In this document: piece by piece, positions 1-64,000 of the stretch
How the letters are laid out: each line of letters opens with the position of its first letter
Numbering within the stretch: position 1 is the stretch's first letter
DNA from: an uncultured Spirochaetota bacterium
GTDB lineage: Bacteria; Spirochaetota; UBA4802; UBA5550
Reading direction: 5' to 3'
Assembly (NCBI GenBank): GCA_937872225.1
Contig: CALMRZ010000017.1
Location: forward strand, 94,325 to 158,324
DNA: 64,000 bases
Made by a program: the position numbers and the translations under genes
Notes under the pieces: generated by a model
What the model was told of the DNA's origin: nothing
Seen by the model: only the letters and a program-made list of their open reading frames with translations
Database searches by the model: none

Positions 1-1096
1 CCTGCGGGTTTTCTTCAAAATGAAGGCTCAGGTTCTCATTTACGATGGATTCGACCAGTCCCTTTATCTCGCCGTTGCCGAGCTTCATTTTGGTCTGGCC
101 TTCATACTGGGGATTGGGGAGCTTCACGCTCACAATGGCGACCAGGCCTTCCCGGACGTCATCACCGCTGAGCTGGGTCACGTTTTTATCCCCTTTAATC
201 TCCTTTTTCATATACTCGTTGATGACCCTGGTGAGCCCGGACTTGAAGCCGACTAGGTGAGTGCCGCCCTCACGGGTGTTAATATTATTCGCATATGTGA
301 AAACCGTTTCTGTATAGGTGTCGATATATTCAAGTGCAATCTCAACATCCACCGGCCCTTTTACGGTGTGCAGATAAATTGGTTTTTTAATTATCGGGGT
401 CTTTGACTCGTTCAGATACTGGACGAAGGAAACAATGCCGCCCTTGAATTGAAAAACATGCTCTTTTCCTTTTTTGCGCTCGTCGCGGAGCGTGATCTTT
501 ACGCCGGCATTGAGAAACGCCAGTTCGCGCATGCGTTTGGACAGGGTATCAAAGTTGAACTCCGTTGTCTCAAAAATCTGATCATCGGGCCAGAATATGG
601 TCCTGGTACCGGTCTTGTTCGATTCACCGATGGATTTAACCTTTCCGGTGGGGATCCCCCGTTTATATGATTGAGTATACCGCTTTCCGTCCCGGGCTAC
701 CTCAACGGTCAGTTCTTTAGAAAGAGCGTTCACCACCGATATGCCGACCCCATGGAGGCCGCCCGAAACCTTGTACGATTCATTTTCAAACTTGCCGCCG
801 GCATGGAGCTTTGTCATGACGACTTCCAGTGCGGATATCTTCAGGGTGGGATGAGGATCGACGGGGATCCCCCGTCCGTTATCGATGACCTCTACTGAAT
901 TATCCTGGTGAATAACCACGGTAATGGAATCACAGAATCCGGCCAGGGCCTCGTCGATAGAGTTGTCGACAACTTCATACACGAGATGGTGGAGACCGTA
1001 TCCGTCGGTTGATCCGATATACATGGCAGGCCGCTTGCGGACCGCTTCAAGGCCTTCCAGCACCTGAATTTTATCAGCACTATAATTCTTGGACAT
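1..1096 (-). CDS. gyrB: DNA gyrase subunit B, N-terminal part (cut by window start)
   Basis: ATPase subunit of DNA gyrase, which introduces negative supercoils together with GyrA. About 365 codons are visible. The GHKL ATPase signatures are intact: EVVDNSIDEA at residues 41-50, IDNGRGIPVD at 71-80 and GGLHGVGISVVNALS near 112-126. They are followed by the transducer domain, including the TREGGTH and QTKxKLG segments. The TOPRIM and C-terminal parts lie outside the window. The start is ATG at 1096, with GGAGAAG just upstream. That start lies 17 nt inside the 3' end of the RemB-like gene, so translation is probably coupled. It is the last visible gene of the dnaA-dnaN-recF-dciA block. Confidence 0.98.
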   Translation of the reverse strand, partial: MSKNYSADKIQVLEGLEAVRKRPAMYIGSTDGYGLHHLVYEVVDNSIDEALAGFCDSITVVIHQDNSVEVIDNGRGIPVDPHPTLKISALEVVMTKLHAGGKFENESYKVSGGLHGVGISVVNALSKELTVEVARDGKRYTQSYKRGIPTGKVKSIGESNKTGTRTIFWPDDQIFETTEFNFDTLSKRMRELAFLNAGVKITLRDERKKGKEHVFQFKGGIVSFVQYLNESKTPIIKKPIYLHTVKGPVDVEIALEYIDTYTETVFTYANNINTREGGTHLVGFKSGLTRVINEYMKKEIKGDKNVTQLSGDDVREGLVAIVSVKLPNPQYEGQTKMKLGNGEIKGLVESIVNENLSLHFEENPQ

Positions 1097-1331
1097 TGGT
1101 TCTTCTCCAAACGAAATCTTCATCCAGTGTTGTTCGTTTAATCACGGTAAATGGACTTACGTTGCTGGATAGTATAGTATTATTGCGGTCAATAGCAATA
1201 GTTTTATCTCCGCGGTCGACCCTGCTGGTGATATGATCATTATCACGAGACAGCAGTAACGTGTCGAGATTAAAAATTCCCATCAGTATTTTATCAGAAA
1301 TGCATATGTTATTCCCAATATGGATAAACAT
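1080..1331 (-). CDS. remB: DUF370 / RemB-like protein
   Basis: Small protein of about 83 residues starting MFIHIG, the hallmark opening of the DUF370 family. The family includes Bacillus subtilis RemA, a DNA-binding activator of matrix genes, and RemB (YaaB). The body matches the family pattern: a beta strand, then IFNLDTLLLS, then a long stretch with KTIAID and SPFTVIKR. I chose the internal Met at 1331 because it restores the family N-terminus; an upstream Met at 1349 would overlap dciA. B. subtilis remB occupies the same position between recF and gyrB, which supports the call. Its role in this diderm is unknown; DNA binding is inferred from RemA. Confidence 0.8.
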   Translation of the reverse strand: MFIHIGNNICISDKILMGIFNLDTLLLSRDNDHITSRVDRGDKTIAIDRNNTILSSNVSPFTVIKRTTLDEDFVWRRTNVQEL

Positions 1332-1342
1332 GCGAAACAGCC

Positions 1343-1672
1343 TTACCACCGTATGGATTTGATTTCAACTTTTATGTCACGGATCGCCTTAAAGGGAAAG
1401 TGCTCGCTCACTTTCTTAAGTATGACATCCTTCATCATAATAATCTCGTTGGCATAGACAGAATGATCGGCGCTTACAAACAGAATATCCTTATAAATCC
1501 GATCAGGTTTGCTGTGCGTTGATATTATGTCTCCAACAATAGAGTACCATTGTGATACTAATTCTTCAATTGTAAACGATTTTTCTAGCTCAAATTCATG
1601 AATTATGTCAGGAAGCAGGCTGTCAAATGAATATAGACCGTTTTTTCTTTTTTCTTTAATCCTGAATTTCAT
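1343..1672 (-). CDS. dciA: DUF721 / DciA-like helicase-loading protein
   Basis: A 109-residue DUF721 protein. DciA-type members bind the replicative helicase DnaB and help load it in bacteria that lack DnaC or DnaI. The diagnostic core is visible: an LxxxWxxIVG segment near residues 38-47, HSKP, then a hydrophobic ILFVSADHSVYANEI stretch and a following K-rich helix. It sits between recF and gyrB, the usual place for this family in many phyla. It starts 47 bp after recF and ends 11 bp before the chosen remB start. Function is inferred from the family. Confidence 0.85.
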   Translation of the reverse strand: MKFRIKEKRKNGLYSFDSLLPDIIHEFELEKSFTIEELVSQWYSIVGDIISTHSKPDRIYKDILFVSADHSVYANEIIMMKDVILKKVSEHFPFKAIRDIKVEIKSIRW

Positions 1673-1719
1673 ACAAGTGGCTCTAATTTCAAAATTAACA
1701 TCAACATCACCGGTTAATT

Positions 1720-2826
1720 CTATAACTCTCTAATCAAACCGCCGGCCTCGACATAATATCCCTTATAGATTCCGAATTTATGGAGTTTTTCAGGATTAAA
1801 ATGGACCATGGTGAAAATGATCTGGTTGCCGCGGCAGAGAATATCGATCATTTTCGAACGCCGTTTTTCATCAAGTTCAGAAAAAATATCATCCACGAGA
1901 ATCACCGATTTTTTGCCCATTTCTTCCTCAATCAAAATGCATTCGGCAATCTTCAATGCTACCGCTGCTGTCCTTCTCTGGCCCTGGGAGGCATAATTGA
2001 TAAATCTGTTTCCGCTTTCGTTTTCAAGAATAAAATCGTCCCGCTGGGGACCTATCCCGGTGGAACCCAGAAGTATGTCCCTGGGCCTTGACTGCTGCAG
2101 CTTTTCCAGAATGGCCTGGGCGTCGTCCCTCCCTGTGGTACCGTCGTATTCGATGCGGGGAGGGTCATCACTTTCAGCAATATTGCCATAATAATCCCGG
2201 AATACGCTGTTGAACCTCTCGACAAATGAATAACGTTTAGCTGCAATGGAGTGAGCTTTTTCGCTGAACATCGTGTCCCACACGTCCAGCTGGTTCCTGC
2301 TGATATTGTTTATTTTTATATCTTTCAAGATTCTGTTGCGGGACACGAGAATTTTTTTGAATTCATTGAGGGTATCGAAATATGAAGCATCAATTTTTGA
2401 TATGACGCTGTCGAAAAATCTTCGCCTCGCTTCAGGAGCGCCGTTAACTATATTTATATCAATGGGGGAGAGGGTGACGGTCAGGAATCTGCCATAATAC
2501 TCACCGGCGCTCTTTATTTCTTTTCCGTCGATTTTAAGCCTTTTTTTTATTTTATCCTGGAAAATTGTACAACCGACCTCAAATACCCGGTCACCCGATT
2601 CTCCAATGATAGCCGAGCAGTAATAGGAATCCTCATTCCATTTTATTATTTCTGAATCATGAATATTCCTGAATGTTTTGATATTCGACGCAATTGAAAT
2701 CGCTTCAAGTATATTCGTCTTCCCGACGCCGTTATTACCTATGATAAAATTGATTCCCGGTGCAAATGAGATGGCCAGAGATCCATAGTTCCTAAAGTTT
2801 CTTGCTGTCAGCTCCTTGATAAACAT
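1720..2826 (-). CDS. recF: DNA replication and repair protein RecF
   Basis: An SMC-like ABC ATPase that binds ssDNA/dsDNA junctions and promotes RecA loading at gaps. Its 368 residues are the normal length. Walker A is GNNGVGKT at residues 30-37. The ABC signature is the YASQGQRRTAAVALKIAE segment near residue 285, and Walker B is VILVDDIFSELDEKRR near 315. It begins with the conserved FIKELTARNFRNY strand. It lies 46 bp downstream of dnaN in the same direction, so co-transcription is likely. Confidence 0.97.
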   Translation of the reverse strand: MFIKELTARNFRNYGSLAISFAPGINFIIGNNGVGKTNILEAISIASNIKTFRNIHDSEIIKWNEDSYYCSAIIGESGDRVFEVGCTIFQDKIKKRLKIDGKEIKSAGEYYGRFLTVTLSPIDINIVNGAPEARRRFFDSVISKIDASYFDTLNEFKKILVSRNRILKDIKINNISRNQLDVWDTMFSEKAHSIAAKRYSFVERFNSVFRDYYGNIAESDDPPRIEYDGTTGRDDAQAILEKLQQSRPRDILLGSTGIGPQRDDFILENESGNRFINYASQGQRRTAAVALKIAECILIEEEMGKKSVILVDDIFSELDEKRRSKMIDILCRGNQIIFTMVHFNPEKLHKFGIYKGYYVEAGGLIREL

Positions 2827-2872
2827 ATGATTGTGGTACTACGCCTTTGATCATGTATTGAAAAGTTACTGT

Positions 2873-4006
2873 CTAATCACTCTGAGACGATTTAATCTGA
2901 ATGGGCATGATTATAGATATGTAGCTTGTATCATTCGCAGGTGTTATCGTAACAGGACTCATCTGCCCGGTGATGCCGCATTTGATATTATCAGAATCCA
3001 CTTCTTTTAAGGCTTCAATCAGAAACTGGGCGTTGATGCCGATGGATATTTTTTCATCCTTGCTCGTTTTGACATCTATCTCCTCTTCCGCTTCTCCCAG
3101 TTCGGGTGTGCTCGCCTGTATGACGATCTTGTTGTTTGAAATATTAACGATGATTTTATTGGCCGGTTCCCTGGTGAAAATCATTGCCCGTTTTACTGAA
3201 TCATAGAGCTTTTTTGTTTCAACTTCTATTTCCAGCATATGTTCCTTCGGCAGAACCTGCTTATAGTTGGGGAACTGGCCATCAACAATCCGAGAAATTA
3301 TTTCAGTGTTTCCAATTTTGAAAAAACACTGGTTGTTAGTATACGCAAACCGGCAGGTCCCGGAAGATTCAAGAAGCCGGTATACTTCATTAACTGTTTT
3401 CAGCGGAATAATTATCCCATCTCCAAACTTGATATCCTTTTGAACCGTCCGGCTGATCAGCGCAAGCCTTCTTGAATCAGTGGAAACGGCGGTCATGTTT
3501 CCCTTGGCGTCTGAAATAAAAAATATACCGTTAAAAACAGGCTTGATCGTATCGTTCAATGCGGCATAGATAACTTTTCTGATAATTTCCTTCAGCATTC
3601 CCTGGTCGATTTCTATTGAATTCTCCTCAACGAAATGCGGGATCTCGGGAAAATCATCGGCAGCCAGGCCTATCAGCGTATAATGACCCTTAACTTCCTT
3701 CGATTTTGACGTAATATTTATGGAAAGGGAATCATTGACGTTTATTGATAATTCGTCATTGGGCAATTCTTTCAGGATGCTTGAAAATTTCTTCCCATTT
3801 ACAGCGAAGGTCATCTGCTTGTCAGCCTGGGCATCAACTTTTGTTCTGATGGCTATCTCGTTATCGGTCGAAATAAGCTCGATTGAATTTTTTGATATAT
3901 TGAAAAGACAATTGGCAATAACCGTATTGATATTCTTTGATGATATGATTGAATCGGCGATGTTGATGGATTTGAACAATGATTCTTTATCGATCTTGAT
4001 AACCAT
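2873..4006 (-). CDS. dnaN: DNA polymerase III beta subunit (sliding clamp)
   Basis: Processivity clamp of the replicative polymerase. The 377-residue length matches the three-fold clamp repeat. Typical clamp segments include DSRRLALISR near residues 175-185 and the C-terminal strand with PVTITPANDTSYISIIMPI, the hydrophobic-cleft side that binds client peptides. The ATG at 4006 has an AAGGAG ribosome-binding site about eight bases upstream. It is separated from dnaA by 246 bp, so it may also have its own promoter. Confidence 0.97.
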   Translation of the reverse strand: MVIKIDKESLFKSINIADSIISSKNINTVIANCLFNISKNSIELISTDNEIAIRTKVDAQADKQMTFAVNGKKFSSILKELPNDELSINVNDSLSINITSKSKEVKGHYTLIGLAADDFPEIPHFVEENSIEIDQGMLKEIIRKVIYAALNDTIKPVFNGIFFISDAKGNMTAVSTDSRRLALISRTVQKDIKFGDGIIIPLKTVNEVYRLLESSGTCRFAYTNNQCFFKIGNTEIISRIVDGQFPNYKQVLPKEHMLEIEVETKKLYDSVKRAMIFTREPANKIIVNISNNKIVIQASTPELGEAEEEIDVKTSKDEKISIGINAQFLIEALKEVDSDNIKCGITGQMSPVTITPANDTSYISIIMPIQIKSSQSD

Positions 4007-4252
4007 TACGGGCTCCTTCTTATGCTATTAATTATAAAATTACATTAATGAGTTGTAGTAGTAGTGAATAAACTATGTTGATATCTTCATAACCTCTGAT
4101 ATTTCCAGCAGTTAGCAAAATTACGCATTGTTGATAACTTTTTATAACATTCGAAAAAACGTATCCGTATCAATTTTTACACGGTCAAACGAAGATATAG
4201 GCAATGGTATCCAGCGCTATTAACAGGTTATGACTCAAATATTAACAACGGA
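4007..4252. promoter_or_regulatory. dnaA-dnaN intergenic region with DnaA-box-like sites
   Basis: A 246-bp AT-rich gap downstream of dnaA and upstream of dnaN. It holds TTATCAACA (complement strand, 4129-4137), one base from the consensus DnaA box, and a weaker TTATTCACT (4063-4071). No gene is visible. It probably carries the dnaN promoter and secondary DnaA binding sites, but I see no convincing -35/-10 pair. Confidence 0.4.
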
Positions 4253-5602
4253 TTAACTTTTCAGTTCAATAATAAGATCGTTGATAAGCTCTTTAAATTC
4301 AGGATCGTTATTCATGTCTTCCATGATTTTATTACAGGCATTGATAACCGTTGAATGGTCCCTGTCGCCAAATTCCTTTCCAATATCGGTAGTCGTCATG
4401 CCCGCAAGGTCACGGGCAAGATACATGCCGATGAATCTGGGCTGAATGATCCTGCTGTGCCTGCTTTTTGACTTCAGGTCTTCCTGGGATACGTCAAACT
4501 TTTCCGATACTTTGTTTATGATGTCCCCGATTGATACCATTTTATTGGAATCAACATCAAACAGTTCTTTAAGATGAAGTTTTACCATATCTATGGATAT
4601 CTCTTCCCTGGTGAACTGGGATATCATTTTCAGTTTACTGACAGCGGCTTCGAGGGCCCTGATATTGGATTTGATCCTGCGGGCTATATAATTAAAAGCT
4701 TCATCGGAAATGACCAGTTTTTCCTTTTCAGCCTTGTCCCTCAGGATGGCCTCGCGGGTTTCAAGGTTCGGTGCCTGTATATCCGTTATCATTCCCCATT
4801 CAAAACGTGTGCGCAGACGGTCAGCCAGTGTCGCTATCTGTTTCGGCGGCCGATCGCTGGAGATGACGATCTGCTTCTTGTTTCCGTGAAGCGAGTTGAA
4901 GACCTGAAAAAATTCATTCTGGGTCTCTTCCTTGTTTTCAAGAAACTGAATATCGTCTATTAACAGGATATCCACATGGCGGTATTTTATCTGGAAGCTT
5001 TCCTGGGTCCTGTTTCTGATGGCATTAATGAATTCCGTTATGAAATCGCCGGTTGATACGAATAGGACCTTTAAATACGGTTTTTCATGGTTAATATAAT
5101 TGCCGATGGCCTGCAACAGGTGTGTTTTGCCCAAACCGGTGGATCCGTAAATAAACAGGGGATTAACTTGAGTTCCGGGAGCCTGTGACACGGAATAGGC
5201 TGCAGCATGGGCATACTGGTTATTGGGCCCAATGACAAAATTCTCAAAGGTATATTTTGGGTTTAAGGTGGATTCTGTCGACATCGGTTCTCTCTTGAAA
5301 TATGATGTAGTGGGCATGGCCTGGGAGCCGTTACTGTTCTGAGATTGTTCGGTTCCTGACCCATTTGAAGTGACAAATTCACATATATAATGCAGTCCGG
5401 TGATTTCCTTTAGTTTCAGTGAAATCTGGTTTAGATACTGCTCGGAAATATGCCTTTTTGTCACCTCGTCAATAACTTTAATCTTGAGTGTATTTTCAGA
5501 AATAGACAGCGGCTCAGTATCTTTCAACCACATATTGAAGGATTGCTTGTTAACACTGGATTCCAGTGAATGCAACACGCTATTCCATAATTCTCTGGGC
5601 AC
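4253..5602 (-). CDS. dnaA: Chromosomal replication initiator DnaA
   Basis: AAA+ initiator that binds oriC and opens the duplex. Walker A is GSTGLGKTH, Walker B is DILLIDDIQF, and the C-terminal DNA-binding domain IV carries the signature GDRDHSTVINACNKI. Domain II is a short, polar Ser/Gln/Asn-rich linker. I chose the GTG at 5602 because GAGGGG lies six bases upstream and the protein then opens PRELWNSVLHSLE, the normal domain I start. A longer in-frame TTG start at 5626 would lie within a perfect DnaA box and has no ribosome-binding site. Length is 449 residues, typical for the family. Confidence 0.97.
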   Translation of the reverse strand: MPRELWNSVLHSLESSVNKQSFNMWLKDTEPLSISENTLKIKVIDEVTKRHISEQYLNQISLKLKEITGLHYICEFVTSNGSGTEQSQNSNGSQAMPTTSYFKREPMSTESTLNPKYTFENFVIGPNNQYAHAAAYSVSQAPGTQVNPLFIYGSTGLGKTHLLQAIGNYINHEKPYLKVLFVSTGDFITEFINAIRNRTQESFQIKYRHVDILLIDDIQFLENKEETQNEFFQVFNSLHGNKKQIVISSDRPPKQIATLADRLRTRFEWGMITDIQAPNLETREAILRDKAEKEKLVISDEAFNYIARRIKSNIRALEAAVSKLKMISQFTREEISIDMVKLHLKELFDVDSNKMVSIGDIINKVSEKFDVSQEDLKSKSRHSRIIQPRFIGMYLARDLAGMTTTDIGKEFGDRDHSTVINACNKIMEDMNNDPEFKELINDLIIELKS

Positions 5603-6104
5603 ACTTTCCCCCTCATTTATCCACAAATGTTAATAACCATGTGTATAAGTATATTAATGTTCAGTATTATAAATTTTATTAAACATTTATTTATTTCATA
5701 TAGTTTTATCAGAATAATTATTTTTATCAAAAAGTGATAAAAAGAAAAAAACAACGGGTATCACATACTGGATATTATGTCTTGTTAATAAAAAAGCAAA
5801 GTGTTTTTGGCAACCAATTAATTACATTAATTATTTGTGAAAAAAAATTTTTAGAAATTCTTGATAAATATCTCATAACCTGTTGATAACTGCAATTAAT
5901 TGTTAATAACTGCTTGATCATTTGTGAATAATGCAGGTAAATATGATTTATTGTTGATTATGAATTGCTGTAGGGTTACAATACCGTACGCCGATTGATC
6001 GATGGGGAATTTCACCTGCTCCCATGAATAGCTCCTCAATTTCTGGTCAATAAAGATAATTGATTGTATACTGTAAGTAGTTCTTTCGCATCACGGAATA
6101 GTAA
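5603..6104. other. oriC: Putative chromosomal replication origin (oriC)
   Basis: A 502-bp gene-free region upstream of dnaA. It holds a perfect TTATCCACA (plus strand, 5617-5625) and, on the complement strand, TTATACACA (5640-5648), TTATCAACA (5881-5889) and TTATTCACA (5923-5931). TTATTAACA occurs on the complement at 5628-5636, 5783-5791 and 5901-5909. The boxes at 5881, 5901 and 5923 share orientation and are spaced about two helical turns apart. The stretch from about 5650 to 5880 is very AT-rich with A and T runs and is a candidate unwinding element. The dnaA promoter must also lie here. The call rests on box clustering plus the dnaA-dnaN context. Confidence 0.8.
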
Positions 6105-6965
6105 ATGGAACAGAACACTCTATATTCCCGGAACGATATAACCCGGACCTATGAACAGGTTCATGACCTGCTTTTAACCCGTTATATTATTAAAACATAT
6201 TCATCAAACAGGAGAGATATTCGTGATGTTGCTCTCAGCAATCTGAATTGCATCAATGCAAAAAAGGTGCTGGAACTCGGGTGCGGGTACGGATTTTTTA
6301 TAGAAAAACTTAAAGGCAGGATCCATGATAGCGCGGTTATTATCGGGATCGACATGGTTGAAAACAACCGTGAGCCCTTCCTTCATTCTGTATCATCAAT
6401 TCAGTATACGGGAGAGTTCATATCTGCCAGCGCGGATATAATAAAAGAAATGCCCCAGGGCTCCTTCGATATGATAATAACGAGTTATTCTCTCTACTTT
6501 TTTCCGCATCTCATACCGGATATAGCACGGGTGCTCGCTCCCGGCGGCGTTTTCATTGCGGTTACCCACAGTAAGAATACACTGAAGGAGGCTATCCAAT
6601 TTATCCGGTCATGCATGAAAAGCGTTGGTTCCCTGGATGAAAAAGAAACTGTTATCAACAGACTCTTTTCGGCCTTTTCTCTTGAAGAAGGAAGATACCA
6701 GCTTGAAAAACATTTCAAAAAGGTCGAACGGCTGGATTACAGCAATTCGATGGTTTTTCCCGCCGAGCATGTCAATGATTTCATATTCTATATGCAGAAG
6801 AAAAAGAACCTGATCTACAAGGAGGTCATGGAAGTAATGCCCGAAAAGCTGGATGCCATCGTCTCATGCGTGGAACAGCACATTATCGATTATACCGCGG
6901 AGCATCGAACCATCATTTTAAATAAAGACGATGCCGTTTTCAGGTGTTTTGAGCCCAAGTACTGA
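6105..6965 (+). CDS. Class I SAM-dependent methyltransferase
   Basis: A 286-residue protein with a Rossmann-type methyltransferase core. Motif I is VLELGCGYGFF near residues 45-55. The acidic strand-2 end is IIGIDMVENN, and the motif IV/post-I region SFDMIITSYSLYFFPHL precedes the motif V region RVLAPGGVFIAVTH. This arrangement is typical of small-molecule or lipid methyltransferases of the UbiE/Methyltransf_11 type. The substrate cannot be told. The C-terminal 130 residues are alpha-helical and not recognised. Its stop is two bases before the Nudix start, so the two are very probably co-translated. It is the first gene after oriC on the plus strand. Confidence 0.8.
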   Translation: MEQNTLYSRNDITRTYEQVHDLLLTRYIIKTYSSNRRDIRDVALSNLNCINAKKVLELGCGYGFFIEKLKGRIHDSAVIIGIDMVENNREPFLHSVSSIQYTGEFISASADIIKEMPQGSFDMIITSYSLYFFPHLIPDIARVLAPGGVFIAVTHSKNTLKEAIQFIRSCMKSVGSLDEKETVINRLFSAFSLEEGRYQLEKHFKKVERLDYSNSMVFPAEHVNDFIFYMQKKKNLIYKEVMEVMPEKLDAIVSCVEQHIIDYTAEHRTIILNKDDAVFRCFEPKY

Positions 6966-6967
6966 CC

Positions 6968-7975
6968 ATGAAAAAACAAAGAATATATTGCTCCTATTGC
7001 GGGAGCAGGATCACCAGTAAAGAACAAGACGGAAAATCCAGGGATTTTTGCCTTTCCTGCGGCACCTTTTATTATGAAAATCCCCTTCCGGTGGCTTCTA
7101 CGATCGTGGTTAATGATCAGCGGGAGATTCTTCTGGTAAAGAGGAAAAAGGATCCTTATCAAGGCATGTGGTGTCTTCCCATCGGATTTGCCGAAACCGG
7201 GGAGGAAGTGCGCGAAGCAGCCCTGCGGGAATTACAGGAAGAGGCGGGCGTTAGCGGCGAGATAATCAGGCTCATCGATGTCGATACGATCGATAACTAT
7301 TTTTACGGAAGTCTCGCCATCGTGACCTATGAGGTGAAGGTAACCGGGGGAACGGTGGCACCGGGTGATGACGCAACGGATGCCCGCTATGTTCCGATAA
7401 TGGAGCTTCCGGAACTGGCGTGGTCCTCCAATGAGAAGGCCGTAAAGATTTATATCGATCTGTATAAAGACTCATGGGCGATGATCGATTCCTTCAAACA
7501 GCTCTATCCTGAAATAAGCGCCTCTGACTCCCTTACCCAGGTCACGAATGAACAGAAGAATTTTTTGTCCAATGTGCTGATAAAAATATTGAGCACCGAT
7601 AATGCGGAGATCACCGGCAAGTGGTCCGCTGAGATAAACGTCAAGGTGCCAATACTTGATCGCCACATGAGCGTCCTCAGGCAGATCAATGGCAAGATAC
7701 TGGTGTCGCTGCAGAAGCATCTTCAGGGGGAAATACGCGGTAGTGACTATGCGGAGTTCATCCTTATAGGGGCCGAACTGAAAGAATCCGGCATACCTCT
7801 TCCTGAATTGCTGACCTCCCTTGCCCTCAGCAGGAAAACGATATGGACTCATGTTATTAAAAAGAGAATACTGGCGTCGCCCCTTGAAATATACACAACC
7901 CTGGAGCTGAATAACCGCATCATTTTTATTTATGATAGGATCATTTACTTTCTCGCGAAAGGATACGGCGTGTAA
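6968..7975 (+). CDS. Zn-ribbon Nudix hydrolase fused to an RsbRD-like helical domain
   Basis: Residues 1-40 form a zinc ribbon with Cys at 8, 11, 28 and 31, as in NudC-type and related Nudix proteins. Residues 42-165 are a Nudix domain whose box, G73 to V95, keeps every catalytic position (the GFAETGEE part, then REL and the EEAG end). It should hydrolyse a nucleoside-diphosphate-linked substrate. Residues 180-335 are an extra all-helical domain with an ELKESGIPLPELLTSLALSR segment and a C-terminal IYDRIIYFLAKGY. This resembles the RsbRD N-terminal sensor domain (PF14361) of stress-signalling proteins. Plain Nudix proteins end near residue 170, so the tail is unusual. The domain assignment of the tail is by pattern only. 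Confidence 0.78.
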   Translation: MKKQRIYCSYCGSRITSKEQDGKSRDFCLSCGTFYYENPLPVASTIVVNDQREILLVKRKKDPYQGMWCLPIGFAETGEEVREAALRELQEEAGVSGEIIRLIDVDTIDNYFYGSLAIVTYEVKVTGGTVAPGDDATDARYVPIMELPELAWSSNEKAVKIYIDLYKDSWAMIDSFKQLYPEISASDSLTQVTNEQKNFLSNVLIKILSTDNAEITGKWSAEINVKVPILDRHMSVLRQINGKILVSLQKHLQGEIRGSDYAEFILIGAELKESGIPLPELLTSLALSRKTIWTHVIKKRILASPLEIYTTLELNNRIIFIYDRIIYFLAKGYGV

Positions 7976-8040
7976 AGATTATCCGAAAACTGTCAGGCGC
8001 GTTATCCGGGTAACGGTGGCGATCAACGTACGGGGACGTG

Positions 8041-8607
8041 ATGAACACTAAAAAGAAACTGCTCATTCGCGGCGGCAGCATACCCGCAGGTTACGGCGTT
8101 AAGAGGACCTATGTTGATAGAATCCGTGAGACGATAACCGCCGTTGAAGTAATCAACCGGTCACGGATCAGGGATACGTCTTTCCAGGGAGTCTGGACGT
8201 TTCAAGAAGATATCGATGCCCATAAGCCCGACATACTGATGCTTCATTTTGGCATTGATGATGCATACCAGCCTGTATATCGCTCTGAATTCAAGGAAAA
8301 TCTGGTCCAGATCGTAAGGCTGGCGAGAAAAAGATTTGATCCTGAAATAATATTATTGACCTCCCATCCTTTTGTGAATCCATATGATATGGAAATGATC
8401 TACATATATTACCGGACTATCCGTGAAGTTGCGGTAGATCTGAAGTGTGACATGGTGCCGGTTCATGTGTACTGGAGCGGTATCATTGAGGAAAAAGGGG
8501 AAACGTTGTCAGATTTTGTGCAGGAAGATTGCCGCTATCCCAATGAGCTAGGCCACGGACTATATGCCGAAGCGGTGGTTCATAAATTAGAGGAACGATT
8601 ATTGTAA
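8041..8607 (+). CDS. SGNH/GDSL-type hydrolase-like protein
   Basis: About 188 residues with an SGNH-hydrolase layout. Block I is RGGSIPAGYGV, with Ser at the nucleophile position although the preceding Asp of GDS is Gly. Block III is LHFGIDDAYQP, with Asp in place of the usual Asn. Block V is represented by YPNELGHGLYA, which supplies the catalytic His. Family members deacylate lipids, sugars or peptides; the substrate here is unknown. There is no signal peptide, so it is probably cytoplasmic. I chose ATG at 8041 over the adjacent GTG because GGGGA spacing is better. The changes in blocks I and III make activity less certain. Confidence 0.65.
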   Translation: MNTKKKLLIRGGSIPAGYGVKRTYVDRIRETITAVEVINRSRIRDTSFQGVWTFQEDIDAHKPDILMLHFGIDDAYQPVYRSEFKENLVQIVRLARKRFDPEIILLTSHPFVNPYDMEMIYIYYRTIREVAVDLKCDMVPVHVYWSGIIEEKGETLSDFVQEDCRYPNELGHGLYAEAVVHKLEERLL

Positions 8608-8630
8608 GATCGGGGCAGAAGGAGACAGGT

Positions 8631-8963
8631 ATGTCAGTCATCATCAAGGATATAAAAAAGAACAACAATGAAATAATACGCATTGAAGTATCGGAGTTCA
8701 AGGGACGGGAACTGATCAATGTGCGGATCTGGTACCAGGCAATAGACAGCGCCAGCGGAGATCTGGTTTTTAAGCCGACCCAGAAAGGTATCACTTTGAA
8801 TATCGCTGAATTCGAAGAATTGAAGGATGGTGTTGAAAAGCTTGGGAATTATATACAGGATCAGCTGACCGGCAAAAAACCGAAACAGCCCGGCGAGGAA
8901 AGCCCTGATAAGGAAAAAAAGGGAAAAAAAGAAAAAAGTGAAAAGGCGGAAGATGAAGAATAG
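8631..8963 (+). CDS. PC4/YdbC-like single-stranded DNA-binding protein with charged tail
   Basis: Residues 1-75 match the transcriptional coactivator PC4 / YdbC fold: EIIRIEVSEFKGRELINVRIWYQ followed by DLVFKPTQKGITLNIAEFEELKDGVEKL. This family forms dimers that bind single-stranded DNA or RNA. Residues 80-110 are a disordered-looking Lys/Glu tail with several KK clusters. An AAGGAG site precedes the ATG. It is the last gene of the four-gene plus-strand group that starts at 6105. A role in nucleic-acid binding near oriC is possible but not shown. Confidence 0.8.
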   Translation: MSVIIKDIKKNNNEIIRIEVSEFKGRELINVRIWYQAIDSASGDLVFKPTQKGITLNIAEFEELKDGVEKLGNYIQDQLTGKKPKQPGEESPDKEKKGKKEKSEKAEDEE

Positions 8964-9026
8964 CCGGCTGATCGTATAAGGCTTGCCTGAATCTGTCATG
9001 CCAGACGTGCGGTTGATTATTCCGCC

Positions 9027-10469
9027 CTATTCAAGATTGATCCGACCACCGTTATATAACTGCAGAATTATGCTTACGCACCGTATCCTGGCTTTGCTTA
9101 TTTGCATCTCATCATGAAGGATATTCGGATTAACAATTCCTTTGAGAACATCCTCAATCAAAATGCCTGCCTTGGAGGGGAGATGCCCCACCACGGAAGA
9201 TACGATCTTTTTGCTGATACCTTTCAGGGCCGTGGACAGGACAAACCAGCCGACTGAAAATAAAAGGTATTGATAATCATTCGGATTTGAGAAGGCGGAA
9301 AGAAGGTATTCGAGCCTGTCGTGATGCACGGGAATCCGCTTCATCTTTAATGCTCTGAAATTTGATAGGAATTCGCTCCGGGCTTTCATGATCTCTTCAA
9401 AGGTTTTCGCAGGATTGATTAATTCCTTGATGTCGGCTAGTTTCCGTTCAGATAGAGATTTTTTCAGCAGGGGCAGATAGATGTCGCTTTCTCTGGATAT
9501 CGCGGCTGCCATAACCGCGTCATCAGTTGTTGAAACGGCGGCATATAAAAGGTCCTGCGATTGGATATCCTCCAGCCATGCGCCGAATTTTTTTTTCGAT
9601 ACGACATCACCAGCCAGTGACAGTTGTACAATATGTTGAATATGCTTCAGCAGCCTGGAGTAGCTTACATCGATGCCTTTAGTGGCGATCATTAATAAAG
9701 ATTCTTCAATTGAATAGATGCCCCCGGCAATATCTCGTTTTGTTATCTTCAGGTGTTTATCTTTATTGTAGTGAATTACGTCGTTGATGATGTTCTGGGA
9801 CAACGCGTTTTTAATGATCCCTGACAATTCCGGGAACCCCTGGATCAAGAGGAAAATTTGATATGGCGTGAGGAGGTTTTTCTTTTGCAAATAGCTGATC
9901 AATGTCAAAAATTCCGGCCTTGCTACAGCGTTGAATAACAAAGAAATATCAGGCAACATCCATTGTGGGTTTGTGAAAAAGCTAATCACTTCATCCTCAA
10001 TAAATTGAGCTGATGAAGAAGGTTTTAAAGAATTAGAGAATAAACTAAAAAAATAAAATGGAATCAAAATATGGATACTTTTTTCTCCATCAGGGAACAT
10101 AAGCGATAAAACAATTTCTTTTAATTGATTTGTATAGATTGTCGTGCTGAGATTTTGTTCAAAAACCAGTAAGAATTTTTTTTTACAAATCATGTTCAAG
10201 GCAATAGGTGAATCATGAATCATACCGGCAAACAGCCCTGTTACCTTTCCAAATTCTTCCGGAGTAAAATTATCCATCGCCATATGGATGGCTGTTTCTC
10301 TTGATGATTCTTTCAATAAGATGGCGGCATGTACATGCATGGAAGGAACAGTGCAATCCATGACCGGTGAAAAAGCGACACTGTCTGCCCCGGTTGTGTC
10401 ACGCAGTAGGTGATCGATCTGAAAAAACAGAAGGTTGAGGATTATGGCTGATGCGTGATTGAAAAGCAT
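9027..10469 (-). CDS. Uncharacterised protein with a FliG C-terminal-like domain
   Basis: A 480-residue, largely alpha-helical protein without signal peptide. The first 380 residues are not recognised. The last 75 residues follow the pattern of the FliG C-terminal domain: STALKGISKKIVSSVV, a HLPSKAGILIEDVLKG segment, then EMQISKARIRCVSIILQLYNGG. They correspond to FliG's ALKG helix, the MSKRAA helix and the DVEEAQ helix ending in a Gly. FliG is the flagellar rotor protein that interacts with MotA. No flagellar gene lies nearby and the N-terminal FliF-binding domain is not obvious. The gene follows a SpoIIE phosphatase by 58 bp on the same strand. The similarity is by eye and could be coincidental. 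Confidence 0.5.
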   Translation of the reverse strand: MLFNHASAIILNLLFFQIDHLLRDTTGADSVAFSPVMDCTVPSMHVHAAILLKESSRETAIHMAMDNFTPEEFGKVTGLFAGMIHDSPIALNMICKKKFLLVFEQNLSTTIYTNQLKEIVLSLMFPDGEKSIHILIPFYFFSLFSNSLKPSSSAQFIEDEVISFFTNPQWMLPDISLLFNAVARPEFLTLISYLQKKNLLTPYQIFLLIQGFPELSGIIKNALSQNIINDVIHYNKDKHLKITKRDIAGGIYSIEESLLMIATKGIDVSYSRLLKHIQHIVQLSLAGDVVSKKKFGAWLEDIQSQDLLYAAVSTTDDAVMAAAISRESDIYLPLLKKSLSERKLADIKELINPAKTFEEIMKARSEFLSNFRALKMKRIPVHHDRLEYLLSAFSNPNDYQYLLFSVGWFVLSTALKGISKKIVSSVVGHLPSKAGILIEDVLKGIVNPNILHDEMQISKARIRCVSIILQLYNGGRINLE

Positions 10470-10527
10470 AGGTTGTTTTAACCGGCCAGAGACCAGGGTA
10501 ACACTACCAGCAAAAATTCAATGGAAA

Positions 10528-11682
10528 TTAAAATTCGATGTTAAGAAAGGCAATATCATCGACCCTGTTTTCAAGCGGAGAAAAAGATTTTATTTCATCG
10601 AGAAGAGCCTTGCAGAAGCTATCGCCGGTGACCGCGGTATGCTCGGACATGAATTTCGCCAGCCGGTTTTCACCGAATTCTTCTCCGTCATAGTTCTTTA
10701 ATTCGCTGATGCCGTCCGTGTAGAGGAGCAGTTTATCGCCGGGCTCCACGGGATGTTTTTTCTCTTCGTACACGGTATCCTTTGCCAGTCCGATGAAGAA
10801 ACCCTTGGTGTCAAGGGCGACGACCTGCTTTTTTGCCGCCCGATAGTACAGGGCCCTGGTATGGCCAGCATTGGAGTAAAGCAGCGTCTTGCTCTTGCTG
10901 TCATAAATAACAAAGAAGGCCGTTATGTACTGGGTATCCAGAAGGAGACCGGTCATCTGCTCGTTGACCGATTCGAACAGTTGATGGGTTGATCCGTAGC
11001 GTGATGAATAGATGCTGAAAATCATTTTAGCCATGGACATGACCAGCGCCGCCGGAATGCCGTGACCGGTAACGTCGGCTATGAGGAACCCGTACTTGTC
11101 ATCCGGAAGGGAATAACAATCGTAGAAATCGCCGCCGATATCTTCAATGGGAAGATAGCATCCGCTCACCTTTGGGTAAGGAACCATGGAAAAATTCTTC
11201 GGGATGATGAACTGCTGTATGCGCTTCGCAATATCGAGTTCTTTCTTTATCTGAATATTCTTTTCGTATAATTCGCTGTACACGCTTTTCAGACGAAGCA
11301 GCGACAGAACCCGGGCGGTAAGCTCCTTTTCATTAAGGGGTTTCAGAAGAAAATCATCGGCCCCGATCCTGAGGCCTTTTATCTTGGAATTGAGGTCGTC
11401 GGAACCGGTCATCAGGATGGCCGGGGTGAAATTGCTGCCGATGATATCTTTGAACTTGGCAAGGAAACCGAAGCCGTCGAGCTTCGGCATTATTATGTCG
11501 ACCAGCACGAGATCGTATTTTTTCTTCTTTAGAGCGTTGAGGCCGTCAATGCCGTCCACGGCCTCGTCTACCTGCATGTTCAATTCAGATAATGTCTTTT
11601 TAATAATAGCCCTGTTGAGTTTGCTATCGTCGATAACGAGGATATTCCATTCCAGGTTCAGGTAATCAAGATTTATTGTCAT
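10528..11682 (-). CDS. Response regulator with SpoIIE-type PP2C phosphatase domain
   Basis: Residues 13-130 form a receiver domain with acidic pair D18-D19, phospho-acceptor D62 (LVLVDIIMP) and conserved K113 in the LLKP segment. A coiled-coil linker near 140-165 leads to a PPM/SpoIIE phosphatase: GGDFYD, IADVTGHGIPAALVMS, LLLYTDGISE and a final RVDDIAFL, so the metal-binding Asp residues are present. Such RsbU-type proteins dephosphorylate STAS proteins in partner switching, here under control of a histidine kinase not encoded nearby. It lies upstream of the FliG-C-like gene on the same strand. Confidence 0.93.
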   Translation of the reverse strand: MTINLDYLNLEWNILVIDDSKLNRAIIKKTLSELNMQVDEAVDGIDGLNALKKKKYDLVLVDIIMPKLDGFGFLAKFKDIIGSNFTPAILMTGSDDLNSKIKGLRIGADDFLLKPLNEKELTARVLSLLRLKSVYSELYEKNIQIKKELDIAKRIQQFIIPKNFSMVPYPKVSGCYLPIEDIGGDFYDCYSLPDDKYGFLIADVTGHGIPAALVMSMAKMIFSIYSSRYGSTHQLFESVNEQMTGLLLDTQYITAFFVIYDSKSKTLLYSNAGHTRALYYRAAKKQVVALDTKGFFIGLAKDTVYEEKKHPVEPGDKLLLYTDGISELKNYDGEEFGENRLAKFMSEHTAVTGDSFCKALLDEIKSFSPLENRVDDIAFLNIEF

Positions 11683-11859
11683 GATGGTGGCACAATGTGT
11701 AATATTAAATCATTACTGGGTACATGGCACAAAAATCTGTTGTTATAAATTCTTAAAAACTTTAAATACTTATACAGCACGTCTACTATATTAATACTTG
11801 ATATTATTTCAACCAATTAATTATTAGAATTATAAAGATGACGCAGATGTTCATTGACC

Positions 11860-13776
11860 ATGATCCAAACAAAACGAATAGTATTCATTCAGCTTCCCTT
11901 AATAAATCATAGTTATGATTATATCCAGGGAAATATGGAATATGCTTCTGCTTCCATAGGGGGGTATATTCTCAACAATATAACCAAGGATATTGAAATT
12001 CACAATCTGCCTTCAGTCCTGACCCAATTTGGATCGGATTCACTGATTGTTACATACATCATGAATGTTAAGCCGGATATCGTTGCCTTCACCTGCTTTC
12101 TCTGGAATGTGGAGAGGAGCATCGCTATTGCGGAATCAATAAAACAGCAGGACGGTTCTATCCGGATAATCATCGGCGGGTCAGAAATATATCCTGGATC
12201 CATAGCATTGGCAGAGAAAAGGGATTGTATCGATCATTTTGTCTCCGGGGAAGGGGAATGGTTCTTTCATAAATTGCTCTCCCATGATGAAATGCGGAAT
12301 TACGAACAGGTCATCAATGGCAATCGGGTTGTCGTTCAACCAGCTGATGAGTTACTGCCGGTTGAGGAGATTTTTGAGCCCCTGAGCGGCATGAGGCTTA
12401 ATCCCATGCCGGACGGGTCCGCTTTTTTTGAGCTGACCCGTGGATGTCCTCACAAGTGCAGCTACTGTTTGTATTCCAAGAATTTCAACAGGATACGCGA
12501 ACTGCCTTTTGAGTTGTTAGTGAATATACTCACCGATCAGCGTCATGCGGGAAGATTATCAGAACTCTATATTCTGTCCCCGGCCTTGAATAACACGAAG
12601 CAGTTTTTGCGTAACGTCGAGCTGCTGACACGGATTAGCAACAGGATACGGCTCCATTCCGAAATGAGGGCGGGCGGTATTGATGAAGCAACGGCAGAGC
12701 TCCTTTATAAAGCCGGGTTCAGGAGCATGGAGGTGGGCCTTCAGACAACGAATATGGCTTCCCTTGACAGGGTTGGGAGAAACAGCAGACCGGACAGGGA
12801 AATCGAAGGCATGCGTCATTTAAAGAACGCGGGTATCGATATAAAAATAGGGTTGATGCCGGGACTGCCTGGTGACACTAAAGAATCATTCCTGGCCATG
12901 GCGGATATGCTCATCGAGTCCGGCTTTAAAGAAAATATTGAATTATACCCGCTGATGATTCTGCCCGGAACCCTGATCCGGGACCAGGCACATGCCGGCG
13001 GCATAAATTATTTAAAAAAACCGCCTTACTATTACAATTATGGATGGGGCACATCCTTCGATGACCTGAGGGACATAACGCGTTATATGGAAGATGCCAC
13101 CGGTTTCACTCATGTAGTGAGGAGGCTGCCCGATTTTAATATCCATGATGATGGCCTGTTCTGCCGGGGGCTGTGCATCCAGAGTGATGACTTGTTGCTT
13201 TGGGATGATGCGTATATTGACTGTATTGAAACCAATGTTTTTGATTATTCTATCCAGGTGCGTAATGAACAGGAGCTGTATGATGGACTGCCCGGATTGA
13301 TACGGCATCTGCCGGATCACGAGCTGTTCAACATCATTCTTTATGGTAATACAACGCTGGAAGAAAGGATAATCATTGATCTGACCAAGACCATGGAAAA
13401 GGACAATTTTATCAGGAGAATCAATATATTCCATGATTGGAAGGATGGGTGCAGGCTGCGTTTTTACCAGGTCCTCAATAAGTATGACAGATACCGCCGG
13501 GCCAAAGAGACATATTCCTTTATCACTCCGGTTTTTCAAGTTACCCGTGAAAACAGCGGGGACCTGAAACTCATTGATGACTATGAAGACAATATTCTTA
13601 TTGCCAAAGGCGCCTTTGCTGCCGTAAAAAGGTACAGTAAAAAGTTTGCCGATGCGACTGAATCCGTGGCCTTTGAAGACCCATCAGAGCAGAAAGAGTT
13701 TTATGCCATGATCGGACATGACTATATCCAGTTGCCGTATACATTTAAGGTGGCGAGGTATCAGGGGCGGCGCTAG
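11860..13776 (+). CDS. B12-binding domain radical SAM protein
   Basis: About 638 residues. The N-terminal 150 residues look like a cobalamin-binding Rossmann domain (NVKPDIVAFTCFLWN, then IIGGSEIYPG). The radical SAM core follows, with the CxxxCxxC cluster motif CPHKCSYC near residues 196-203. Further downstream are MEVGLQTTN and KIGLMPGLPGDT, typical of the Elp3/MiaB-like fold. A C-terminal helical region matches the DUF4080-type tail seen in many such proteins. Members do methylations and ring or carbon rearrangements; the substrate is unknown. An upstream TTG at 11854 is in frame; I prefer the ATG at 11860. The gene is divergent from the phosphatase and converges on pyrF with one base between. 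Confidence 0.85.
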   Translation: MIQTKRIVFIQLPLINHSYDYIQGNMEYASASIGGYILNNITKDIEIHNLPSVLTQFGSDSLIVTYIMNVKPDIVAFTCFLWNVERSIAIAESIKQQDGSIRIIIGGSEIYPGSIALAEKRDCIDHFVSGEGEWFFHKLLSHDEMRNYEQVINGNRVVVQPADELLPVEEIFEPLSGMRLNPMPDGSAFFELTRGCPHKCSYCLYSKNFNRIRELPFELLVNILTDQRHAGRLSELYILSPALNNTKQFLRNVELLTRISNRIRLHSEMRAGGIDEATAELLYKAGFRSMEVGLQTTNMASLDRVGRNSRPDREIEGMRHLKNAGIDIKIGLMPGLPGDTKESFLAMADMLIESGFKENIELYPLMILPGTLIRDQAHAGGINYLKKPPYYYNYGWGTSFDDLRDITRYMEDATGFTHVVRRLPDFNIHDDGLFCRGLCIQSDDLLLWDDAYIDCIETNVFDYSIQVRNEQELYDGLPGLIRHLPDHELFNIILYGNTTLEERIIIDLTKTMEKDNFIRRINIFHDWKDGCRLRFYQVLNKYDRYRRAKETYSFITPVFQVTRENSGDLKLIDDYEDNILIAKGAFAAVKRYSKKFADATESVAFEDPSEQKEFYAMIGHDYIQLPYTFKVARYQGRR

Positions 13777-13777
13777 G

Positions 13778-14623
13778 TCAGTCTTCGAGCAGTGCAGACA
13801 GTGCATCATTCAATTCTTTCAGGGCCTTGACGGCCGCTTCCCCATAGTGCAGCTTCTTGAATTTTTTATACGCGTAATTGATACCGCTCGATGAATTGAT
13901 GCGGTGAATTCGTATATCGCTGAAGCGTTTGAGGATTTCAACAACTTCCTCCAAGCTGCCGCCCTGGGCGCCGATCCCCGGAATTAACAGGGGTATCTCC
14001 TTGCCGGAACGTATATAGGTGAGGGCTATCTGGGAGAGCTGTTCCGGGTAGGTGGCACCGACGACCGAGCCGACCCCGGGCTGGTGCCATTCAGTTATTT
14101 TCTTCGCAACATGCAGGTAGAGCGGCTCATTATCCAGCATTAAATCCTGGATGTCTGCGGAGCTTTTATTTGATGTTTTAGTTAATATATAGTAGCCCTT
14201 GGTGGGGAATAGTTCAATAAATGGTTGAATTGAATCGAATCCCATATACGGGGCAAGGGTCACAGCGTCGGCCTGATAAAAATCAAAGGCCTCACGGGCA
14301 TAGGCGGCGGCGGTCCTGTCGATGTCCCCCCGCTTCACGTCCAGAATAACCGGAAAGCCCTCATTCTTGTACAGGCTGATTATTTTCAGCAATGCTTCAA
14401 TACCGGCCATACCATACTGGGCATAAAAGGCGTAATTTGGTTTTACCGCTGCGGGATAGATTTTTTTCTGTAAAATCTTGTTAAGGATTTCCTCATAGAA
14501 AGCGACGATGACTGATTGAGGATCCCCTGATAACGGTATGTCTTCTATGACAGGATCGAGACCGAGACATATGATAGATTTGAATTTATCATAGGAGAGT
14601 TTTAATGAATCGAGATAATCCAA
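13778..14623 (-). CDS. pyrF: Orotidine 5'-phosphate decarboxylase, type 2
   Basis: Last step of UMP synthesis: decarboxylates OMP to UMP. The 281-residue length and sequence fit the larger type 2 (mycobacterial-like) group. The catalytic segment is LDVKRGD, with D95, K97 and D100. The N-terminal CLGLDP and PNYAFYAQYG segments and the C-terminal PGIGAQGG phosphate loop are present. The start is a TTG at 14623 with AGGA about eight bases upstream; no ATG in frame gives a better N-terminus. No other pyr gene is nearby. Confidence 0.93.
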   Translation of the reverse strand: MDYLDSLKLSYDKFKSIICLGLDPVIEDIPLSGDPQSVIVAFYEEILNKILQKKIYPAAVKPNYAFYAQYGMAGIEALLKIISLYKNEGFPVILDVKRGDIDRTAAAYAREAFDFYQADAVTLAPYMGFDSIQPFIELFPTKGYYILTKTSNKSSADIQDLMLDNEPLYLHVAKKITEWHQPGVGSVVGATYPEQLSQIALTYIRSGKEIPLLIPGIGAQGGSLEEVVEILKRFSDIRIHRINSSSGINYAYKKFKKLHYGEAAVKALKELNDALSALLED

Positions 14624-14657
14624 TTGTTGTATCCTTTCGTTACATGTGCATTGATAA

Positions 14658-15194
14658 TCAGCTCTTCAAGCTTTCAATATATTCAGAATAGATAGCGGCG
14701 TTTTCCTTATCAAAAAGAACAAAATAAATATCAATCAAATAATCATAATTTTTCATAAACTCCACGGCCGTATCAACGGCAATTTTGCACGCGGCTTCCC
14801 TGGGGTAGCCGTAAACTCCGGTGGAAATGGCCGGGAATGCTATCGATTGCAGTTGATTTTCCCTGGCAAGCAGGAGGGAATTCATATATGATTGTTTCAG
14901 TATTTCCGGCTCACCGCTTTTTCCATTTCTATAGATAGGGCCGGGGGTATGTATAACATGCTTTGCCTTGAGATTATGCCCGCCGGTAATTCTCGCTTCT
15001 CCATGGGGGCAGCCGCCCAGTTTCCTGCATTCCTGGAGAAGTCCCGGTCCTGCTGCACGGTGGATGGCGCCGTCAACCCCGCCGCCGCCGAGAAGGCTGG
15101 GATTGGCCGCATTAACAATAGCATCGGTCGCTTCACGGGTTATGTCACCCTGCTTGACATGGAGGTGCTTGATTATTTCCTGTATAGGGGACAT
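14658..15194 (-). CDS. Macrodomain protein, O-acetyl-ADP-ribose deacetylase-like
   Basis: A 178-residue stand-alone macrodomain (YmdB/MacroD type). The ADP-ribose-binding segments are GDITREATDAIVNAAN, the Gly-rich loop LLGGGGVDGAIHRAAG, and SIAFPAISTGVYGYP. These enzymes remove ADP-ribose from acidic residues or hydrolyse O-acetyl-ADP-ribose. The gene lies 34 bp upstream of pyrF on the same strand. No ADP-ribosyltransferase partner is visible in the window, so a housekeeping role is more likely than a toxin-antitoxin role. Confidence 0.9.
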   Translation of the reverse strand: MSPIQEIIKHLHVKQGDITREATDAIVNAANPSLLGGGGVDGAIHRAAGPGLLQECRKLGGCPHGEARITGGHNLKAKHVIHTPGPIYRNGKSGEPEILKQSYMNSLLLARENQLQSIAFPAISTGVYGYPREAACKIAVDTAVEFMKNYDYLIDIYFVLFDKENAAIYSEYIESLKS

Positions 15195-15450
15195 AAGAAT
15201 TCGCGCTTCATTTTAATTGTTTTTCCTGCTAGGTGTATAATGACAATGCCCTGAAAAAAAAATGTCAATGAATAAAATATAAATATTAGACGTGTCCGCT
15301 ATCGGGTAGTACACAATGAGCGGGGGGAAATTCTTTCAATATTTTTGTTGTTTCTCTCCTGTGTGCTGTTACCATTAATATATTGACTCAATTCAGATAT
15401 GCACGCATTTGTAGCAACGACACGACCTTGCAGTATGAGATTACAGAGAA

Positions 15451-17310
15451 ATGATACGAACATATGACATAGTGGTAGTCGGGGCAGGCCATGCCGGCGT
15501 TGAGGCGGCCCTTGCTTCTGCGCGCCGGGGGTTTAAGACACTGCTCCTGACCGGAAACCTGGATACCATAGCGCAGATGAGCTGCAATCCGGCAATCGGC
15601 GGCCTGGCCAAGGGACATCTCGTGAAGGAGGTTGACGCGCTGGGCGGAGAAATGGCAAAGACCATTGATGCTACGGGAATACACTTCAAAATGCTGAACA
15701 AGAGCAAGGGGCCGGCGGTGTGGGCGCCCCGGGCCCAGGCTGACAAGAAAGAGTATCAATTCACGATGAAGCATGTCCTTGAATCTGAAAAGAACCTCGA
15801 GGTAATACAGGACATAGCCGAGGAGATTATCGCGGAAGGCGGGTCTGTTTCCGGCCTGCGGACAAAACGGGGGCAGGAACACCGGGCGAAAGCGGTGATC
15901 ATTTGCACCGGGACATTTTTAAAGGGGCTCATCCATATCGGGGAATACCAGGAGCGATGCGGAAGGCTAGGGGATTTTTCTTCTGAAGCGCTGTCTGATT
16001 CTTTGAGAAAACTCGGCTTTCCGGTCATGCGGCTGAAAACAGGCACGCCGCCGCGGATCAACGGGGAATCGATTGATTTCTCCCGGTGCGAGATACAGCA
16101 TCCTGATGAATTTCCAGTACCCTTCTCCTATTCAACGGCAAAGATAACAAGGGACCAGGTTCCCTGCTGGATAACCTTTTCAACGCCGGATACTCATGAG
16201 ATAATACGGCAGAACCTTCACCGGTCGCCGCTTTACGGAGGAGTAATCAAGGGGGTTGGGCCGCGATACTGCCCTTCAATTGAGGACAAAGTCGTGCGCT
16301 TCTCCGATAAAATGCGCCATCAGCTCTTTCTTGAGCCGGAAGGATACCACACCAGGGAGTTCTATATCAATGGCTTTTCCAGTTCACTCCCGGAAGATGT
16401 CCAGCTTCAGATGATAACAACCATCCCGGGACTGGAGAACGTCAAGGTGATGAGGCCTGCCTATGCTGTTGAGTATGATTTTGTGCCGCCAACGGAATTA
16501 TATTCGACACTGGAGACAAAAAAGATATCAGGGCTTTATCACGCGGGGCAGATCAACGGGACTTCCGGCTATGAAGAAGCAGCGGCACAGGGGATCTATG
16601 CCTCAATAAATGCCGGAAATAAAATAATGGGTAAAGGACCGCTCATTATCAGGAGGTACGAGGCATACCTGGGTGTATTAATCGATGATCTGATAACAAA
16701 GGGAACCAATGAGCCGTACCGGATGTTCACATCCCGGGCTGAACACCGCCTGATACTACGGCAGGATAACGCGGATAAAAGGCTGATGCAGTATGGCGCC
16801 GAGAGCGGCCTGATCAGCAGAGAACAGTTGAGCGAGATGGCTGAAAAATATAAAAAGATCTATGCCTTCATAGATTCTTTTAAAAACAGGACCATCGAAG
16901 TAAATGAAGTCAACGAGGATATTTTGAATAAAAATGTGGCAGACCCGGTCCAGGCAGGCAAATATAAAATTGATAAGCTGCTGAAAAGGCCGGGAGTGAC
17001 CATTAATACCATACTCAGCATAATTGATGACACTATTGAGCATGACCTTGCCGCCATCGTCGAGATGGAAATTAAATACGAAGGTTACATAGCGCGTGAC
17101 CAGGAACGGATAAAAAAAATTGAGAAAATGGAAAAGAAATCCATCCCTGCTGATATCAATTATGATGCCATTCAGGGATTAAAAAAGGAAGCCAGGGAAA
17201 AGCTGAAAAAGATACACCCTGCAACGATCGGACAGGCCATGAGAATTTCCGGCGTTGACCCCACTGATGTGTCAATACTGCTGGTACATATTGAAGCAAT
17301 GAAGAAATAA
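15451..17310 (+). CDS. mnmG: tRNA uridine-5-carboxymethylaminomethyl modification enzyme MnmG (GidA)
   Basis: FAD-dependent partner of MnmE that installs the (carboxymethyl)aminomethyl group at wobble U34 of tRNAs. Length is 619 residues, as usual. The FAD-binding [10 protein letters not shown] is at residues 9-18. GidA signatures [15 protein letters not shown] and [15 protein letters not shown] are present, and the C-terminal helical domain ends with the [17 protein letters not shown] segment. It is followed 18 bp later by rsmG, the conserved gidA-gidB pair. Confidence 0.98.
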
Positions 17311-17320
17311 ACAGAGGAGA

Positions 17321-17336
17321 GGTTCCACGTGGAACA
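17321..17336. other. parS: parS-like palindrome 1 (ParB-binding site candidate)
   Basis: Contains the perfect 14-bp palindrome GTTCCACGTGGAAC at 17322-17335. It closely matches the chromosomal parS consensus tGTTtCACGTGAAACa, with a C/G variation also known in real parS sites. It lies between mnmG and rsmG and covers the GTG start codon of rsmG (17329-17331). ParB spreading from parS organises the origin region. No parA or parB is in this window. Confidence 0.75.
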
Positions 17337-18051
17337 TGGGCTGCTGCGTGAATGGAAAGAAAGGAACGGCGTCATCCTTGATGAAGACAAAGAAAAAAAG
17401 CTGATTGCCTATGCGGAATTAATTCATGAGACAAATAAAAAATTTAATATCACCGGCTACAAAAAACTCGAAGATATTCTTGTGAATTTGATACTGGGCA
17501 GCATCGATCCCCTGGTTTCCATGAAAGTTCCACGTGGAACATTGTTTGCCGATATCGGGACCGGGGCGGGAATTCCCGGTGTTCCCCTGGCCGTATTTCG
17601 TGACAGCTGGCGCGGGGTCTGCATTGATTCCAGCAGTAAAAAAGCATCCTTCGTGGATTCTGTGATACGGGACTGCGGCATAGACAACCTCGCGGTTGTC
17701 AATGGGAGGTTAGAGGATCTAGCCAGAAAACAGATGAGGGATGCCTTTGATTATGTGTTTTCCCGCGCTCTGGGCGAGATATTTTTTGTGGTTGAAGCGG
17801 GCGCCCCTCTGTTGAAAACAGGCGGGCTTTTGTATGTCTATTACAAAGCCTCTCCGGAGGAATTGCCTCCTGCGGTGATCGAGCATATCGATGAAGTGGG
17901 GCTGTATCTTCTTGAAAGAAAGAGATATCATGAATACGGAATCAGGGAATGCGGCATCGTTATGATAAAGGATCGCGCAACTGACCTTACATATCCCCGG
18001 TCAATGAAAGCCATCAAGAGAGATATTAATAGAAAAACCAGGGGATCATAA
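17329..18051 (+). CDS. rsmG: 16S rRNA (guanine-527-N7)-methyltransferase RsmG (GidB)
   Basis: SAM-dependent enzyme that methylates G527 (E. coli numbering) of 16S rRNA. Its 240 residues include KFNITGYKKLEDI, the SAM-binding DIGTGAGIPGVPLAV and the DYVFSRALG segment. The start is GTG at 17329 with GAGGAGAGG upstream; no in-frame ATG precedes the conserved helix. The start codon sits inside a parS-like palindrome, and a second copy lies within the coding region at 17526-17541. Confidence 0.96.
   Translation: MEHGLLREWKERNGVILDEDKEKKLIAYAELIHETNKKFNITGYKKLEDILVNLILGSIDPLVSMKVPRGTLFADIGTGAGIPGVPLAVFRDSWRGVCIDSSSKKASFVDSVIRDCGIDNLAVVNGRLEDLARKQMRDAFDYVFSRALGEIFFVVEAGAPLLKTGGLLYVYYKASPEELPPAVIEHIDEVGLYLLERKRYHEYGIRECGIVMIKDRATDLTYPRSMKAIKRDINRKTRGS
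17526..17541. other. parS: parS-like palindrome 2 inside rsmG
   Basis: A second perfect GTTCCACGTGGAAC (17527-17540), 205 bp after the first and inside the rsmG reading frame, where it encodes VPRGT. Two identical 14-bp palindromes this close are very unlikely by chance. In many bacteria parS sites sit inside or beside gid and par genes close to oriC. This pair is about 11.5 kb from the putative origin. Confidence 0.75.
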
Positions 18052-18054
18052 TGT

Positions 18055-18636
18055 ATGAAAAGCATAAGCTCCATATATCTGCAGATCGCCCGCGTAATTG
18101 TCCTGATCGTTGCCTTCGACACAGCTGTTGTTTCAGGTGAGTCAGAACCCTATGACAGGATAGTCCGGGACAACACGATCATAGGACCGGGTCTAGGATC
18201 GGATGGTGTTTTGCTCAATGAAGACATTGAAGCGGTCCTGAAGCGCTTCGGCCGCACCAAATTTAAAGTTTCGAAACCCCGCCATCCCGAAGAATTGTTT
18301 GCCAATGTATTTAAAACAAACAGCACGAAAAAGATTTATTTTGACGCTCTGTATCACCACGAAGATAATAAGTTCACCGCCTGTGTTTTCCAGGGTACAG
18401 TTATGGCAATTATTGGTTTTGACAATGGCCATGTGACCACTGATTCGGTTAACTTGAGGAGCGGCATTAATAGCTTTATCTACTATTACGGCAACAGGAA
18501 TCTTACACTGCTCAAGGCTGATTCAAATGGCATATACCTTTATTCAGCTCTGGGCATAGCGGTCGCTGATGACGGGATGAATGATTCAATTGACCTGTAT
18601 CTGGTTTTTGCCGTAGAAAACAGCGGCAGAAAATAA
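18055..18636 (+). CDS. Hypothetical secreted protein
   Basis: A 193-residue protein. Residues 1-26 have a hydrophobic core (ARVIVLIVAFDTAVVSG) like a Sec signal peptide, so it is probably periplasmic or surface-associated. The mature part has no recognised domain. It begins with an acidic segment, then alternates short strands (IYFDALYHHED, FTACVFQGTVMAIIGFDNG). The start codon lies three bases after the rsmG stop, with AGGGG upstream inside rsmG, so it is probably the third gene of the mnmG operon. The position where parA often lies in other genomes is taken by this gene. Confidence 0.55.
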   Translation: MKSISSIYLQIARVIVLIVAFDTAVVSGESEPYDRIVRDNTIIGPGLGSDGVLLNEDIEAVLKRFGRTKFKVSKPRHPEELFANVFKTNSTKKIYFDALYHHEDNKFTACVFQGTVMAIIGFDNGHVTTDSVNLRSGINSFIYYYGNRNLTLLKADSNGIYLYSALGIAVADDGMNDSIDLYLVFAVENSGRK

Positions 18637-18717
18637 TCCTGAACCGGGGAAAAGCGTGTTTATCTGCCGTTTCCCGGCGGGACACGGAGATGCAGGGCCT
18701 TATACGAATTCAATGGA

Positions 18718-18731
18718 ATAACACGTGTTAT
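18718..18731. repeat. 14-bp perfect palindrome upstream of the PstS-like gene
   Basis: ATAACACGTGTTAT is a perfect inverted repeat in the 247-bp gap before the lipoprotein gene at 18884. It shares the CACGTG core with parS but not the flanks. Its position 150 bp upstream of a gene suggests an operator, but no regulator is known. A TGTTATGTG stretch overlapping its right arm recurs near 18841. Confidence 0.4.
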
Positions 18732-18883
18732 GTGAAAATTATTGAATCCCGCATTGTACTAATAAGACATAATGCTTTATTAACAGATATTTCACAGACA
18801 TCGTAATTTATATTGATTTTTAGGGTGATACATCGAAACATGTTATGTGTGCAGAACGCTCTATATACTATAGGATAATCATT

Positions 18884-19732
18884 ATGATAAAAACATGTAA
18901 AATTATCGCCCTGTGTTCAGTAGTTCTTGTGTCAGCTCTGACGTTCGGCTGCGGCAAAAAAACCGAACAGGTGGTAAAGATTACCGGGTCCAGAACCATG
19001 GGGCCTGTGCTCGGCATTCTTGCCGAATCTTATAAAACACATCACAATGCCGCCATCGAAATCCAGGAAAAGGGATCTCTTAAAGGCATAACCTCGTTGC
19101 TGGAGGGTAAATGTGACATTGCAAGCTCATCAGTTAAAATGCCAGCCCCGCAATTATTTGAAGCCCAGAAAAGGGGCATTGTTTTGAAAGAATATATAAT
19201 AGCCTACGATATAATAATCCCCATTGTTCATCCTTCCAATACAATAAAAAACATTTTTCAGGGCCAGCTTGCAGATATGTACTCGGGATTGATAAAGGAT
19301 TGGAAGGGTATCGAAGGAAAGCCGGGATCGGTTATAGTGGTTGACCGGGACGAGTTTTCAGGAACAAGGCTGTTCATGAATGAACGGTTTTTTGAGTCAG
19401 CTACGGTTGTGGAGGGGAGCAGAAAAATAAAACTGGATGCGGATGTGGTCGCTTATGTTGCAAAGCATCCGACAGCGGTCGGTTATATAAGCAAGCGCAA
19501 CATGAGTAACAACGTAAAGGCGCTTTCCGTCAACGGTTTCAACGCTACTCTTGAGAATATCGAGAAAGGATATTATCCCCTGTACCGGGAGTTGTATCTC
19601 TATGTAAATGAGAAATCCGGCAGAGGTGGGGTAAAAGCATTTATTGACTATTGCATGGGCAAGACCGGTCAGGAATTATTAGAAAAAAACGGCTTTATTG
19701 CGGTAAGCCGCTTGACCAGGCCGGCCCGTTAA
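18884..19732 (+). CDS. PstS-like phosphate-type substrate-binding lipoprotein
   Basis: About 282 residues. The N-terminus is a lipoprotein signal with the lipobox ALTFGC, making Cys23 the predicted lipidated residue. The mature part follows the PstS/phosphate-binding pattern: KITGSRTMGPVLGILAESY, EKGSLKGITSLLEGKCDIASSS, then VVDRDEFSGTRLFMNE and AVGYIS. The protein likely binds phosphate or a related oxyanion at the outer face of the inner membrane. No PstC, PstA or PstB genes flank it. I chose the ATG at 18884, with AGGA upstream, over an earlier in-frame Met at 18845 because it gives a clean signal peptide. Confidence 0.82.
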   Translation: MIKTCKIIALCSVVLVSALTFGCGKKTEQVVKITGSRTMGPVLGILAESYKTHHNAAIEIQEKGSLKGITSLLEGKCDIASSSVKMPAPQLFEAQKRGIVLKEYIIAYDIIIPIVHPSNTIKNIFQGQLADMYSGLIKDWKGIEGKPGSVIVVDRDEFSGTRLFMNERFFESATVVEGSRKIKLDADVVAYVAKHPTAVGYISKRNMSNNVKALSVNGFNATLENIEKGYYPLYRELYLYVNEKSGRGGVKAFIDYCMGKTGQELLEKNGFIAVSRLTRPAR

Positions 19733-19757
19733 TGATTGTGTAATCGCGGGGTATGCC

Positions 19758-20249
19758 ATGATATCGGTTGGAATTATCACCGTAAGCGACAGGTCTTCGA
19801 AGGGTATGCGTGAGGATTTATCCGGACCCGCCATACGGCAATGGGCCGAAGGAAAAGGCTATAGCGTTCAGAATGAGCTGGTTGTCCCTGATGAATTTGA
19901 AGATATTAAAAAAGCATTGCTGGATTGTTCAGATGCAGGGATAAATCTGATCCTGACCACAGGCGGAACCGGCTTTGCCCCGAGGGATGTAACGCCGGAG
20001 GCAACGACGGCCGTGATTGAAAAGTCGGCACCCGGTTTTGCCGAAATCATGCGCATGAAGTCGTCCCAGGTCACCCATCATGCAATGCTTTCCCGCGCGG
20101 TCTCCGGTATACGAAAACAGAGCCTTATAATCAACCTGCCGGGAAGCCCCAAGGCGGTTCGCGAGAATTTAGGATTCATAGAGGCAGCCATACCCCACGC
20201 GATTGAACTGCTGCAGAACAAGGTGGCAGACTGCGGCGGTATCCAATGA
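19758..20249 (+). CDS. Molybdenum cofactor biosynthesis protein, MoaB/Mog family
   Basis: A 163-residue molybdopterin adenylyltransferase-like protein. It starts VGIITVSDRSSKGMREDLSGP, then has LILTTGGTGFAPRDVTPEAT and the conserved INLPGSPKAVRENL. Mog adenylates molybdopterin before metal insertion; MoaB is its close relative. I cannot separate the two names by sequence alone. No other Mo-cofactor gene is in the window. It converges on the histidine phosphatase. Confidence 0.9.
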   Translation: MISVGIITVSDRSSKGMREDLSGPAIRQWAEGKGYSVQNELVVPDEFEDIKKALLDCSDAGINLILTTGGTGFAPRDVTPEATTAVIEKSAPGFAEIMRMKSSQVTHHAMLSRAVSGIRKQSLIINLPGSPKAVRENLGFIEAAIPHAIELLQNKVADCGGIQ

Positions 20250-20259
20250 TGCGCATCAT
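20246..20259. repeat. Palindrome spanning two convergent stop codons
   Basis: ATGATGCGCATCAT is a perfect 14-bp palindrome. It contains the TGA of the MoaB/Mog gene (20247-20249) and, on the other strand, the TGA of the histidine phosphatase (20256-20258). It has no T-tract on either side, so it is not a classic terminator. Confidence 0.4.
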
Positions 20260-20915
20260 GCGTCTCCGTGCTCCAGGTCCGGCACGGTTACCGTACCGTG
20301 ATACCCGAGATGCAATCTGTCTTTTTCAATAAACGCGTACAATCCATCCAGGTAATCAGGATCGCCTATGTCTTCATGACGAAGATTGAGGAAATATTCC
20401 CTCATGATCATTATATTCCAGTCATGGGTCACGTTGATAGTCGAATTGGAAGCGGAACGGAGCTGATTGATCAGTATCTTCAATTGTAAGTGCGCCGCTT
20501 CGGGGAGAGACATAATCAGACTCGCCGGCAGTTCGTTATCAAACCATTTCCGGATAAAACGCCTATGCCCCAGTTCCTCAATGGCTTGAACCACGGCATA
20601 CCAGTCCCCGGTAATGTAGGGGCCTCCCAGGTCCAGGAGCAGGCCTTCAACGGCCGCCTGATGGTTGGCGCTGAGTATTCCATCGCGTATGCTGTCGGCC
20701 GTCTCCTTGCACCGGGGGACAGGGCTGTGATAAATGGATAAGGGGCTGAAACCGGCGAGGCTCTGTCCCAGCATAAAGGCGTCCTCTTTGCCCTTGGCCG
20801 TCAGGAGGAGTTCCAGGGCGTTTTCCATATTGCTGATGGGATATCTCTCGGCATGGCGCACCATGATGGCGACAGAGGTGGACATATCGGGTATATGTAA
20901 ATGGTTTTGTTTCAT
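20256..20915 (-). CDS. Histidine phosphatase family protein
   Basis: A 219-residue member of the histidine phosphatase (phosphoglycerate mutase-like) superfamily. The nucleophile motif is VRHAERYP near residues 19-26, a variant of RHGE/RHGQ. The second active-site His is in the NVTHDWNI segment near residue 162, and the SPVPRCKETAD helix supplies an Arg. The RHAE form and the long helical insertion resemble the acid-phosphatase branch more than dPGM. The substrate is unknown. There is no signal peptide. Confidence 0.78.
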   Translation of the reverse strand: MKQNHLHIPDMSTSVAIMVRHAERYPISNMENALELLLTAKGKEDAFMLGQSLAGFSPLSIYHSPVPRCKETADSIRDGILSANHQAAVEGLLLDLGGPYITGDWYAVVQAIEELGHRRFIRKWFDNELPASLIMSLPEAAHLQLKILINQLRSASNSTINVTHDWNIMIMREYFLNLRHEDIGDPDYLDGLYAFIEKDRLHLGYHGTVTVPDLEHGDA

Positions 20916-21160
20916 GGAAACACATCTTCAGCAAGCGACAGAATGAGTCAAGTTGTTATCGCAATCCCGTGTTCAGAAATGGATGAGGGGTTAATTTTTC
21001 TTGACTTTTTTATTGTTGCAAATTGTGGTTGGTCTGATCATTTGTGTGGAATTGTAAATTTTTCATGAAATCCGTCTAATTGACGCGGGGACAAGGTTTT
21101 CATTCAGTGCATAATAACTGGCTGCAATGTCATGGAACGGTATTGTTATAGGAGAATTGA

Positions 21161-21415
21161 ATGACCCGAGAAGAGATAATAGATAAGATACTGGAATTGC
21201 TGAAAGATGAATTTGAAATTGTGAATCCGGATCTGGATGATAATCTTACCGAAAAATATGAATTCGACAGCATAGACGCCATTGCGTTGCTGGAATATGT
21301 AGAGGACTTTATTGCTTCTCCATTGACCCAGGAAGAAAAGAAGCAGGCCATGGAAATTCGTTCGATTAATCATATTTGCGATTTTATCGAAGATGTATTG
21401 AAGAAAAGAAAATAG
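21161..21415 (+). CDS. Acyl carrier protein
   Basis: An 84-residue carrier protein. The phosphopantetheine site is EFDSIDAIALLEYVE with Ser37. It differs from the housekeeping AcpP consensus DSLDxVELVM and is longer at the C-terminus. AGGAG lies upstream of the ATG. It starts a three-gene group with a ketosynthase and an acyltransferase, so it probably serves a dedicated lipid or polyene pathway instead of general fatty-acid synthesis. Confidence 0.85.
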   Translation: MTREEIIDKILELLKDEFEIVNPDLDDNLTEKYEFDSIDAIALLEYVEDFIASPLTQEEKKQAMEIRSINHICDFIEDVLKKRK

Positions 21416-21447
21416 ACAGATACCACGAGGTAAACCAAAACTAGATC

Positions 21448-22686
21448 ATGGAACGAAGAGTCGTCATCACCGCTGAATCCGCCATAACGCCGATCGGGCA
21501 TGGTAAAAAAAACATATTCAGCAACCTCGTCAACGGCGTCTCCGGGGTCAAGAATATAAAAAAAGAGGACGACCTTCTCGCCAAATACCTTCATTCAAAA
21601 GTATTCGGAATCATTGACTATGAAATAGCCTATGATTTTTCCCGGAAATTTACCAAGACCCTTGGGCCGGTATCCTATTATGCGTGCCAGGTGGCGAAGG
21701 AAGTCATAGAACAGGCCGATCTTGATCAGGAACTCCTGTCGTCGGGAAGGGTCGGCATAGCCTTTGGCTCGACCCACGGGAGCCCGACCGTCCAGCGGAA
21801 TATCTATGAGGCATTTTTTGATCCCGAGCGCAAGGGATATGCCAGGATAAACGCCACTGACTACCTGAAGTCAATGGCCCACACCACGGCGGTCAACATC
21901 ACGCGTATGTTCGGGATCACCGGCAGGGTGATAGCTTCCTGTACGGCCTGCACCACCGGCAGCCAGTCCATCGGCTACGGGTATGAAGCTATCAAGTACG
22001 GCTTGCAGGATGCCATGATTTGCGGCGCCGCTGACGAGTATGACACGACGACCATTGCTGTTTTTGATAACCTTCTTGCCTGTTCCACGGCTTATAATGA
22101 CAGGCCCCATATGACCCCGCGGCCTTTTGATGTGAAGCGTGACGGCCTCGTCGTCGGTGAAGGGGCCGGGGCTGTCCTTCTTGAGGAATATGAGCATGCC
22201 AGGCGACGCGGGGCGACGATTTTGGCGGAGGTTGTCGGATTTTCGTGCAGCAACAACGGCGGCGACCTGATACTGCCGAATGCCGACGGGGTGAAAAGGA
22301 CAATACGCATGGGCCTTGAGAATGCCCGCCTCAATCCAGGGGATGTCGGCTTCATAAGCGCCCATGCAACGTCCACCAAGGTGGGTGATATCGTTGAAGC
22401 GCAGGCGATCCATGCTGAATACGGCGAAGGGCCTCTCGTTACCGGTTTGAAAAGCTATATCGGCCATACCATGAGTTCCTGCGGTGTCATCGAGACTATA
22501 TTTACCCTGTACATGCTCCAGGAGGGTGTGATCGTCCCGACCCTGAACCTGGAGGAAATTGATCCCCGGTGCAATATGATACAGCATGTCACTTCGATGA
22601 AGGAAATGGACGTCAGCATCGCATCGATTCAGAATTTTGCTTTCGGCGGAGTTAATACAAGCCTGTTTATTAAGAAATGGATATAG
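21448..22686 (+). CDS. Beta-ketoacyl-ACP synthase (KAS II-like)
   Basis: A 412-residue condensing enzyme of the FabF type. The catalytic triad is present: C168 in ASCTACTTGSQS, H306 in SAHATSTKVGD and H340 in LKSYIGHTMSSCG. It condenses an acyl-thioester with malonyl-ACP. Sequence details (SCTACTTG, HATSTKVGD, TMSSCG) depart from the housekeeping FabF forms TACATG and GHLLGAAG. Together with its neighbours this points to a specialised acyl chain. It starts 32 bp after the ACP gene and ends six bases before the acyltransferase. Confidence 0.9.
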   Translation: MERRVVITAESAITPIGHGKKNIFSNLVNGVSGVKNIKKEDDLLAKYLHSKVFGIIDYEIAYDFSRKFTKTLGPVSYYACQVAKEVIEQADLDQELLSSGRVGIAFGSTHGSPTVQRNIYEAFFDPERKGYARINATDYLKSMAHTTAVNITRMFGITGRVIASCTACTTGSQSIGYGYEAIKYGLQDAMICGAADEYDTTTIAVFDNLLACSTAYNDRPHMTPRPFDVKRDGLVVGEGAGAVLLEEYEHARRRGATILAEVVGFSCSNNGGDLILPNADGVKRTIRMGLENARLNPGDVGFISAHATSTKVGDIVEAQAIHAEYGEGPLVTGLKSYIGHTMSSCGVIETIFTLYMLQEGVIVPTLNLEEIDPRCNMIQHVTSMKEMDVSIASIQNFAFGGVNTSLFIKKWI

Positions 22687-22692
22687 CCCTCT

Positions 22693-23469
22693 ATGTCAGT
22701 GCTGGCGGGGATCATCAAGGCTCCTGTTGATATCATTGTAACATTAATATGCTGGTTATATTTTCTGCTGGGATATATTCTTTTTTATATACCCATACTG
22801 CTCCTGCTGAGTCCCTTCACCTCTGAAAGGGAAGCTCTCTTTGAAAGAATAAATAACGTTTTCTATAAGGTGTTTTTTTTATTACTGGCGACTATAACTC
22901 CGGGCCTCACCATCGATATTGCCAAGGACGTATTTCACATTAAATCGGCCGTTGTTGTGGCAAACCACCGATCCTACCTGGATCCGATACTCTTAATTTC
23001 CCTTTTTCCGGCCCACAGAACAATCGTGAAGGGCATATTTTTTAAACTCCCGATCATGCGGTGGGTCATGAAATCAGGGGGATATATTCCCTATACCCAA
23101 ACCGGCGATTCAAAGGATTTGATGATCGAAGGGATACAGAGCATGTCCGATTTTTTCCAAAAGGGCGGCGTCCTGTTTATTTTTCCGGAAGGTCATCGAA
23201 GCCGTGACGGAAAACTGGGCCATTTTCAGAAAGGCGCATTTTCAATTGCGGCTAAATATCAGGTCCCCATAGAAGTCCTCTTCATCAGCAATACCGACCG
23301 TCTTTTTACCCCCGGAAAATTCTTTTTTAATACCTGCATTAAAAACCGCATCAGTGTTGAAATCCTGGGCAGGATCGAACCCGAGGACGGTCCGCACCCG
23401 CAGGCAAGGATACTCCGCGATAAAGCCATGCAGCTTTATCATGAAAAAATGGGCAGTATCCGCAGCTGA
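22693..23469 (+). CDS. 1-acylglycerol-3-phosphate acyltransferase-like (PlsC family)
   Basis: A 258-residue membrane acyltransferase. Residues 12-40 form one or two hydrophobic segments. The HX4D catalytic motif is NHRSYLD (H92, D97). The third conserved block is FIFPEGHRSRDGKLGHFQKGAF, containing the FPEG acyl-acceptor site. It transfers an acyl chain to a lysolipid or similar acceptor at the inner membrane. In the trio it could take its acyl group directly from the adjacent ACP, but that is an inference. Confidence 0.9.
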   Translation: MSVLAGIIKAPVDIIVTLICWLYFLLGYILFYIPILLLLSPFTSEREALFERINNVFYKVFFLLLATITPGLTIDIAKDVFHIKSAVVVANHRSYLDPILLISLFPAHRTIVKGIFFKLPIMRWVMKSGGYIPYTQTGDSKDLMIEGIQSMSDFFQKGGVLFIFPEGHRSRDGKLGHFQKGAFSIAAKYQVPIEVLFISNTDRLFTPGKFFFNTCIKNRISVEILGRIEPEDGPHPQARILRDKAMQLYHEKMGSIRS

Positions 23470-23716
23470 TCGCATATGCCTCAAGGATTCGATGTGGCAT
23501 GGCACGTAAAGTTTTATGATCTCTGCGCATTGTATCTGAGGAAAGGGCACTGATTTTAATGAAATCCGCAGTATGATTTAATGAAAAGTGGCTCACGACA
23601 AATCTAAATAAAATATTTTCAAAAACCGATATTATATATGTCGGTATGACCCATGAAACCGGGAAAAGAATGCCTGGGTCAGCGATTCTGGCAGTTCTCA
23701 TGAGTCACGATTATAT

Positions 23717-25195
23717 ATGGTAAGCACACTCATAATGATGATTTGCAAATTGATACGGACTAAGATTCTCATCGTTGGTTTCATGTTCTGCTCAATATCT
23801 GTAATGGCGGGACAATTTCTGAAGATAGAAAAAATTGATGCGGTAAATGATTTTCCTCGGATAAAGATTGATCTCGTTGTCAACGGCATAGATGGGTCCT
23901 TGGGAGCGCTGGAAGCGGGAGATCTGGTCATACTTGAGGATGGAGCAAGAATCGGCGAATCTTTTACCATGAAAAAGCATGATGACTCTGAAAACTATCT
24001 ATACCTGGTGTTTTCCATTGATTCAAGTAAAAGCATTAGCAGGAAATTCTTAAAAAGCATAAAGTCATCGGCGAGGGAAATTGCCCGGAGCATCGGTGCG
24101 AAAGACAGAATCGCCGTATATCAATTCGATGACAGCGTTATCCTGCTGAATAGCTTTTCCCAAAGCAGCGAGGAAATTGTAAAAAATATTAATGATATCG
24201 AACGGCATGGCAAAAAAACGCTCCTGTATAATTCCATATATGATTCAATTGAATTATTCGATAAAGTAAAACAGGCAAATAAGAAGGTAATTGTTTTCAC
24301 CGACGGCAAGGACGAAGGGAGCAGTGTCAGCGAAGAGGATATAATTAAATTCTCCCGTAACGCAATGATTCCCATTTATTTTATCTGCTGCAAGGATTCG
24401 AAAAATCTCCGTTCCATGGCGCGCATTTCAAAGCTTACCGGCGGCAAATTAATATACAGCAAAAGCAATGATGTTGCCGGAATGTACCGTACAACTCTGT
24501 CGGTGATGAAAAACAGGTATACACTGACCTATCCGTCACAATTAACAATGGACGGGATGCATCATCGGGTGGAGGTGAGGATTAAATACAGGGACATACG
24601 GGACAGAGATTCGGATTTGTTTTTTTTAGAAAAAAATCGGGCAGCGGAATCTCTGCTACCTTTCAGGACCATCATCATCATAATTATAGCCACCATTGTT
24701 TTATTTATATTGCTGATTGTTCTGTTCCTCTATTTTATGAATAGAGAAAAAGAATTATTAAAAGAACGATTTGAAATTGAAAAAAAATATCTGATGAGCC
24801 AAGCTTCTGCTGAAGGCGATCATGAAAAGCAACAGAGACCTGATGATGGACAGGATGCTCAATCCTGCGAAGAGGGGAATGCCTATGGCAGCGCCTGGTT
24901 ATTCCAGAAAAACGGGCCTCAAGTCGGGAAGAAGTATCCTATCAACATGAAAGAGATCTTCATAGGAAGCGGCAGGGATAATGCCATTGTGATTGATGAT
25001 AAAACGGTGTCCGAAAAACACTCGAAAATAAAGAGCGCTCAAGGAATGCATACCTTGTTCGATTTAATTTCTGACCAAGGCACCTATCTTAATGATAAAA
25101 AGTTATTGCGACCGAAGGTCCTCCACGATTGGGATGAAATTAAAATAGGTTCGGTTGTATTGATTTTCCGAGCTTCCCAGCTAAGGAAGAGTTGA
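23717..25195 (+). CDS. VWA domain, transmembrane and FHA domain protein
   Basis: A 492-residue protein with three parts. After a signal peptide or anchor (about residues 12-31), a von Willebrand A domain spans roughly 85-270; its MIDAS-like segment FSIDSSKSIS is followed by an FTDGKDEGSS loop. A strongly hydrophobic helix at about 312-335 crosses the membrane. A charged linker leads to a C-terminal FHA domain (about 395-485) with IGSGRDNAIVIDDKTVSEKHSKI, the phosphothreonine-binding Arg and the SxxH motif. The VWA would face the periplasm and the FHA the cytoplasm, linking an outside ligand to Thr phosphorylation. No Ser/Thr kinase gene is adjacent. Confidence 0.8.
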   Translation: MVSTLIMMICKLIRTKILIVGFMFCSISVMAGQFLKIEKIDAVNDFPRIKIDLVVNGIDGSLGALEAGDLVILEDGARIGESFTMKKHDDSENYLYLVFSIDSSKSISRKFLKSIKSSAREIARSIGAKDRIAVYQFDDSVILLNSFSQSSEEIVKNINDIERHGKKTLLYNSIYDSIELFDKVKQANKKVIVFTDGKDEGSSVSEEDIIKFSRNAMIPIYFICCKDSKNLRSMARISKLTGGKLIYSKSNDVAGMYRTTLSVMKNRYTLTYPSQLTMDGMHHRVEVRIKYRDIRDRDSDLFFLEKNRAAESLLPFRTIIIIIIATIVLFILLIVLFLYFMNREKELLKERFEIEKKYLMSQASAEGDHEKQQRPDDGQDAQSCEEGNAYGSAWLFQKNGPQVGKKYPINMKEIFIGSGRDNAIVIDDKTVSEKHSKIKSAQGMHTLFDLISDQGTYLNDKKLLRPKVLHDWDEIKIGSVVLIFRASQLRKS

Positions 25196-25307
25196 ATAAT
25201 TAACCCCTGAAATATAAAATTCTTGACTTCTTCACATCCCTGACTTTTTGTTTATATAAGCTTGGATTAAATCTTTGCCCAATTAGCCCAGAGTACGTCT
25301 GATATCA

Positions 25308-26924
25308 ATGAAAATACATTCTTTGAAAAATGATGATGTAAGTAAAATATTGATCGTTGATGATGAACCTTTCATACGAAAGGTCCTGTCAAAGTATTTA
25401 CTGGGTAAGAACTATATAATTGAAACAGCTGATAATGGCGAAATAGCCATAGATAAGCTGAATTCAGAGCCCTTTGACCTCGTGCTGACTGATCTGCGCA
25501 TGCCGAAAATGGGCGGCAGGGAACTCCTGCAGATAATGTCAGAAAATTTTCCCACTATCCCTAAAATTGTACTTACAGGATATGGCACCAGTGAAGACAT
25601 CATCCTGGCCCTGCAGACCGGCGCATATGATTTTCTCACGAAACCCATCACGGATTTCGGGATCCTGGATCATTCAATTAAAAGGGCCATAGAGCGGAAA
25701 AAGCTCAATGATGAAAGGACCAGATACCTGGAGCAGGTCAACCAGATAAACGAAACAATCGCGATGTTAAACCGCGGCAAGAGCACGGACGACATCTTTC
25801 ATTCTCTCAACAGCACCCTGAAGAAAATCATACCCTTCGATACCCTGGTCCTTCTCATCATCAACAAGGACGGAAGCACGGTCACGGTTAAACTCGTTGA
25901 ATCTGACAGTGAATCAATATTCAAAAAGGATTCCAGGTTCACCATGGATGATCCCCTGCTCAAGGACGTATCGGCGACCAAGGCGTTATTATCGATAGAT
26001 GATGTCGAGGATTTTCCCCAGGCCTATTCCGCTTCAGAGTTCATTAAACTTTTCATCGGCGGGGGATATAAGTCCCTCCTGATGCTTCCGCTGATCATGA
26101 AAAACGTAAACCGCGGTTTTCTTGTTTTCACCGCCCGGAGCGTGGAGGCCTTCGTTAAAAGCCATGTCTCGTTCCTTGAATCCATCGGCGGCCAGATATC
26201 ATTCAGCATCGAGCGGGGTGAACTGATCGACGAGATTGAACAACACACCAAGAATCTGGAACATACGATAGAGATACGCACCAAGGAAATACTTAAAACA
26301 CAGAAGAGCATGATTTTCGCTCTCAGTAAAATAGCCGATACCAGGGACCGGACAACCGGTGACCATCTTGAGCGAATACGAAGTTATTGCGTTTTGATTG
26401 CGCAGATATTAAAGTACTCGGGCAACGAGGAGATTACCAACCAGTTTATCAGGGACCTGTATGATTCGTCAATCCTCCATGACATAGGCAAGGTCGGCAT
26501 TCCGGACAGCATACTGCTCAAGAAGGACAAACTGACCCCCGACGAACTGCAGATCATGCTGAAGCATGCAACCATAGGGTATGAGGCTTTGAAAACGGCG
26601 TCCAAGGATCTGGGTGAGGATTCTTTTTTAAAGATGGCACTGGACATAACCCTCTACCACCATGAGCGCTGGGACGGCAGCGGGTATCCCTTCGGCCTCA
26701 AGGGGACTGACATACCGCTGTCGGCCCGTATCGTCGCCATTGCCGATGTCTATGATGCGTTAACCACCGCACGGCCGTACAAGAATGCATTTACCCATGA
26801 AGAATCGCTTGATGTGATGAAGAAGGAGGCAAAAAAGTTTGACCCGAAACTTCTGAACATATTCATGGAAAATGCTGAAGAATTCAACCAGATTCGCATG
26901 CGTTTTATATCAGACTCAGAATAA
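25308..26924 (+). CDS. Response regulator with GAF-like and HD-GYP domains (c-di-GMP phosphodiesterase)
   Basis: A 538-residue protein. The receiver domain (about 12-130) has D62 in VLTDLRMP and the conserved Lys in FLTKPI. Residues 150-305 look like a GAF-type sensor. A helical linker leads to an HD-GYP domain from about 345, with the HD pair in LHDIGKVGIP near 390 and the HHERWDGSGYPFGLKGTDIPL signature near 445. HD-GYP enzymes hydrolyse c-di-GMP. No diguanylate cyclase or kinase lies next to it. The rhomboid gene starts 15 bp after its stop. Confidence 0.93.
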   Translation: MKIHSLKNDDVSKILIVDDEPFIRKVLSKYLLGKNYIIETADNGEIAIDKLNSEPFDLVLTDLRMPKMGGRELLQIMSENFPTIPKIVLTGYGTSEDIILALQTGAYDFLTKPITDFGILDHSIKRAIERKKLNDERTRYLEQVNQINETIAMLNRGKSTDDIFHSLNSTLKKIIPFDTLVLLIINKDGSTVTVKLVESDSESIFKKDSRFTMDDPLLKDVSATKALLSIDDVEDFPQAYSASEFIKLFIGGGYKSLLMLPLIMKNVNRGFLVFTARSVEAFVKSHVSFLESIGGQISFSIERGELIDEIEQHTKNLEHTIEIRTKEILKTQKSMIFALSKIADTRDRTTGDHLERIRSYCVLIAQILKYSGNEEITNQFIRDLYDSSILHDIGKVGIPDSILLKKDKLTPDELQIMLKHATIGYEALKTASKDLGEDSFLKMALDITLYHHERWDGSGYPFGLKGTDIPLSARIVAIADVYDALTTARPYKNAFTHEESLDVMKKEAKKFDPKLLNIFMENAEEFNQIRMRFISDSE

Positions 26925-26939
26925 CCGTGAGCACTTACT

Positions 26940-27821
26940 ATGTTAGGGCAGAATGTTAATTTCAGGATCGGCGGACCGTTGACGCCTGTTGTGAAGAAGC
27001 TTATGATCATCAACGGGATATTTTTTCTGTGCCAGCAGATATTCGGAATTTTCTATCCGGGATACATCGAGAACCTCTTTGGACTTAATCATGTCGGGTT
27101 TATCCAGGAATTAAAGCTCTGGCAGATAATAACCTACATGTTTCTCCACGGCGGATGGTTTCATATCATATTCAATTTGCTGGGTCTGTGGATGTTCGCC
27201 GGAGAGCTGGAACAGAACTGGGGAAGTGCACTTTTTCTTAGGTATTATCTCATTGCGGGAATAGGCGCGGGATTCTTTATCGCCCTGATGAATTACCTGC
27301 TGTATGTACGTAACGGCATCAATCCGGTGACCATTGGAGCCTCGGGCGCAATCTACGGCATTCTCCTGGCCTATGGCGTCACCTGGCCCAACAGAAAGGT
27401 CTTGCTCTATTTCATTATTCCCGTCAAGATCAAATACCTGGTGCTCGTCTTCGGGTTGATAGAGTTCTTCGGCTTACTCTCTACCGCAGCAGGGGCAGGG
27501 GGCAACATCAGCCATATCGGACATCTCGGAGGACTTTTAACCGGCCTGCTCTACTTTTTTCTCCGTATCAGGAGACCTAAATTTGGATATGCTTCACAAA
27601 GACCGGGCAATGAAAATATTTTTTCACGGGTTTTGAAAAAACTCCGTGTTAAAAGGAAAAAGAAGGTAATTGAGTCCAGGATCCAATCAAAGAAGATCAT
27701 CGATGAATTGCTTGAAAAAATCGCCCGGCAGGGCATGAGTTCCCTGACGGCGCAGGAAAAAAAGGACCTTGAATGGGCGAGAAAGCATTATTACCCGGAC
27801 CGGGATGAAACATTGCATTGA
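26940..27821 (+). CDS. Rhomboid-family intramembrane serine protease
   Basis: A 293-residue membrane protein. The catalytic Ser is S136 in GASGAIYG and the catalytic His is H195 in SHIGHLGGLLTG. The loop-1 HGGWFHIIFNLLGLWMF segment is also typical. Six or so hydrophobic helices occupy residues 20-210. A basic cytoplasmic tail of about 80 residues (many Lys/Arg) ends with a segment containing DELLEKIARQG and a DLEWARKHY end. Rhomboids cleave membrane-protein substrates inside the bilayer; the target is unknown. A strong terminator follows. Confidence 0.92.
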   Translation: MLGQNVNFRIGGPLTPVVKKLMIINGIFFLCQQIFGIFYPGYIENLFGLNHVGFIQELKLWQIITYMFLHGGWFHIIFNLLGLWMFAGELEQNWGSALFLRYYLIAGIGAGFFIALMNYLLYVRNGINPVTIGASGAIYGILLAYGVTWPNRKVLLYFIIPVKIKYLVLVFGLIEFFGLLSTAAGAGGNISHIGHLGGLLTGLLYFFLRIRRPKFGYASQRPGNENIFSRVLKKLRVKRKKKVIESRIQSKKIIDELLEKIARQGMSSLTAQEKKDLEWARKHYYPDRDETLH

Positions 27822-27835
27822 TTCAGTTTGAACTT

Positions 27836-27875
27836 AATTTCATGTCCCCCGCCACGCGGGGGACATGAAATTTTT
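27836..27875 (+). terminator. Rho-independent terminator after the rhomboid gene
   Basis: A 17-bp perfect stem (27836-27852 with 27856-27872) enclosing CAC, GC-rich near the loop (CCCCCGC with GCGGGGG) and ending in a run of T. It lies 15 bp after the rhomboid stop and ends the upstream transcription unit before the hydrolase gene. Confidence 0.88.
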
Positions 27876-27947
27876 GGGCATTGTGATTGCCCGGAATTGA
27901 ATAATTACTCGATACATTGTATGTTTGCCGGAGCATAAAAGTGAACA

Positions 27948-28730
27948 ATGCAGGGTCAAACGGTAATCATAGATTATAAGAACAGCCGGGTACAGCTGGC
28001 GGTAAAACTGAAAATCAGCGGGAATCAGCTGCTGTTTTTTATTCATGGGTTGGGGTGCGCTAAAGAAAATTTTGACGGCGTATGGACCAATCGGAATCTG
28101 AAAGATTATTCTATCATGGTCCCTGATCTTCCCGGATTTGGCGATTCACCAGGTCTCGCTGATTTTTCCTATGACCTGGAAGATCATGCCGGTATCTGCA
28201 AATCCCTGCTCGATTGTTATCCCCAACATACGGTGCACGTTATAGGGCACAGCATGGGCGGTGCCGTTGGACTTATCCTGGGGGAAAGAATCCCTGGACG
28301 ACTGGCATCATTTAGTAATGTTGAAGGGAATCTGATCGGCCATGACTGCACCGTGAGCCGGAACAAAGCATCGGTGAGCTTTGAGGAGTTTGAAAAAAGG
28401 CAATTGCCGGGAATGATCCTTGCAACCGCGATGTCGGCTGAACCGGGTAGAAGGCTCTGGTCTGTTCTGTTGAAAAAGGCTGATACAAAAGGATTGTATT
28501 ATAGCTCCCGATCGCTGGTGACATGGTCGGGCAGCGGGGTTCTTCTTGAAAAATTCAGGAATATAAGCTGTAAAAAAGTCTATATTCACGGAGACAATAA
28601 TTCGTCTATGCCGGTATTGCGGAGGCTTGAAGGAATACCCGTCCACAGCATTTCAAAAAGCGGACACTTTCCCATGAATGACAATCCGGAAGAGTTCTAT
28701 AAGTACATATCGGACTTTATCAAGGACTGA
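27948..28730 (+). CDS. Alpha/beta hydrolase
   Basis: A 260-residue alpha/beta-hydrolase fold protein. The oxyanion-hole segment is FFIHGLGCAKENFDGVW. The nucleophile elbow is GHSMGG with S102, and the catalytic His is in SKSGHFPMNDNPE near residue 240. The acidic member is probably the Asp of IHGDNNSS. The substrate could be an ester, a thioester or a haloalkane. There is no signal peptide. Its stop nearly meets that of the convergent FecR-OmpA gene. Confidence 0.88.
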   Translation: MQGQTVIIDYKNSRVQLAVKLKISGNQLLFFIHGLGCAKENFDGVWTNRNLKDYSIMVPDLPGFGDSPGLADFSYDLEDHAGICKSLLDCYPQHTVHVIGHSMGGAVGLILGERIPGRLASFSNVEGNLIGHDCTVSRNKASVSFEEFEKRQLPGMILATAMSAEPGRRLWSVLLKKADTKGLYYSSRSLVTWSGSGVLLEKFRNISCKKVYIHGDNNSSMPVLRRLEGIPVHSISKSGHFPMNDNPEEFYKYISDFIKD

Positions 28731-28747
28731 TCATCATTCAATGATGA
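28731..28747. repeat. Inverted repeat at a convergent gene end
   Basis: TCATCATT, one base, AATGATGA. It covers the stop of the minus-strand FecR-OmpA gene (28734-28736) and lies one base after that of the hydrolase. There is no adjoining T-tract. It resembles the palindrome at 20246-20259, also at convergent stops. Confidence 0.35.
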
Positions 28748-29804
28748 TGAATTCAACCCTCCGGTTCAATGACCTGCCGGCCGGGGTGGTGTTGCTGGCT
28801 ACCGGTTTGCTGGAACCATACCCGGCTATCTCTAGATGATCTGCTTCAATTCCTTTCTGCACCAGGTATTTTTTTATAGATTCTGCCCTCTTGATGGAAA
28901 GAGTCTGGTTGAAGGACGCGGTACCTTGTATATCCGTATGTCCCTCGATCCTGACCCTGACATTTTTTTCTTTAATAATTTTTATGATTTTATCAAGTTC
29001 GGCGTAGGAATGGGGGATGATTGTTGCGCTGTTCACCTCAAAGTTGATTTTATCCGAGATGAAGAGAACCTCCTCGGTATGGATTGAATTGAGAATGGAA
29101 CGCATCCTGGATATTTCATCATCAGTCATTTTTTCCGGGTTTGATGGTGGCTCGTTCTCCTTGATGGCGATCTTGTTCTGATATGAAAGGAGCACCTTCT
29201 GGTCTTCAAACTTCGGATTGTTCAACTCGGCAATCCCTGATACTGAATAAATAGTGGAGCTGTACAGGGTTTCAACCTCCGCCGGTTCTTCGTCCTTTTT
29301 TTTCTCCTGGCGAATTTTCTTTTGCAGTTTTTCCATTTCTATTAAATCTTCATGTATTTCAAAACCGAGCTCCGTGCCCCGAATGGCGGCAACCGTGGTG
29401 GGTGTTTTCACTTTTATATCGTAATCCTTGAAGATTTTTTCAAACTTTCCGTACAGCGAACCGTTGTTCAATTTGAGCATTACTTTTCGGACGGACATGT
29501 CATCGATTCTCATCATGCTGTTTTCTGAGACTCGGACTGCCATATTGCCGTGAAAGCAAATGTCCATCTGGGAATTTTTTTCAGTTTTAACTTCATAACC
29601 CGGCTTTAGAGTCTGACCGACGATGGCCTGTTCCCATTGATCAGATGGGGTTTTTCTATACGAAGCGTTTCCCAGGACAAAGGTTATTTTAGGATTTTTC
29701 TGGATTAATACCGGTAGCTGAACCATCATCATGTCCGTATACAAGAGAAAACTGACTGCGACACCTGCACCGAGCATGAACAAAAATATCAGTATCTTTT
29801 TCAT
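28734..29804 (-). CDS. FecR-domain and OmpA-like C-terminal domain protein
   Basis: A 356-residue envelope protein. Residues 1-25 are a signal peptide or N-terminal anchor (MKKILIFLFMLGAG). A FecR-like domain spans about 30-170, with RVSENSMMRIDDM and TPTTVAAIRGTE. After a charged helix comes an OmpA/MotB peptidoglycan-binding domain, roughly 245-355, with INFEVNSATI, EGHTDIQGTASFNQTLSIKRAESIK and SLNRRVEFIIIE. It likely links periplasm and cell wall. GGGAGGAAGG precedes the chosen ATG, which is why I rejected a longer in-frame start at 29858. FecR plus OmpA architecture is known in spirochaetes and related diderms. Confidence 0.85.
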   Translation of the reverse strand: MKKILIFLFMLGAGVAVSFLLYTDMMMVQLPVLIQKNPKITFVLGNASYRKTPSDQWEQAIVGQTLKPGYEVKTEKNSQMDICFHGNMAVRVSENSMMRIDDMSVRKVMLKLNNGSLYGKFEKIFKDYDIKVKTPTTVAAIRGTELGFEIHEDLIEMEKLQKKIRQEKKKDEEPAEVETLYSSTIYSVSGIAELNNPKFEDQKVLLSYQNKIAIKENEPPSNPEKMTDDEISRMRSILNSIHTEEVLFISDKINFEVNSATIIPHSYAELDKIIKIIKEKNVRVRIEGHTDIQGTASFNQTLSIKRAESIKKYLVQKGIEADHLEIAGYGSSKPVASNTTPAGRSLNRRVEFIIIE

Positions 29805-29900
29805 AATTCCTTCCTCCCTGTTCTGGGAATAGTTTAGCGGTAGACTTCGGGAAGTCAAGTCATATCGGTAATTATGATGACATCTTGTATCTCTGGTGAT

Positions 29901-32900
29901 TCAGGCAAAGGGTAAATCCCTGATTTCTTCATACGCAGGACGGTAAAAATAGATGCCGGTATGGGGATTGCCATACTCCATTCCTCTGAGGTACAGGTAG
30001 TATATCCCACCGAAATGAAAATCATACTGATAATCAGGAATGAATAGGCGCAACCAGCGAAGAAGGGCCTGTAGATATATGTTCATTTGTAAATCGTAAT
30101 GCATATCAAGTATATTGCGCGCAACCCGGTCCCGCGAGTACCCCTCCTCAAGGTAATTTGATTTCCAGTCTAGTATAAAGTATTTATCCTGAAAGCGGAA
30201 TATCAAATCTATGAAACCATGCAGGAACCCCTCCCGGTACCCTGTACCGGGAACGGGAGTGGAGGGCCTCAAGGTGGAAGGATAATAGAATTCTACTTCA
30301 TGGATTTTTTTATCCACGTTCTTCAAATACAAATCCGAGCCGTTTAAGGGTGCGTTTAATGTGTTCCAGATAATATCAGCAATCTGGATTTTTATTGATT
30401 CTCTGTCAATATCCGAATGCACATTCAAATGATACCGAATGGCACGATCAAATAAATTCGAACACCGCGTTTCACCTGTAATTAAATCCGATGGTGAAGC
30501 AGCATTTCCCGCAATTTGAAAATCGATCTGTTCAAATATGGAGTGGAGCATAATGCCGGTCTCTTTGGAATGGGGAAGTTCGTGTCGGGTGCCATAGACT
30601 GGCAGTGCGGGGCCGGTGGCCGTGTATTGTTCGTCATCATCATGGGGCTGGAGGCCTTGGTCCCCGAATTGATGATTGCGGGGATTGTCCTTCACTGTTT
30701 CAAGGAGCCTGTTTTTTATTCCGGAGAACGAATCGATATGTATTCGCCGGTCGAAGAAGTCGGTTGACAGCAAGGGAAACAGGGGATCTGGAATGGTTAG
30801 GCGATCAGGAGCGGACGCACTATGGTGTTGAACTGAATTCTTTACGTCATGTGCCGAACTTATGTCAAGCCAGGTGACCTGTTGTTCCATGCGAATTTGA
30901 TTAAGTGTTGAATGCAATTTTGTGCCTGCCATGCCGGCGGTGCCTTTTGACCTGCTCACGGGCTCAAAGACAGGGATATAGAGCCTGTCCTGTGCCCTGG
31001 TAAGGGCGACATAGAAAAGTCGCTCCTCCTCGCTGGCTGATTCAAGGCTGTAAAGCTCCTTATGTGCGGAATTTCTGACGAGATCAAAGACCCTGCCGGT
31101 AGCGTCATGGTATGTCCAGAATTCCCCGGCGTTTTTTTTGGTATAACCCCCGGCTATAAATACCGTTTTGAACTGAAGACCTTTGCTGGCATGGATAGTG
31201 AGGATCTGAACCCCCGGCTTGTCCAGGTCAATAGTCTGAATATTGTAGCTGTCATGTGAAAATGAGTTTTTCTGCCGCAAACCGTTAAGATAATCAATTA
31301 TTTCCTGGATGGAGAAATCGTTGCGGTAGGCTTCAATTTCAAGGTTTTGCATCACCGTCCGGTAATTGATCAATGCACGGTCATGATCGTCAATGTCCCT
31401 GCAGAAAAGAATGCCGGTATCTTCAATTATGGATTGAAAAAGCAGAGGCCATTTCCTCTGATCGGCAAGAGTTATCCATTTTTCAAAGAGACTGTCAGCC
31501 GGCTGATCATGAGCCGCTGCTGCATAATGATAAAGCTGATGGACAGGAATGCGGAAAAACCGTGTGATCAGTGCTTTTTTCCGTGCCATGATATCATGAG
31601 GATTTGCGATGGCTGTCAGCACTAATTGCAGTTCAAGAACTTCCTTTGACTGGTACAGCCCTTCCTTTTTATACAGTGAGTAGCTGATTGAATGGCGCTT
31701 CAGGAGCTTCTCGATTGTTTCGGCTTCTTTCCATTTGGTGACCAGTATGGCTATATCATTAAGGTCCACAGAGGGGTCTTCAGAAATTAATCGTTTCAAT
31801 TCGCTGGCTATAAAATACGCCGACCTGTATTTCGCCAATGTTCCGGTACAAGCGCCGCAATCCATGACTATAAGTGATTTATCGTCCCGATGCTTTCCGG
31901 GGTCCTGCGCGGCGGGATAACGACTGGGAAGATAGTGAATGTTGATGTCGGAAAACCAATTATTCCCGGCAAATATCGAATTGAAGGAGGCAATCAGGTC
32001 CGGTGACGACCTCCAGTTTTCATTGAGGCAATAATAGTGAGCGCCGTGAGAATGTATCATCTCGTCCCGGGCCAGGTAATAGGCATGGACATCGGCGCCG
32101 CGGAACCCATAGATGGATTGCTTGGGGTCGCCAATGATGAACAGCCTGTTTGTTCGTGATCCAAGAAAAATGGTGCTGAATATTTTCCATTGGAGCATAT
32201 CGGTGTCCTGGAACTCATCTACCAGCGCATAGCGATATTTCTTTTGCAGCACCTTTTTCAACGTTGAGGTTCCGGGGCCAAGGGCGTGGCAGACTCGGGT
32301 GATCATGTCATCGTAGCTTATCAGCCCCCGCTCTTTTTTATATTGTAACGCATGCCGCTTGATATCGCGAACTGTGATGGCCGTGAGCATGTTCCGTATC
32401 TTTTTTATATCAAGGGCCCTCAATCGTTCCAGAATTGCGATTATATCTGGCAGCTGGGGCAGTTTGTCATTATAATCCGGTCCTTCTTTTTTCCATCTGG
32501 TATTGAATTCATTGAAGCCGCTATCATCCAGATCAAGGCCTGAAAAAAATTCATCCAATTCGACAAGTTCAATGGTCCTGATGGATCGGTCAGACAGAAG
32601 TTTGAGCAGTTTTTCAATGATACGCAACCGCTTGCCCATGCTGCTCTTGTTGATGTTGAGGGTTGCATATCTGGCCGGGAAGTCGCTTTTGCTGAAGTCG
32701 CTCCCGTCGATAGGACCGATCAGACGCTCAAGTTCATCGAGACATCTCCGGCATTCTTTTTCTGATTTATTAATAATTTCAATGAGGTCAGATCCGCCAT
32801 CGGGAACAAGAATGTCGTTCCCGGACGGCTGATAGTGTACAGCAACATCCAGGACGCGGGTTACCCAGGGGCTTATTCCGCCGGCAGTTGTGCCAGGATA

Positions 32901-33386
32901 GCCGGAAAGAATCAATATTTTCTGGAAGTCCTTACCGAAGCGCAGGGGCCATTCGTTGCGCATTATATCGTAGAGCACCGTTTCGTATACAGCCCTGTCA
33001 TCTGCCAGCTGACTCTGAAATTGCTCGCCATTTTCAAATGCATAGTCCTGAAGGGTCGCGTTGCAGAAGCCGTGGATGGTAAAAATTGAGGCAGAGTCAA
33101 AATTGTCCAATGAAACCTGCAGGATATCGCACGGCTTTCGTTTCAGTTCGTTTTTAATGTTTTGCCGGATGCGGTCCTTGAGCTCGCCCGCGGCTTTTTC
33201 GGTGAACGTCACAACAAGGATTTCTTCAAGGTTCACGACTCTTGCGCTTTTCAGGAGTTCCACAACAAGGTTTTCAATAGTATAGGTCTTGCCCGTACCG
33301 GCAGAGGCTTCAATAACCGCGTGGGAATCAAGATCAATCTGGTCAATTCCGGATACGGGCAGGGGAGCGGAGAATTGATGCGTCAT
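29901..33386 (-). CDS. recB: Exodeoxyribonuclease V beta-like subunit (RecB)
   Basis: A 1161-residue UvrD-family helicase-nuclease. Walker A is EASAGTGKTYTIENL near residues 27-41. Helicase motif II is ALVDEFQDTDMLQWKIF. Motifs III-VI include IIGDPKQSIYGFRGAD, QILTIHASKGLQF and YVALTRAQDRLY. The C-terminal RecB nuclease motif GFIDLIF plus ILDWKSNYL keeps the metal-binding Asp and Lys. It processes double-strand break ends with RecC. The ATG overlaps the recC stop as TAATG, so the two are translationally coupled. No recD follows it. Confidence 0.94.
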   Translation of the reverse strand: MTHQFSAPLPVSGIDQIDLDSHAVIEASAGTGKTYTIENLVVELLKSARVVNLEEILVVTFTEKAAGELKDRIRQNIKNELKRKPCDILQVSLDNFDSASIFTIHGFCNATLQDYAFENGEQFQSQLADDRAVYETVLYDIMRNEWPLRFGKDFQKILILSGYPGTTAGGISPWVTRVLDVAVHYQPSGNDILVPDGGSDLIEIINKSEKECRRCLDELERLIGPIDGSDFSKSDFPARYATLNINKSSMGKRLRIIEKLLKLLSDRSIRTIELVELDEFFSGLDLDDSGFNEFNTRWKKEGPDYNDKLPQLPDIIAILERLRALDIKKIRNMLTAITVRDIKRHALQYKKERGLISYDDMITRVCHALGPGTSTLKKVLQKKYRYALVDEFQDTDMLQWKIFSTIFLGSRTNRLFIIGDPKQSIYGFRGADVHAYYLARDEMIHSHGAHYYCLNENWRSSPDLIASFNSIFAGNNWFSDINIHYLPSRYPAAQDPGKHRDDKSLIVMDCGACTGTLAKYRSAYFIASELKRLISEDPSVDLNDIAILVTKWKEAETIEKLLKRHSISYSLYKKEGLYQSKEVLELQLVLTAIANPHDIMARKKALITRFFRIPVHQLYHYAAAAHDQPADSLFEKWITLADQRKWPLLFQSIIEDTGILFCRDIDDHDRALINYRTVMQNLEIEAYRNDFSIQEIIDYLNGLRQKNSFSHDSYNIQTIDLDKPGVQILTIHASKGLQFKTVFIAGGYTKKNAGEFWTYHDATGRVFDLVRNSAHKELYSLESASEEERLFYVALTRAQDRLYIPVFEPVSRSKGTAGMAGTKLHSTLNQIRMEQQVTWLDISSAHDVKNSVQHHSASAPDRLTIPDPLFPLLSTDFFDRRIHIDSFSGIKNRLLETVKDNPRNHQFGDQGLQPHDDDEQYTATGPALPVYGTRHELPHSKETGIMLHSIFEQIDFQIAGNAASPSDLITGETRCSNLFDRAIRYHLNVHSDIDRESIKIQIADIIWNTLNAPLNGSDLYLKNVDKKIHEVEFYYPSTLRPSTPVPGTGYREGFLHGFIDLIFRFQDKYFILDWKSNYLEEGYSRDRVARNILDMHYDLQMNIYLQALLRWLRLFIPDYQYDFHFGGIYYLYLRGMEYGNPHTGIYFYRPAYEEIRDLPFA

Positions 33387-36300
33387 TAGTGCGAACCACC
33401 TCCGGAAAAAGGTCTGAAAAGGTCCGCCAGACGGTTTCGTACCTTGGAATACGCGTCGGCAGGGACTTCGGGATCGATGAGTTGGAGCAGTGACATGGGA
33501 CGGTAGGCTGGGTTCATTTTTTCCGCATCATCATCGATCAGAGAAAGGAGGAACCGTCGGTATCCGTCTTTTTCGGCTTCTGAAGGATTATCCTTCATCT
33601 CCGGAGGTGCAATGATCCTTGTATCACCGATTATCGCCAGAGGAAGCAGGTCGAATTGTCCGGGATCAAGGAAATCATTGAGGAGGTGTTGAAGGTACTT
33701 TCTGCCGGAAGGTTCATCCAGATGATACGAATAGGAGTATATGTCAGTTTTGTTCGAAACATGAACCGTGAAAGGTCCTGAACCGATGAGATTACTCAAC
33801 GGCTTGGAATAGTTTGAAACCGATGCAACATGGATCAAGAATGGATACACCAGGGGGAGTATTGATGGCTGTAAACTGTTCGTGATGACCAGGGTTTCAC
33901 AATCGCCGGTATCGGGATGCTTCCATAGAACCGGCAGTGATCCCGTCAGCCCAACGGAAACCATGTTATCATGATGCACGACAGGAACGATAATTGATGG
34001 CAGTGAGAGGCCGGGTTTAATCGGTGAAGGGACAGAGCCAATGGTAACGGTGTGATAAACCGTATACTGCTGCCGGTTCAGAAGAAATTCCCACAGGCTG
34101 TGGCTGCCTTGCAATCGATCCATGATTTCTGAACGCAAGTTCCTGTAATCAACTTCTGCATAAGCGCCATGGGGCGTATCGCTCTTGAGTCTGCTGTATT
34201 GATAATAGTGATCGATATACGATTGAATATCAGAGAGGGTAGTGGTCTTCAAAGAATGGCCCAATGAATTGATAATGAACCGGTAATTATACGGGAACAC
34301 GGAGAAAAAGGGCTCATTCTCCTTCGATGCTGTATCTTCAACATCATCGTCAAACAGCGAAAGATGCCAGCGCAGGACAGATTCAACGGGATTCAGCAGA
34401 AAGTATCGCAGGTCGCTCAATGTAATGGATTCTGTATCCTGAACCACTCTGCCAGGGAGAGAGGGTAATGAAAAAACGGGAACCTTGCCTTTGATTTTTT
34501 GTGAAAAAGCTATCGCCGCTGTATCAGGTAAAACATTTTGGTCGGCAATCTTATGAAAAAGGACAAGGCGGTCCGATTCATTAAAGTTAACCGGTTGAAA
34601 ATTCCCGTTGATTTTTGCGCTGATAAAATCCGTAACAGCTGAATGTCCTTGATCCTGACGCAGATAATCCACACTGCTCCCTGATGACGGCACCTCTGAT
34701 ATAATAAAATCATCAGAGATGACGTGATTGTTTAAATACGTAATCAACTGGCCTGTCACCGAGTTAGGATGAATATCCTGATCCTTCTGCAGATCTTTTG
34801 AAATGTAGGTGATATAGAGCTTTTCCCGTACCGCCAGGAGGGTTTCAAGAAAATGATACTTGTTTACATCGGGCCTGGAGGTATCGCCGATTTTTCTTCC
34901 CATCGTCATGAGATTGAGCGTTGACCTGTCGCTGGATCCGGGGAATATTCCCTCCTGCATCCCCATGATGTACACTATCCTGAAGGGAATCTGACGTTTT
35001 GGAACCAGTGCCGATATGTTTATGCCGGTTGAAAGATAACTGCCCCGCGCGCTGGCGATGCCGGTTATGGTTTCAGCAAGGAATTCTTTTACTGCGGTGA
35101 TCGACAGTGCGCGGGCTGCATCGGGGCCGGGAAGTCGATCGAGGATGGTAAGATGATCAAGGCGTTCAATAAGATTGCTGTAAATGTTCTGTTCTTCGGG
35201 CTTATGTGCGGGAACGGTCAGGAATTCCGAGATTAGATCTGAAATGAGCCGGACCCATTCTGTCGCCGAAACAGCAAGGGATCGAAGGCCGGCCGTTCTG
35301 GCGTGAATAAGCTCAATGATGCTGCTGATGGCATCGATGAGGCGCTGGTCACCGGTATTGATGTCAGAATACGGCACTATATTTGCAAATGAAAGAAATG
35401 TTCCGTCGTGAATTGAGGATTGGCGGGTGTCCATTATCCGCCCGAAACGGAGCCGCAGCAAACCCTGCTGCCAGGTATGCAGATTCTGCGCAGGATCCGG
35501 GACGTCCGTTTTTTTGAATTCGCGGAAAATATTGAGATTATCCACCCATGTAAGCCAGACACGCACATCCGCCGGTGTCAGGGCATGAGCTTCATAAAAG
35601 CAGGGGTTGCGCAAAAGGCCTGCTATCTCTTTCCGGGTAAAAGACCCTGTGGCTATCTCAAGGAGCGACAGCACGGCCCTGGAAAACATGCTGTCGGCCG
35701 CAGCCGTGGAATCAATCATACTGTATGACAGGCGTCGCGGTTCGCGGGAAAAAACCGAATGAATGGCGGGGCTGTAAAGCTCCATATCCGGAACCATGAC
35801 GGCGATATCGGTCATCTGTAATGTGGTGTCGCATTCAAGATTGTACAGTATGCTGTTGTATACTGACTCAACTTCCCGGAACAATCCAGAACAGGACGCA
35901 ACCTGGATGCTGGTGTCCTGGCTGATTCGTGCGGGGGGTTCTGTCATGGTCGTTCTTCGTAAAATCTGGTCCTGGACGGTCCCGAGCACCGTAGGTCGTG
36001 CCGGTGGCCTGTCGGATGAAATCCATTCCGATGTGCAACGCTGTTCCTGGCTCCCCGCCTCCTCAAGGAGGCTCAATAATCTCATCGTTTCCCTTCCGGT
36101 CTTGCCCCACAGCTTGAGTAATGGATTTTCATTTTCATCGTAGTGCAATGAATCGCCGTCGGGGGTCTTTTGAATCCGTATGGACCGTATCCTCTGCCAG
36201 CGGTCTTCTCCGGGTGTGGTAATATCCTCCCAAAATTCCGAACAGGGATTCATCTGATATACCGAGATGGAAAGACACTTCCCCAGTTCAAAGAGCAAGC

Positions 36301-36985
36301 GCGCATGGAATGGCGAAAGATGTGATTCACCGAAGATGACAAATGTCTGATCGAGGCCTTTCGGCGGCTGAAGCATTGATCTGTTAAAATACTGGGGCAG
36401 GGTAAGCCAGTTTTTATTGATCGAGTCGCGGTATCCGTTGCTTTTGAAAAGGGCATGATACAGATACTGCTGGGATGATTCCATGTCCGTTGCAAGGGTG
36501 AGACGTCCCTTCATCCAGGACTTGACCATTTCTTCCCGATACAGTTCATATTCCATGAAATACCGGGAGAGCCTTGATGACAGCTGGAAAAGTTTGTGAT
36601 CATAATCTTCTTTTTTGGTCTTGGACCCCGCGTCGGCATACAGATAATCCGTGATAGGTCGAAGCGGAGATGATTCAGGGTCAATGGAGGCTATGGCATG
36701 ATAGAGGAGAAGTAGAATGTCCTGCTGTTCAAGAAGGGATGGCTTGTCGACCTGCGGATTACAGTAATCCAGCATCAGTTTCAATCCATCAGTGAGAACA
36801 TGAAACCGTATGTTTATCGAAATCCCGAGGTGTTCAGCGATTGTAATCTGGATCCATTTCCGCATGTAAGGATTGGGCACAATGACTGAAACGGGATTAA
36901 AGGGATCATATTGCCGGGAAATTTCTCCGGCAAGGGAGCGGGCAAGGGCCTCAATGGTATTGCTGAAAAAAAGCTGTATCGGCAT
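33386..36985 (-). CDS. recC: Exodeoxyribonuclease V gamma-like subunit (RecC)
   Basis: About 1199 residues. The N-terminus MPIQLFFSNTIEALARSLAGEI is typical of RecC, which recognises Chi sites. RecC segments visible include MRKWIQITIAEHLGI, PSLLEQQDILLLLYHAI, RIVYIMGMQEGIFPGSSDR and SVTGQLITYL. The helicase-like motifs are degenerate, as known for RecC. The frame opens as far up as 37129, but that overlaps the preceding NagD-like gene; the ATG at 36985 gives the family start. It sits 16 bp after that gene and one base before recB. Confidence 0.9.
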   Translation of the reverse strand: MPIQLFFSNTIEALARSLAGEISRQYDPFNPVSVIVPNPYMRKWIQITIAEHLGISINIRFHVLTDGLKLMLDYCNPQVDKPSLLEQQDILLLLYHAIASIDPESSPLRPITDYLYADAGSKTKKEDYDHKLFQLSSRLSRYFMEYELYREEMVKSWMKGRLTLATDMESSQQYLYHALFKSNGYRDSINKNWLTLPQYFNRSMLQPPKGLDQTFVIFGESHLSPFHARLLFELGKCLSISVYQMNPCSEFWEDITTPGEDRWQRIRSIRIQKTPDGDSLHYDENENPLLKLWGKTGRETMRLLSLLEEAGSQEQRCTSEWISSDRPPARPTVLGTVQDQILRRTTMTEPPARISQDTSIQVASCSGLFREVESVYNSILYNLECDTTLQMTDIAVMVPDMELYSPAIHSVFSREPRRLSYSMIDSTAAADSMFSRAVLSLLEIATGSFTRKEIAGLLRNPCFYEAHALTPADVRVWLTWVDNLNIFREFKKTDVPDPAQNLHTWQQGLLRLRFGRIMDTRQSSIHDGTFLSFANIVPYSDINTGDQRLIDAISSIIELIHARTAGLRSLAVSATEWVRLISDLISEFLTVPAHKPEEQNIYSNLIERLDHLTILDRLPGPDAARALSITAVKEFLAETITGIASARGSYLSTGINISALVPKRQIPFRIVYIMGMQEGIFPGSSDRSTLNLMTMGRKIGDTSRPDVNKYHFLETLLAVREKLYITYISKDLQKDQDIHPNSVTGQLITYLNNHVISDDFIISEVPSSGSSVDYLRQDQGHSAVTDFISAKINGNFQPVNFNESDRLVLFHKIADQNVLPDTAAIAFSQKIKGKVPVFSLPSLPGRVVQDTESITLSDLRYFLLNPVESVLRWHLSLFDDDVEDTASKENEPFFSVFPYNYRFIINSLGHSLKTTTLSDIQSYIDHYYQYSRLKSDTPHGAYAEVDYRNLRSEIMDRLQGSHSLWEFLLNRQQYTVYHTVTIGSVPSPIKPGLSLPSIIVPVVHHDNMVSVGLTGSLPVLWKHPDTGDCETLVITNSLQPSILPLVYPFLIHVASVSNYSKPLSNLIGSGPFTVHVSNKTDIYSYSYHLDEPSGRKYLQHLLNDFLDPGQFDLLPLAIIGDTRIIAPPEMKDNPSEAEKDGYRRFLLSLIDDDAEKMNPAYRPMSLLQLIDPEVPADAYSKVRNRLADLFRPFSGGGSH

Positions 36986-37001
36986 AGTCAGCCAGATCGA
37001 C

Positions 37002-37835
37002 TCATTCAACCCGGTCTCTGCGGGGCAGGATTGAATCAGGGTCAATTTCACCGATAGTATTGAAAATATAATCAGGTTGATAGGGGAAGCGGTGCGCCAT
37101 TTCACGGGTGGTGATGCCGGACAGGACAAGGCAGGTTGTCATGCCCGATTCGATGCCGGCGATGATATCGGTATCCATGCGGTCCCCGATCATGAAACAG
37201 CTGGCTGAGTGCACCCCGAGCTTTTTACGGGCCCAGTACATCATGGCTGGATTGGGCTTGCCGAGAAAGTAGGGAGCCATGCCGGTTACCTTTTCAATGG
37301 GAGCGACCAATGCGCCGCAGGCCGGGACAGGCCCGCGTTCAGTAGGGCCGGTGATATCGGGATTGGTGGCGATGAAGCGGGCTCCTTCGCCGATCAGCAG
37401 GGTCGCCTCCACAATCTTGGCATAATCATATTTCTCGGTTTCACCCACGATGACGTAATCGGGGTTATCCCGGGTAATGGTGATGTTGGCCTTTTCCAGT
37501 TCAACCTGAAGCCCTTTGCCGCCGATGACATAGGCGGAACAGCCCGGTTTCTGATAGAGCAGAAAACTCGCCACGGCCATGGCGGAGGTGTAAAAATGGT
37601 CTTCTCCCGCTTCAATGCCGAGGTTGCAGAGATTGCGGTTGAGCTGTTCCGGTGTGTAATAGGAATTGTTCGTAAGGAAGAGAAACTTGTGATTGGCCCG
37701 TTGAAGGCGGTCGACAAACTGCAGGGAACCTGGAATGAGGGAACTGCCGCGGTTGATGACGCCATCCATGTCAATGAGAAAGGCCTTGTCATAGCTCCTG
37801 TTTTCAGAAACTGGGCTGGTTATCGGTTCTGTCAT
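37002..37835 (-). CDS. HAD-IIA family hydrolase, NagD-like
   Basis: A 277-residue HAD phosphatase. The nucleophile motif FLIDMDGVINRG gives D22 and D24. Motif II is FLTNNSYYTPEQL, the CII cap follows, and motif IV is MIGDRMDTDIIAGIESGM. NagD-type enzymes dephosphorylate nucleotides, sugars or 4-nitrophenyl phosphate. It lies 12 bp after the beta-CASP gene and 16 bp before recC, so it is in the same transcription unit although unrelated by function. Confidence 0.88.
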   Translation of the reverse strand: MTEPITSPVSENRSYDKAFLIDMDGVINRGSSLIPGSLQFVDRLQRANHKFLFLTNNSYYTPEQLNRNLCNLGIEAGEDHFYTSAMAVASFLLYQKPGCSAYVIGGKGLQVELEKANITITRDNPDYVIVGETEKYDYAKIVEATLLIGEGARFIATNPDITGPTERGPVPACGALVAPIEKVTGMAPYFLGKPNPAMMYWARKKLGVHSASCFMIGDRMDTDIIAGIESGMTTCLVLSGITTREMAHRFPYQPDYIFNTIGEIDPDSILPRRDRVE

Positions 37836-37847
37836 GGGTGTAAAGCC

Positions 37848-39449
37848 TTATATTTCGTCAATGATCATCTTTATGAGAGCCCGCGCATCATGAATATCAT
37901 CCTGGATTTTCCGCATCTCTCCGGCTTTTTTTGTGCTTTTGGCCCTGTTATATTTATCCACCAGGATCTGTAATGACTGAGACAGTTTTTCAATTTCGGT
38001 GTCGAGGCCGCTTCCTGTCTCCATGGATGTAAAGGAAGCAACTTCGCTTTTCATGGTTGCAGGGTCGATGGACTCACCCCAGTCGGGAACATGGGCAGTG
38101 ACGCCCAGTTCGGAGTGCAGCTTTTCCGCGAACGCTTGTGCCGACGCTTCTTCACCGTGGACCACGAAAACCTTCAGCTTTGGATTCTTTATGTTCCTGA
38201 CCCATGCCATAAGGCCTTCCTGGTCAGCGTGGGCCGAGAAACCGCCAAGGGTATGAATCTGGGCCTTTACCGATACATCTGTCCCGTACACGCGGACCTG
38301 TTTGGCGCCTTCAATCAGGCGGCGTCCGAGGGTGCCTTCTGCCTGATAACCGACAAATACAATGCTGGACTCGGGCCGGAAAAGATTGTACTTCAAATGG
38401 TGTTTGATGCGACCCGCCGTGCACATGCCGTTGGCGGAAATAATGATCGCGCTCTTTGCCTCTGTGTTCAGCCACTTGGATTCATCGGTCGATCTTGTGT
38501 AATGAAGGGTAGAGAATTCGAGGGGGCTGTCGCCGGAGAGTATCCGTTTGCGCATTTCTTCGTCAAACAAGTCCTTGTTCTTTTTGAAGATTTCCGTGGC
38601 TGATATTGCAAGGGGGGAATCTATGTAGACCGGCATGGAGGGAATCAGGCCGTCTTTAAATAATTTCGAGAGGGTGTATATTATTTCCTGGGTCCGCTCG
38701 ATTGCAAAGGCGGGGATGATGATATTTCCCTTACGGTTGTACGCATCCTGGATTATCTTGGTGAATTCCTGAAAGGTGTCGGTTTTGCTTTTATGAAGAC
38801 GGTCGCCATAGGTGGATTCCATCAGGAGGATGTCGGCTTCCTCCACGACATCCGGGTCACAGATGATGGCCTGTTCTTTGGGGCCTATGTCCCCTGAGAA
38901 TACAATTTTTGTTTTGCTGTTGCCTTCATCGACCCACATTTCAATAAATGATGAGCCCAGGATATGCCCGGCATTGCGGAACCTCACTTCTACCCGGGGA
39001 TGTACCTGTATGATTTCATCATACGCAACGGGGACAAAATTCTTGAGGGATTCAATGGCATCATCGGCGTTATACAGTGGTTCAACTTGCCTGCGGTTAA
39101 GCTTAAGGTTCTTTTTGTTGACGAAGGCCGCGTCCATTTCCTGGATATGGCCGCTGTCGGGCAGCATGATGGAGCAGAGATCGGCCGTGGCCTTTGTCGT
39201 GTAGATGTTGCCGTAAAACCCGTTTTTCACCAGCTTGGGAATGAGGCCGCTGTGGTCTATATGGGCATGGGTCAGCAGAAGGGCATCTATTTTCTTGGGC
39301 ACGTAATTCTGATGGAAGTAATTCCTTTCGCGGATCTGTGTTGTTCCCTGGAACATGCCGCAGTCAACCATTATGGTGAAATCGGCGTCGCGTATGATAA
39401 ATGATGAACCGGTAACCGTTTTTGCCGCGCCCAGAAATTCAATTTTCAT
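37848..39449 (-). CDS. MBL-fold beta-CASP ribonuclease/exonuclease-like protein
   Basis: A 533-residue metallo-beta-lactamase protein of the beta-CASP group (CPSF/YSH1-like). The metal site THAHIDHSG is at residues 60-68, with further ligands in SGDIGPKEQ and the C-terminal GGFSAHADQEG segment. The beta-CASP domain carries PAFAIERTQEI and IISANGMCTAGRI, followed by an RMMBL-type end. These enzymes cleave RNA. The last 60 residues are a charged helix. A GGGAGTGAG site precedes the ATG. It may head the transcription unit that ends with recB. Confidence 0.92.
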   Translation of the reverse strand: MKIEFLGAAKTVTGSSFIIRDADFTIMVDCGMFQGTTQIRERNYFHQNYVPKKIDALLLTHAHIDHSGLIPKLVKNGFYGNIYTTKATADLCSIMLPDSGHIQEMDAAFVNKKNLKLNRRQVEPLYNADDAIESLKNFVPVAYDEIIQVHPRVEVRFRNAGHILGSSFIEMWVDEGNSKTKIVFSGDIGPKEQAIICDPDVVEEADILLMESTYGDRLHKSKTDTFQEFTKIIQDAYNRKGNIIIPAFAIERTQEIIYTLSKLFKDGLIPSMPVYIDSPLAISATEIFKKNKDLFDEEMRKRILSGDSPLEFSTLHYTRSTDESKWLNTEAKSAIIISANGMCTAGRIKHHLKYNLFRPESSIVFVGYQAEGTLGRRLIEGAKQVRVYGTDVSVKAQIHTLGGFSAHADQEGLMAWVRNIKNPKLKVFVVHGEEASAQAFAEKLHSELGVTAHVPDWGESIDPATMKSEVASFTSMETGSGLDTEIEKLSQSLQILVDKYNRAKSTKKAGEMRKIQDDIHDARALIKMIIDEI

Positions 39450-39660
39450 GACTCACTCCCGAATGCCGTTCCCTTGCCTGGAATTGTCTGCTGGATCAAT
39501 AGCCAATCGTATCCATATGACAGATTCAGACATATTATTAAAATATTCAAGTACTATGAATTTTTTCAATTAATTTTGGAAATGAGTAAAATATTAATGA
39601 TACTTTTTCTATATTTTCGCGTTATACAGTGAAATTTTAATGAATTTAGACCGGAACTGG

Positions 39661-40131
39661 TTACCGGGGGATATTCTGGCGGAGGGAATGGCAGAGGGCA
39701 ATGGCTACAGCGTCTGCAGCGTCGTCGGGCTTCGGGAGTTCATCAAGCTTGAATATTGACTTGATCATGAATTTCATCTGGTCTTTTCCCGCCCGGCCGT
39801 AACCGGTTATGGCCTGCTTGACCTGCGATGGAGTGTATTCATAATAGCTGATATTATGAAGCTTGAGGGTGAGGATAACGGCCCCGATTGTTTTGGCCAC
39901 ATCCATGCCGGTCGTGATGTTATTGACAAAAAAAAGCTTTTCGATTGCAGCGCAATCAGGTTTGTAAAGTGTGATAATCTCTATGAGCCGCTTATGAATC
40001 TGGTATAATCGATCTTCAATGGCCGCATGGGATTCGGTTTGAATTATTCCGTAATCAATAAGCTTTTGGTTTTTTTCAACGACTGACCAGCCCAGTGTGC
40101 CATAACCGGGGTCAATGCCGAGTATCCTCAC
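39661..40131 (-). CDS. ruvC: Holliday junction resolvase RuvC
   Basis: A 156-residue endonuclease that resolves Holliday junctions with RuvAB. The catalytic acidic residues appear as D7 in LGIDPGYG, Glu in CAAIEKLFF near residue 65, and the Asp pair in KPDDAADAVAIALCH near 137-143. The start codon is GTG, overlapping the TGA of yebC as GTGA. Length is slightly short but complete. ruvA and ruvB are not in the window. Confidence 0.95.
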   Translation of the reverse strand: MRILGIDPGYGTLGWSVVEKNQKLIDYGIIQTESHAAIEDRLYQIHKRLIEIITLYKPDCAAIEKLFFVNNITTGMDVAKTIGAVILTLKLHNISYYEYTPSQVKQAITGYGRAGKDQMKFMIKSIFKLDELPKPDDAADAVAIALCHSLRQNIPR

Positions 40132-40883
40132 TGGGCCTCGCTGATTTTCATCATGACATCGTCAGGTATGTCATAATTGGAATACACGTTCTGGACGTCA
40201 TCCAGGTCTTCCAGCGTTTCAATGAGCCTCAGGCATTGTGATCCTTTTTTTTCATCCAGGGTAATGCTGGTCTGGGGAATGAAGGTTATTTCGTCTTCAA
40301 TGAGCTTGAATCCTTTGTTTATCAGCACGTCATGGACTTCATTGTATCCATCGGGAGGAGTGACGACCTCGATGTTCCCGTCCTCTGTTTTTATGTCCTC
40401 AACGTTACAGTCCATGAGGAGCTCCATGACGGTGTCTTCATCCGTCTGCCCCGCTTCAATGAGGATGTATCCCTTTCGGTTGAAAAGGTATCCGACGGAG
40501 CCGGTTTCACCCAGGTTACCCCCGTGCTTGGTGAAGGCGGCCCGGACCTCGGCGGTGGTGCGATTGCGGTTGTCCGTAAGACAGCTTACCATGATGGCGA
40601 CGCCTCCGGGACCATAACCTTCATACTGGATTTCCTCGTACGTGACGCCTTCAAGGGTGCCGGTACCCTTTTTTATTGCCCGTTCAATGTTATCGCTGGG
40701 CATATTGTTTGCCTTGGCCTTGGCTACCGCTGTCCTGAGCCTTGGGTTAGCGGTAATGTCATCGCCGCCGTTTTTCGCAGCCACTGTAATCTCGCGGATA
40801 ATCTTGGTAAAGAGGGCCCCTCGCTTGGCGTCAAGCGATCCTTTTTTTCTCTTGATGGTTGCCCATTTAGAATGACCGGACAT
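40128..40883 (-). CDS. YebC/PmpR family protein
   Basis: A 251-residue member of the YebC/TACO1 family. The N-terminus MSGHSKWATIKRKKGSLDAKRG is diagnostic, followed by GYGPGGVAIMVSCLTDNRNRT. Members have been described as transcription regulators and, more recently, as factors that help ribosomes at proline stretches. The gene is next to ruvC in many bacteria, often with ruvA and ruvB, which are absent here. AGAGG precedes the ATG. Confidence 0.95.
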   Translation of the reverse strand: MSGHSKWATIKRKKGSLDAKRGALFTKIIREITVAAKNGGDDITANPRLRTAVAKAKANNMPSDNIERAIKKGTGTLEGVTYEEIQYEGYGPGGVAIMVSCLTDNRNRTTAEVRAAFTKHGGNLGETGSVGYLFNRKGYILIEAGQTDEDTVMELLMDCNVEDIKTEDGNIEVVTPPDGYNEVHDVLINKGFKLIEDEITFIPQTSITLDEKKGSQCLRLIETLEDLDDVQNVYSNYDIPDDVMMKISEAQ

Positions 40884-40988
40884 TGTAGTACCTCTTCGAA
40901 CGGGTAGTTGTTATTTCTTAGAAAACGAAAATCGTGTGAGAGCGGGTCAATATTCAAAATACTGCATTACTGATTATGAGGCAACCAT

Positions 40989-42287
40989 TTAATAACCGCG
41001 TTTAATTTTCAACTCTAAATTAATTATTTTTTTTCTGGCCTGGTTTGAATTAAAATCGAAGGCAATGGCGTCCCGATAATAGGCGATGGCTTCGTTCAGC
41101 TTTTCCAGGCGCTCCAGTGAATAGGCGATGTTCCAGCGAACCTTGCCGGCATTCAGCTTGTTGTATTCGTTTTCTATCTGCCGAAGTTCGGCTTCTTTCT
41201 TTCCCTTTTCGTCCATCAGGTTTTCATATTCCTCATACTGTTCAAAATTCTCAACCTTCAGCAGGTTAGATTTTAGGGTCCTGATTCGTTCATGCAATCC
41301 GGTTATCTCGCTTTTTTTGATCTTGATCTCATCGCCTATTTTCTGCTGGTACTTGATGGTTTCGGTGTAAAAAAGGACGGCCTTTTCAAACTCCAACTCC
41401 TGGAGCGCTATGTCAGCCTTGTACTCGTATGTTTTTGATTTTTTGAATAGTTCCTTTTCAGGAAGGAGCGCCAGGGCCTTTTCAAGGGAACTCAGCGCCA
41501 GGGGATAATTACCGGTACGGAGAAAGGCGATATGCCCCAGAGCGAAGTGAATGTTTCCGTCATCAGGCTTTTTTTCCAGGTATTTGATATAATATTTTTC
41601 TGTTTCCAGGTATTTCCCTATGTCCTCATAAAGGTTACCCAGCATGAGATAGAGTTCAGGGGAAAACGGCTCATCGGCTCCGGACAGGTATCTCTCGAGG
41701 TGGTATATGGCGCGTTTCTTCATTTTTGTACGGTACAATGCGCGACCCAGCTCAAGGGAATAGCCGTAATTGTCCATGTTCAGGGAACTGGCGGTTTCAA
41801 GAAAGTTCACGTAAGCATTGAAATAGTTCCCCTTCTTGAAAACTTGGGCAATTTCGTAATAAATGATGTCGTCTTTTTTCTCTTCGACTTTCTTAAAGCG
41901 AAGGCACTGGATGTAATGGTTCAGTGAATAATCATAATTGGTCAGTTTAAAATAGTTGCGGGCCGCGTAGAGATGCAGAATTGAGATGCCGGGCTTATCT
42001 TCTATTAAAAACGGCTCAACCTTGCGGTTCCTGAAAATCATTTTCAGGTCAACTTCCTTGGAAACGTCCTTCATGGTAATGAAACCGGTAGGGATTCTCT
42101 TATCTTCGACGCGGGTGCTGTAAAACTCATCCAGCTTTTTATTGATGATTTCCAGGGATTTGATGTAATTCCCATTGTTGAAATAATTGATATACTCCTC
42201 CGATTCCCTGTTCTGGGCTGTCAGCGGAGAAGTCATACAACCGATTGCGGCAGTTATAATGAGGGTGATACAAATTATCTTGTTCAT
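40989..42287 (-). CDS. TPR-repeat lipoprotein
   Basis: A 432-residue protein. The N-terminus MNKIICITLIITAAIGC has a lipobox-like AAIGC ending, so Cys17 could be lipidated; the permissive form fits spirochaetal lipoproteins. The mature part contains at least five tetratricopeptide-like helices, for example YSLELGRALYRTKMKKRAIYHLERYL, LMLGNLYEDIGKYLETEKYYIKYL and IHFALGHIAFLRTGNYPLALSSLEKAL. A coiled coil lies at about 320-375, and a final TPR motif (NIAYSLERLEKLNEAIAYYRDAI) follows. It probably scaffolds a periplasmic complex. No partner is evident. Confidence 0.72.
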   Translation of the reverse strand: MNKIICITLIITAAIGCMTSPLTAQNRESEEYINYFNNGNYIKSLEIINKKLDEFYSTRVEDKRIPTGFITMKDVSKEVDLKMIFRNRKVEPFLIEDKPGISILHLYAARNYFKLTNYDYSLNHYIQCLRFKKVEEKKDDIIYYEIAQVFKKGNYFNAYVNFLETASSLNMDNYGYSLELGRALYRTKMKKRAIYHLERYLSGADEPFSPELYLMLGNLYEDIGKYLETEKYYIKYLEKKPDDGNIHFALGHIAFLRTGNYPLALSSLEKALALLPEKELFKKSKTYEYKADIALQELEFEKAVLFYTETIKYQQKIGDEIKIKKSEITGLHERIRTLKSNLLKVENFEQYEEYENLMDEKGKKEAELRQIENEYNKLNAGKVRWNIAYSLERLEKLNEAIAYYRDAIAFDFNSNQARKKIINLELKIKRGY

Positions 42288-42416
42288 GATACTATTAAAT
42301 GATTAAACAACATGTTTCCATCCATAGGCACAGGTGTGATTATCTTTTATAATTATCGGAATAAAATAAGAAAATATAATGCTTTTACATGTTCCCGGGT
42401 TTCAGATAAAGGCGGG

Positions 42417-44603
42417 TCATATGATCCGGAAAATTATCATTGTTATATCATCGTGCTGAGGAATGTTGCCGGTGAATTTGGCCATCTCTTTTACGATTGA
42501 TTGAATCATATCCTGCGGCATCTTCCCGTCGTTTGCCGTCAGCGCCTTTTCAAATCGGTCAAGGCCGAATTCATTATTGCCTGAATCCATCGCCTCATCA
42601 ACGCCATCAGTATATTGGATGAAATAATCGCCTTGTTGCAGCTGGATTTCCCTGATTTCAATTGACCTGGTGAAGATATCCCCGGACACGGCACCCAGGG
42701 CTATGCCGCCAGCGGGAAGGTGGATTATTTTCCCGTTTCGGATGATCACGGGCTCGCAGTGGCCGGCGCTTGAATAAGTCAATTTCTTCGCTTCAATATC
42801 AAGAATGCCGTAAAACATGGTCACGAAATAGTTGCTGGCAGTATTCTTTTTCAGATAGTCATTAATGGCTTCGAGAATTTTTTTGGTGTTGGATGTTTTT
42901 GTGCAATAGGTATGGAGCAGTGTTCTGGTCATGGCCATGACCAGGCCTGATCCCACGCCGTGACCTGAAACGTCCGCAATGGTGACGCCGATCTGGCCGT
43001 TGCCCAGGTCAATGAAGTCGTAATAATCCCCCCCTGATTCGGTCTGGGCTGAATAATAGGCGCCGAATTCTACACCTTTTATATCGGGAAGTTTGTCCGG
43101 TAAAAGGGCCGCCTGGATCTGCTGTGCCGTAAGCAGTTCTTTCTCCATGCGGATTTTTTCGATTTTCATGTCTTCAGCTTTCTTCAGGTTCAGGGTCATG
43201 ACATTGAATATGTCGGCAAGCCTCCCGATTTCATCGGAGCCGGCTATTTCAATTTTTTTATTAAGATTGCCCTTGCCGATATCAATGGCGCCGTCGGCCA
43301 GCTTTTTTATTGATCTGATGATAAATGTCGGGAAGAGAAGGGCGAGAAATATGGCCCGCAGCAGTATTGAAATCATAAGGTTGATGATTTCGTTCTGACT
43401 CTTGACCATCTCCGGGAAATACTTGGTCCTGTAGAGAAACAGTCCGAGAATGCCGACAAGGTCCTTGCGGAAAGAAAGGAGAGCCAGTTCAGAGAGCGGT
43501 TTATCTGAAGAAAGGGGGATGTTGCTCAGCATCAGGCGGTTCGGTAACTCTGAATGGATTTGCTTCACCGTTGCCCTTGATAAGGCCGGCAGGGTTAATT
43601 TTTTCTGCAGTGATTCCCAGAGTGATATGACACGGGATATCCGGATGCGTCCATCGGTCAGGTTTTTGCTGATAAGGACGCTAAATTCACCGCTCATTGT
43701 ATTTATCTGGAGCCTGTTCAACTCATTAATGTCTGACTTGCCCAGCAGGAAATTGAATAATACCTGAATGTGTTTTTCAGAATCAATACCGACGCTGTAA
43801 TCGAGATTCAATCCCTGGCTCAGTATGTTTTTTATGAACAGCTGAGGCAGTTCCCTCTTCTGCTTCACATACTGCTGGATGTTTTTTTTCGACAGGGGTT
43901 GACGTTGGAATTCAAGATAGTCGTCATAGAGAACCGGTTTTTTCCTGAATATCGGTATGCCCACTATGACATAATCAGGCTTGTTCGTAAAAAGATATTT
44001 GAACTGTTCCTGGACATCGGTGACAGAGGCAAAGCCGATATACGTGCCGGTGTCGATCGTGTTCATATAATGGGCGACAATCGTGGGCTCAAGGAGCGGG
44101 TCGTTTCTGCCGTTTTTCTGCATAAAGGGGGCCCCGGTAACCCGGTTGAAATAAACATAGAGGGTCTGGTCCCACTGTTTCCAGTCAATGCCTATATTCC
44201 TCCAGTTGCAATCGACCATAAAGGCGATGTCCAGTATCCGGTCTTTATCCTTCTCCTTTAAGGCTTCCTTTCCCACAATGGATGAAAAGTACTGGCTGAT
44301 TTTTTTCAGCGCTGCGGCCTGCTGTTTTGCCATTTGAGCTTTCTGCGCGGGAGTAATCGGCTGACCTTGATCGGATACAAGTGCGTGCTTGTTGGAAAGG
44401 AAGATCTGCGCCTCATCCGAGATGCCTTCCAGGATCGTGGCGCCCTGCTGCTGCAGGGAGTCCTTTATCTTTTTTTCATGCTGGTTGAGGAGGGAAAATC
44501 CAATCAGGACCGACACAAATAGGACAGCAAGGATAATGATAATGGAAAACTTAAAGCGTATGCCGAAGATGATTCTTCGTATCTGAATTTTTTTTCTACT
44601 CAT
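42417..44603 (-). CDS. Membrane HAMP-SpoIIE phosphatase
   Basis: A 728-residue sensor phosphatase. A transmembrane helix at about 17-38 precedes a large extracytoplasmic domain (about 40-400). A second hydrophobic helix lies near 410-430, followed by a HAMP domain (IKKLADGAIDIGKGNLNKKIEIAGSDEIGRLADIFN). After a coiled coil comes a SpoIIE/PP2C domain with GGDYYDFIDL, ADVSGHGVGSGLVMAM, FIQYTDGVDEAMD and QHDDITMII; all metal-binding Asp residues are kept. It likely senses an external signal and dephosphorylates a STAS protein. It lies six bases downstream of the two-helix membrane gene. Confidence 0.93.
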   Translation of the reverse strand: MSRKKIQIRRIIFGIRFKFSIIIILAVLFVSVLIGFSLLNQHEKKIKDSLQQQGATILEGISDEAQIFLSNKHALVSDQGQPITPAQKAQMAKQQAAALKKISQYFSSIVGKEALKEKDKDRILDIAFMVDCNWRNIGIDWKQWDQTLYVYFNRVTGAPFMQKNGRNDPLLEPTIVAHYMNTIDTGTYIGFASVTDVQEQFKYLFTNKPDYVIVGIPIFRKKPVLYDDYLEFQRQPLSKKNIQQYVKQKRELPQLFIKNILSQGLNLDYSVGIDSEKHIQVLFNFLLGKSDINELNRLQINTMSGEFSVLISKNLTDGRIRISRVISLWESLQKKLTLPALSRATVKQIHSELPNRLMLSNIPLSSDKPLSELALLSFRKDLVGILGLFLYRTKYFPEMVKSQNEIINLMISILLRAIFLALLFPTFIIRSIKKLADGAIDIGKGNLNKKIEIAGSDEIGRLADIFNVMTLNLKKAEDMKIEKIRMEKELLTAQQIQAALLPDKLPDIKGVEFGAYYSAQTESGGDYYDFIDLGNGQIGVTIADVSGHGVGSGLVMAMTRTLLHTYCTKTSNTKKILEAINDYLKKNTASNYFVTMFYGILDIEAKKLTYSSAGHCEPVIIRNGKIIHLPAGGIALGAVSGDIFTRSIEIREIQLQQGDYFIQYTDGVDEAMDSGNNEFGLDRFEKALTANDGKMPQDMIQSIVKEMAKFTGNIPQHDDITMIIFRII

Positions 44604-44609
44604 CGGGCA

Positions 44610-44918
44610 TCAGTCGTTTGACTTGTTTTTTTCTGAAATTGAAATAAAAAAATTATACAGTGCGGAAAATGCGAATCCGGCTATCAGGCTGTCAAGGGCC
44701 GCGTACATGGTGTTGATCACAATGCCCGGGATGCGGGCCATGATTGAGCCGTCGATATGTTCAATTATCGAAAGTCCGCCATTGGGATGTATCGATTCGA
44801 ACAGCCTCACGATATCAATGCCAAAATTATTTATTGAACACCAGACGAACAGTATCAGCATCGGTACCGTCCCTATGATCAGGGTCGTAATGGAAAACCA
44901 TTTAATATTCAATTTCAT
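44610..44918 (-). CDS. Small two-helix membrane protein
   Basis: A 102-residue protein. Hydrophobic helices span about 8-30 (FSITTLIIGTVPMLILFVWC) and 68-92 (ALDSLIAGFAFSALYNFF), with a short charged end. The topology resembles DUF5676-type membrane proteins, but the match is only by pattern. AGAGGA precedes the start. It is immediately upstream of the HAMP-SpoIIE phosphatase on the same strand, so it may be its membrane partner. Confidence 0.5.
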   Translation of the reverse strand: MKLNIKWFSITTLIIGTVPMLILFVWCSINNFGIDIVRLFESIHPNGGLSIIEHIDGSIMARIPGIVINTMYAALDSLIAGFAFSALYNFFISISEKNKSND

Positions 44919-45190
44919 TGTTATCCTCTGCTCAGTTGACTGGAACTACCTTTCTTGATATTCTATATGAATTATCGAGCAAGTCAATTAAATATTTTTT
45001 TCATAAGTCATACGGATATCAATAAGATGTATACAGGCGGTATAGTACACAAAGAATGAAAAATCGATGGAAAAGGTTATAGGCCTGACCGGTTTATACT
45101 GGAATAAAAAATATTTGAAAAAATATTGGTAATGTAACCTAATTGCTATAACCGCTACCGGTCCCTATTTTACCGTTGGCTTTGAAAGAA

Positions 45191-45967
45191 ATGAATATTC
45201 TTCTGACAAATGATGACGGCATTCAATCCGAGGGTATCAATTCGCTGTTCACAATACTCTCCGGCCGCCATACTGTTTTTATGATAGCGCCGAAAAGCGA
45301 GCAGAGCGCCTGTTCGAATGCCATCACGGTCCGGACCCAACTGAAGATAAAAAAAGTAACCGAGAACAGGTATTCCGTGAGCGGATTCCCTGCCGACTGC
45401 GTCATCATCGGCCTGAGCGGGACATTCCTTCCGGAGATAGACCTTGTGGTCTCCGGTATCAATCACGGACCCAATGTTGGTGATGACCTGGTGTTTTCCG
45501 GGACTGTCGGCGCGGCCCGCACCGGGTATCTGTTCGGCAAGTCCGCCATTGCCATTTCCATCGATTCCTATCATCGCCCGTCACGCTATGCCGATGATGC
45601 ATCCAGGTTCCTGCTCGAATTTATCGATACCCATATCGATGGTGACCGATCATCTCCGGTGAATGACGAAAGGAAAAAAAAGATATATCCTCCATCACAA
45701 CCGTTTTATAATATCAATTATCCCGATCTCCCGGCAGAAAAAATTAAAGGGAAGAAAATGACTTATGTCGGCAGAAGGATGTACCGGGATTCCTTCACAA
45801 AAACGCAATTTGAATTAGATGAGGCGATAGTACAGATGGGGGGCTATATTGAATCAATTCAGGCGGAAGGTTCGGACACGACCGAACTTGAAAAGGGGTT
45901 TATTTCCATCACGCCGTTGATGACGGACTGCACCAATTATGATTCTTTAAAAAAATTTCTGGGATAA
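45191..45967 (+). CDS. surE: 5'-nucleotidase SurE
   Basis: Metal-dependent nucleoside monophosphatase active in stationary-phase stress survival. The N-terminus MNILLTNDDGIQSEGI carries the Asp pair D8 and D9. APKSEQSACSNAIT and SGINHGPNVGDD supply the other metal-binding Ser and Asn. The C-terminal LEKGFISITPL strand is typical. I used ATG at 45191, just before the conserved start; an in-frame TTG lies at 45176. The TPR gene follows six bases after its stop. Confidence 0.95.
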   Translation: MNILLTNDDGIQSEGINSLFTILSGRHTVFMIAPKSEQSACSNAITVRTQLKIKKVTENRYSVSGFPADCVIIGLSGTFLPEIDLVVSGINHGPNVGDDLVFSGTVGAARTGYLFGKSAIAISIDSYHRPSRYADDASRFLLEFIDTHIDGDRSSPVNDERKKKIYPPSQPFYNINYPDLPAEKIKGKKMTYVGRRMYRDSFTKTQFELDEAIVQMGGYIESIQAEGSDTTELEKGFISITPLMTDCTNYDSLKKFLG

Positions 45968-45973
45968 TCATGC

Positions 45974-46681
45974 ATGGCTGAAATCGACCTCCAGGATAGA
46001 ATTGACGACTTTCTCCGTTCGGCCATGAAAAAGTTTGTCATACGTGATTATGAAAGCGCCATCAGGGACCTGAAGGCCGCCGAAATGCTGGATAAAAATA
46101 ATCCTGAAATATTATATAATATCGGGATCAATTATTGCCGCATGGGTCTGGACAGGTCGGCGATTGAATATTTTAAGAAGGTTTTGAACCTGAAACAGTC
46201 ATTCATCGATGCACTGACGGTTAAAAAGCTTCTTGCCTATGCGCTTATCCGCTTGAAACAGTATGAGGAATCATTGGGAATCCTTCAGCAGGTATTGCAA
46301 CTGGTTCCCATGGATACGGCAGCCCTGAATATGAAGGGCTATAGCCTTGAATCCATGGGACGGTATGATGAGGCACTTCGCGTATTTTCTTATATTATTG
46401 AGCATGAGAAGGACAATTATAACGCCTATAATTCCCTCGGATATATTCTTTCGAAAACGGGAGCGAATCTTGCGAAGGCTTTACAATGTGCACAGATTGC
46501 ATACAATTCAAACAATGACAATCCGGCTTACCTTGACACCATGGGCTATGTTTATTTAAAAATGGGCAAGATAGAGCTAGCCAGGAAATATTTAATTCAG
46601 GCCTTAGAAAAAGCGCCTCTGTCCGCAGACATAAAAGACCATATTAAAGAATGTGAAAATAACAGAACAGTGATACGGTAG
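45974..46681 (+). CDS. TPR-repeat protein
   Basis: A 235-residue soluble protein built of about five tetratricopeptide repeats. Clear ones are EILYNIGINYCRMGLDRSAIEYFKKVL, TAALNMKGYSLESMGRYDEALRVFSYI and PAYLDTMGYVYLKMGKIELARKYLIQAL. There is no signal peptide. It is probably co-transcribed with surE and precedes the partner-switching genes, but no specific partner can be named. Confidence 0.85.
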   Translation: MAEIDLQDRIDDFLRSAMKKFVIRDYESAIRDLKAAEMLDKNNPEILYNIGINYCRMGLDRSAIEYFKKVLNLKQSFIDALTVKKLLAYALIRLKQYEESLGILQQVLQLVPMDTAALNMKGYSLESMGRYDEALRVFSYIIEHEKDNYNAYNSLGYILSKTGANLAKALQCAQIAYNSNNDNPAYLDTMGYVYLKMGKIELARKYLIQALEKAPLSADIKDHIKECENNRTVIR

Positions 46682-46773
46682 TCATTTTCGAGAAAAAAAC
46701 CGTTATTGTGTATCAGGTTTTTATGCCGATAAAGCTGTAAATATCATAAATGCTAAAATATTGAATTAATATC

Positions 46774-46803
46774 TTGACAATTACGCTGTTTTGAAAATTA
46801 TAT
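46774..46803 (+). promoter_or_regulatory. Possible promoter for the first STAS gene
   Basis: A perfect TTGACA at 46774-46779 lies 18 bp before TTATAT (46798-46803), inside the AT-rich 145-bp gap. The -10 element is weak, so the call is tentative. The AAGGA ribosome-binding site and the ATG at 46827 follow. Confidence 0.3.
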
Positions 46804-46826
46804 GAACAATAGTAAGGATAAATGCT

Positions 46827-47174
46827 ATGAAATATCAGCATAAAATTACATCAGATATGATCAGCAGCATCCCGGTCATTATCATTGAGGGTGACTTAAC
46901 ATCTGATGCGGATGGTGATGCAAAAGGTGTTTATTCTGAAGTAAAGGAAAAGTATACCTCCCAAAAAATAATTGTCAACTTTGAAAATACCAAGTATATC
47001 AATTCTTCCGGCATCGCAACCCTGATTCACATCATACAGGATGTCAATGAAAAGGGCGGAACAATAGCTTTCGTGGGAATGTCCGATCACCTTAAAAAGG
47101 TCATGAATATTGTAGGTATATCTGATTTCGTCCAGATATTCAATACTAACAATGATGCTTTAAAGGCAATGTAA
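46827..47174 (+). CDS. STAS-domain anti-sigma factor antagonist
   Basis: A 115-residue SpoIIAA/RsbV-like protein. The phosphorylatable Ser is S60 or S61 in the segment KYINSSGIATLI; an LxxxDxxFINSSGL-type pattern is standard in the family. The C-terminal half keeps GGTIAFVGMSDHLKKVMNIVGI. When unphosphorylated it should bind an RsbW-type kinase and release the sigma factor. The phosphatases elsewhere in the window could act on it. Its partner gene is probably the RsbW-like one at 49322. Confidence 0.92.
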   Translation: MKYQHKITSDMISSIPVIIIEGDLTSDADGDAKGVYSEVKEKYTSQKIIVNFENTKYINSSGIATLIHIIQDVNEKGGTIAFVGMSDHLKKVMNIVGISDFVQIFNTNNDALKAM

Positions 47175-47284
47175 GTTTCGGCACTTGTTCGAATCGTTTA
47201 CTTCTTTTTTTTCTTTCTTGCACTTTCTTTCACAATAGATTTAATAATAGAAAATTGTAAAACTTCATTGCAGCTTGGTCAATC

Positions 47285-48868
47285 ATGGCTGAAAAGGCAA
47301 AAGCAAGGGATGATTATATATTTGTTATTGATGCCGGAACGCAGTCTATACGAGCCGCGCTCGTTGACCTGCAGGGCACCATCCGATCAATCGTGAAAAC
47401 CCCTATCGAGCCGTATTTCTCTGAATACCCAGGATGGGCCGAACAGGATCCCGACTATTACTGGAACGCGCTCTGTCAGACCTGTAAAAAATTAATAAGA
47501 AAATCTTCTTCAGCCATGAAGGGTGTACAGGGAGTCACGGTCACGACGCAGAGGGGAACGGTCATCAATCTTGATAAAAACGGGAAGCCTCTGCGTCCCG
47601 CCATTACCTGGCTGGACCAGCGAAAGGCGGACAAGACGGCATGGCCGCCCATCCATCTGGCAATGGTACTGAAAGCGATCAATATGTATGAGCCTGCTAT
47701 CCATACGTTCCGTGAAACTGAGTCAAACTGGATACGCCAAAACCAGCCCCGCATTTGGGAGCAAACGCATAAATTTCTCCTCCTGTCGGGATTTTTTGCA
47801 TACCGCCTAACCGGGGATTATGTTGAGTCAGTCGGAAGCACCGTGGGTTACCTGCCCTTTGATTTTAAAAAACACCAATGGATGACGAAGAGCGATATCA
47901 AATGGGGCATCTTTGACTATGATCTGTCCCTGATGCCGAAACTATTTAAACCCACGGAGATCATGGGCTGCATATCCAGAAAAGCATCCCGGGAAACCGG
48001 GGTTCCCGCAGGTCTTCCGGTCATCGCAGCTGCGGCCGATAAAGCCTGTGAAGTGCTCGGGTCCGGCTGCATGAAGCCGAAGATAGCCTGCCTCAGTTAC
48101 GGGACCACGGCGACCATTGAGACGACTAACAGCACGTATACCGAAGTGGTTCCTTTTTTTCCGCCCTATCCGAGCGCCGTTCCCGGCGCCTACAACACCG
48201 AAGTCATGATATTCCGCGGCTACTGGATGGTAAGCTGGTTCAAGAAAGAATTCGGCCTCAGGGAACAGGAGATAGCCAGGAAAAAGAAGATTGCCCCGGA
48301 ATCTCTGTTTGATGAATTGGTGAAAAATATACCTCCCGGATCTATGGGGCTTACGCTCCAGCCTTATTGGTCGCCGGGCGTAAAAATTCCGGGGCCGGAA
48401 GCCAAGGGCGCCATTATCGGCTTCGGCGATGTTCATACCAGGGCGCATATATACCGGGCAATTCTGGAAGGCCTTGCCTATGCGCTGAAGGAAGGAGCAG
48501 CCCGGACTGAAAGCCGGAACAAGATCAAAATTGAACGGCTGAGGGTTTCCGGCGGCGGATCCCAGAGCGCCGTTGCCATGCAGCTGACCGCCGATATATT
48601 TGATTTGCCCGCTGAAAGGCCGCACACCTATGAGACGTCCGCCCTGGGCGCCGCGATCGATGCAGCCGTGGGGCTCAAGCTCTACCCTGATTTTAACAGC
48701 GCAGTAAGGGCCATGACCAGGTTGAGGGATGCCTTTGAGCCGATTCCGAAGAACAGGGAGATATATCGTGAACTCTATGAGAAGATATATTTGAAAATGT
48801 ATGACCGGCTGAAGGCTCTTTATGATGATATACGGGATATTACCGGATATCCCCAGAAAATTCATTGA
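47285..48868 (+). CDS. FGGY-family carbohydrate kinase
   Basis: A 527-residue sugar kinase. It starts with the FGGY N-lobe pattern VIDAGTQSIRAALVD; ITWLDQRKADKTAWPP follows. The ATP-binding C-lobe has SYGTTATIETT and RLRVSGGGSQSAVAMQLTADIFDLP, then SALGAAIDAAVGL. The usual GGxDQ signature is replaced by AAADKACEVLG, which varies within the family. The substrate cannot be called; the closest pattern is xylulokinase-like. It sits between the two STAS genes, which is unusual for this enzyme. Confidence 0.85.
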   Translation: MAEKAKARDDYIFVIDAGTQSIRAALVDLQGTIRSIVKTPIEPYFSEYPGWAEQDPDYYWNALCQTCKKLIRKSSSAMKGVQGVTVTTQRGTVINLDKNGKPLRPAITWLDQRKADKTAWPPIHLAMVLKAINMYEPAIHTFRETESNWIRQNQPRIWEQTHKFLLLSGFFAYRLTGDYVESVGSTVGYLPFDFKKHQWMTKSDIKWGIFDYDLSLMPKLFKPTEIMGCISRKASRETGVPAGLPVIAAAADKACEVLGSGCMKPKIACLSYGTTATIETTNSTYTEVVPFFPPYPSAVPGAYNTEVMIFRGYWMVSWFKKEFGLREQEIARKKKIAPESLFDELVKNIPPGSMGLTLQPYWSPGVKIPGPEAKGAIIGFGDVHTRAHIYRAILEGLAYALKEGAARTESRNKIKIERLRVSGGGSQSAVAMQLTADIFDLPAERPHTYETSALGAAIDAAVGLKLYPDFNSAVRAMTRLRDAFEPIPKNREIYRELYEKIYLKMYDRLKALYDDIRDITGYPQKIH

Positions 48869-48947
48869 TCTAATAAACAGACAGTGAATAGCATTCTGAA
48901 AAGTATTTTGTAATGGGGGAATCTCACGTTTAAAAAAAGGAGCGACT

Positions 48948-49289
48948 ATGTCAGTATTACAGTATTCATCGGCCAAACACGGCCCGGTAACCCTTATTAC
49001 AATTGGCGGAAGCCTCGACGCTGAAACCTCGCCGAAGTTTCATGCAAAGATCAAGGGTGAAATAGAAAAAGGAGCAAAAAGAATAGTATGCAATCTGGAG
49101 CGTCTGGATTATATTGCAAGCGCGGGACTCGGGGTGCTGATAAGCGCCAATGATGAGTTGAGCAGGCAGGGCGGTGAAATCAGGCTCTCCGCAATGAATG
49201 AAAAAATAATAAAGATATTCAAGCTGCTCGGATTTATTAATTTATTCAAAATTTTTGAGAATGACCAGAAGGCCATTGATTCGTTCTGA
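48948..49289 (+). CDS. STAS-domain anti-sigma factor antagonist
   Basis: A 113-residue SpoIIAA/RsbV-like protein. The conserved phosphoserine is S58 in RLDYIASAGLGVLISANDEL. The N-terminal SLDAETSPKFHAKI and the final FKLLGFINLFKIF helix fit the family. AGGAG precedes the start. It lies three bases before the upstream GTG of the RsbW-like frame, so antagonist and kinase are encoded together, as in classic spoIIAA-spoIIAB pairs. Confidence 0.94.
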   Translation: MSVLQYSSAKHGPVTLITIGGSLDAETSPKFHAKIKGEIEKGAKRIVCNLERLDYIASAGLGVLISANDELSRQGGEIRLSAMNEKIIKIFKLLGFINLFKIFENDQKAIDSF

Positions 49290-49321
49290 AGGTGAATCAA
49301 CAGGGGGGCGATACGCACTTG

Positions 49322-49744
49322 ATGGCGGGTGTTCCGGATAAGATAACGATAAATGTTCCGCGGGTGATAAGCAAGCTTGATCATGTGCGGGATTCGGTCG
49401 TTGATTTTCTGAAACAGCATGCCATCAGCGAAGGCGCCGCTTCGCGCATCGAACTCTCGGTCTATGAAGCGGTTGTGAACATAGTTGAACACAGTTCTCA
49501 CGCAAACAATGACAAAACGATCCATGTTGAATGCCGCGTTCATGACGACGAGGTCGTCATCATTATATCGCATTTCGGCGAAAAGTTTGATATAACCAAG
49601 GCCGAGTTGCCCAATATAGAAAAGCATTATAAATCGGGAAAGATGAGGGGCCTCGGTATATACTTCATCATGACATTAATGGATAAAGTTGAATATTCCC
49701 ATGTAGATATGCTCAATACGCTGACAATGACGAAAAAGATTTAG
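49322..49744 (+). CDS. RsbW/SpoIIAB-like anti-sigma serine kinase
   Basis: A GHKL ATPase-type protein of about 140 residues. The N-box is IELSVYEAVVNIVEHS and the G2 region is MRGLGIYFIMTLMD. The G1 box, normally DxGxG and carrying the Asp that contacts adenine, reads SHFGE here, so that Asp is missing. It should bind a sigma factor or a STAS protein, but kinase activity is uncertain. A GTG start at 49292 is possible (150 residues). The ATG at 49322 with a G-rich upstream stretch also gives the full domain. Confidence 0.8.
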   Translation: MAGVPDKITINVPRVISKLDHVRDSVVDFLKQHAISEGAASRIELSVYEAVVNIVEHSSHANNDKTIHVECRVHDDEVVIIISHFGEKFDITKAELPNIEKHYKSGKMRGLGIYFIMTLMDKVEYSHVDMLNTLTMTKKI

Positions 49745-49760
49745 GCGGGGCCGCGAGATG

Positions 49761-50951
49761 TCAGTGGTGATATAATTCGCACTTGCCGGACATAAGATAC
49801 TTCACGCTTTCATCCAGACCATCCAGCGTCAATTCAAACATGGGGAATATTCCTCTGATCATCCTGATAGTCTGAACATAGTTCCATGAACGGGCCGGTA
49901 TGGGATTAAGCCAGATTATGTTCTTGAACTTGTCCTTGAAACGCTGGAGCCATACGATGCCCGGTGTGTCATTGTGGTACCAGTAGTCAATGGCCCCGTT
50001 CACCCAGGTCAGTTCAGACGGGGCCATTTCCCCATCACCGACGATTATGACCTTGTAGTCATTATCCTCGCTTCGGAGCAGGTCATGGGACGAGATGGTT
50101 TTATTACGCTCTATGTCGGTCCACAGTTCCTGGTAGATGCAGTTGTGGAAATAGTAATGCTTGAACCTGCTTATTTGGGACGATGCTGCGGAGAAAAGCC
50201 TGCTCGCGAGCTCCGCATAAGGGGTCATGGATCCGCCCACGTCCATGATGAGCATCACCTTTGATGCCTTCTTATCCTTGTTCTCCCAGACGAATTCTAT
50301 CTCGCCGGCGTTTTTGCACGTGGCGTCAATCGTCTCGTCAATATTGAGCCTTTCACCCATGCCGATGGGCAGCAACGACCGGAGGTGGGAAAGGGCAACT
50401 TTCATCTGCCTGGTGTCCAGGGTTATATCGCTGGAATAATTACGGAAGGTCCGCTTTTCGGCTATCTGGACGGCCCGGTGATGGCGGGATTCCCCCTGGC
50501 CGATGCGTATACCGGCGGGGTTATATCCCCACGCGCCCTGAGTGGAACGGCCGCCGGTGCCGATGGCCTTGTTTCCCCCAACGTGGTCTTTGTAATGGCC
50601 GGCTTTCAACTGCTCTTCGAAATTTTTCAGGATCTCATCGAGGTTGAGCTGTTCAATCTGTTTTTTCTCCTCTTCGGTCAGATGAAGCTCCTTCACCTTT
50701 TTAAGGCCGGCGAGGATCTCCTCCAACATTTCATCCGTGGTTTCTATGTCCTTGAAGGTGTCCAGGAAGGCAAGATCGTACTTGTCGAAATGGATTTCAT
50801 GCTTTACTAGAATCGATTTGGCTATGTGATAGAAATCCGTAAGGCTGCAGTTGTTCAGGTTCAGGGAGAGGGCGTGATGGAGTATCATCCATTCATGGAT
50901 GGATACCGGGACCCCATACGATTTAAGGGTGAAAAAGAAATTAATAAACAT
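49761..50951 (-). CDS. VWA domain protein, CoxE-like
   Basis: A 396-residue protein of the CoxE/VWA group. The MIDAS segment is LIMDVGGSMTPYAELASRL near residues 228-246; the Ser-Gly pattern of DxSGS is changed to GGS. HNCIYQELWTDIERN and IVGDGEMAPSELTW follow. CoxE proteins pair with MoxR ATPases to assemble metal cofactors or protein complexes. The pair MoxR-VWA is overlapping here by 11 nt. The client enzyme is not present. Confidence 0.85.
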   Translation of the reverse strand: MFINFFFTLKSYGVPVSIHEWMILHHALSLNLNNCSLTDFYHIAKSILVKHEIHFDKYDLAFLDTFKDIETTDEMLEEILAGLKKVKELHLTEEEKKQIEQLNLDEILKNFEEQLKAGHYKDHVGGNKAIGTGGRSTQGAWGYNPAGIRIGQGESRHHRAVQIAEKRTFRNYSSDITLDTRQMKVALSHLRSLLPIGMGERLNIDETIDATCKNAGEIEFVWENKDKKASKVMLIMDVGGSMTPYAELASRLFSAASSQISRFKHYYFHNCIYQELWTDIERNKTISSHDLLRSEDNDYKVIIVGDGEMAPSELTWVNGAIDYWYHNDTPGIVWLQRFKDKFKNIIWLNPIPARSWNYVQTIRMIRGIFPMFELTLDGLDESVKYLMSGKCELYHH

Positions 50952-51795
50952 CCCTGGTCCTCATGCTGGTGCTATACGCGTAATGGGATTTTCCCGATTT
51001 TTCAACGAGATCGACATCTTCTTTTTTCTTGAGGAGCGTGCCGATAAAGGGGATTTCCTTCTCAATGGATTTTGCAGAAATGCCGCCGACCATAAGAGCC
51101 TGGAGCCAGTCAATAAGCTCGCTGGTGGAAGGCTTCTTTCTCAGCATGTCAAATTCGCGGATCCAGTAAAAGCGCTTCAATGCCTCCCGGAGAAGGTTTT
51201 TTTCAATCTTGGGATAGTGGACCTTTATGATCTCTTCCATCAGTTCAGTATCCGGGAATTCAATATAATGGAAAATGCAGCGTCTGAGGAACGGGTCCGG
51301 GAGCTCTTTTTCGCTGTTGGATGTTATGATCATGATGGGACGGTGTACGGCCTTTATGTTCTCGCCTGTTTCCGGGATGTAGAAACTCATCTCATCCAGT
51401 TCGTTCAGAAGGTCGTTGGGGAACTCCAATTCAGCTTTATCAATTTCATCGATAAGGAGTACGACCTGCTCTTCGGATTTAAAGGCTTCTCCCAGTTTGC
51501 CCAGCTTGATGTACCGCTTGATATCGGATACGTTGCCGTCGCCGAACCTGGCATCATTGAGCCGCTGAACGGTATCGTAAACATACAGGCCTTCCTTTGC
51601 CTTGGTTGTGGATTTTATATTCCATATTATCAATTCCTTTCCAAGGCCCTTGGCTATCGAATGGGCAAGTAGTGTCTTGCCGGTTCCCGGCTCCCCCTTT
51701 ACAATAAGAGGCCGTTCAAGGGCAATCGAGACGTTGACATTGTCCCGCAGTGCCTGTGATAAAACATATTCATCGGATCCCTTGAAGTAGTTCAT
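50941..51795 (-). CDS. MoxR-family AAA+ ATPase
   Basis: A 284-residue AAA+ chaperone-like ATPase. Walker A is GEPGTGKT at residues 34-41, Walker B VVLLIDEIDKAE near 115, and sensor I TSNSEKELPDPFLRRC near 155-170. It works with the VWA protein encoded just downstream (11-nt overlap). The start has AGGTGA upstream. Confidence 0.95.
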   Translation of the reverse strand: MNYFKGSDEYVLSQALRDNVNVSIALERPLIVKGEPGTGKTLLAHSIAKGLGKELIIWNIKSTTKAKEGLYVYDTVQRLNDARFGDGNVSDIKRYIKLGKLGEAFKSEEQVVLLIDEIDKAELEFPNDLLNELDEMSFYIPETGENIKAVHRPIMIITSNSEKELPDPFLRRCIFHYIEFPDTELMEEIIKVHYPKIEKNLLREALKRFYWIREFDMLRKKPSTSELIDWLQALMVGGISAKSIEKEIPFIGTLLKKKEDVDLVEKSGKSHYAYSTSMRTRDVY

Positions 51796-51931
51796 TGTGC
51801 TTCACCTAGTGTATTAATATTATATTAATAAGAAATTTTAAGCATGTAAATGGATTATTATCTGATTAATCAAACAGTGAATAAATCGTTTACCCTGCCC
51901 GGGATGATCAGTTAAATACCTTCAATTTAAA

Positions 51932-52054
51932 TTAGTCAGCAAAATCATTAAAATCAATGCCCCACAGTAATACAACGACAATACAGATTAACCCAACAGC
52001 GCTGGCAAGTATTTTTAACCGTCGGGTATAATTATTCATCATGCTGTAAGGCAT
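51932..52054 (-). CDS. Candidate small membrane protein (40 aa)
   Basis: A 40-codon frame in the 345-bp gap upstream of moxR. The predicted peptide has a basic N-terminus (TRRLK), one hydrophobic helix (ILASAVGLICIVVVLLWGI) and an acidic end (DFNDFAD). That is the pattern of single-pass small membrane proteins. Starts are possible at 52054 or at two Met codons at 52042 and 52039. No clear ribosome-binding site is seen, which lowers confidence. The rest of the gap shows no gene. Confidence 0.4.
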   Translation of the reverse strand: MPYSMMNNYTRRLKILASAVGLICIVVVLLWGIDFNDFAD

Positions 52055-52140
52055 AATTTTAAGACAATAACTATTATTTCTTTTATAATTGACAGGCAAG
52101 GTTGTCTACTCTATGATACTGTATACAGTGGCTTATTAGC

Positions 52141-52941
52141 ATGAAAAGAATACTAGTCATCATTGTATTTTTGACGGCAGCATTGTCCGCCCACGCAGCC
52201 CATTTTGAAGAGCTCGACAAGCCCCCGGAAGGGGCACACAAAGGTCAAATGCTGCTCGGTGTCTTTGCCACAATCGGTGTCCCCTACGGCACGATCATTA
52301 ATGCTGAAAATAATTATATAAGAAATTCGACCTATACGTTCCGGAATAATCTCATAACAAAGAAGATCATGGTGCAGCATTTGTTTTTCAGTTATGGCAT
52401 ATTGTATGAATATATGCCCATCGATTATCTGGGAATTAAAGTAAAAGTGCGGAGATCGTCCGTGGTTCAGAGATCCCAGTTCGGATCTGAATATCAGAAC
52501 TGGACCAAGATGCTCTACAGCGATTTTTCATTTTTCCTGGGCCCCGCGGTACATTTCACAACCCGTAGAGCATGGGATATTTCGCTCACTCCCGTTGTCG
52601 GATATGCCCTGGGCAGATATACCGCGACGCCGATAGCCGCCCAGCTTATTTACAGTTTTTCCCTGCCGACGGAGTTCCAATATTTGTATTTTTATACCGC
52701 CAGACGGAAAAAGCAGACCAATAATCTTGTTGTCGGGGCGGAGTTAAACATTTCCATGTTTTTCACGGGCGGTTTTTTCCTCTCATTCGGATGCGATTGG
52801 AACATGAATATGCTGAAATTCAAAAATAAATTTTATATCTACAACATCCAGAATTTTTTGTGGTTTTTTCAGAATAAGAATTCCTCTAATATGCACTCGG
52901 TGAGCTTTATGCTGTCGGCGGGATACGCATTTTCAAATTAA
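52141..52941 (+). CDS. Hypothetical secreted protein, probable outer-membrane barrel
   Basis: A 266-residue protein. Residues 1-20 are a Sec signal peptide (ILVIIVFLTAALSAHA). The mature part is rich in alternating aromatic strands (LYSDFSFFLGPAVHF, WDISLTPVVGYALG, LVVGAELNISMFFTGGFFLSFG), and the last segment SVSFMLSAGYAFSN ends like an outer-membrane barrel strand. No family was recognised. It is a stand-alone gene, convergent with slyD. Confidence 0.6.
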   Translation: MKRILVIIVFLTAALSAHAAHFEELDKPPEGAHKGQMLLGVFATIGVPYGTIINAENNYIRNSTYTFRNNLITKKIMVQHLFFSYGILYEYMPIDYLGIKVKVRRSSVVQRSQFGSEYQNWTKMLYSDFSFFLGPAVHFTTRRAWDISLTPVVGYALGRYTATPIAAQLIYSFSLPTEFQYLYFYTARRKKQTNNLVVGAELNISMFFTGGFFLSFGCDWNMNMLKFKNKFYIYNIQNFLWFFQNKNSSNMHSVSFMLSAGYAFSN

Positions 52942-53133
52942 TCCCTGTGGCATCTTAAAAAAGGATATGGATCTTCACCGTGTAAGGCTCTGCTGTGCGG
53001 GAACGGACAAGAAAGGGTCATCCGTTGCAGCCGCACGATGATGCCACGGTGACAGCGTCACCTTGATTATACTATACTACGGCAGGTTCGTTACATGAAC
53101 CAATGGCAGATTGTCCCTGAAATAACCACGCAG

Positions 53134-53643
53134 TTAGCAGGAACAACGGCCATTGCCGCAGGAATCATCGCTGCAAGATCCATCGCTGCAGCAGCCGCAT
53201 CCGCTTTCCAATTGCGCCTCGTCGTTTATGGCGAGAATCTTAACGGCAAAATGAAGCGTTTTACCCGCCAGGGGATGATTGAGATCGAGTGTAACGGTTT
53301 CGCCATTGACTTCCGTGATACGGGCCGGAATGAGACTGCCATTTTCCATCTGGATGGATAGTACCATGCCCGGCTCGGGATTGAAATTCGACTGCATTTC
53401 CGCCAGGGGCACCGTGAGGACAAAGTCGTTATTGTAATCGCCGTAACCGTGTTCCGGCTTTATGGTGATGTTTTTCTCGTCGTCAATCTTCATGCCCATG
53501 ATGCCGCGGTCAAGGCCTGCGATTATCGCGCCTGATCCTATCTGGAATTCGAGGGGCTCAAGACCGACATTGGAATCGAATATTTCCCCGTTGTCAAAGG
53601 TTCCGGTATATTGAATCTGTACGAATTTTCCTTCTTCAACCAT
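53134..53643 (-). CDS. slyD: SlyD-like FKBP peptidyl-prolyl isomerase with Cys-rich tail
   Basis: A 169-residue FKBP. Residues 6-30 (FVQIQYTGTFDNGEIFDS) and 35-60 (IGSGAIIAGLDRGIMGMK) form the isomerase domain; the insert-in-flap chaperone domain spans about 70-125. The last 22 residues hold seven Cys with Gly, Ser and Asp between them. In E. coli SlyD the tail is His-rich and donates nickel to hydrogenase. This Cys-rich version should bind soft metals such as Cu, Zn or Ni. AGGAG precedes the ATG. Confidence 0.9.
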   Translation of the reverse strand: MVEEGKFVQIQYTGTFDNGEIFDSNVGLEPLEFQIGSGAIIAGLDRGIMGMKIDDEKNITIKPEHGYGDYNNDFVLTVPLAEMQSNFNPEPGMVLSIQMENGSLIPARITEVNGETVTLDLNHPLAGKTLHFAVKILAINDEAQLESGCGCCSDGSCSDDSCGNGRCSC

Positions 53644-53787
53644 GGTATGCTCCTTGGATTTTCTATTTTAGTTCTGATGGGCCAATGTGCAGGAAATCAG
53701 AATGGTGTCATTATCCGATATAGGTGGATTAATGTAAATCCAAATTTACTCCTCCAGAGCCGTGCCGGATGGCCGGATGAAAGAACG

Positions 53788-54834
53788 TTACTGCGGCGCC
53801 GCACCGATGACGCTTCCATGAAGTTTCAGCAGCCGCATGACCTGAAGAGTCACCCAGTTGCTTTTTTTGCCGGCATGCTTTTTCGGCTCATTTCCGTACA
53901 TCATGCCGGTGCGGGCATTTTCCATGTTCCAGGTCCCGTCACCGTTCTGTTTCGACATGACAAGATTGAATGCTTCACCAGCCCGTCTGTCGCCGAGAAA
54001 TCCGGCCCGGGCTATGAAGAGAAGTCCGTACAGGATGTCATACTGCGACATGACGGGATATCCCAGCAGCCGGAAATCACGGTTCCAGGAACTGCGCGGT
54101 CTGATAGGCTCGTTGCCGCTGTTTTTAAATAGTGAACGTTTCAAAAAAAAGTCAGCTGCTTTTTTTAGGATATGGTCATTGGCCCGGGAACCGGTTTTCT
54201 CGGCATATTCCGCGAGGGCCATCGAGCAGGCAATGGTCGCATAGAAGCAGCTTTTCACGGCATTGTTTGATTCCCTGGCGAGACCCTTTCCCGGCCTGTT
54301 GAACAGGATCAACCTGAACTGGTCGCACATGCCGGCAAGGGGGCAATGGAGCCAGCCCCCGTCATGGCGCTGGTGAGACGTTATCCATGTGATGCCGTTC
54401 CGGACATTGTTATCGTCAAAACCGGCTTTGACAAGAAGCCGTATCATGTCGCCCGTTCTGCAGGCCAGTTCCACCCGGGGTTTCCATTTCAGGGAAAAAC
54501 CTCCGTCCGGGGTCTGGCAGCGAGAAACAATGAATTCGGCAGTTTCACGGATTACCGGCGAACGCCTGTCAAGGCCCCGCTCCACCGCTTCAGCGAAGCA
54601 CCATACGGTGCCGCTGTAGTAAAGGTCGTAATTCTTTTGGTCGCCCAGAATGTTACCTGTCTTACCGAGCAATTTCACGAATTCGGGCGATTCGGCAATT
54701 TTTGGATAGAGATCATTGCATCGGTCATCCTCAAGGATGTCCCTTCTGGTCAGATATGAGATGGAAGGGTCCGATTCATCCAGGAGCCATTCGATGGGGC
54801 TGCTGCTCAAGTATTTGCTGGTCAGTATGTTCAT
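53788..54834 (-). CDS. Alpha/alpha-toroid (prenyltransferase/squalene-cyclase-like repeat) protein
   Basis: A 348-residue protein with repeats of the prenyltransferase or terpene-cyclase toroid: CQTPDGGFSL, HQRHDGGWLH and KQNGDGTWNM, each a QxxDGxW/F motif. The catalytic DxDD of squalene-hopene cyclases is not seen, so it may be a non-enzymatic toroid or act on another substrate. There is no signal peptide. The neighbouring genes give no pathway. Confidence 0.65.
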   Translation of the reverse strand: MNILTSKYLSSSPIEWLLDESDPSISYLTRRDILEDDRCNDLYPKIAESPEFVKLLGKTGNILGDQKNYDLYYSGTVWCFAEAVERGLDRRSPVIRETAEFIVSRCQTPDGGFSLKWKPRVELACRTGDMIRLLVKAGFDDNNVRNGITWITSHQRHDGGWLHCPLAGMCDQFRLILFNRPGKGLARESNNAVKSCFYATIACSMALAEYAEKTGSRANDHILKKAADFFLKRSLFKNSGNEPIRPRSSWNRDFRLLGYPVMSQYDILYGLLFIARAGFLGDRRAGEAFNLVMSKQNGDGTWNMENARTGMMYGNEPKKHAGKKSNWVTLQVMRLLKLHGSVIGAAPQ

Positions 54835-55295
54835 TGGTGTTGTTTAGATTCCGGCGAAATGAAATTACCACTTAATTGATCTGACAATAGCATAGATTCA
54901 TCATACCCTGTAAGTAAAATGAATATATAGGCTGATAATCTATTATAATGAAATATTCGGTAAGGATAGTATGTCAAATTATTTACATATCAGTGGTGAA
55001 AATTGAATAGTACCGGCAAATATTGATTGGATATTGCTATTTCACATTGAAATTGTTCAGTCAGGGGTGTATTTTTATCATGGAATTGGCACAAAAAGTA
55101 AAGGATGTGCATGGGGCTGGTTGAAGCATAAAATTGGTAAAATCGCGAAAAAAATATAAAAAAATAAACATTTTTTACCGTTAATAAAATATAGGTATGT
55201 ATAACCATTTTTTGGCTTGTAATATTGGATTATGCAGATCAAAAATATGGGACAGGCACATGATTCATTATACCAAGGGGACAGGGTGATTGTCG
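54835..55295. other. AT-rich intergenic region, no gene seen
   Basis: A 461-bp gap between the divergent toroid and DUF4234 genes. A minus-strand frame at 54990-55208 has no recognisable domain or ribosome-binding site. The area is rich in A and T runs and probably holds promoters for both genes. No riboswitch or repeat was recognised. Confidence 0.5.
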
Positions 55296-55610
55296 ATGGA
55301 TGAATATATACCCGAAAACAATCTTGTTGTTCTGTTTTTGCTTATGATAATAACCTGCGGTTTCTATTATTTCTGGTGGTTGGCACGGGTCAGCAAGGCC
55401 TTTGATGATGACCCCATAATAAACATTTTGCTGACCGTTTTCACCCTCGGGATATGGGGGTTGTATCTCAATCTGAAGTATCTGCAAAAATCGGAGATAA
55501 TGAACGGAAGGGACGCTAAATGGTACATGATACTGTTTCTTCCCTGCATTATCATTTTTCCGATTATTATTCAGCATAATTTGAATGAAAAATTTTTCCC
55601 GGGTCGTTAA
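55296..55610 (+). CDS. DUF4234 membrane protein
   Basis: About 104 residues. Two hydrophobic helices, VVLFLLMIITCGFYYFWWLARV and the WYMILFLPCIIIFPIII stretch, flank TLGIWGLYLNLKYLQK. The CGFYYFWWL and TLGIWGLYL segments fit the DUF4234 family, whose function is unknown. It lies 20 bp before the zinc-ribbon/DUF4389 gene. The start at 55296 ATG is preferred over a TTG at 55290. Confidence 0.75.
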   Translation: MDEYIPENNLVVLFLLMIITCGFYYFWWLARVSKAFDDDPIINILLTVFTLGIWGLYLNLKYLQKSEIMNGRDAKWYMILFLPCIIIFPIIIQHNLNEKFFPGR

Positions 55611-55630
55611 GAGTACTACAGGAGCCACCA

Positions 55631-57892
55631 ATGATAGTCAGGTGTAAAAACTGTAATTCTGCCTTTGCCGTGGATGACGGAAAAGTCAAGGATAAGAAAT
55701 TCGCATTTACCTGCCCGAAATGCGACAGTGAGAATGTCATTGACAACAGGAAAGAACTGAAGGCGGCAGTTGCAGGACCGACTGTAATAGATGAAGAATA
55801 TAATGAGATGTCTGAGCGTTCCGCGAGGGACGAAGCTGTCGCAAGCACCGGCAGGGATAACCTTTTCGAGGAGTCAATGGCGGCTCAGGCTCCGGAGCGG
55901 GCATCCAAAAGCGATGTTCTTTCGGATGATGGGCTGATGCTCGATGAATCGGCCATGGTGGACACTGACGATCTTTCAGGGCTTGCTGAACCTGAAAAGA
56001 TGGAAGAAATAGACACGTCGCTGGAACATGCCGACCTTCCTCCGGCGGACGACATGCGCTCCGATGTTCCCCTTGACGATATCAATATTGATGATGATCT
56101 TAAAAATCTCGGCCTTACCGATATTGACCTGGACCTGGAAGAGAAGCGTCCGGCTAAAGAAGAAAAACCTCCCCGGAAAACAGCGGGTGATACTATTTTT
56201 GAGGACCTCGACCTCGAAACCGGCGAGGGTAAACTGGAATCCGACGTAATCCTTGATGAAATGGATCTGAAGGAAGATACGAACGCCCCGGTTCATCTGG
56301 ACGAAATTGATGATATTGATAAACTTCTTGCCGAGAATGACCGGAAAAAGGAAATCGTGGATGACTTTGAGCCCTTGGAAGTGGAAACAGAGCATATTGA
56401 ATCGAAACCGCTGGCGCCGGACATGGTCCTCGATGAGGAAATAAAAACTGAAGAGGTGTACCGGGCCAAGGAGCCTGCAGAGGATGAGAGTATAACCATA
56501 GATCTGGATACCCTGGACATAGATCTGGAAGATGCGGATAAGAAGGCGCCCGCCAAAGTAGAAGCTCCCCTGGATTTTGATCTGTCCGATAAGGAAGAAA
56601 CGCCGCGGCATGAGCCGGCTGAAGATGAAAGCATAACCATCGATCTTGATACGCTTGACATCGATCTTCAGGAAGATAAGGAGCCCATGAAGGGTGAAAG
56701 CCACGAGGATCTGGACCTCGACCTTTCTGATTTTTCCGATGAGACAATACAGGAGCTTGAGGAAGTCACACAAAAGCCTCAAGAGAAGGACGACGAAAGC
56801 ATCACGCTGGATCTGAATTCCCTCGATATATCGCTCGAGGAGAGCGATGAAATAAAAAAGGGAGAGGACCTCGGAGAAGACGAGAAACTGACCCTTGAGG
56901 ACGCCGGGCTTACGCTGGAAGAATTGACCACCGACGAACTGGTATCGGTATCCTCCGAATCGGATTTAAAGCATGCCGAAGAGGAAGACATCAAGCTGAG
57001 CATCAGTGAAATCGCTCCTGATATCGACATGAACGAAATCGAAAAAGAGCTGAAGGAAGCCGAGTCAATTCTGGTCGAGCCGCCCAGACGGAAAGAGGAT
57101 CTCCTCGTCGTTGATGAACTTTCTGACCTGCCGGAGATAGATTTTGATAAGGACCTGGAACTGGTCGGCATAGATGAAGAGGCGGATACAGCCGCCGTTT
57201 CGAAATTCGAGGATGAACTGTTCAGTCTTGATGAAGGGGAAAAAGGCGCAAAGGCGAGGGGCGGTCTGAGGAAAGAGCTCCCGGACATGGTGCCCAAGGG
57301 AGCGGTCAATTTTTCTATTGATTATTCCCTCAAATATTCAAGGATCGGCGCGCTGCTGAGGCTGTTCGGCATCTTTTTCATCGGTCTCATCCCCCATTTT
57401 GTGGTTTTCTTCGTGTACAACGTGTTGTCAATAATTCTCAGCTTTATCAATCATATCCTGGTTATTTTTACCGAGAAGAACATGGAGGATTTTTCCGAGA
57501 TCCATGAAAACACCCTCCGCTATCTTCTTTCCATCTGCGCTTCATCGCTGGGCATAGTGGAAGAACTCCCGATTTTTGCCGGTCGCGATAATATTGATTA
57601 TCCTCTGCAAATGAGGATAATATACCCCATCAGGTCGTCAAGGTTTCTCGCCTTTCTCCGGCTGTCGGTGCTGGGGATCATCGTCCTCACGTTGCCGCAT
57701 TTGATCATACTGTCGGTTATAAGCCTGGTCATACCCCTGGTGTTTATCGCGGGGATATTGTCAGTGCTGGCGACCGGGGGATGGCCGCATCTGTTGTTTG
57801 ATTTCATGAACAGGTTTTACCGGTATACCGCCAGGGTGCTGGCTTTCAGCATCGGGATTGTCGACGTGTATCCGCGCTTCAAGTTTGACTAA
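55631..57892 (+). CDS. Zinc-ribbon, acidic-repeat and DUF4389 membrane protein
   Basis: A 753-residue protein of three parts. Residues 1-38 form a zinc ribbon of the MJ0042 type (CKNCNSAF then CPKCDSENV). Residues 45-555 are a very acidic, low-complexity linker with a repeated motif around ESITIDLDTLDIDL (near residues 285, 330 and 390) and related D/L-rich copies. Residues 560-753 are a DUF4389 domain with two long hydrophobic regions (about 578-620 and 668-725). Zinc-ribbon plus DUF4389 proteins are known from delta-proteobacteria and spirochaetes; the function is unknown. An AGGAG site precedes the start. The 3' end overlaps the convergent yjbQ by 14 nt. Confidence 0.8.
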   Translation: MIVRCKNCNSAFAVDDGKVKDKKFAFTCPKCDSENVIDNRKELKAAVAGPTVIDEEYNEMSERSARDEAVASTGRDNLFEESMAAQAPERASKSDVLSDDGLMLDESAMVDTDDLSGLAEPEKMEEIDTSLEHADLPPADDMRSDVPLDDINIDDDLKNLGLTDIDLDLEEKRPAKEEKPPRKTAGDTIFEDLDLETGEGKLESDVILDEMDLKEDTNAPVHLDEIDDIDKLLAENDRKKEIVDDFEPLEVETEHIESKPLAPDMVLDEEIKTEEVYRAKEPAEDESITIDLDTLDIDLEDADKKAPAKVEAPLDFDLSDKEETPRHEPAEDESITIDLDTLDIDLQEDKEPMKGESHEDLDLDLSDFSDETIQELEEVTQKPQEKDDESITLDLNSLDISLEESDEIKKGEDLGEDEKLTLEDAGLTLEELTTDELVSVSSESDLKHAEEEDIKLSISEIAPDIDMNEIEKELKEAESILVEPPRRKEDLLVVDELSDLPEIDFDKDLELVGIDEEADTAAVSKFEDELFSLDEGEKGAKARGGLRKELPDMVPKGAVNFSIDYSLKYSRIGALLRLFGIFFIGLIPHFVVFFVYNVLSIILSFINHILVIFTEKNMEDFSEIHENTLRYLLSICASSLGIVEELPIFAGRDNIDYPLQMRIIYPIRSSRFLAFLRLSVLGIIVLTLPHLIILSVISLVIPLVFIAGILSVLATGGWPHLLFDFMNRFYRYTARVLAFSIGIVDVYPRFKFD

Positions 57893-58280
57893 GTATCGTG
57901 ACCAGCACCGTTCTGGTCCGGGGACCGTCAAATTCGCAAAAATAGATTCCCTGCCATGTGCCGAGGTTCAGCCTGCCGTTATCAAGGATAACTGTCTCCG
58001 AACATCCTATCAGTGATGATTTTATGTGAGCATGGGAATTCCCTTCCGCATGGCTGAAATCGACCTGGTCGAATTTCAGGTGCCGCAATCCCTTCAGGAT
58101 GTCTTTTTGCACCGCGGGATCGGCGTTTTCATTGATGGTGATCGCCGCCGTCGTGTGGGGTGTGTAGATGACGCATATCCCTTCGCCGGTCCTGCTGCGT
58201 GACACTATGTCCTGGACCTGGGCGGTTATATCGATGAATTCTTCCGTTGCCCTGCTCTTTACCGTCAATGATTCAATCAT
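57879..58280 (-). CDS. yjbQ: UPF0047/YjbQ family protein
   Basis: A 133-residue member of the YjbQ family; some members have secondary thiamine-phosphate synthase activity. The signature ICVIYTPHTTAAITINENADP, the HAEGNSHAHIKSSLIG segment and GTWQGIYFCEFDGPR are all present. I chose ATG at 58280, with GGGAG upstream, over an earlier Met at 58304. It overlaps the histone-deacetylase-like stop by eight bases, so translation is coupled. Confidence 0.92.
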   Translation of the reverse strand: MIESLTVKSRATEEFIDITAQVQDIVSRSRTGEGICVIYTPHTTAAITINENADPAVQKDILKGLRHLKFDQVDFSHAEGNSHAHIKSSLIGCSETVILDNGRLNLGTWQGIYFCEFDGPRTRTVLVTILSQT

Positions 58281-59232
58281 TTTTTGCTCCCTGCCCGTAT
58301 ACAAAGGCGTCCATCATGGCCCTGACGCTTGCCGCAAGGGCCTGCAGGTTATATCCTCCCTCGAGAAACGAGACGATCCTGCCCTGTGAATGGATATTCG
58401 CCACTGCCATGAGCATTCTGGTGAATTCTCCGAAGGTCTCGCTATTCAGACGAATGGATGACAGCGGATCGTTCCGGTGCGCGTCGAAACCGGCCGAAAC
58501 AAGAATTATTTCAGGTTTGAATTCATCAATGGCGGGAATGATCAGGTTCTGAAACGCCGGGATGTATTCCCGCTCGGAGCTTCCCGCGCTCATGGGGATG
58601 TTGATGGTATAGCCTTTTCCCGCGCCTGACCCGCATTCAGAAGAGGCCCCAGTCCCGGGATAATGGGGGTGCTGGTGGAGGCTGATGTAGAGGATGGAAC
58701 TGTCCTGTTCAAAGGAGTGCTGGGTGCCGTTTCCATGGTGGACATCCCAGTCGACAATGGCTATTTTCCCTATCTTGTGCCTGTTCTGGAGATACCGTGC
58801 GGCAATGGCAATGTTGTTGAATATGCAGAACCCGGCGGCATAATCGTGTTCGGCGTGGTGACCAGGCGGGCGCACGGCGCAGAAACCGTTGGTTGCCCGC
58901 TTCTCCATAATTGCGTCGCACATACCGAGGGATCCTCCCACCGCCTTGAGGGCTACATCGAAGGAGTAATCGCATACCGCAGTGTCCATGGAATCGAGGT
59001 AGGAAATCCCGTCTTTTATTTCTTTCTCAATTCGCTTGATGTAGGCCTTTGAATGAATCGCCTCAATGTGCTTCATGTCCGGTATTTCAGGTTTGATCCT
59101 GACAAGGCTTTCAAAGTAGGGAGCCTGCGAAAGGGCGTTGCTGATATATATCAGACGCTCCGGCTTTTCAGGGTGTCCCCACCCGGTATCATGCTGCAGA
59201 TACACGGAATCGAATAAATAGGCTGTGGCCAT
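58273..59232 (-). CDS. Histone deacetylase-like amidohydrolase
   Basis: A 319-residue class II-type HDAC/acetylpolyamine amidohydrolase superfamily protein. The active-site segment RPPGHHAEHD has H125 and H126. IVDWDVHHGNGTQ gives Zn ligands D163 and H165, and SAGFDAHRNDPL the third. In bacteria such proteins deacetylate polyamines, lysine or AcuC substrates. The AcuC type regulates acetyl-CoA synthetase, which is notable because an acyl-CoA synthetase gene lies nearby at 60207. The start follows the family. Confidence 0.93.
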   Translation of the reverse strand: MATAYLFDSVYLQHDTGWGHPEKPERLIYISNALSQAPYFESLVRIKPEIPDMKHIEAIHSKAYIKRIEKEIKDGISYLDSMDTAVCDYSFDVALKAVGGSLGMCDAIMEKRATNGFCAVRPPGHHAEHDYAAGFCIFNNIAIAARYLQNRHKIGKIAIVDWDVHHGNGTQHSFEQDSSILYISLHQHPHYPGTGASSECGSGAGKGYTINIPMSAGSSEREYIPAFQNLIIPAIDEFKPEIILVSAGFDAHRNDPLSSIRLNSETFGEFTRMLMAVANIHSQGRIVSFLEGGYNLQALAASVRAMMDAFVYGQGAKND

Positions 59233-59368
59233 TGGATTACCCGTATAATGCGTTTATTATTCAGTTGACTGCATTATTGCAAAAGAGAAGGACCTGTCAA
59301 ATTATTATTGTAGGTTCTGCCCGGCCTTGCGGAAACGCCGGAGCGATTACTATGCCCGCGTTTTGTTG

Positions 59369-59397
59369 TTGACAGGGACCGGGAGGGTTTTTATTTG
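59369..59397 (+). promoter_or_regulatory. Candidate promoter for the GntR-prpE unit
   Basis: A perfect TTGACA at 59369-59374 is followed after 17 bp by TATTTG (59392-59397). The -10 overlaps the adjacent palindrome, so a bound repressor would block it. The -10 element is poor, so confidence is limited. Confidence 0.4.
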
Positions 59398-59414
59398 TAT
59401 TATTGTTAATACAA
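59395..59414. promoter_or_regulatory. Operator-like palindrome at the GntR start
   Basis: TTGTATTA, then TTGT, then TAATACAA: a perfect 8-bp inverted repeat with a 4-bp spacer. It overlaps the candidate -10 and touches the ATG at 59414. The half-site is of the kind many GntR/HutC regulators bind, so autoregulation is likely. Confidence 0.6.
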
Positions 59415-60163
59415 TGAGACGTTATGCGTCCATGAAGCCGGTAGTTCTCGACAATTCTCATATACCGCTCCACTACCAGATAGCCGATTATCTCGAGGAT
59501 ATGCTGAAGCGGGGCGATCTGAGCCATGAACGGCAGGTGCCCACGGAAGAGGAACTCGCGGCAACGTTCGGCGTCAGCAGAACGACTATCCGCCATTCAC
59601 TGGACCATTTGGTGAAAAAGGGCCTGCTCACCAGGAAGCAGGGAAAGGGGACATTCTGGACGGAAGACGCCAAGCTGCTCCGTCAGGAAAAGATGGCGGG
59701 CATCAACAAGCAGATATTCAACATCAGCGAAAAGACAACGGTCCGGGTGCTATCAAAAAACGTTGAAACGGGCCCGGATGAAGCGTGCAGATTTCTCGGC
59801 CTGCCGGGAAATTCGTCGGTAACGGTGTTCAGGCGGGTCAGGTCCGCCGGCGGGGAGCCGATGAGCTATACGATTAATTTTCTTCCGGAACAATACGGCT
59901 CGATGATCGAGAAGAAGCACCTGCAGCAGATGACCATGCTGGAGACCCTTGAGTCGGTCGTCAACATAGACCTGGGCACCATAGAGCATGAGGTTGAAAT
60001 CACGAGGGCCTCGGCTGAAATTTCCAAACTGCTGGGAATCCGCATTCTTGACCCGGTCCTCACGATCAAGACCTCGGTTTTTGACAAGAAACGGAAGCCG
60101 GTCGAGATAGTATGGACCTATTTTGTGGAAAACAAGTACAAATTCAGGGTCGTGCTTGATTGA
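59414..60163 (+). CDS. GntR-family regulator with UTRA domain
   Basis: About 249 residues. The winged helix-turn-helix spans roughly 15-80 (HIPLHYQIADYLEDML, then PTEEELAATFGVSRTTIRHSLDHLVKKGLLTRKQGKGTF), typical of the HutC subgroup. A UTRA ligand-binding domain follows (about 95-245; VTVFRRVRSAGGEPMSYTINFLPE). The effector is unknown but may be a metabolite of propionyl-CoA formation, since prpE starts 43 bp downstream. The ATG at 59414 or 59432 can serve as start; neither has a good ribosome-binding site. The frame is open further upstream to 59327. Confidence 0.88.
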   Translation: MRRYASMKPVVLDNSHIPLHYQIADYLEDMLKRGDLSHERQVPTEEELAATFGVSRTTIRHSLDHLVKKGLLTRKQGKGTFWTEDAKLLRQEKMAGINKQIFNISEKTTVRVLSKNVETGPDEACRFLGLPGNSSVTVFRRVRSAGGEPMSYTINFLPEQYGSMIEKKHLQQMTMLETLESVVNIDLGTIEHEVEITRASAEISKLLGIRILDPVLTIKTSVFDKKRKPVEIVWTYFVENKYKFRVVLD

Positions 60164-60206
60164 ACCGTGAACATAAAAAAACAGAATTTATTTAAGGAGG
60201 ATACCC

Positions 60207-62102
60207 ATGGGGGAATATCAAAAAGCGTATGATGAATCAATCAATAATCCTGAAAGTTTTTGGGGCAGGGCGGCCCAGGACGTTATATGGTCCAAAAAAT
60301 TCAGTAAGGTTTTGGATGACTCGGGAAAACCCTTTTACCGCTGGTTCATTGACGGCGAATTGAATACCTGCTACAATGCCCTTGATTATCACATCGAGCA
60401 GGGCCGGGGTGACCAGGTTGCAGTTATTTACGACAGCCCGGTTACGGGGAAGGTCCAGAAGATAACCTACAGGGAATTCAGGGACGAGGTGGCGCTTTTC
60501 GCAGGTGCTTTGAAAAATAATGGCATCGGCAAAGGGGACCGCGTCATCGTTTACATGCCCATGATACCGCAGGCAGCGGTGGCGATGCTGGCCTGCGCCC
60601 GGATAGGGGCGATCCATTCCGTGGTGTTCGGCGGATTCGCTCCCAATGAGCTTGCCGTGCGGATTGACGACGCCAAGCCGAAGCTGATCGTATCGGCTTC
60701 GTGCGGCATAGAGGGCAAAAAAACAATCGATTACAAACCGCTCCTGGACAAGGCCATAGATCTGGCCAAAAACAGGCCTTCATGCTGCATTATTTACCAG
60801 AGAGAGCAGGTAACGGCGCCCCTCACGGCGGGAAGGGACCTTGACTGGACAGAGGCGATGAAAAAAGCATCCCCCGCCGATTGCGTGGCGGTCAAAGCGA
60901 CGGATCCGCTCTATATCCTCTACACGTCGGGGACAACGGGACTCCCGAAGGGCGTGGTCCGCGATAACGGCGGACACGCGGTCGCACTCAAATGGAGCAT
61001 GAAGAATATTTACGGCATGAACCCGGGCGAAGTATTCTGGGCAGCCTCCGACGTGGGTTGGGTCGTGGGCCATTCCTACATCGTGTATGCCCCCCTCCTG
61101 TACGGATGTACCACCATCATGTACGAAGGAAAGCCGGTGGGCACCCCTGATCCGGGCGCCTTCTGGCGCATCATCAATCAGCACGATGTGAAAGTGCTTT
61201 TTACCGCGCCCACGGCCTTCAGGGCGATAAAAAAGGAAGACCCCAGCGGCGAATATTTGAAGAAATACGACCTCTCGAAATTCAGGTATCTCTTCCTTGC
61301 CGGGGAGCGCCTGGACCCGGACACCTATCACTGGGCTTCCAACATGCTGAATAAACCGGTGGTGGACCACTGGTGGCAGACGGAGACGGGTTGGGCCATT
61401 GCGGCAAATTGCATGGGCCTTGAGAAGTTTCCGATAAAGGCCGGGTCCCCCACAAAGGCGGTTCCGGGATACCAGGTGGAGATAATCGACAACGAGGGAA
61501 AGACGCTTCCCGCTGAAACGGAAGGCCTGGTGGCCATCAAGCTCCCGCTTCCCCCGGGTACCCTGCCGACGCTCTGGCAGAACGACGGCAAGTACAGGGA
61601 ATCCTACACCGACCCCTTCCCCGGCTATTATTTTACCGGCGACGGCGGTTACGTTGACAAAGACGGGTACCTCTATATCATGGGGCGGGTTGATGACGTC
61701 ATCAACGTGGCCGGACACCGCCTGTCGACAGGGTCCATGGAAGAGGTCATAGCCCAGCATCCAGACGTTGCCGAATGCGCGGTCATCGGCGCCGCTGACG
61801 ATTTCAAGGGCCAGCTTCCCCTCGGGTTTGTCGTTCTCAAGGAAGGGGTCACGAAGTCGAATGACGACATCATCAAGGACCTGGTCAACATGGTCCGCGA
61901 CCAGATCGGAGCCGTGGCGGTGTTCAAGCAGGCCGTTATCGTCAAGCGGCTTCCCAAAACAAGATCGGGTAAAATCCTGCGCTCTACCATGAGAAAAATA
62001 GCCGACGGACAGGAGTATTCCGTGCCTTCAACAATAGATGATCCGGCCATTCTGGGCGAGATTGAAGTTTCGATCAAGTCTCTGGGATACGGAAAAAAGT
62101 AG
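60207..62102 (+). CDS. prpE: Propionyl-CoA/acetyl-CoA synthetase-type acyl-CoA ligase
   Basis: A 631-residue ACS-family enzyme that forms acyl-AMP and then acyl-CoA. Motifs: the AMP-binding YILYTSGTTGLPKGVVRD, DHWWQTETGW, FTGDGGYVDKDGYLYIMGRVDDVINVAGHRLSTGSMEE, and the acetylatable catalytic Lys in KTRSGKILRSTMR near residue 590. SASCGIEGKKTIDYKPLLDKAI and TAPTAFRAIKKEDP favour the propionate (PrpE/ACSS3) subtype over acetate. A strong AAGGAGG site precedes the ATG. Activity may be tuned by Lys acetylation and by the HDAC-like protein nearby, but that is an inference. Confidence 0.92.
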   Translation: MGEYQKAYDESINNPESFWGRAAQDVIWSKKFSKVLDDSGKPFYRWFIDGELNTCYNALDYHIEQGRGDQVAVIYDSPVTGKVQKITYREFRDEVALFAGALKNNGIGKGDRVIVYMPMIPQAAVAMLACARIGAIHSVVFGGFAPNELAVRIDDAKPKLIVSASCGIEGKKTIDYKPLLDKAIDLAKNRPSCCIIYQREQVTAPLTAGRDLDWTEAMKKASPADCVAVKATDPLYILYTSGTTGLPKGVVRDNGGHAVALKWSMKNIYGMNPGEVFWAASDVGWVVGHSYIVYAPLLYGCTTIMYEGKPVGTPDPGAFWRIINQHDVKVLFTAPTAFRAIKKEDPSGEYLKKYDLSKFRYLFLAGERLDPDTYHWASNMLNKPVVDHWWQTETGWAIAANCMGLEKFPIKAGSPTKAVPGYQVEIIDNEGKTLPAETEGLVAIKLPLPPGTLPTLWQNDGKYRESYTDPFPGYYFTGDGGYVDKDGYLYIMGRVDDVINVAGHRLSTGSMEEVIAQHPDVAECAVIGAADDFKGQLPLGFVVLKEGVTKSNDDIIKDLVNMVRDQIGAVAVFKQAVIVKRLPKTRSGKILRSTMRKIADGQEYSVPSTIDDPAILGEIEVSIKSLGYGKK

Positions 62103-62152
62103 TGTTCAGCTGGACCTGTTTCCACCCCCAATTGTATACAAAGTTAGTGATT

Positions 62153-62188
62153 AAGCCCCGCCCGGATGTAATGCCGGGCGGGGCTTTT
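62153..62188 (+). terminator. Rho-independent terminator after prpE
   Basis: A 13-bp stem (62153-62165 with 62174-62186), GC-rich (GCCCCGCCCGG), with an eight-base loop and a TTTT tail. It lies 50 bp after the prpE stop and ends the GntR-prpE unit. Confidence 0.9.
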
Positions 62189-62269
62189 ATTTTCAGGGAA
62201 ACCGTAAAACATCATTGACACGCCCTGTTGTCCGGTTCAATAATTGCAAAACAATTTGTTGTAAAGAGC

Positions 62270-64000
62270 ATGATCGCCCGGTTATTTATCTATATATACG
62301 ACAGATCCTCCTTTGCTTTTACCATAGCGCTGTTCACCACGACGTGGTCATGGGTCGCTTCATTTTATGGCTTCTTTTTTGTCCATGCCACGGTCAATTT
62401 CCAGAAGGATGAGCTGATATACATGATCAGCGCCCTGATTGTCTGCACCGGGGTAGCGGTGTTCCTCCACCTCAGCTACTACGGGATGTTATACCGGCTT
62501 GGTTTTCCCGGCATTACGAAAACCGTGCGCCTCATCAACCGGTTCTTTGACAAGAAGCATATTTTCGTGAATTTTAAAAATATACCGAGCAATGATATCG
62601 AGGAGGTGTACTCGGCGGTGCTGAACCTGCCGTTTCATAACTTCATAACCGGGCAGATCTTCACCGCCCTTGTGGTTTTTGCTCTGATCATCCTCATTTA
62701 TTTCTACCGGGGAGACGTGGAGAGCGTAATATTCGTGCTCCTCGGCGGGATCTTTTCTTCGGTCATAATAGGCTACTGCACGTTCCTGCTGACCGAATAC
62801 TTTTCCGGACCCTACAAGATGAGGCTGGAACAGATCATGTTCGAGCGGTCGATAAAAATAAGGCCGCGGGCGATGTTGAGCTTCAAATATAAAGCGATTT
62901 TCATGCTGATGGTGGTCCTCTTCAGCATGATGAACCTGACCATACTTATCCGCCGCAGTGAAAAGTCGCTCATAGTGATAATCGGTTTTATCACCCTGAG
63001 TCTCGTAACGGTGGGCCTCCTGATTTTCCTGATGTTCAATATTCTCAGGATGTCCCTGGAGACCATCAATCGATCCACGAAAAAGCTCGCGGCGGGGGGA
63101 AGCGGCATGTTCTTTCCTCCCTTTGCCGACAAGGAATTCGCGACGTTTTCGGAAAATTACAACCTCGCCGCCGTTGAGATCAACGGGATCCGCACAGATC
63201 TTGAAACAAAAATCACCGAGCGCACCGAAGAATTGAGCAATGCCTATGATAATCTGAACAAGGCCTACAGCCAGATCCAGGCCGACCTGACCCTGGCAAA
63301 ACGGATACAGAAGAGGATCATGCCTGAAAATTTTGATTCCTTCGAGGGCATGAACCTCATCGTCCATTATTATCCGATGGCCGACATCGGCGGGGACATC
63401 TATGATATTTTCCAGATGTCCCCGGGTTGCACCAGGTTTTTTCTTGCCGATGCCATCGGTCACGGCATCCAGGCTGCCCTCATAACCATGATCATAAAGA
63501 GCGAGTACGAAAAGGTCAAGACGATCGAGAACACCAGGGAGCTTCTGGAATGGCTGAACAAGTCCTTCACCGACCTGTATCTTTCATTGAACGCGTTTTT
63601 TTCCTGCGTGATCGTTGATATTGACACCAGGAACAACAAACTCCGTTACGCCTCTGCCGGACACCCCAACCAGATAATTATAGCGGACAATGCGATTGAG
63701 ATATTACGGCACACGGGCAAGCTCATCGGCATCATGCGTGACACGGAATATGACTTTGTCGAACGGGATATTCATTCCCATGACAAGGTGTTCCTCTATA
63801 CTGACGGCCTATTTGAACAATTCAATGACAGAGACGAAGGTTTGACTGAAGTCGATATCCTGGGAATTGTCGAAAAACATAAGAACTCGCCGGTGGGCGT
63901 CATTGACGATGCAATAATTCAAAGCCTGCGGGGGTACATAGGGGTCAGGGAAGAACTGCAGCTCAGGGACGATATTACGCTGATCAGCATCGAAATAAAC
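62270..64000 (+). CDS. Multi-pass membrane SpoIIE-type phosphatase (3' end outside window)
   Basis: 577 codons are visible and the frame is open to the end of the window. Several hydrophobic helices lie at about 10-80, 135-185 and 210-265. They precede a linker with HAMP-like charge and a coiled coil (TKITERTEELSNAYDNL near residues 320-335). The SpoIIE/PP2C domain follows from about 345: MADIGGDIYDIF, LADAIGHGIQAALITM, VFLYTDGLFEQFN and a LRDDITLISI end. All metal-binding Asp positions are kept. It is the third SpoIIE phosphatase in the window, with a different input region. The few residues after DDITLISI are missing. Confidence 0.9.
   Translation, partial: MIARLFIYIYDRSSFAFTIALFTTTWSWVASFYGFFFVHATVNFQKDELIYMISALIVCTGVAVFLHLSYYGMLYRLGFPGITKTVRLINRFFDKKHIFVNFKNIPSNDIEEVYSAVLNLPFHNFITGQIFTALVVFALIILIYFYRGDVESVIFVLLGGIFSSVIIGYCTFLLTEYFSGPYKMRLEQIMFERSIKIRPRAMLSFKYKAIFMLMVVLFSMMNLTILIRRSEKSLIVIIGFITLSLVTVGLLIFLMFNILRMSLETINRSTKKLAAGGSGMFFPPFADKEFATFSENYNLAAVEINGIRTDLETKITERTEELSNAYDNLNKAYSQIQADLTLAKRIQKRIMPENFDSFEGMNLIVHYYPMADIGGDIYDIFQMSPGCTRFFLADAIGHGIQAALITMIIKSEYEKVKTIENTRELLEWLNKSFTDLYLSLNAFFSCVIVDIDTRNNKLRYASAGHPNQIIIADNAIEILRHTGKLIGIMRDTEYDFVERDIHSHDKVFLYTDGLFEQFNDRDEGLTEVDILGIVEKHKNSPVGVIDDAIIQSLRGYIGVREELQLRDDITLISIEIN

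Follow-up and report, generated by a model that had tools for sequence, protein, structure and literature searches.

P0001, a FliG homologue with two tandem FliG C-like domains in part of the Spirochaetota

In the Salmonella C-ring, domain D3 of FliG binds the middle domain of FliM and the torque helix in D5 binds MotA/B (PMC11087270). Spirochaetes must coordinate motors at two cell poles by a mechanism that is unsettled, and FliG1 and FliG2 have different roles in Borrelia (PMC7225975). Our searches of the open-licence PMC literature returned no paper on a FliM-FliG fusion, and no relevant paper on FliG homolog/CheC architectures or on a 'FliG-like' protein in spirochetes. Folds of the CheC type bind CheY-type receivers. 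Here we describe P0001, a previously unnamed spirochaete protein that is most likely a FliG-derived cytoplasmic accessory protein in part of the flagellated Spirochaetota.

Reading frame and domain order of P0001

P0001 is encoded on the minus strand of the window, the whole stretch of 64,000 nucleotides analysed here, by a 480-aa ORF whose ATG lies at 10469 and whose stop ends at 9027. The plus-strand frame of the same interval is riddled with stops. A sequence-only reading of this DNA had given the coordinates 9027-10469 correctly and had left out the strand. Its start and length match those of most homologues in a 20-member alignment, and almost every one of the 38 family loci has an intact ORF that is similar in length. 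The features discussed below are the following.

9027..10469, minus strand: gene of P0001, a FliG-like orphan protein of 480 aa (ORF calls; start and length agree with homologues; dN/dS relative to the G004 orthologue about 0.17, a rough value with dS near saturation)
10020..10469, minus strand: N-terminal domain, residues 1-150, CheC/CheX/FliM-middle fold (predicted fold)
9678..9953, minus strand: FliG-type helical unit, residues ~173-264, FliG_M- or FliG_C-like (hhalign, model, family HMM)
9333..9596, minus strand: first FliG_C-like domain, residues 292-379 (predicted fold and PDB profile)
9030..9329, minus strand: second FliG_C-like domain, residues 381-480, which the sequence-only reading had picked out (fold, PDB profile, Pfam, conservation)
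9102..9131, minus strand: family-specific loop NPNILHDEMQ, residues 447-456 (conserved, predicted flexible)
10528..11682, minus strand: response-regulator plus SpoIIE-type (RsbU-like) phosphatase, upstream of the P0001 gene (Pfam Response_reg 9.2e-25, SpoIIE 8.1e-45)

The C-terminus had been described as following the FliG C-domain pattern, and this is borne out by profile search and by comparison of AlphaFold structures. P0001 alone scores below the curated Pfam cut-off for FliG_C of 23.3 bits (residues 396-479, E 0.0086, 16.8 bits); among 20 homologues, eight match FliG_C at E <= 0.1, the best at 1.5e-6. When a 30-member profile, made of 20 members and 10 distant ones from profile search, was compared with 177,635 PDB sequences, the top eight matches were all FliG, and the best of them, 1qc7_A, reached E 1.3e-6 over profile positions 397-482. 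In the AlphaFold model, residues 381-480 align with the FliG C domain of 4fhr_B with Z 13.9 and an rmsd of 1.9 Å over 92 residues (VIA-align). A FliG_C domain is thus present at the sequence level, via the family profile, and by fold. It is also the most conserved part of the protein: identity to the G004 orthologue is 69% over residues 381-480, 40% over 1-150, 60% over 151-290 and 43% over 291-380.

Conservation specific to the family sits in the stretches GWF.xSTALK and NPNIxHDExQI. In the loop NPNILHDEMQ, which is near-invariant within the main clade yet predicted flexible, N447, P448 and H452 are each kept in 19 of 20 members and E454 in all 20, and pLDDT is below 50 at residues 448-452. 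Since NPNIxHDExQI is among the best-conserved stretches and yet predicted to be flexible, we suggest that it is a putative binding site. The torque-face charges of FliG C are kept only in part across the family. The second C-like domain has K416 (19/20) and D440 (18/20), with a hydrophobic residue at the place of FliG R297 (E. coli numbering); in the first C-like domain, 28 of 30 members have S340 and 25 of 30 have R or K at position 342.

The N-terminal 380 residues had been judged unlike FliG. This was wrong for about half of them, as residues ~173-379 are FliG-like by hhalign, profile and model. Residues 292-379 of the predicted model align with 1qc7_B (Z 10.0, 2.4 Å, 86 residues), and positions 311-378 of the 30-member profile match 3hjl_A (E 6e-5) and 8ucs_H (E 5e-4) in the PDB. 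Predicted alone, residues 148-384 gave a model with pLDDT 86.9 and pTM 0.62 that aligns with FliG 104-322; its top 13 rows are all FliG with Z of 8.1-10.3, and the next row falls to 4.7. For the unit at ~173-264 the hhalign probability is 24.8 to FliG C and 9.4 to FliG M, and positions 192-382 of the family HMM align to residues 144-347 of the best-scoring true FliG. P0001 therefore contains two FliG C-like domains in tandem, preceded by another helical unit of the FliG type.

For residues 1-169 of the model, VIA rows 15-34 are all CheX, CheC, FliY or FliM with Z of 6.3-8.1, and the next unrelated row has Z 4.6; a VIA Z near 8 is the level at which the tool warns of a common arrangement, though the rows of this domain are uniform. 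The CheX-CheY complex 3hzh is also among the structure matches of P0001. Judged by predicted fold only, the first ~150-169 residues appear to adopt the FliM-middle/CheC/CheX fold. Kinship of this domain with FliM in sequence was considered and rejected, as hhalign gave a probability of 0.1 and the PDB profile search no match. Neither P0001 nor the 20 family members match SpoA or FliM_N in Pfam; P0001 begins with MLFNHASAI, and the true FliMs here begin with an LSQxEID/LSQxDID-type motif. The CheX-type motif ExxN, catalytic in CheX/CheC phosphatases of CheY-P, occurs within residues 56-105 in only two of 20 members and forms no conserved column.

The AlphaFold model of the whole chain, computed from the window protein and 14 homologues from named records, has pLDDT 88.7 and pTM 0.86. 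Its best Foldseek match is FliG 3hjl (2e-3), followed by CheC-like, FliG and FliM entries, and Foldseek alone gave no match at E <= 0.001. In a small sequence set, all 18 true spirochaete FliGs are recovered by the 30-member HMM at E <= 2e-4, and the best of 11 FliMs scores 0.016. In the reverse direction, a local FliG HMM reaches P0001 with only E 0.26 and the distant family members L088, L086 and L093 with 4.5e-6 to 2.7e-5. Matches of P0001 to NCBIfam cas1_HMARI (E 0.043) and to the thyrotropin receptor in the PDB (0.07-0.3) were taken as chance. By profile and fold, P0001 is homologous to FliG, and the chain looks like a FliM middle domain followed by a FliG without the FliF-binding N-domain, in one polypeptide.

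P0001 and its G004 orthologue share 52.5% identity (dN 0.376, dS 2.27), and the adjoining phosphatases share 88.8% (dN 0.072). The family is fast-evolving but under purifying selection.

Gene surroundings and distribution across the Spirochaetota

The gene order in the window is a gyrB-like start (assigned by eye), dnaN, dnaA, methyltransferase, NUDIX, GDSL lipase, PC4-like, the P0001 gene, the response-regulator/SpoIIE gene, radical SAM, orotidine decarboxylase, macro domain, MnmG and RsmG. The dnaA-dnaN pair marks the usual origin region, and many family members lie beside it. The PC4-like gene (8631-8963, plus strand, 5e-13) is a homologue of a transcriptional coactivator and is syntenic beside the phosphatase in relatives. 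As the sequence-only reading had noted, no flagellar gene lies nearby: the 12 neighbours scanned include none between dnaN and rsmG, nor any fliF or stator gene. Most other copies of the family likewise have no flagellar or chemotaxis genes near them.

That reading was also right that the gene follows a phosphatase of the RsbU type. The two genes lie on the same strand with a gap of 58 bp and are probably co-transcribed. Directly upstream placement on the same strand, with gaps of -4 to 58 bp, recurs in 10 of the 38 family loci; some of the remaining loci are truncated where their contig ends (e.g. L028, L189, L191). The phosphatase is found elsewhere in several family-positive genomes, and at four loci (L225, L227, L230, L231) it is kept beside PC4 where the family gene is absent. 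These four loci led us to reject an obligate pairing of the two. In another lineage a PAS-GGDEF gene adjoins the family gene (L095, by Pfam), and at L096 and L192 the neighbouring gene resembles it, as judged by sequence only.

A flagellar gene directly beside a family member was seen at one locus in 38. In the distant member L093 (6994-8412, minus strand), flgK follows 33 bp downstream, the only link to a flagellar operon that was seen. FlbF, the product of a Borrelia gene next to flgK, was considered as a name for this copy and was not adopted; the open-licence PMC literature yielded no paper on FlbF with flgK. A true fliG about 6 kb from the L187 member was judged a chance neighbour. At L091 an ORF of 544 aa (4340-5974, plus strand), with equivalents in L090 and L092, is separated from the family gene by about 1-2.4 kb. 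Its assignment as a further paralogue is unsupported (E 0.014-0.13 in a small set), and the L091 copy has no Pfam match.

The family is patchy across the Spirochaetota. A search of 59 genomes with P0001 as the query gave matches in 23, among them the genome of P0001 itself. Within its genus the family occurs in two of six genomes, and its absence from the other four shows that it is dispensable for a flagellum. Searched alone against the genome-contig set, P0001 found no relative, and an alignment in its place found 15. Profile A1 matches 33 of 296 genomes of the phylum. A wider profile matches 260 of 390 genomes, of which 34 are strong family genomes (E < 1e-20); matches at 1e-7 to 1e-4 are, judged by their position and size, true FliG ORFs, and were left out of the family count. 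Named records with the family are Spirochaetes, Spirochaetota or Spirochaetia MAGs, and one is titled only 'uncultured bacterium'.

In the matching draw, FliG_C occurs in 342 of the 390 genomes. All 34 strong family genomes are FliG-positive, and the family is missing from all 48 genomes that lack FliG. The hypergeometric value is 0.009, uncorrected for relatedness, and the test is weakened because the FliG-negative genomes listed belong mostly to one family. Of a set of 68 genomes, 65 had a FliG match and 62 a FliM match; the family-positive genomes G044 and G150, both 73% complete, have no FliG match there.

Proposed function and alternatives

We propose, with a probability of roughly 0.5, that P0001 is an accessory to the flagellar motor or its stator with a link to signalling. 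The suggested link to motility draws on the FliG homology and on the joint presence of the family and FliG in genomes. A motor-regulating or scaffold protein had been envisaged from the sequence before; the idea fits both of these lines and sits less well with the lack of flagellar neighbours at most members. P0001 would not be a rotor subunit, because it lacks FliG_N, and might instead dock reversibly on the motor. Its C-like domains would face the MotA stator or a neighbouring FliG, and its N-terminal domain FliM/FliG or a receiver domain. On signalling, the protein could then tune the motor through stator engagement, switching or braking, and in the lineage of the window the signal may arrive via the upstream response-regulator phosphatase. 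We prefer a reversible motor accessory under signalling control because P0001 resembles the FliM-middle and FliG partners joined in one chain without the FliF anchor. A bolder version, which we regard as unlikely, is a single-chain mimic of the switch module in some spirochaetes: a FliM/CheC-like signal reader joined to FliG-type units whose two C-like domains bind the stator would act as a clutch or brake on MotA or the C-ring, under control of the response-regulator phosphatase and by-passing the CheY-FliM route.

The main rival to a motor accessory, tentative but the best of the alternatives, is an adaptor or scaffold away from the motor that serves the response-regulator/SpoIIE phosphatase in partner switching or a stress response. 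Here the CheC-like domain would read a receiver, and the FliG C-like repeats would be helical protein-binding modules. The phosphatase directly upstream in about a quarter of the loci, the PAS-GGDEF neighbour, the rarity of flagellar neighbours and the receiver binding of CheC-like folds, with 3hzh among the matches, all point this way. However, phosphatase and gene each persist where the other is not beside it, and every strong family genome is FliG-positive.

A divergent FliG that forms a second switch ring or a rotor of another kind, and whose FliF-binding part comes from a different protein, is distinctly unlikely. The FliG-type units stand in FliG order behind a FliM-like domain in a single chain; such chains are possible, as a true FliM-FliG fusion occurs in another spirochaete (L168, described below), and spirochaetes do split FliG roles, as Borrelia does (PMC7225975). 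Against this, P0001 has no Pfam match to FliG_N and the families listed for 20 members do not include it, the SpoA domain and the N-terminal CheY-binding motif of FliM are missing too, presence is patchy, and the scanned neighbours include no fliF or stator gene. FliG_M likewise has no Pfam match in P0001 or the 20 members, where a FliG-type helical unit stands by fold and profile, and the EHPQ motif of FliG_M is absent from all 20 members and present in 18 of 18 true FliGs. The genome of P0001 also carries two full true FliGs, as separate genes, and a FliM; a search of it with PF01706 finds the two FliGs and not P0001. The earlier suggestion of a divergent second FliG is therefore rejected, as FliG_N and EHPQ are absent and two true FliGs are already present.

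We consider it very unlikely that P0001 is a factor for flagellar assembly or polar placement whose FliG-like surface binds nascent C-ring parts. FliG homology, the single flgK adjacency and the frequent position beside dnaA-dnaN agree with such a role, but the gene is absent from many flagellated relatives, including the four in its own genus. A decaying, functionless paralogue or a chance resemblance would fit the rapid divergence (the G004 orthologue is 53% identical, the phosphatase 89%) and the absence of the gene at the same locus in several relatives, but is disfavoured and highly improbable given the intact ORFs of similar length, purifying selection (dN 0.38, dS about 2.3) and significant family profile matches.

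As a motor accessory, P0001 would be an extra FliG-derived protein, found only in FliG-positive spirochaetes among the genomes examined and linked to signalling in some. It would then be a direct candidate for two-pole motor control.

Comparison with known systems

P0001 resembles FliG in its helical M/C-type units, with profile homology and a fold match for both C-like domains. It differs from FliG in lacking FliG_N and EHPQ, in having a second C-like domain and a CheC/FliM-like domain in front, and in coexisting with two FliGs. Residues 1-169 resemble the FliM middle domain, FliY, CheC and CheX in predicted fold, with the Z of 6.3-8.1 given above; unlike these proteins, P0001 has no detectable sequence homology to them, no FliM N-terminal motif, no SpoA and no conserved ExxN.

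The true FliM-FliG fusion is one ORF of 627 aa (L168:5626-7509, plus strand) in the spirochaete genome G055, which also has a separate FliG and FliM. It shares with P0001 a FliM middle domain followed by FliG M and C in a single chain. In the fusion, FliM (2.1e-65), FliG_M (1.8e-21) and FliG_C (5e-27) all exceed the Pfam cut-offs and there is one C domain, whereas P0001, with its two C-like domains, has diverged much further. We also observed FliG_C in the middle of two orphan proteins that have no Pfam match outside it, one of 518 aa (L171:5142-6698, plus strand, 2.1e-11) and one of 853 aa (L170:3209-5770, plus strand, 9.5e-10). The P0001 family shows that FliG C-type domains are re-used outside the canonical rotor, and the two orphans are other cases of FliG_C re-use in spirochaetes.

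FliG1/FliG2 pairs are known from spirochaetes with more than one FliG. Here both true FliGs are separate genes, and P0001 is additional to them.
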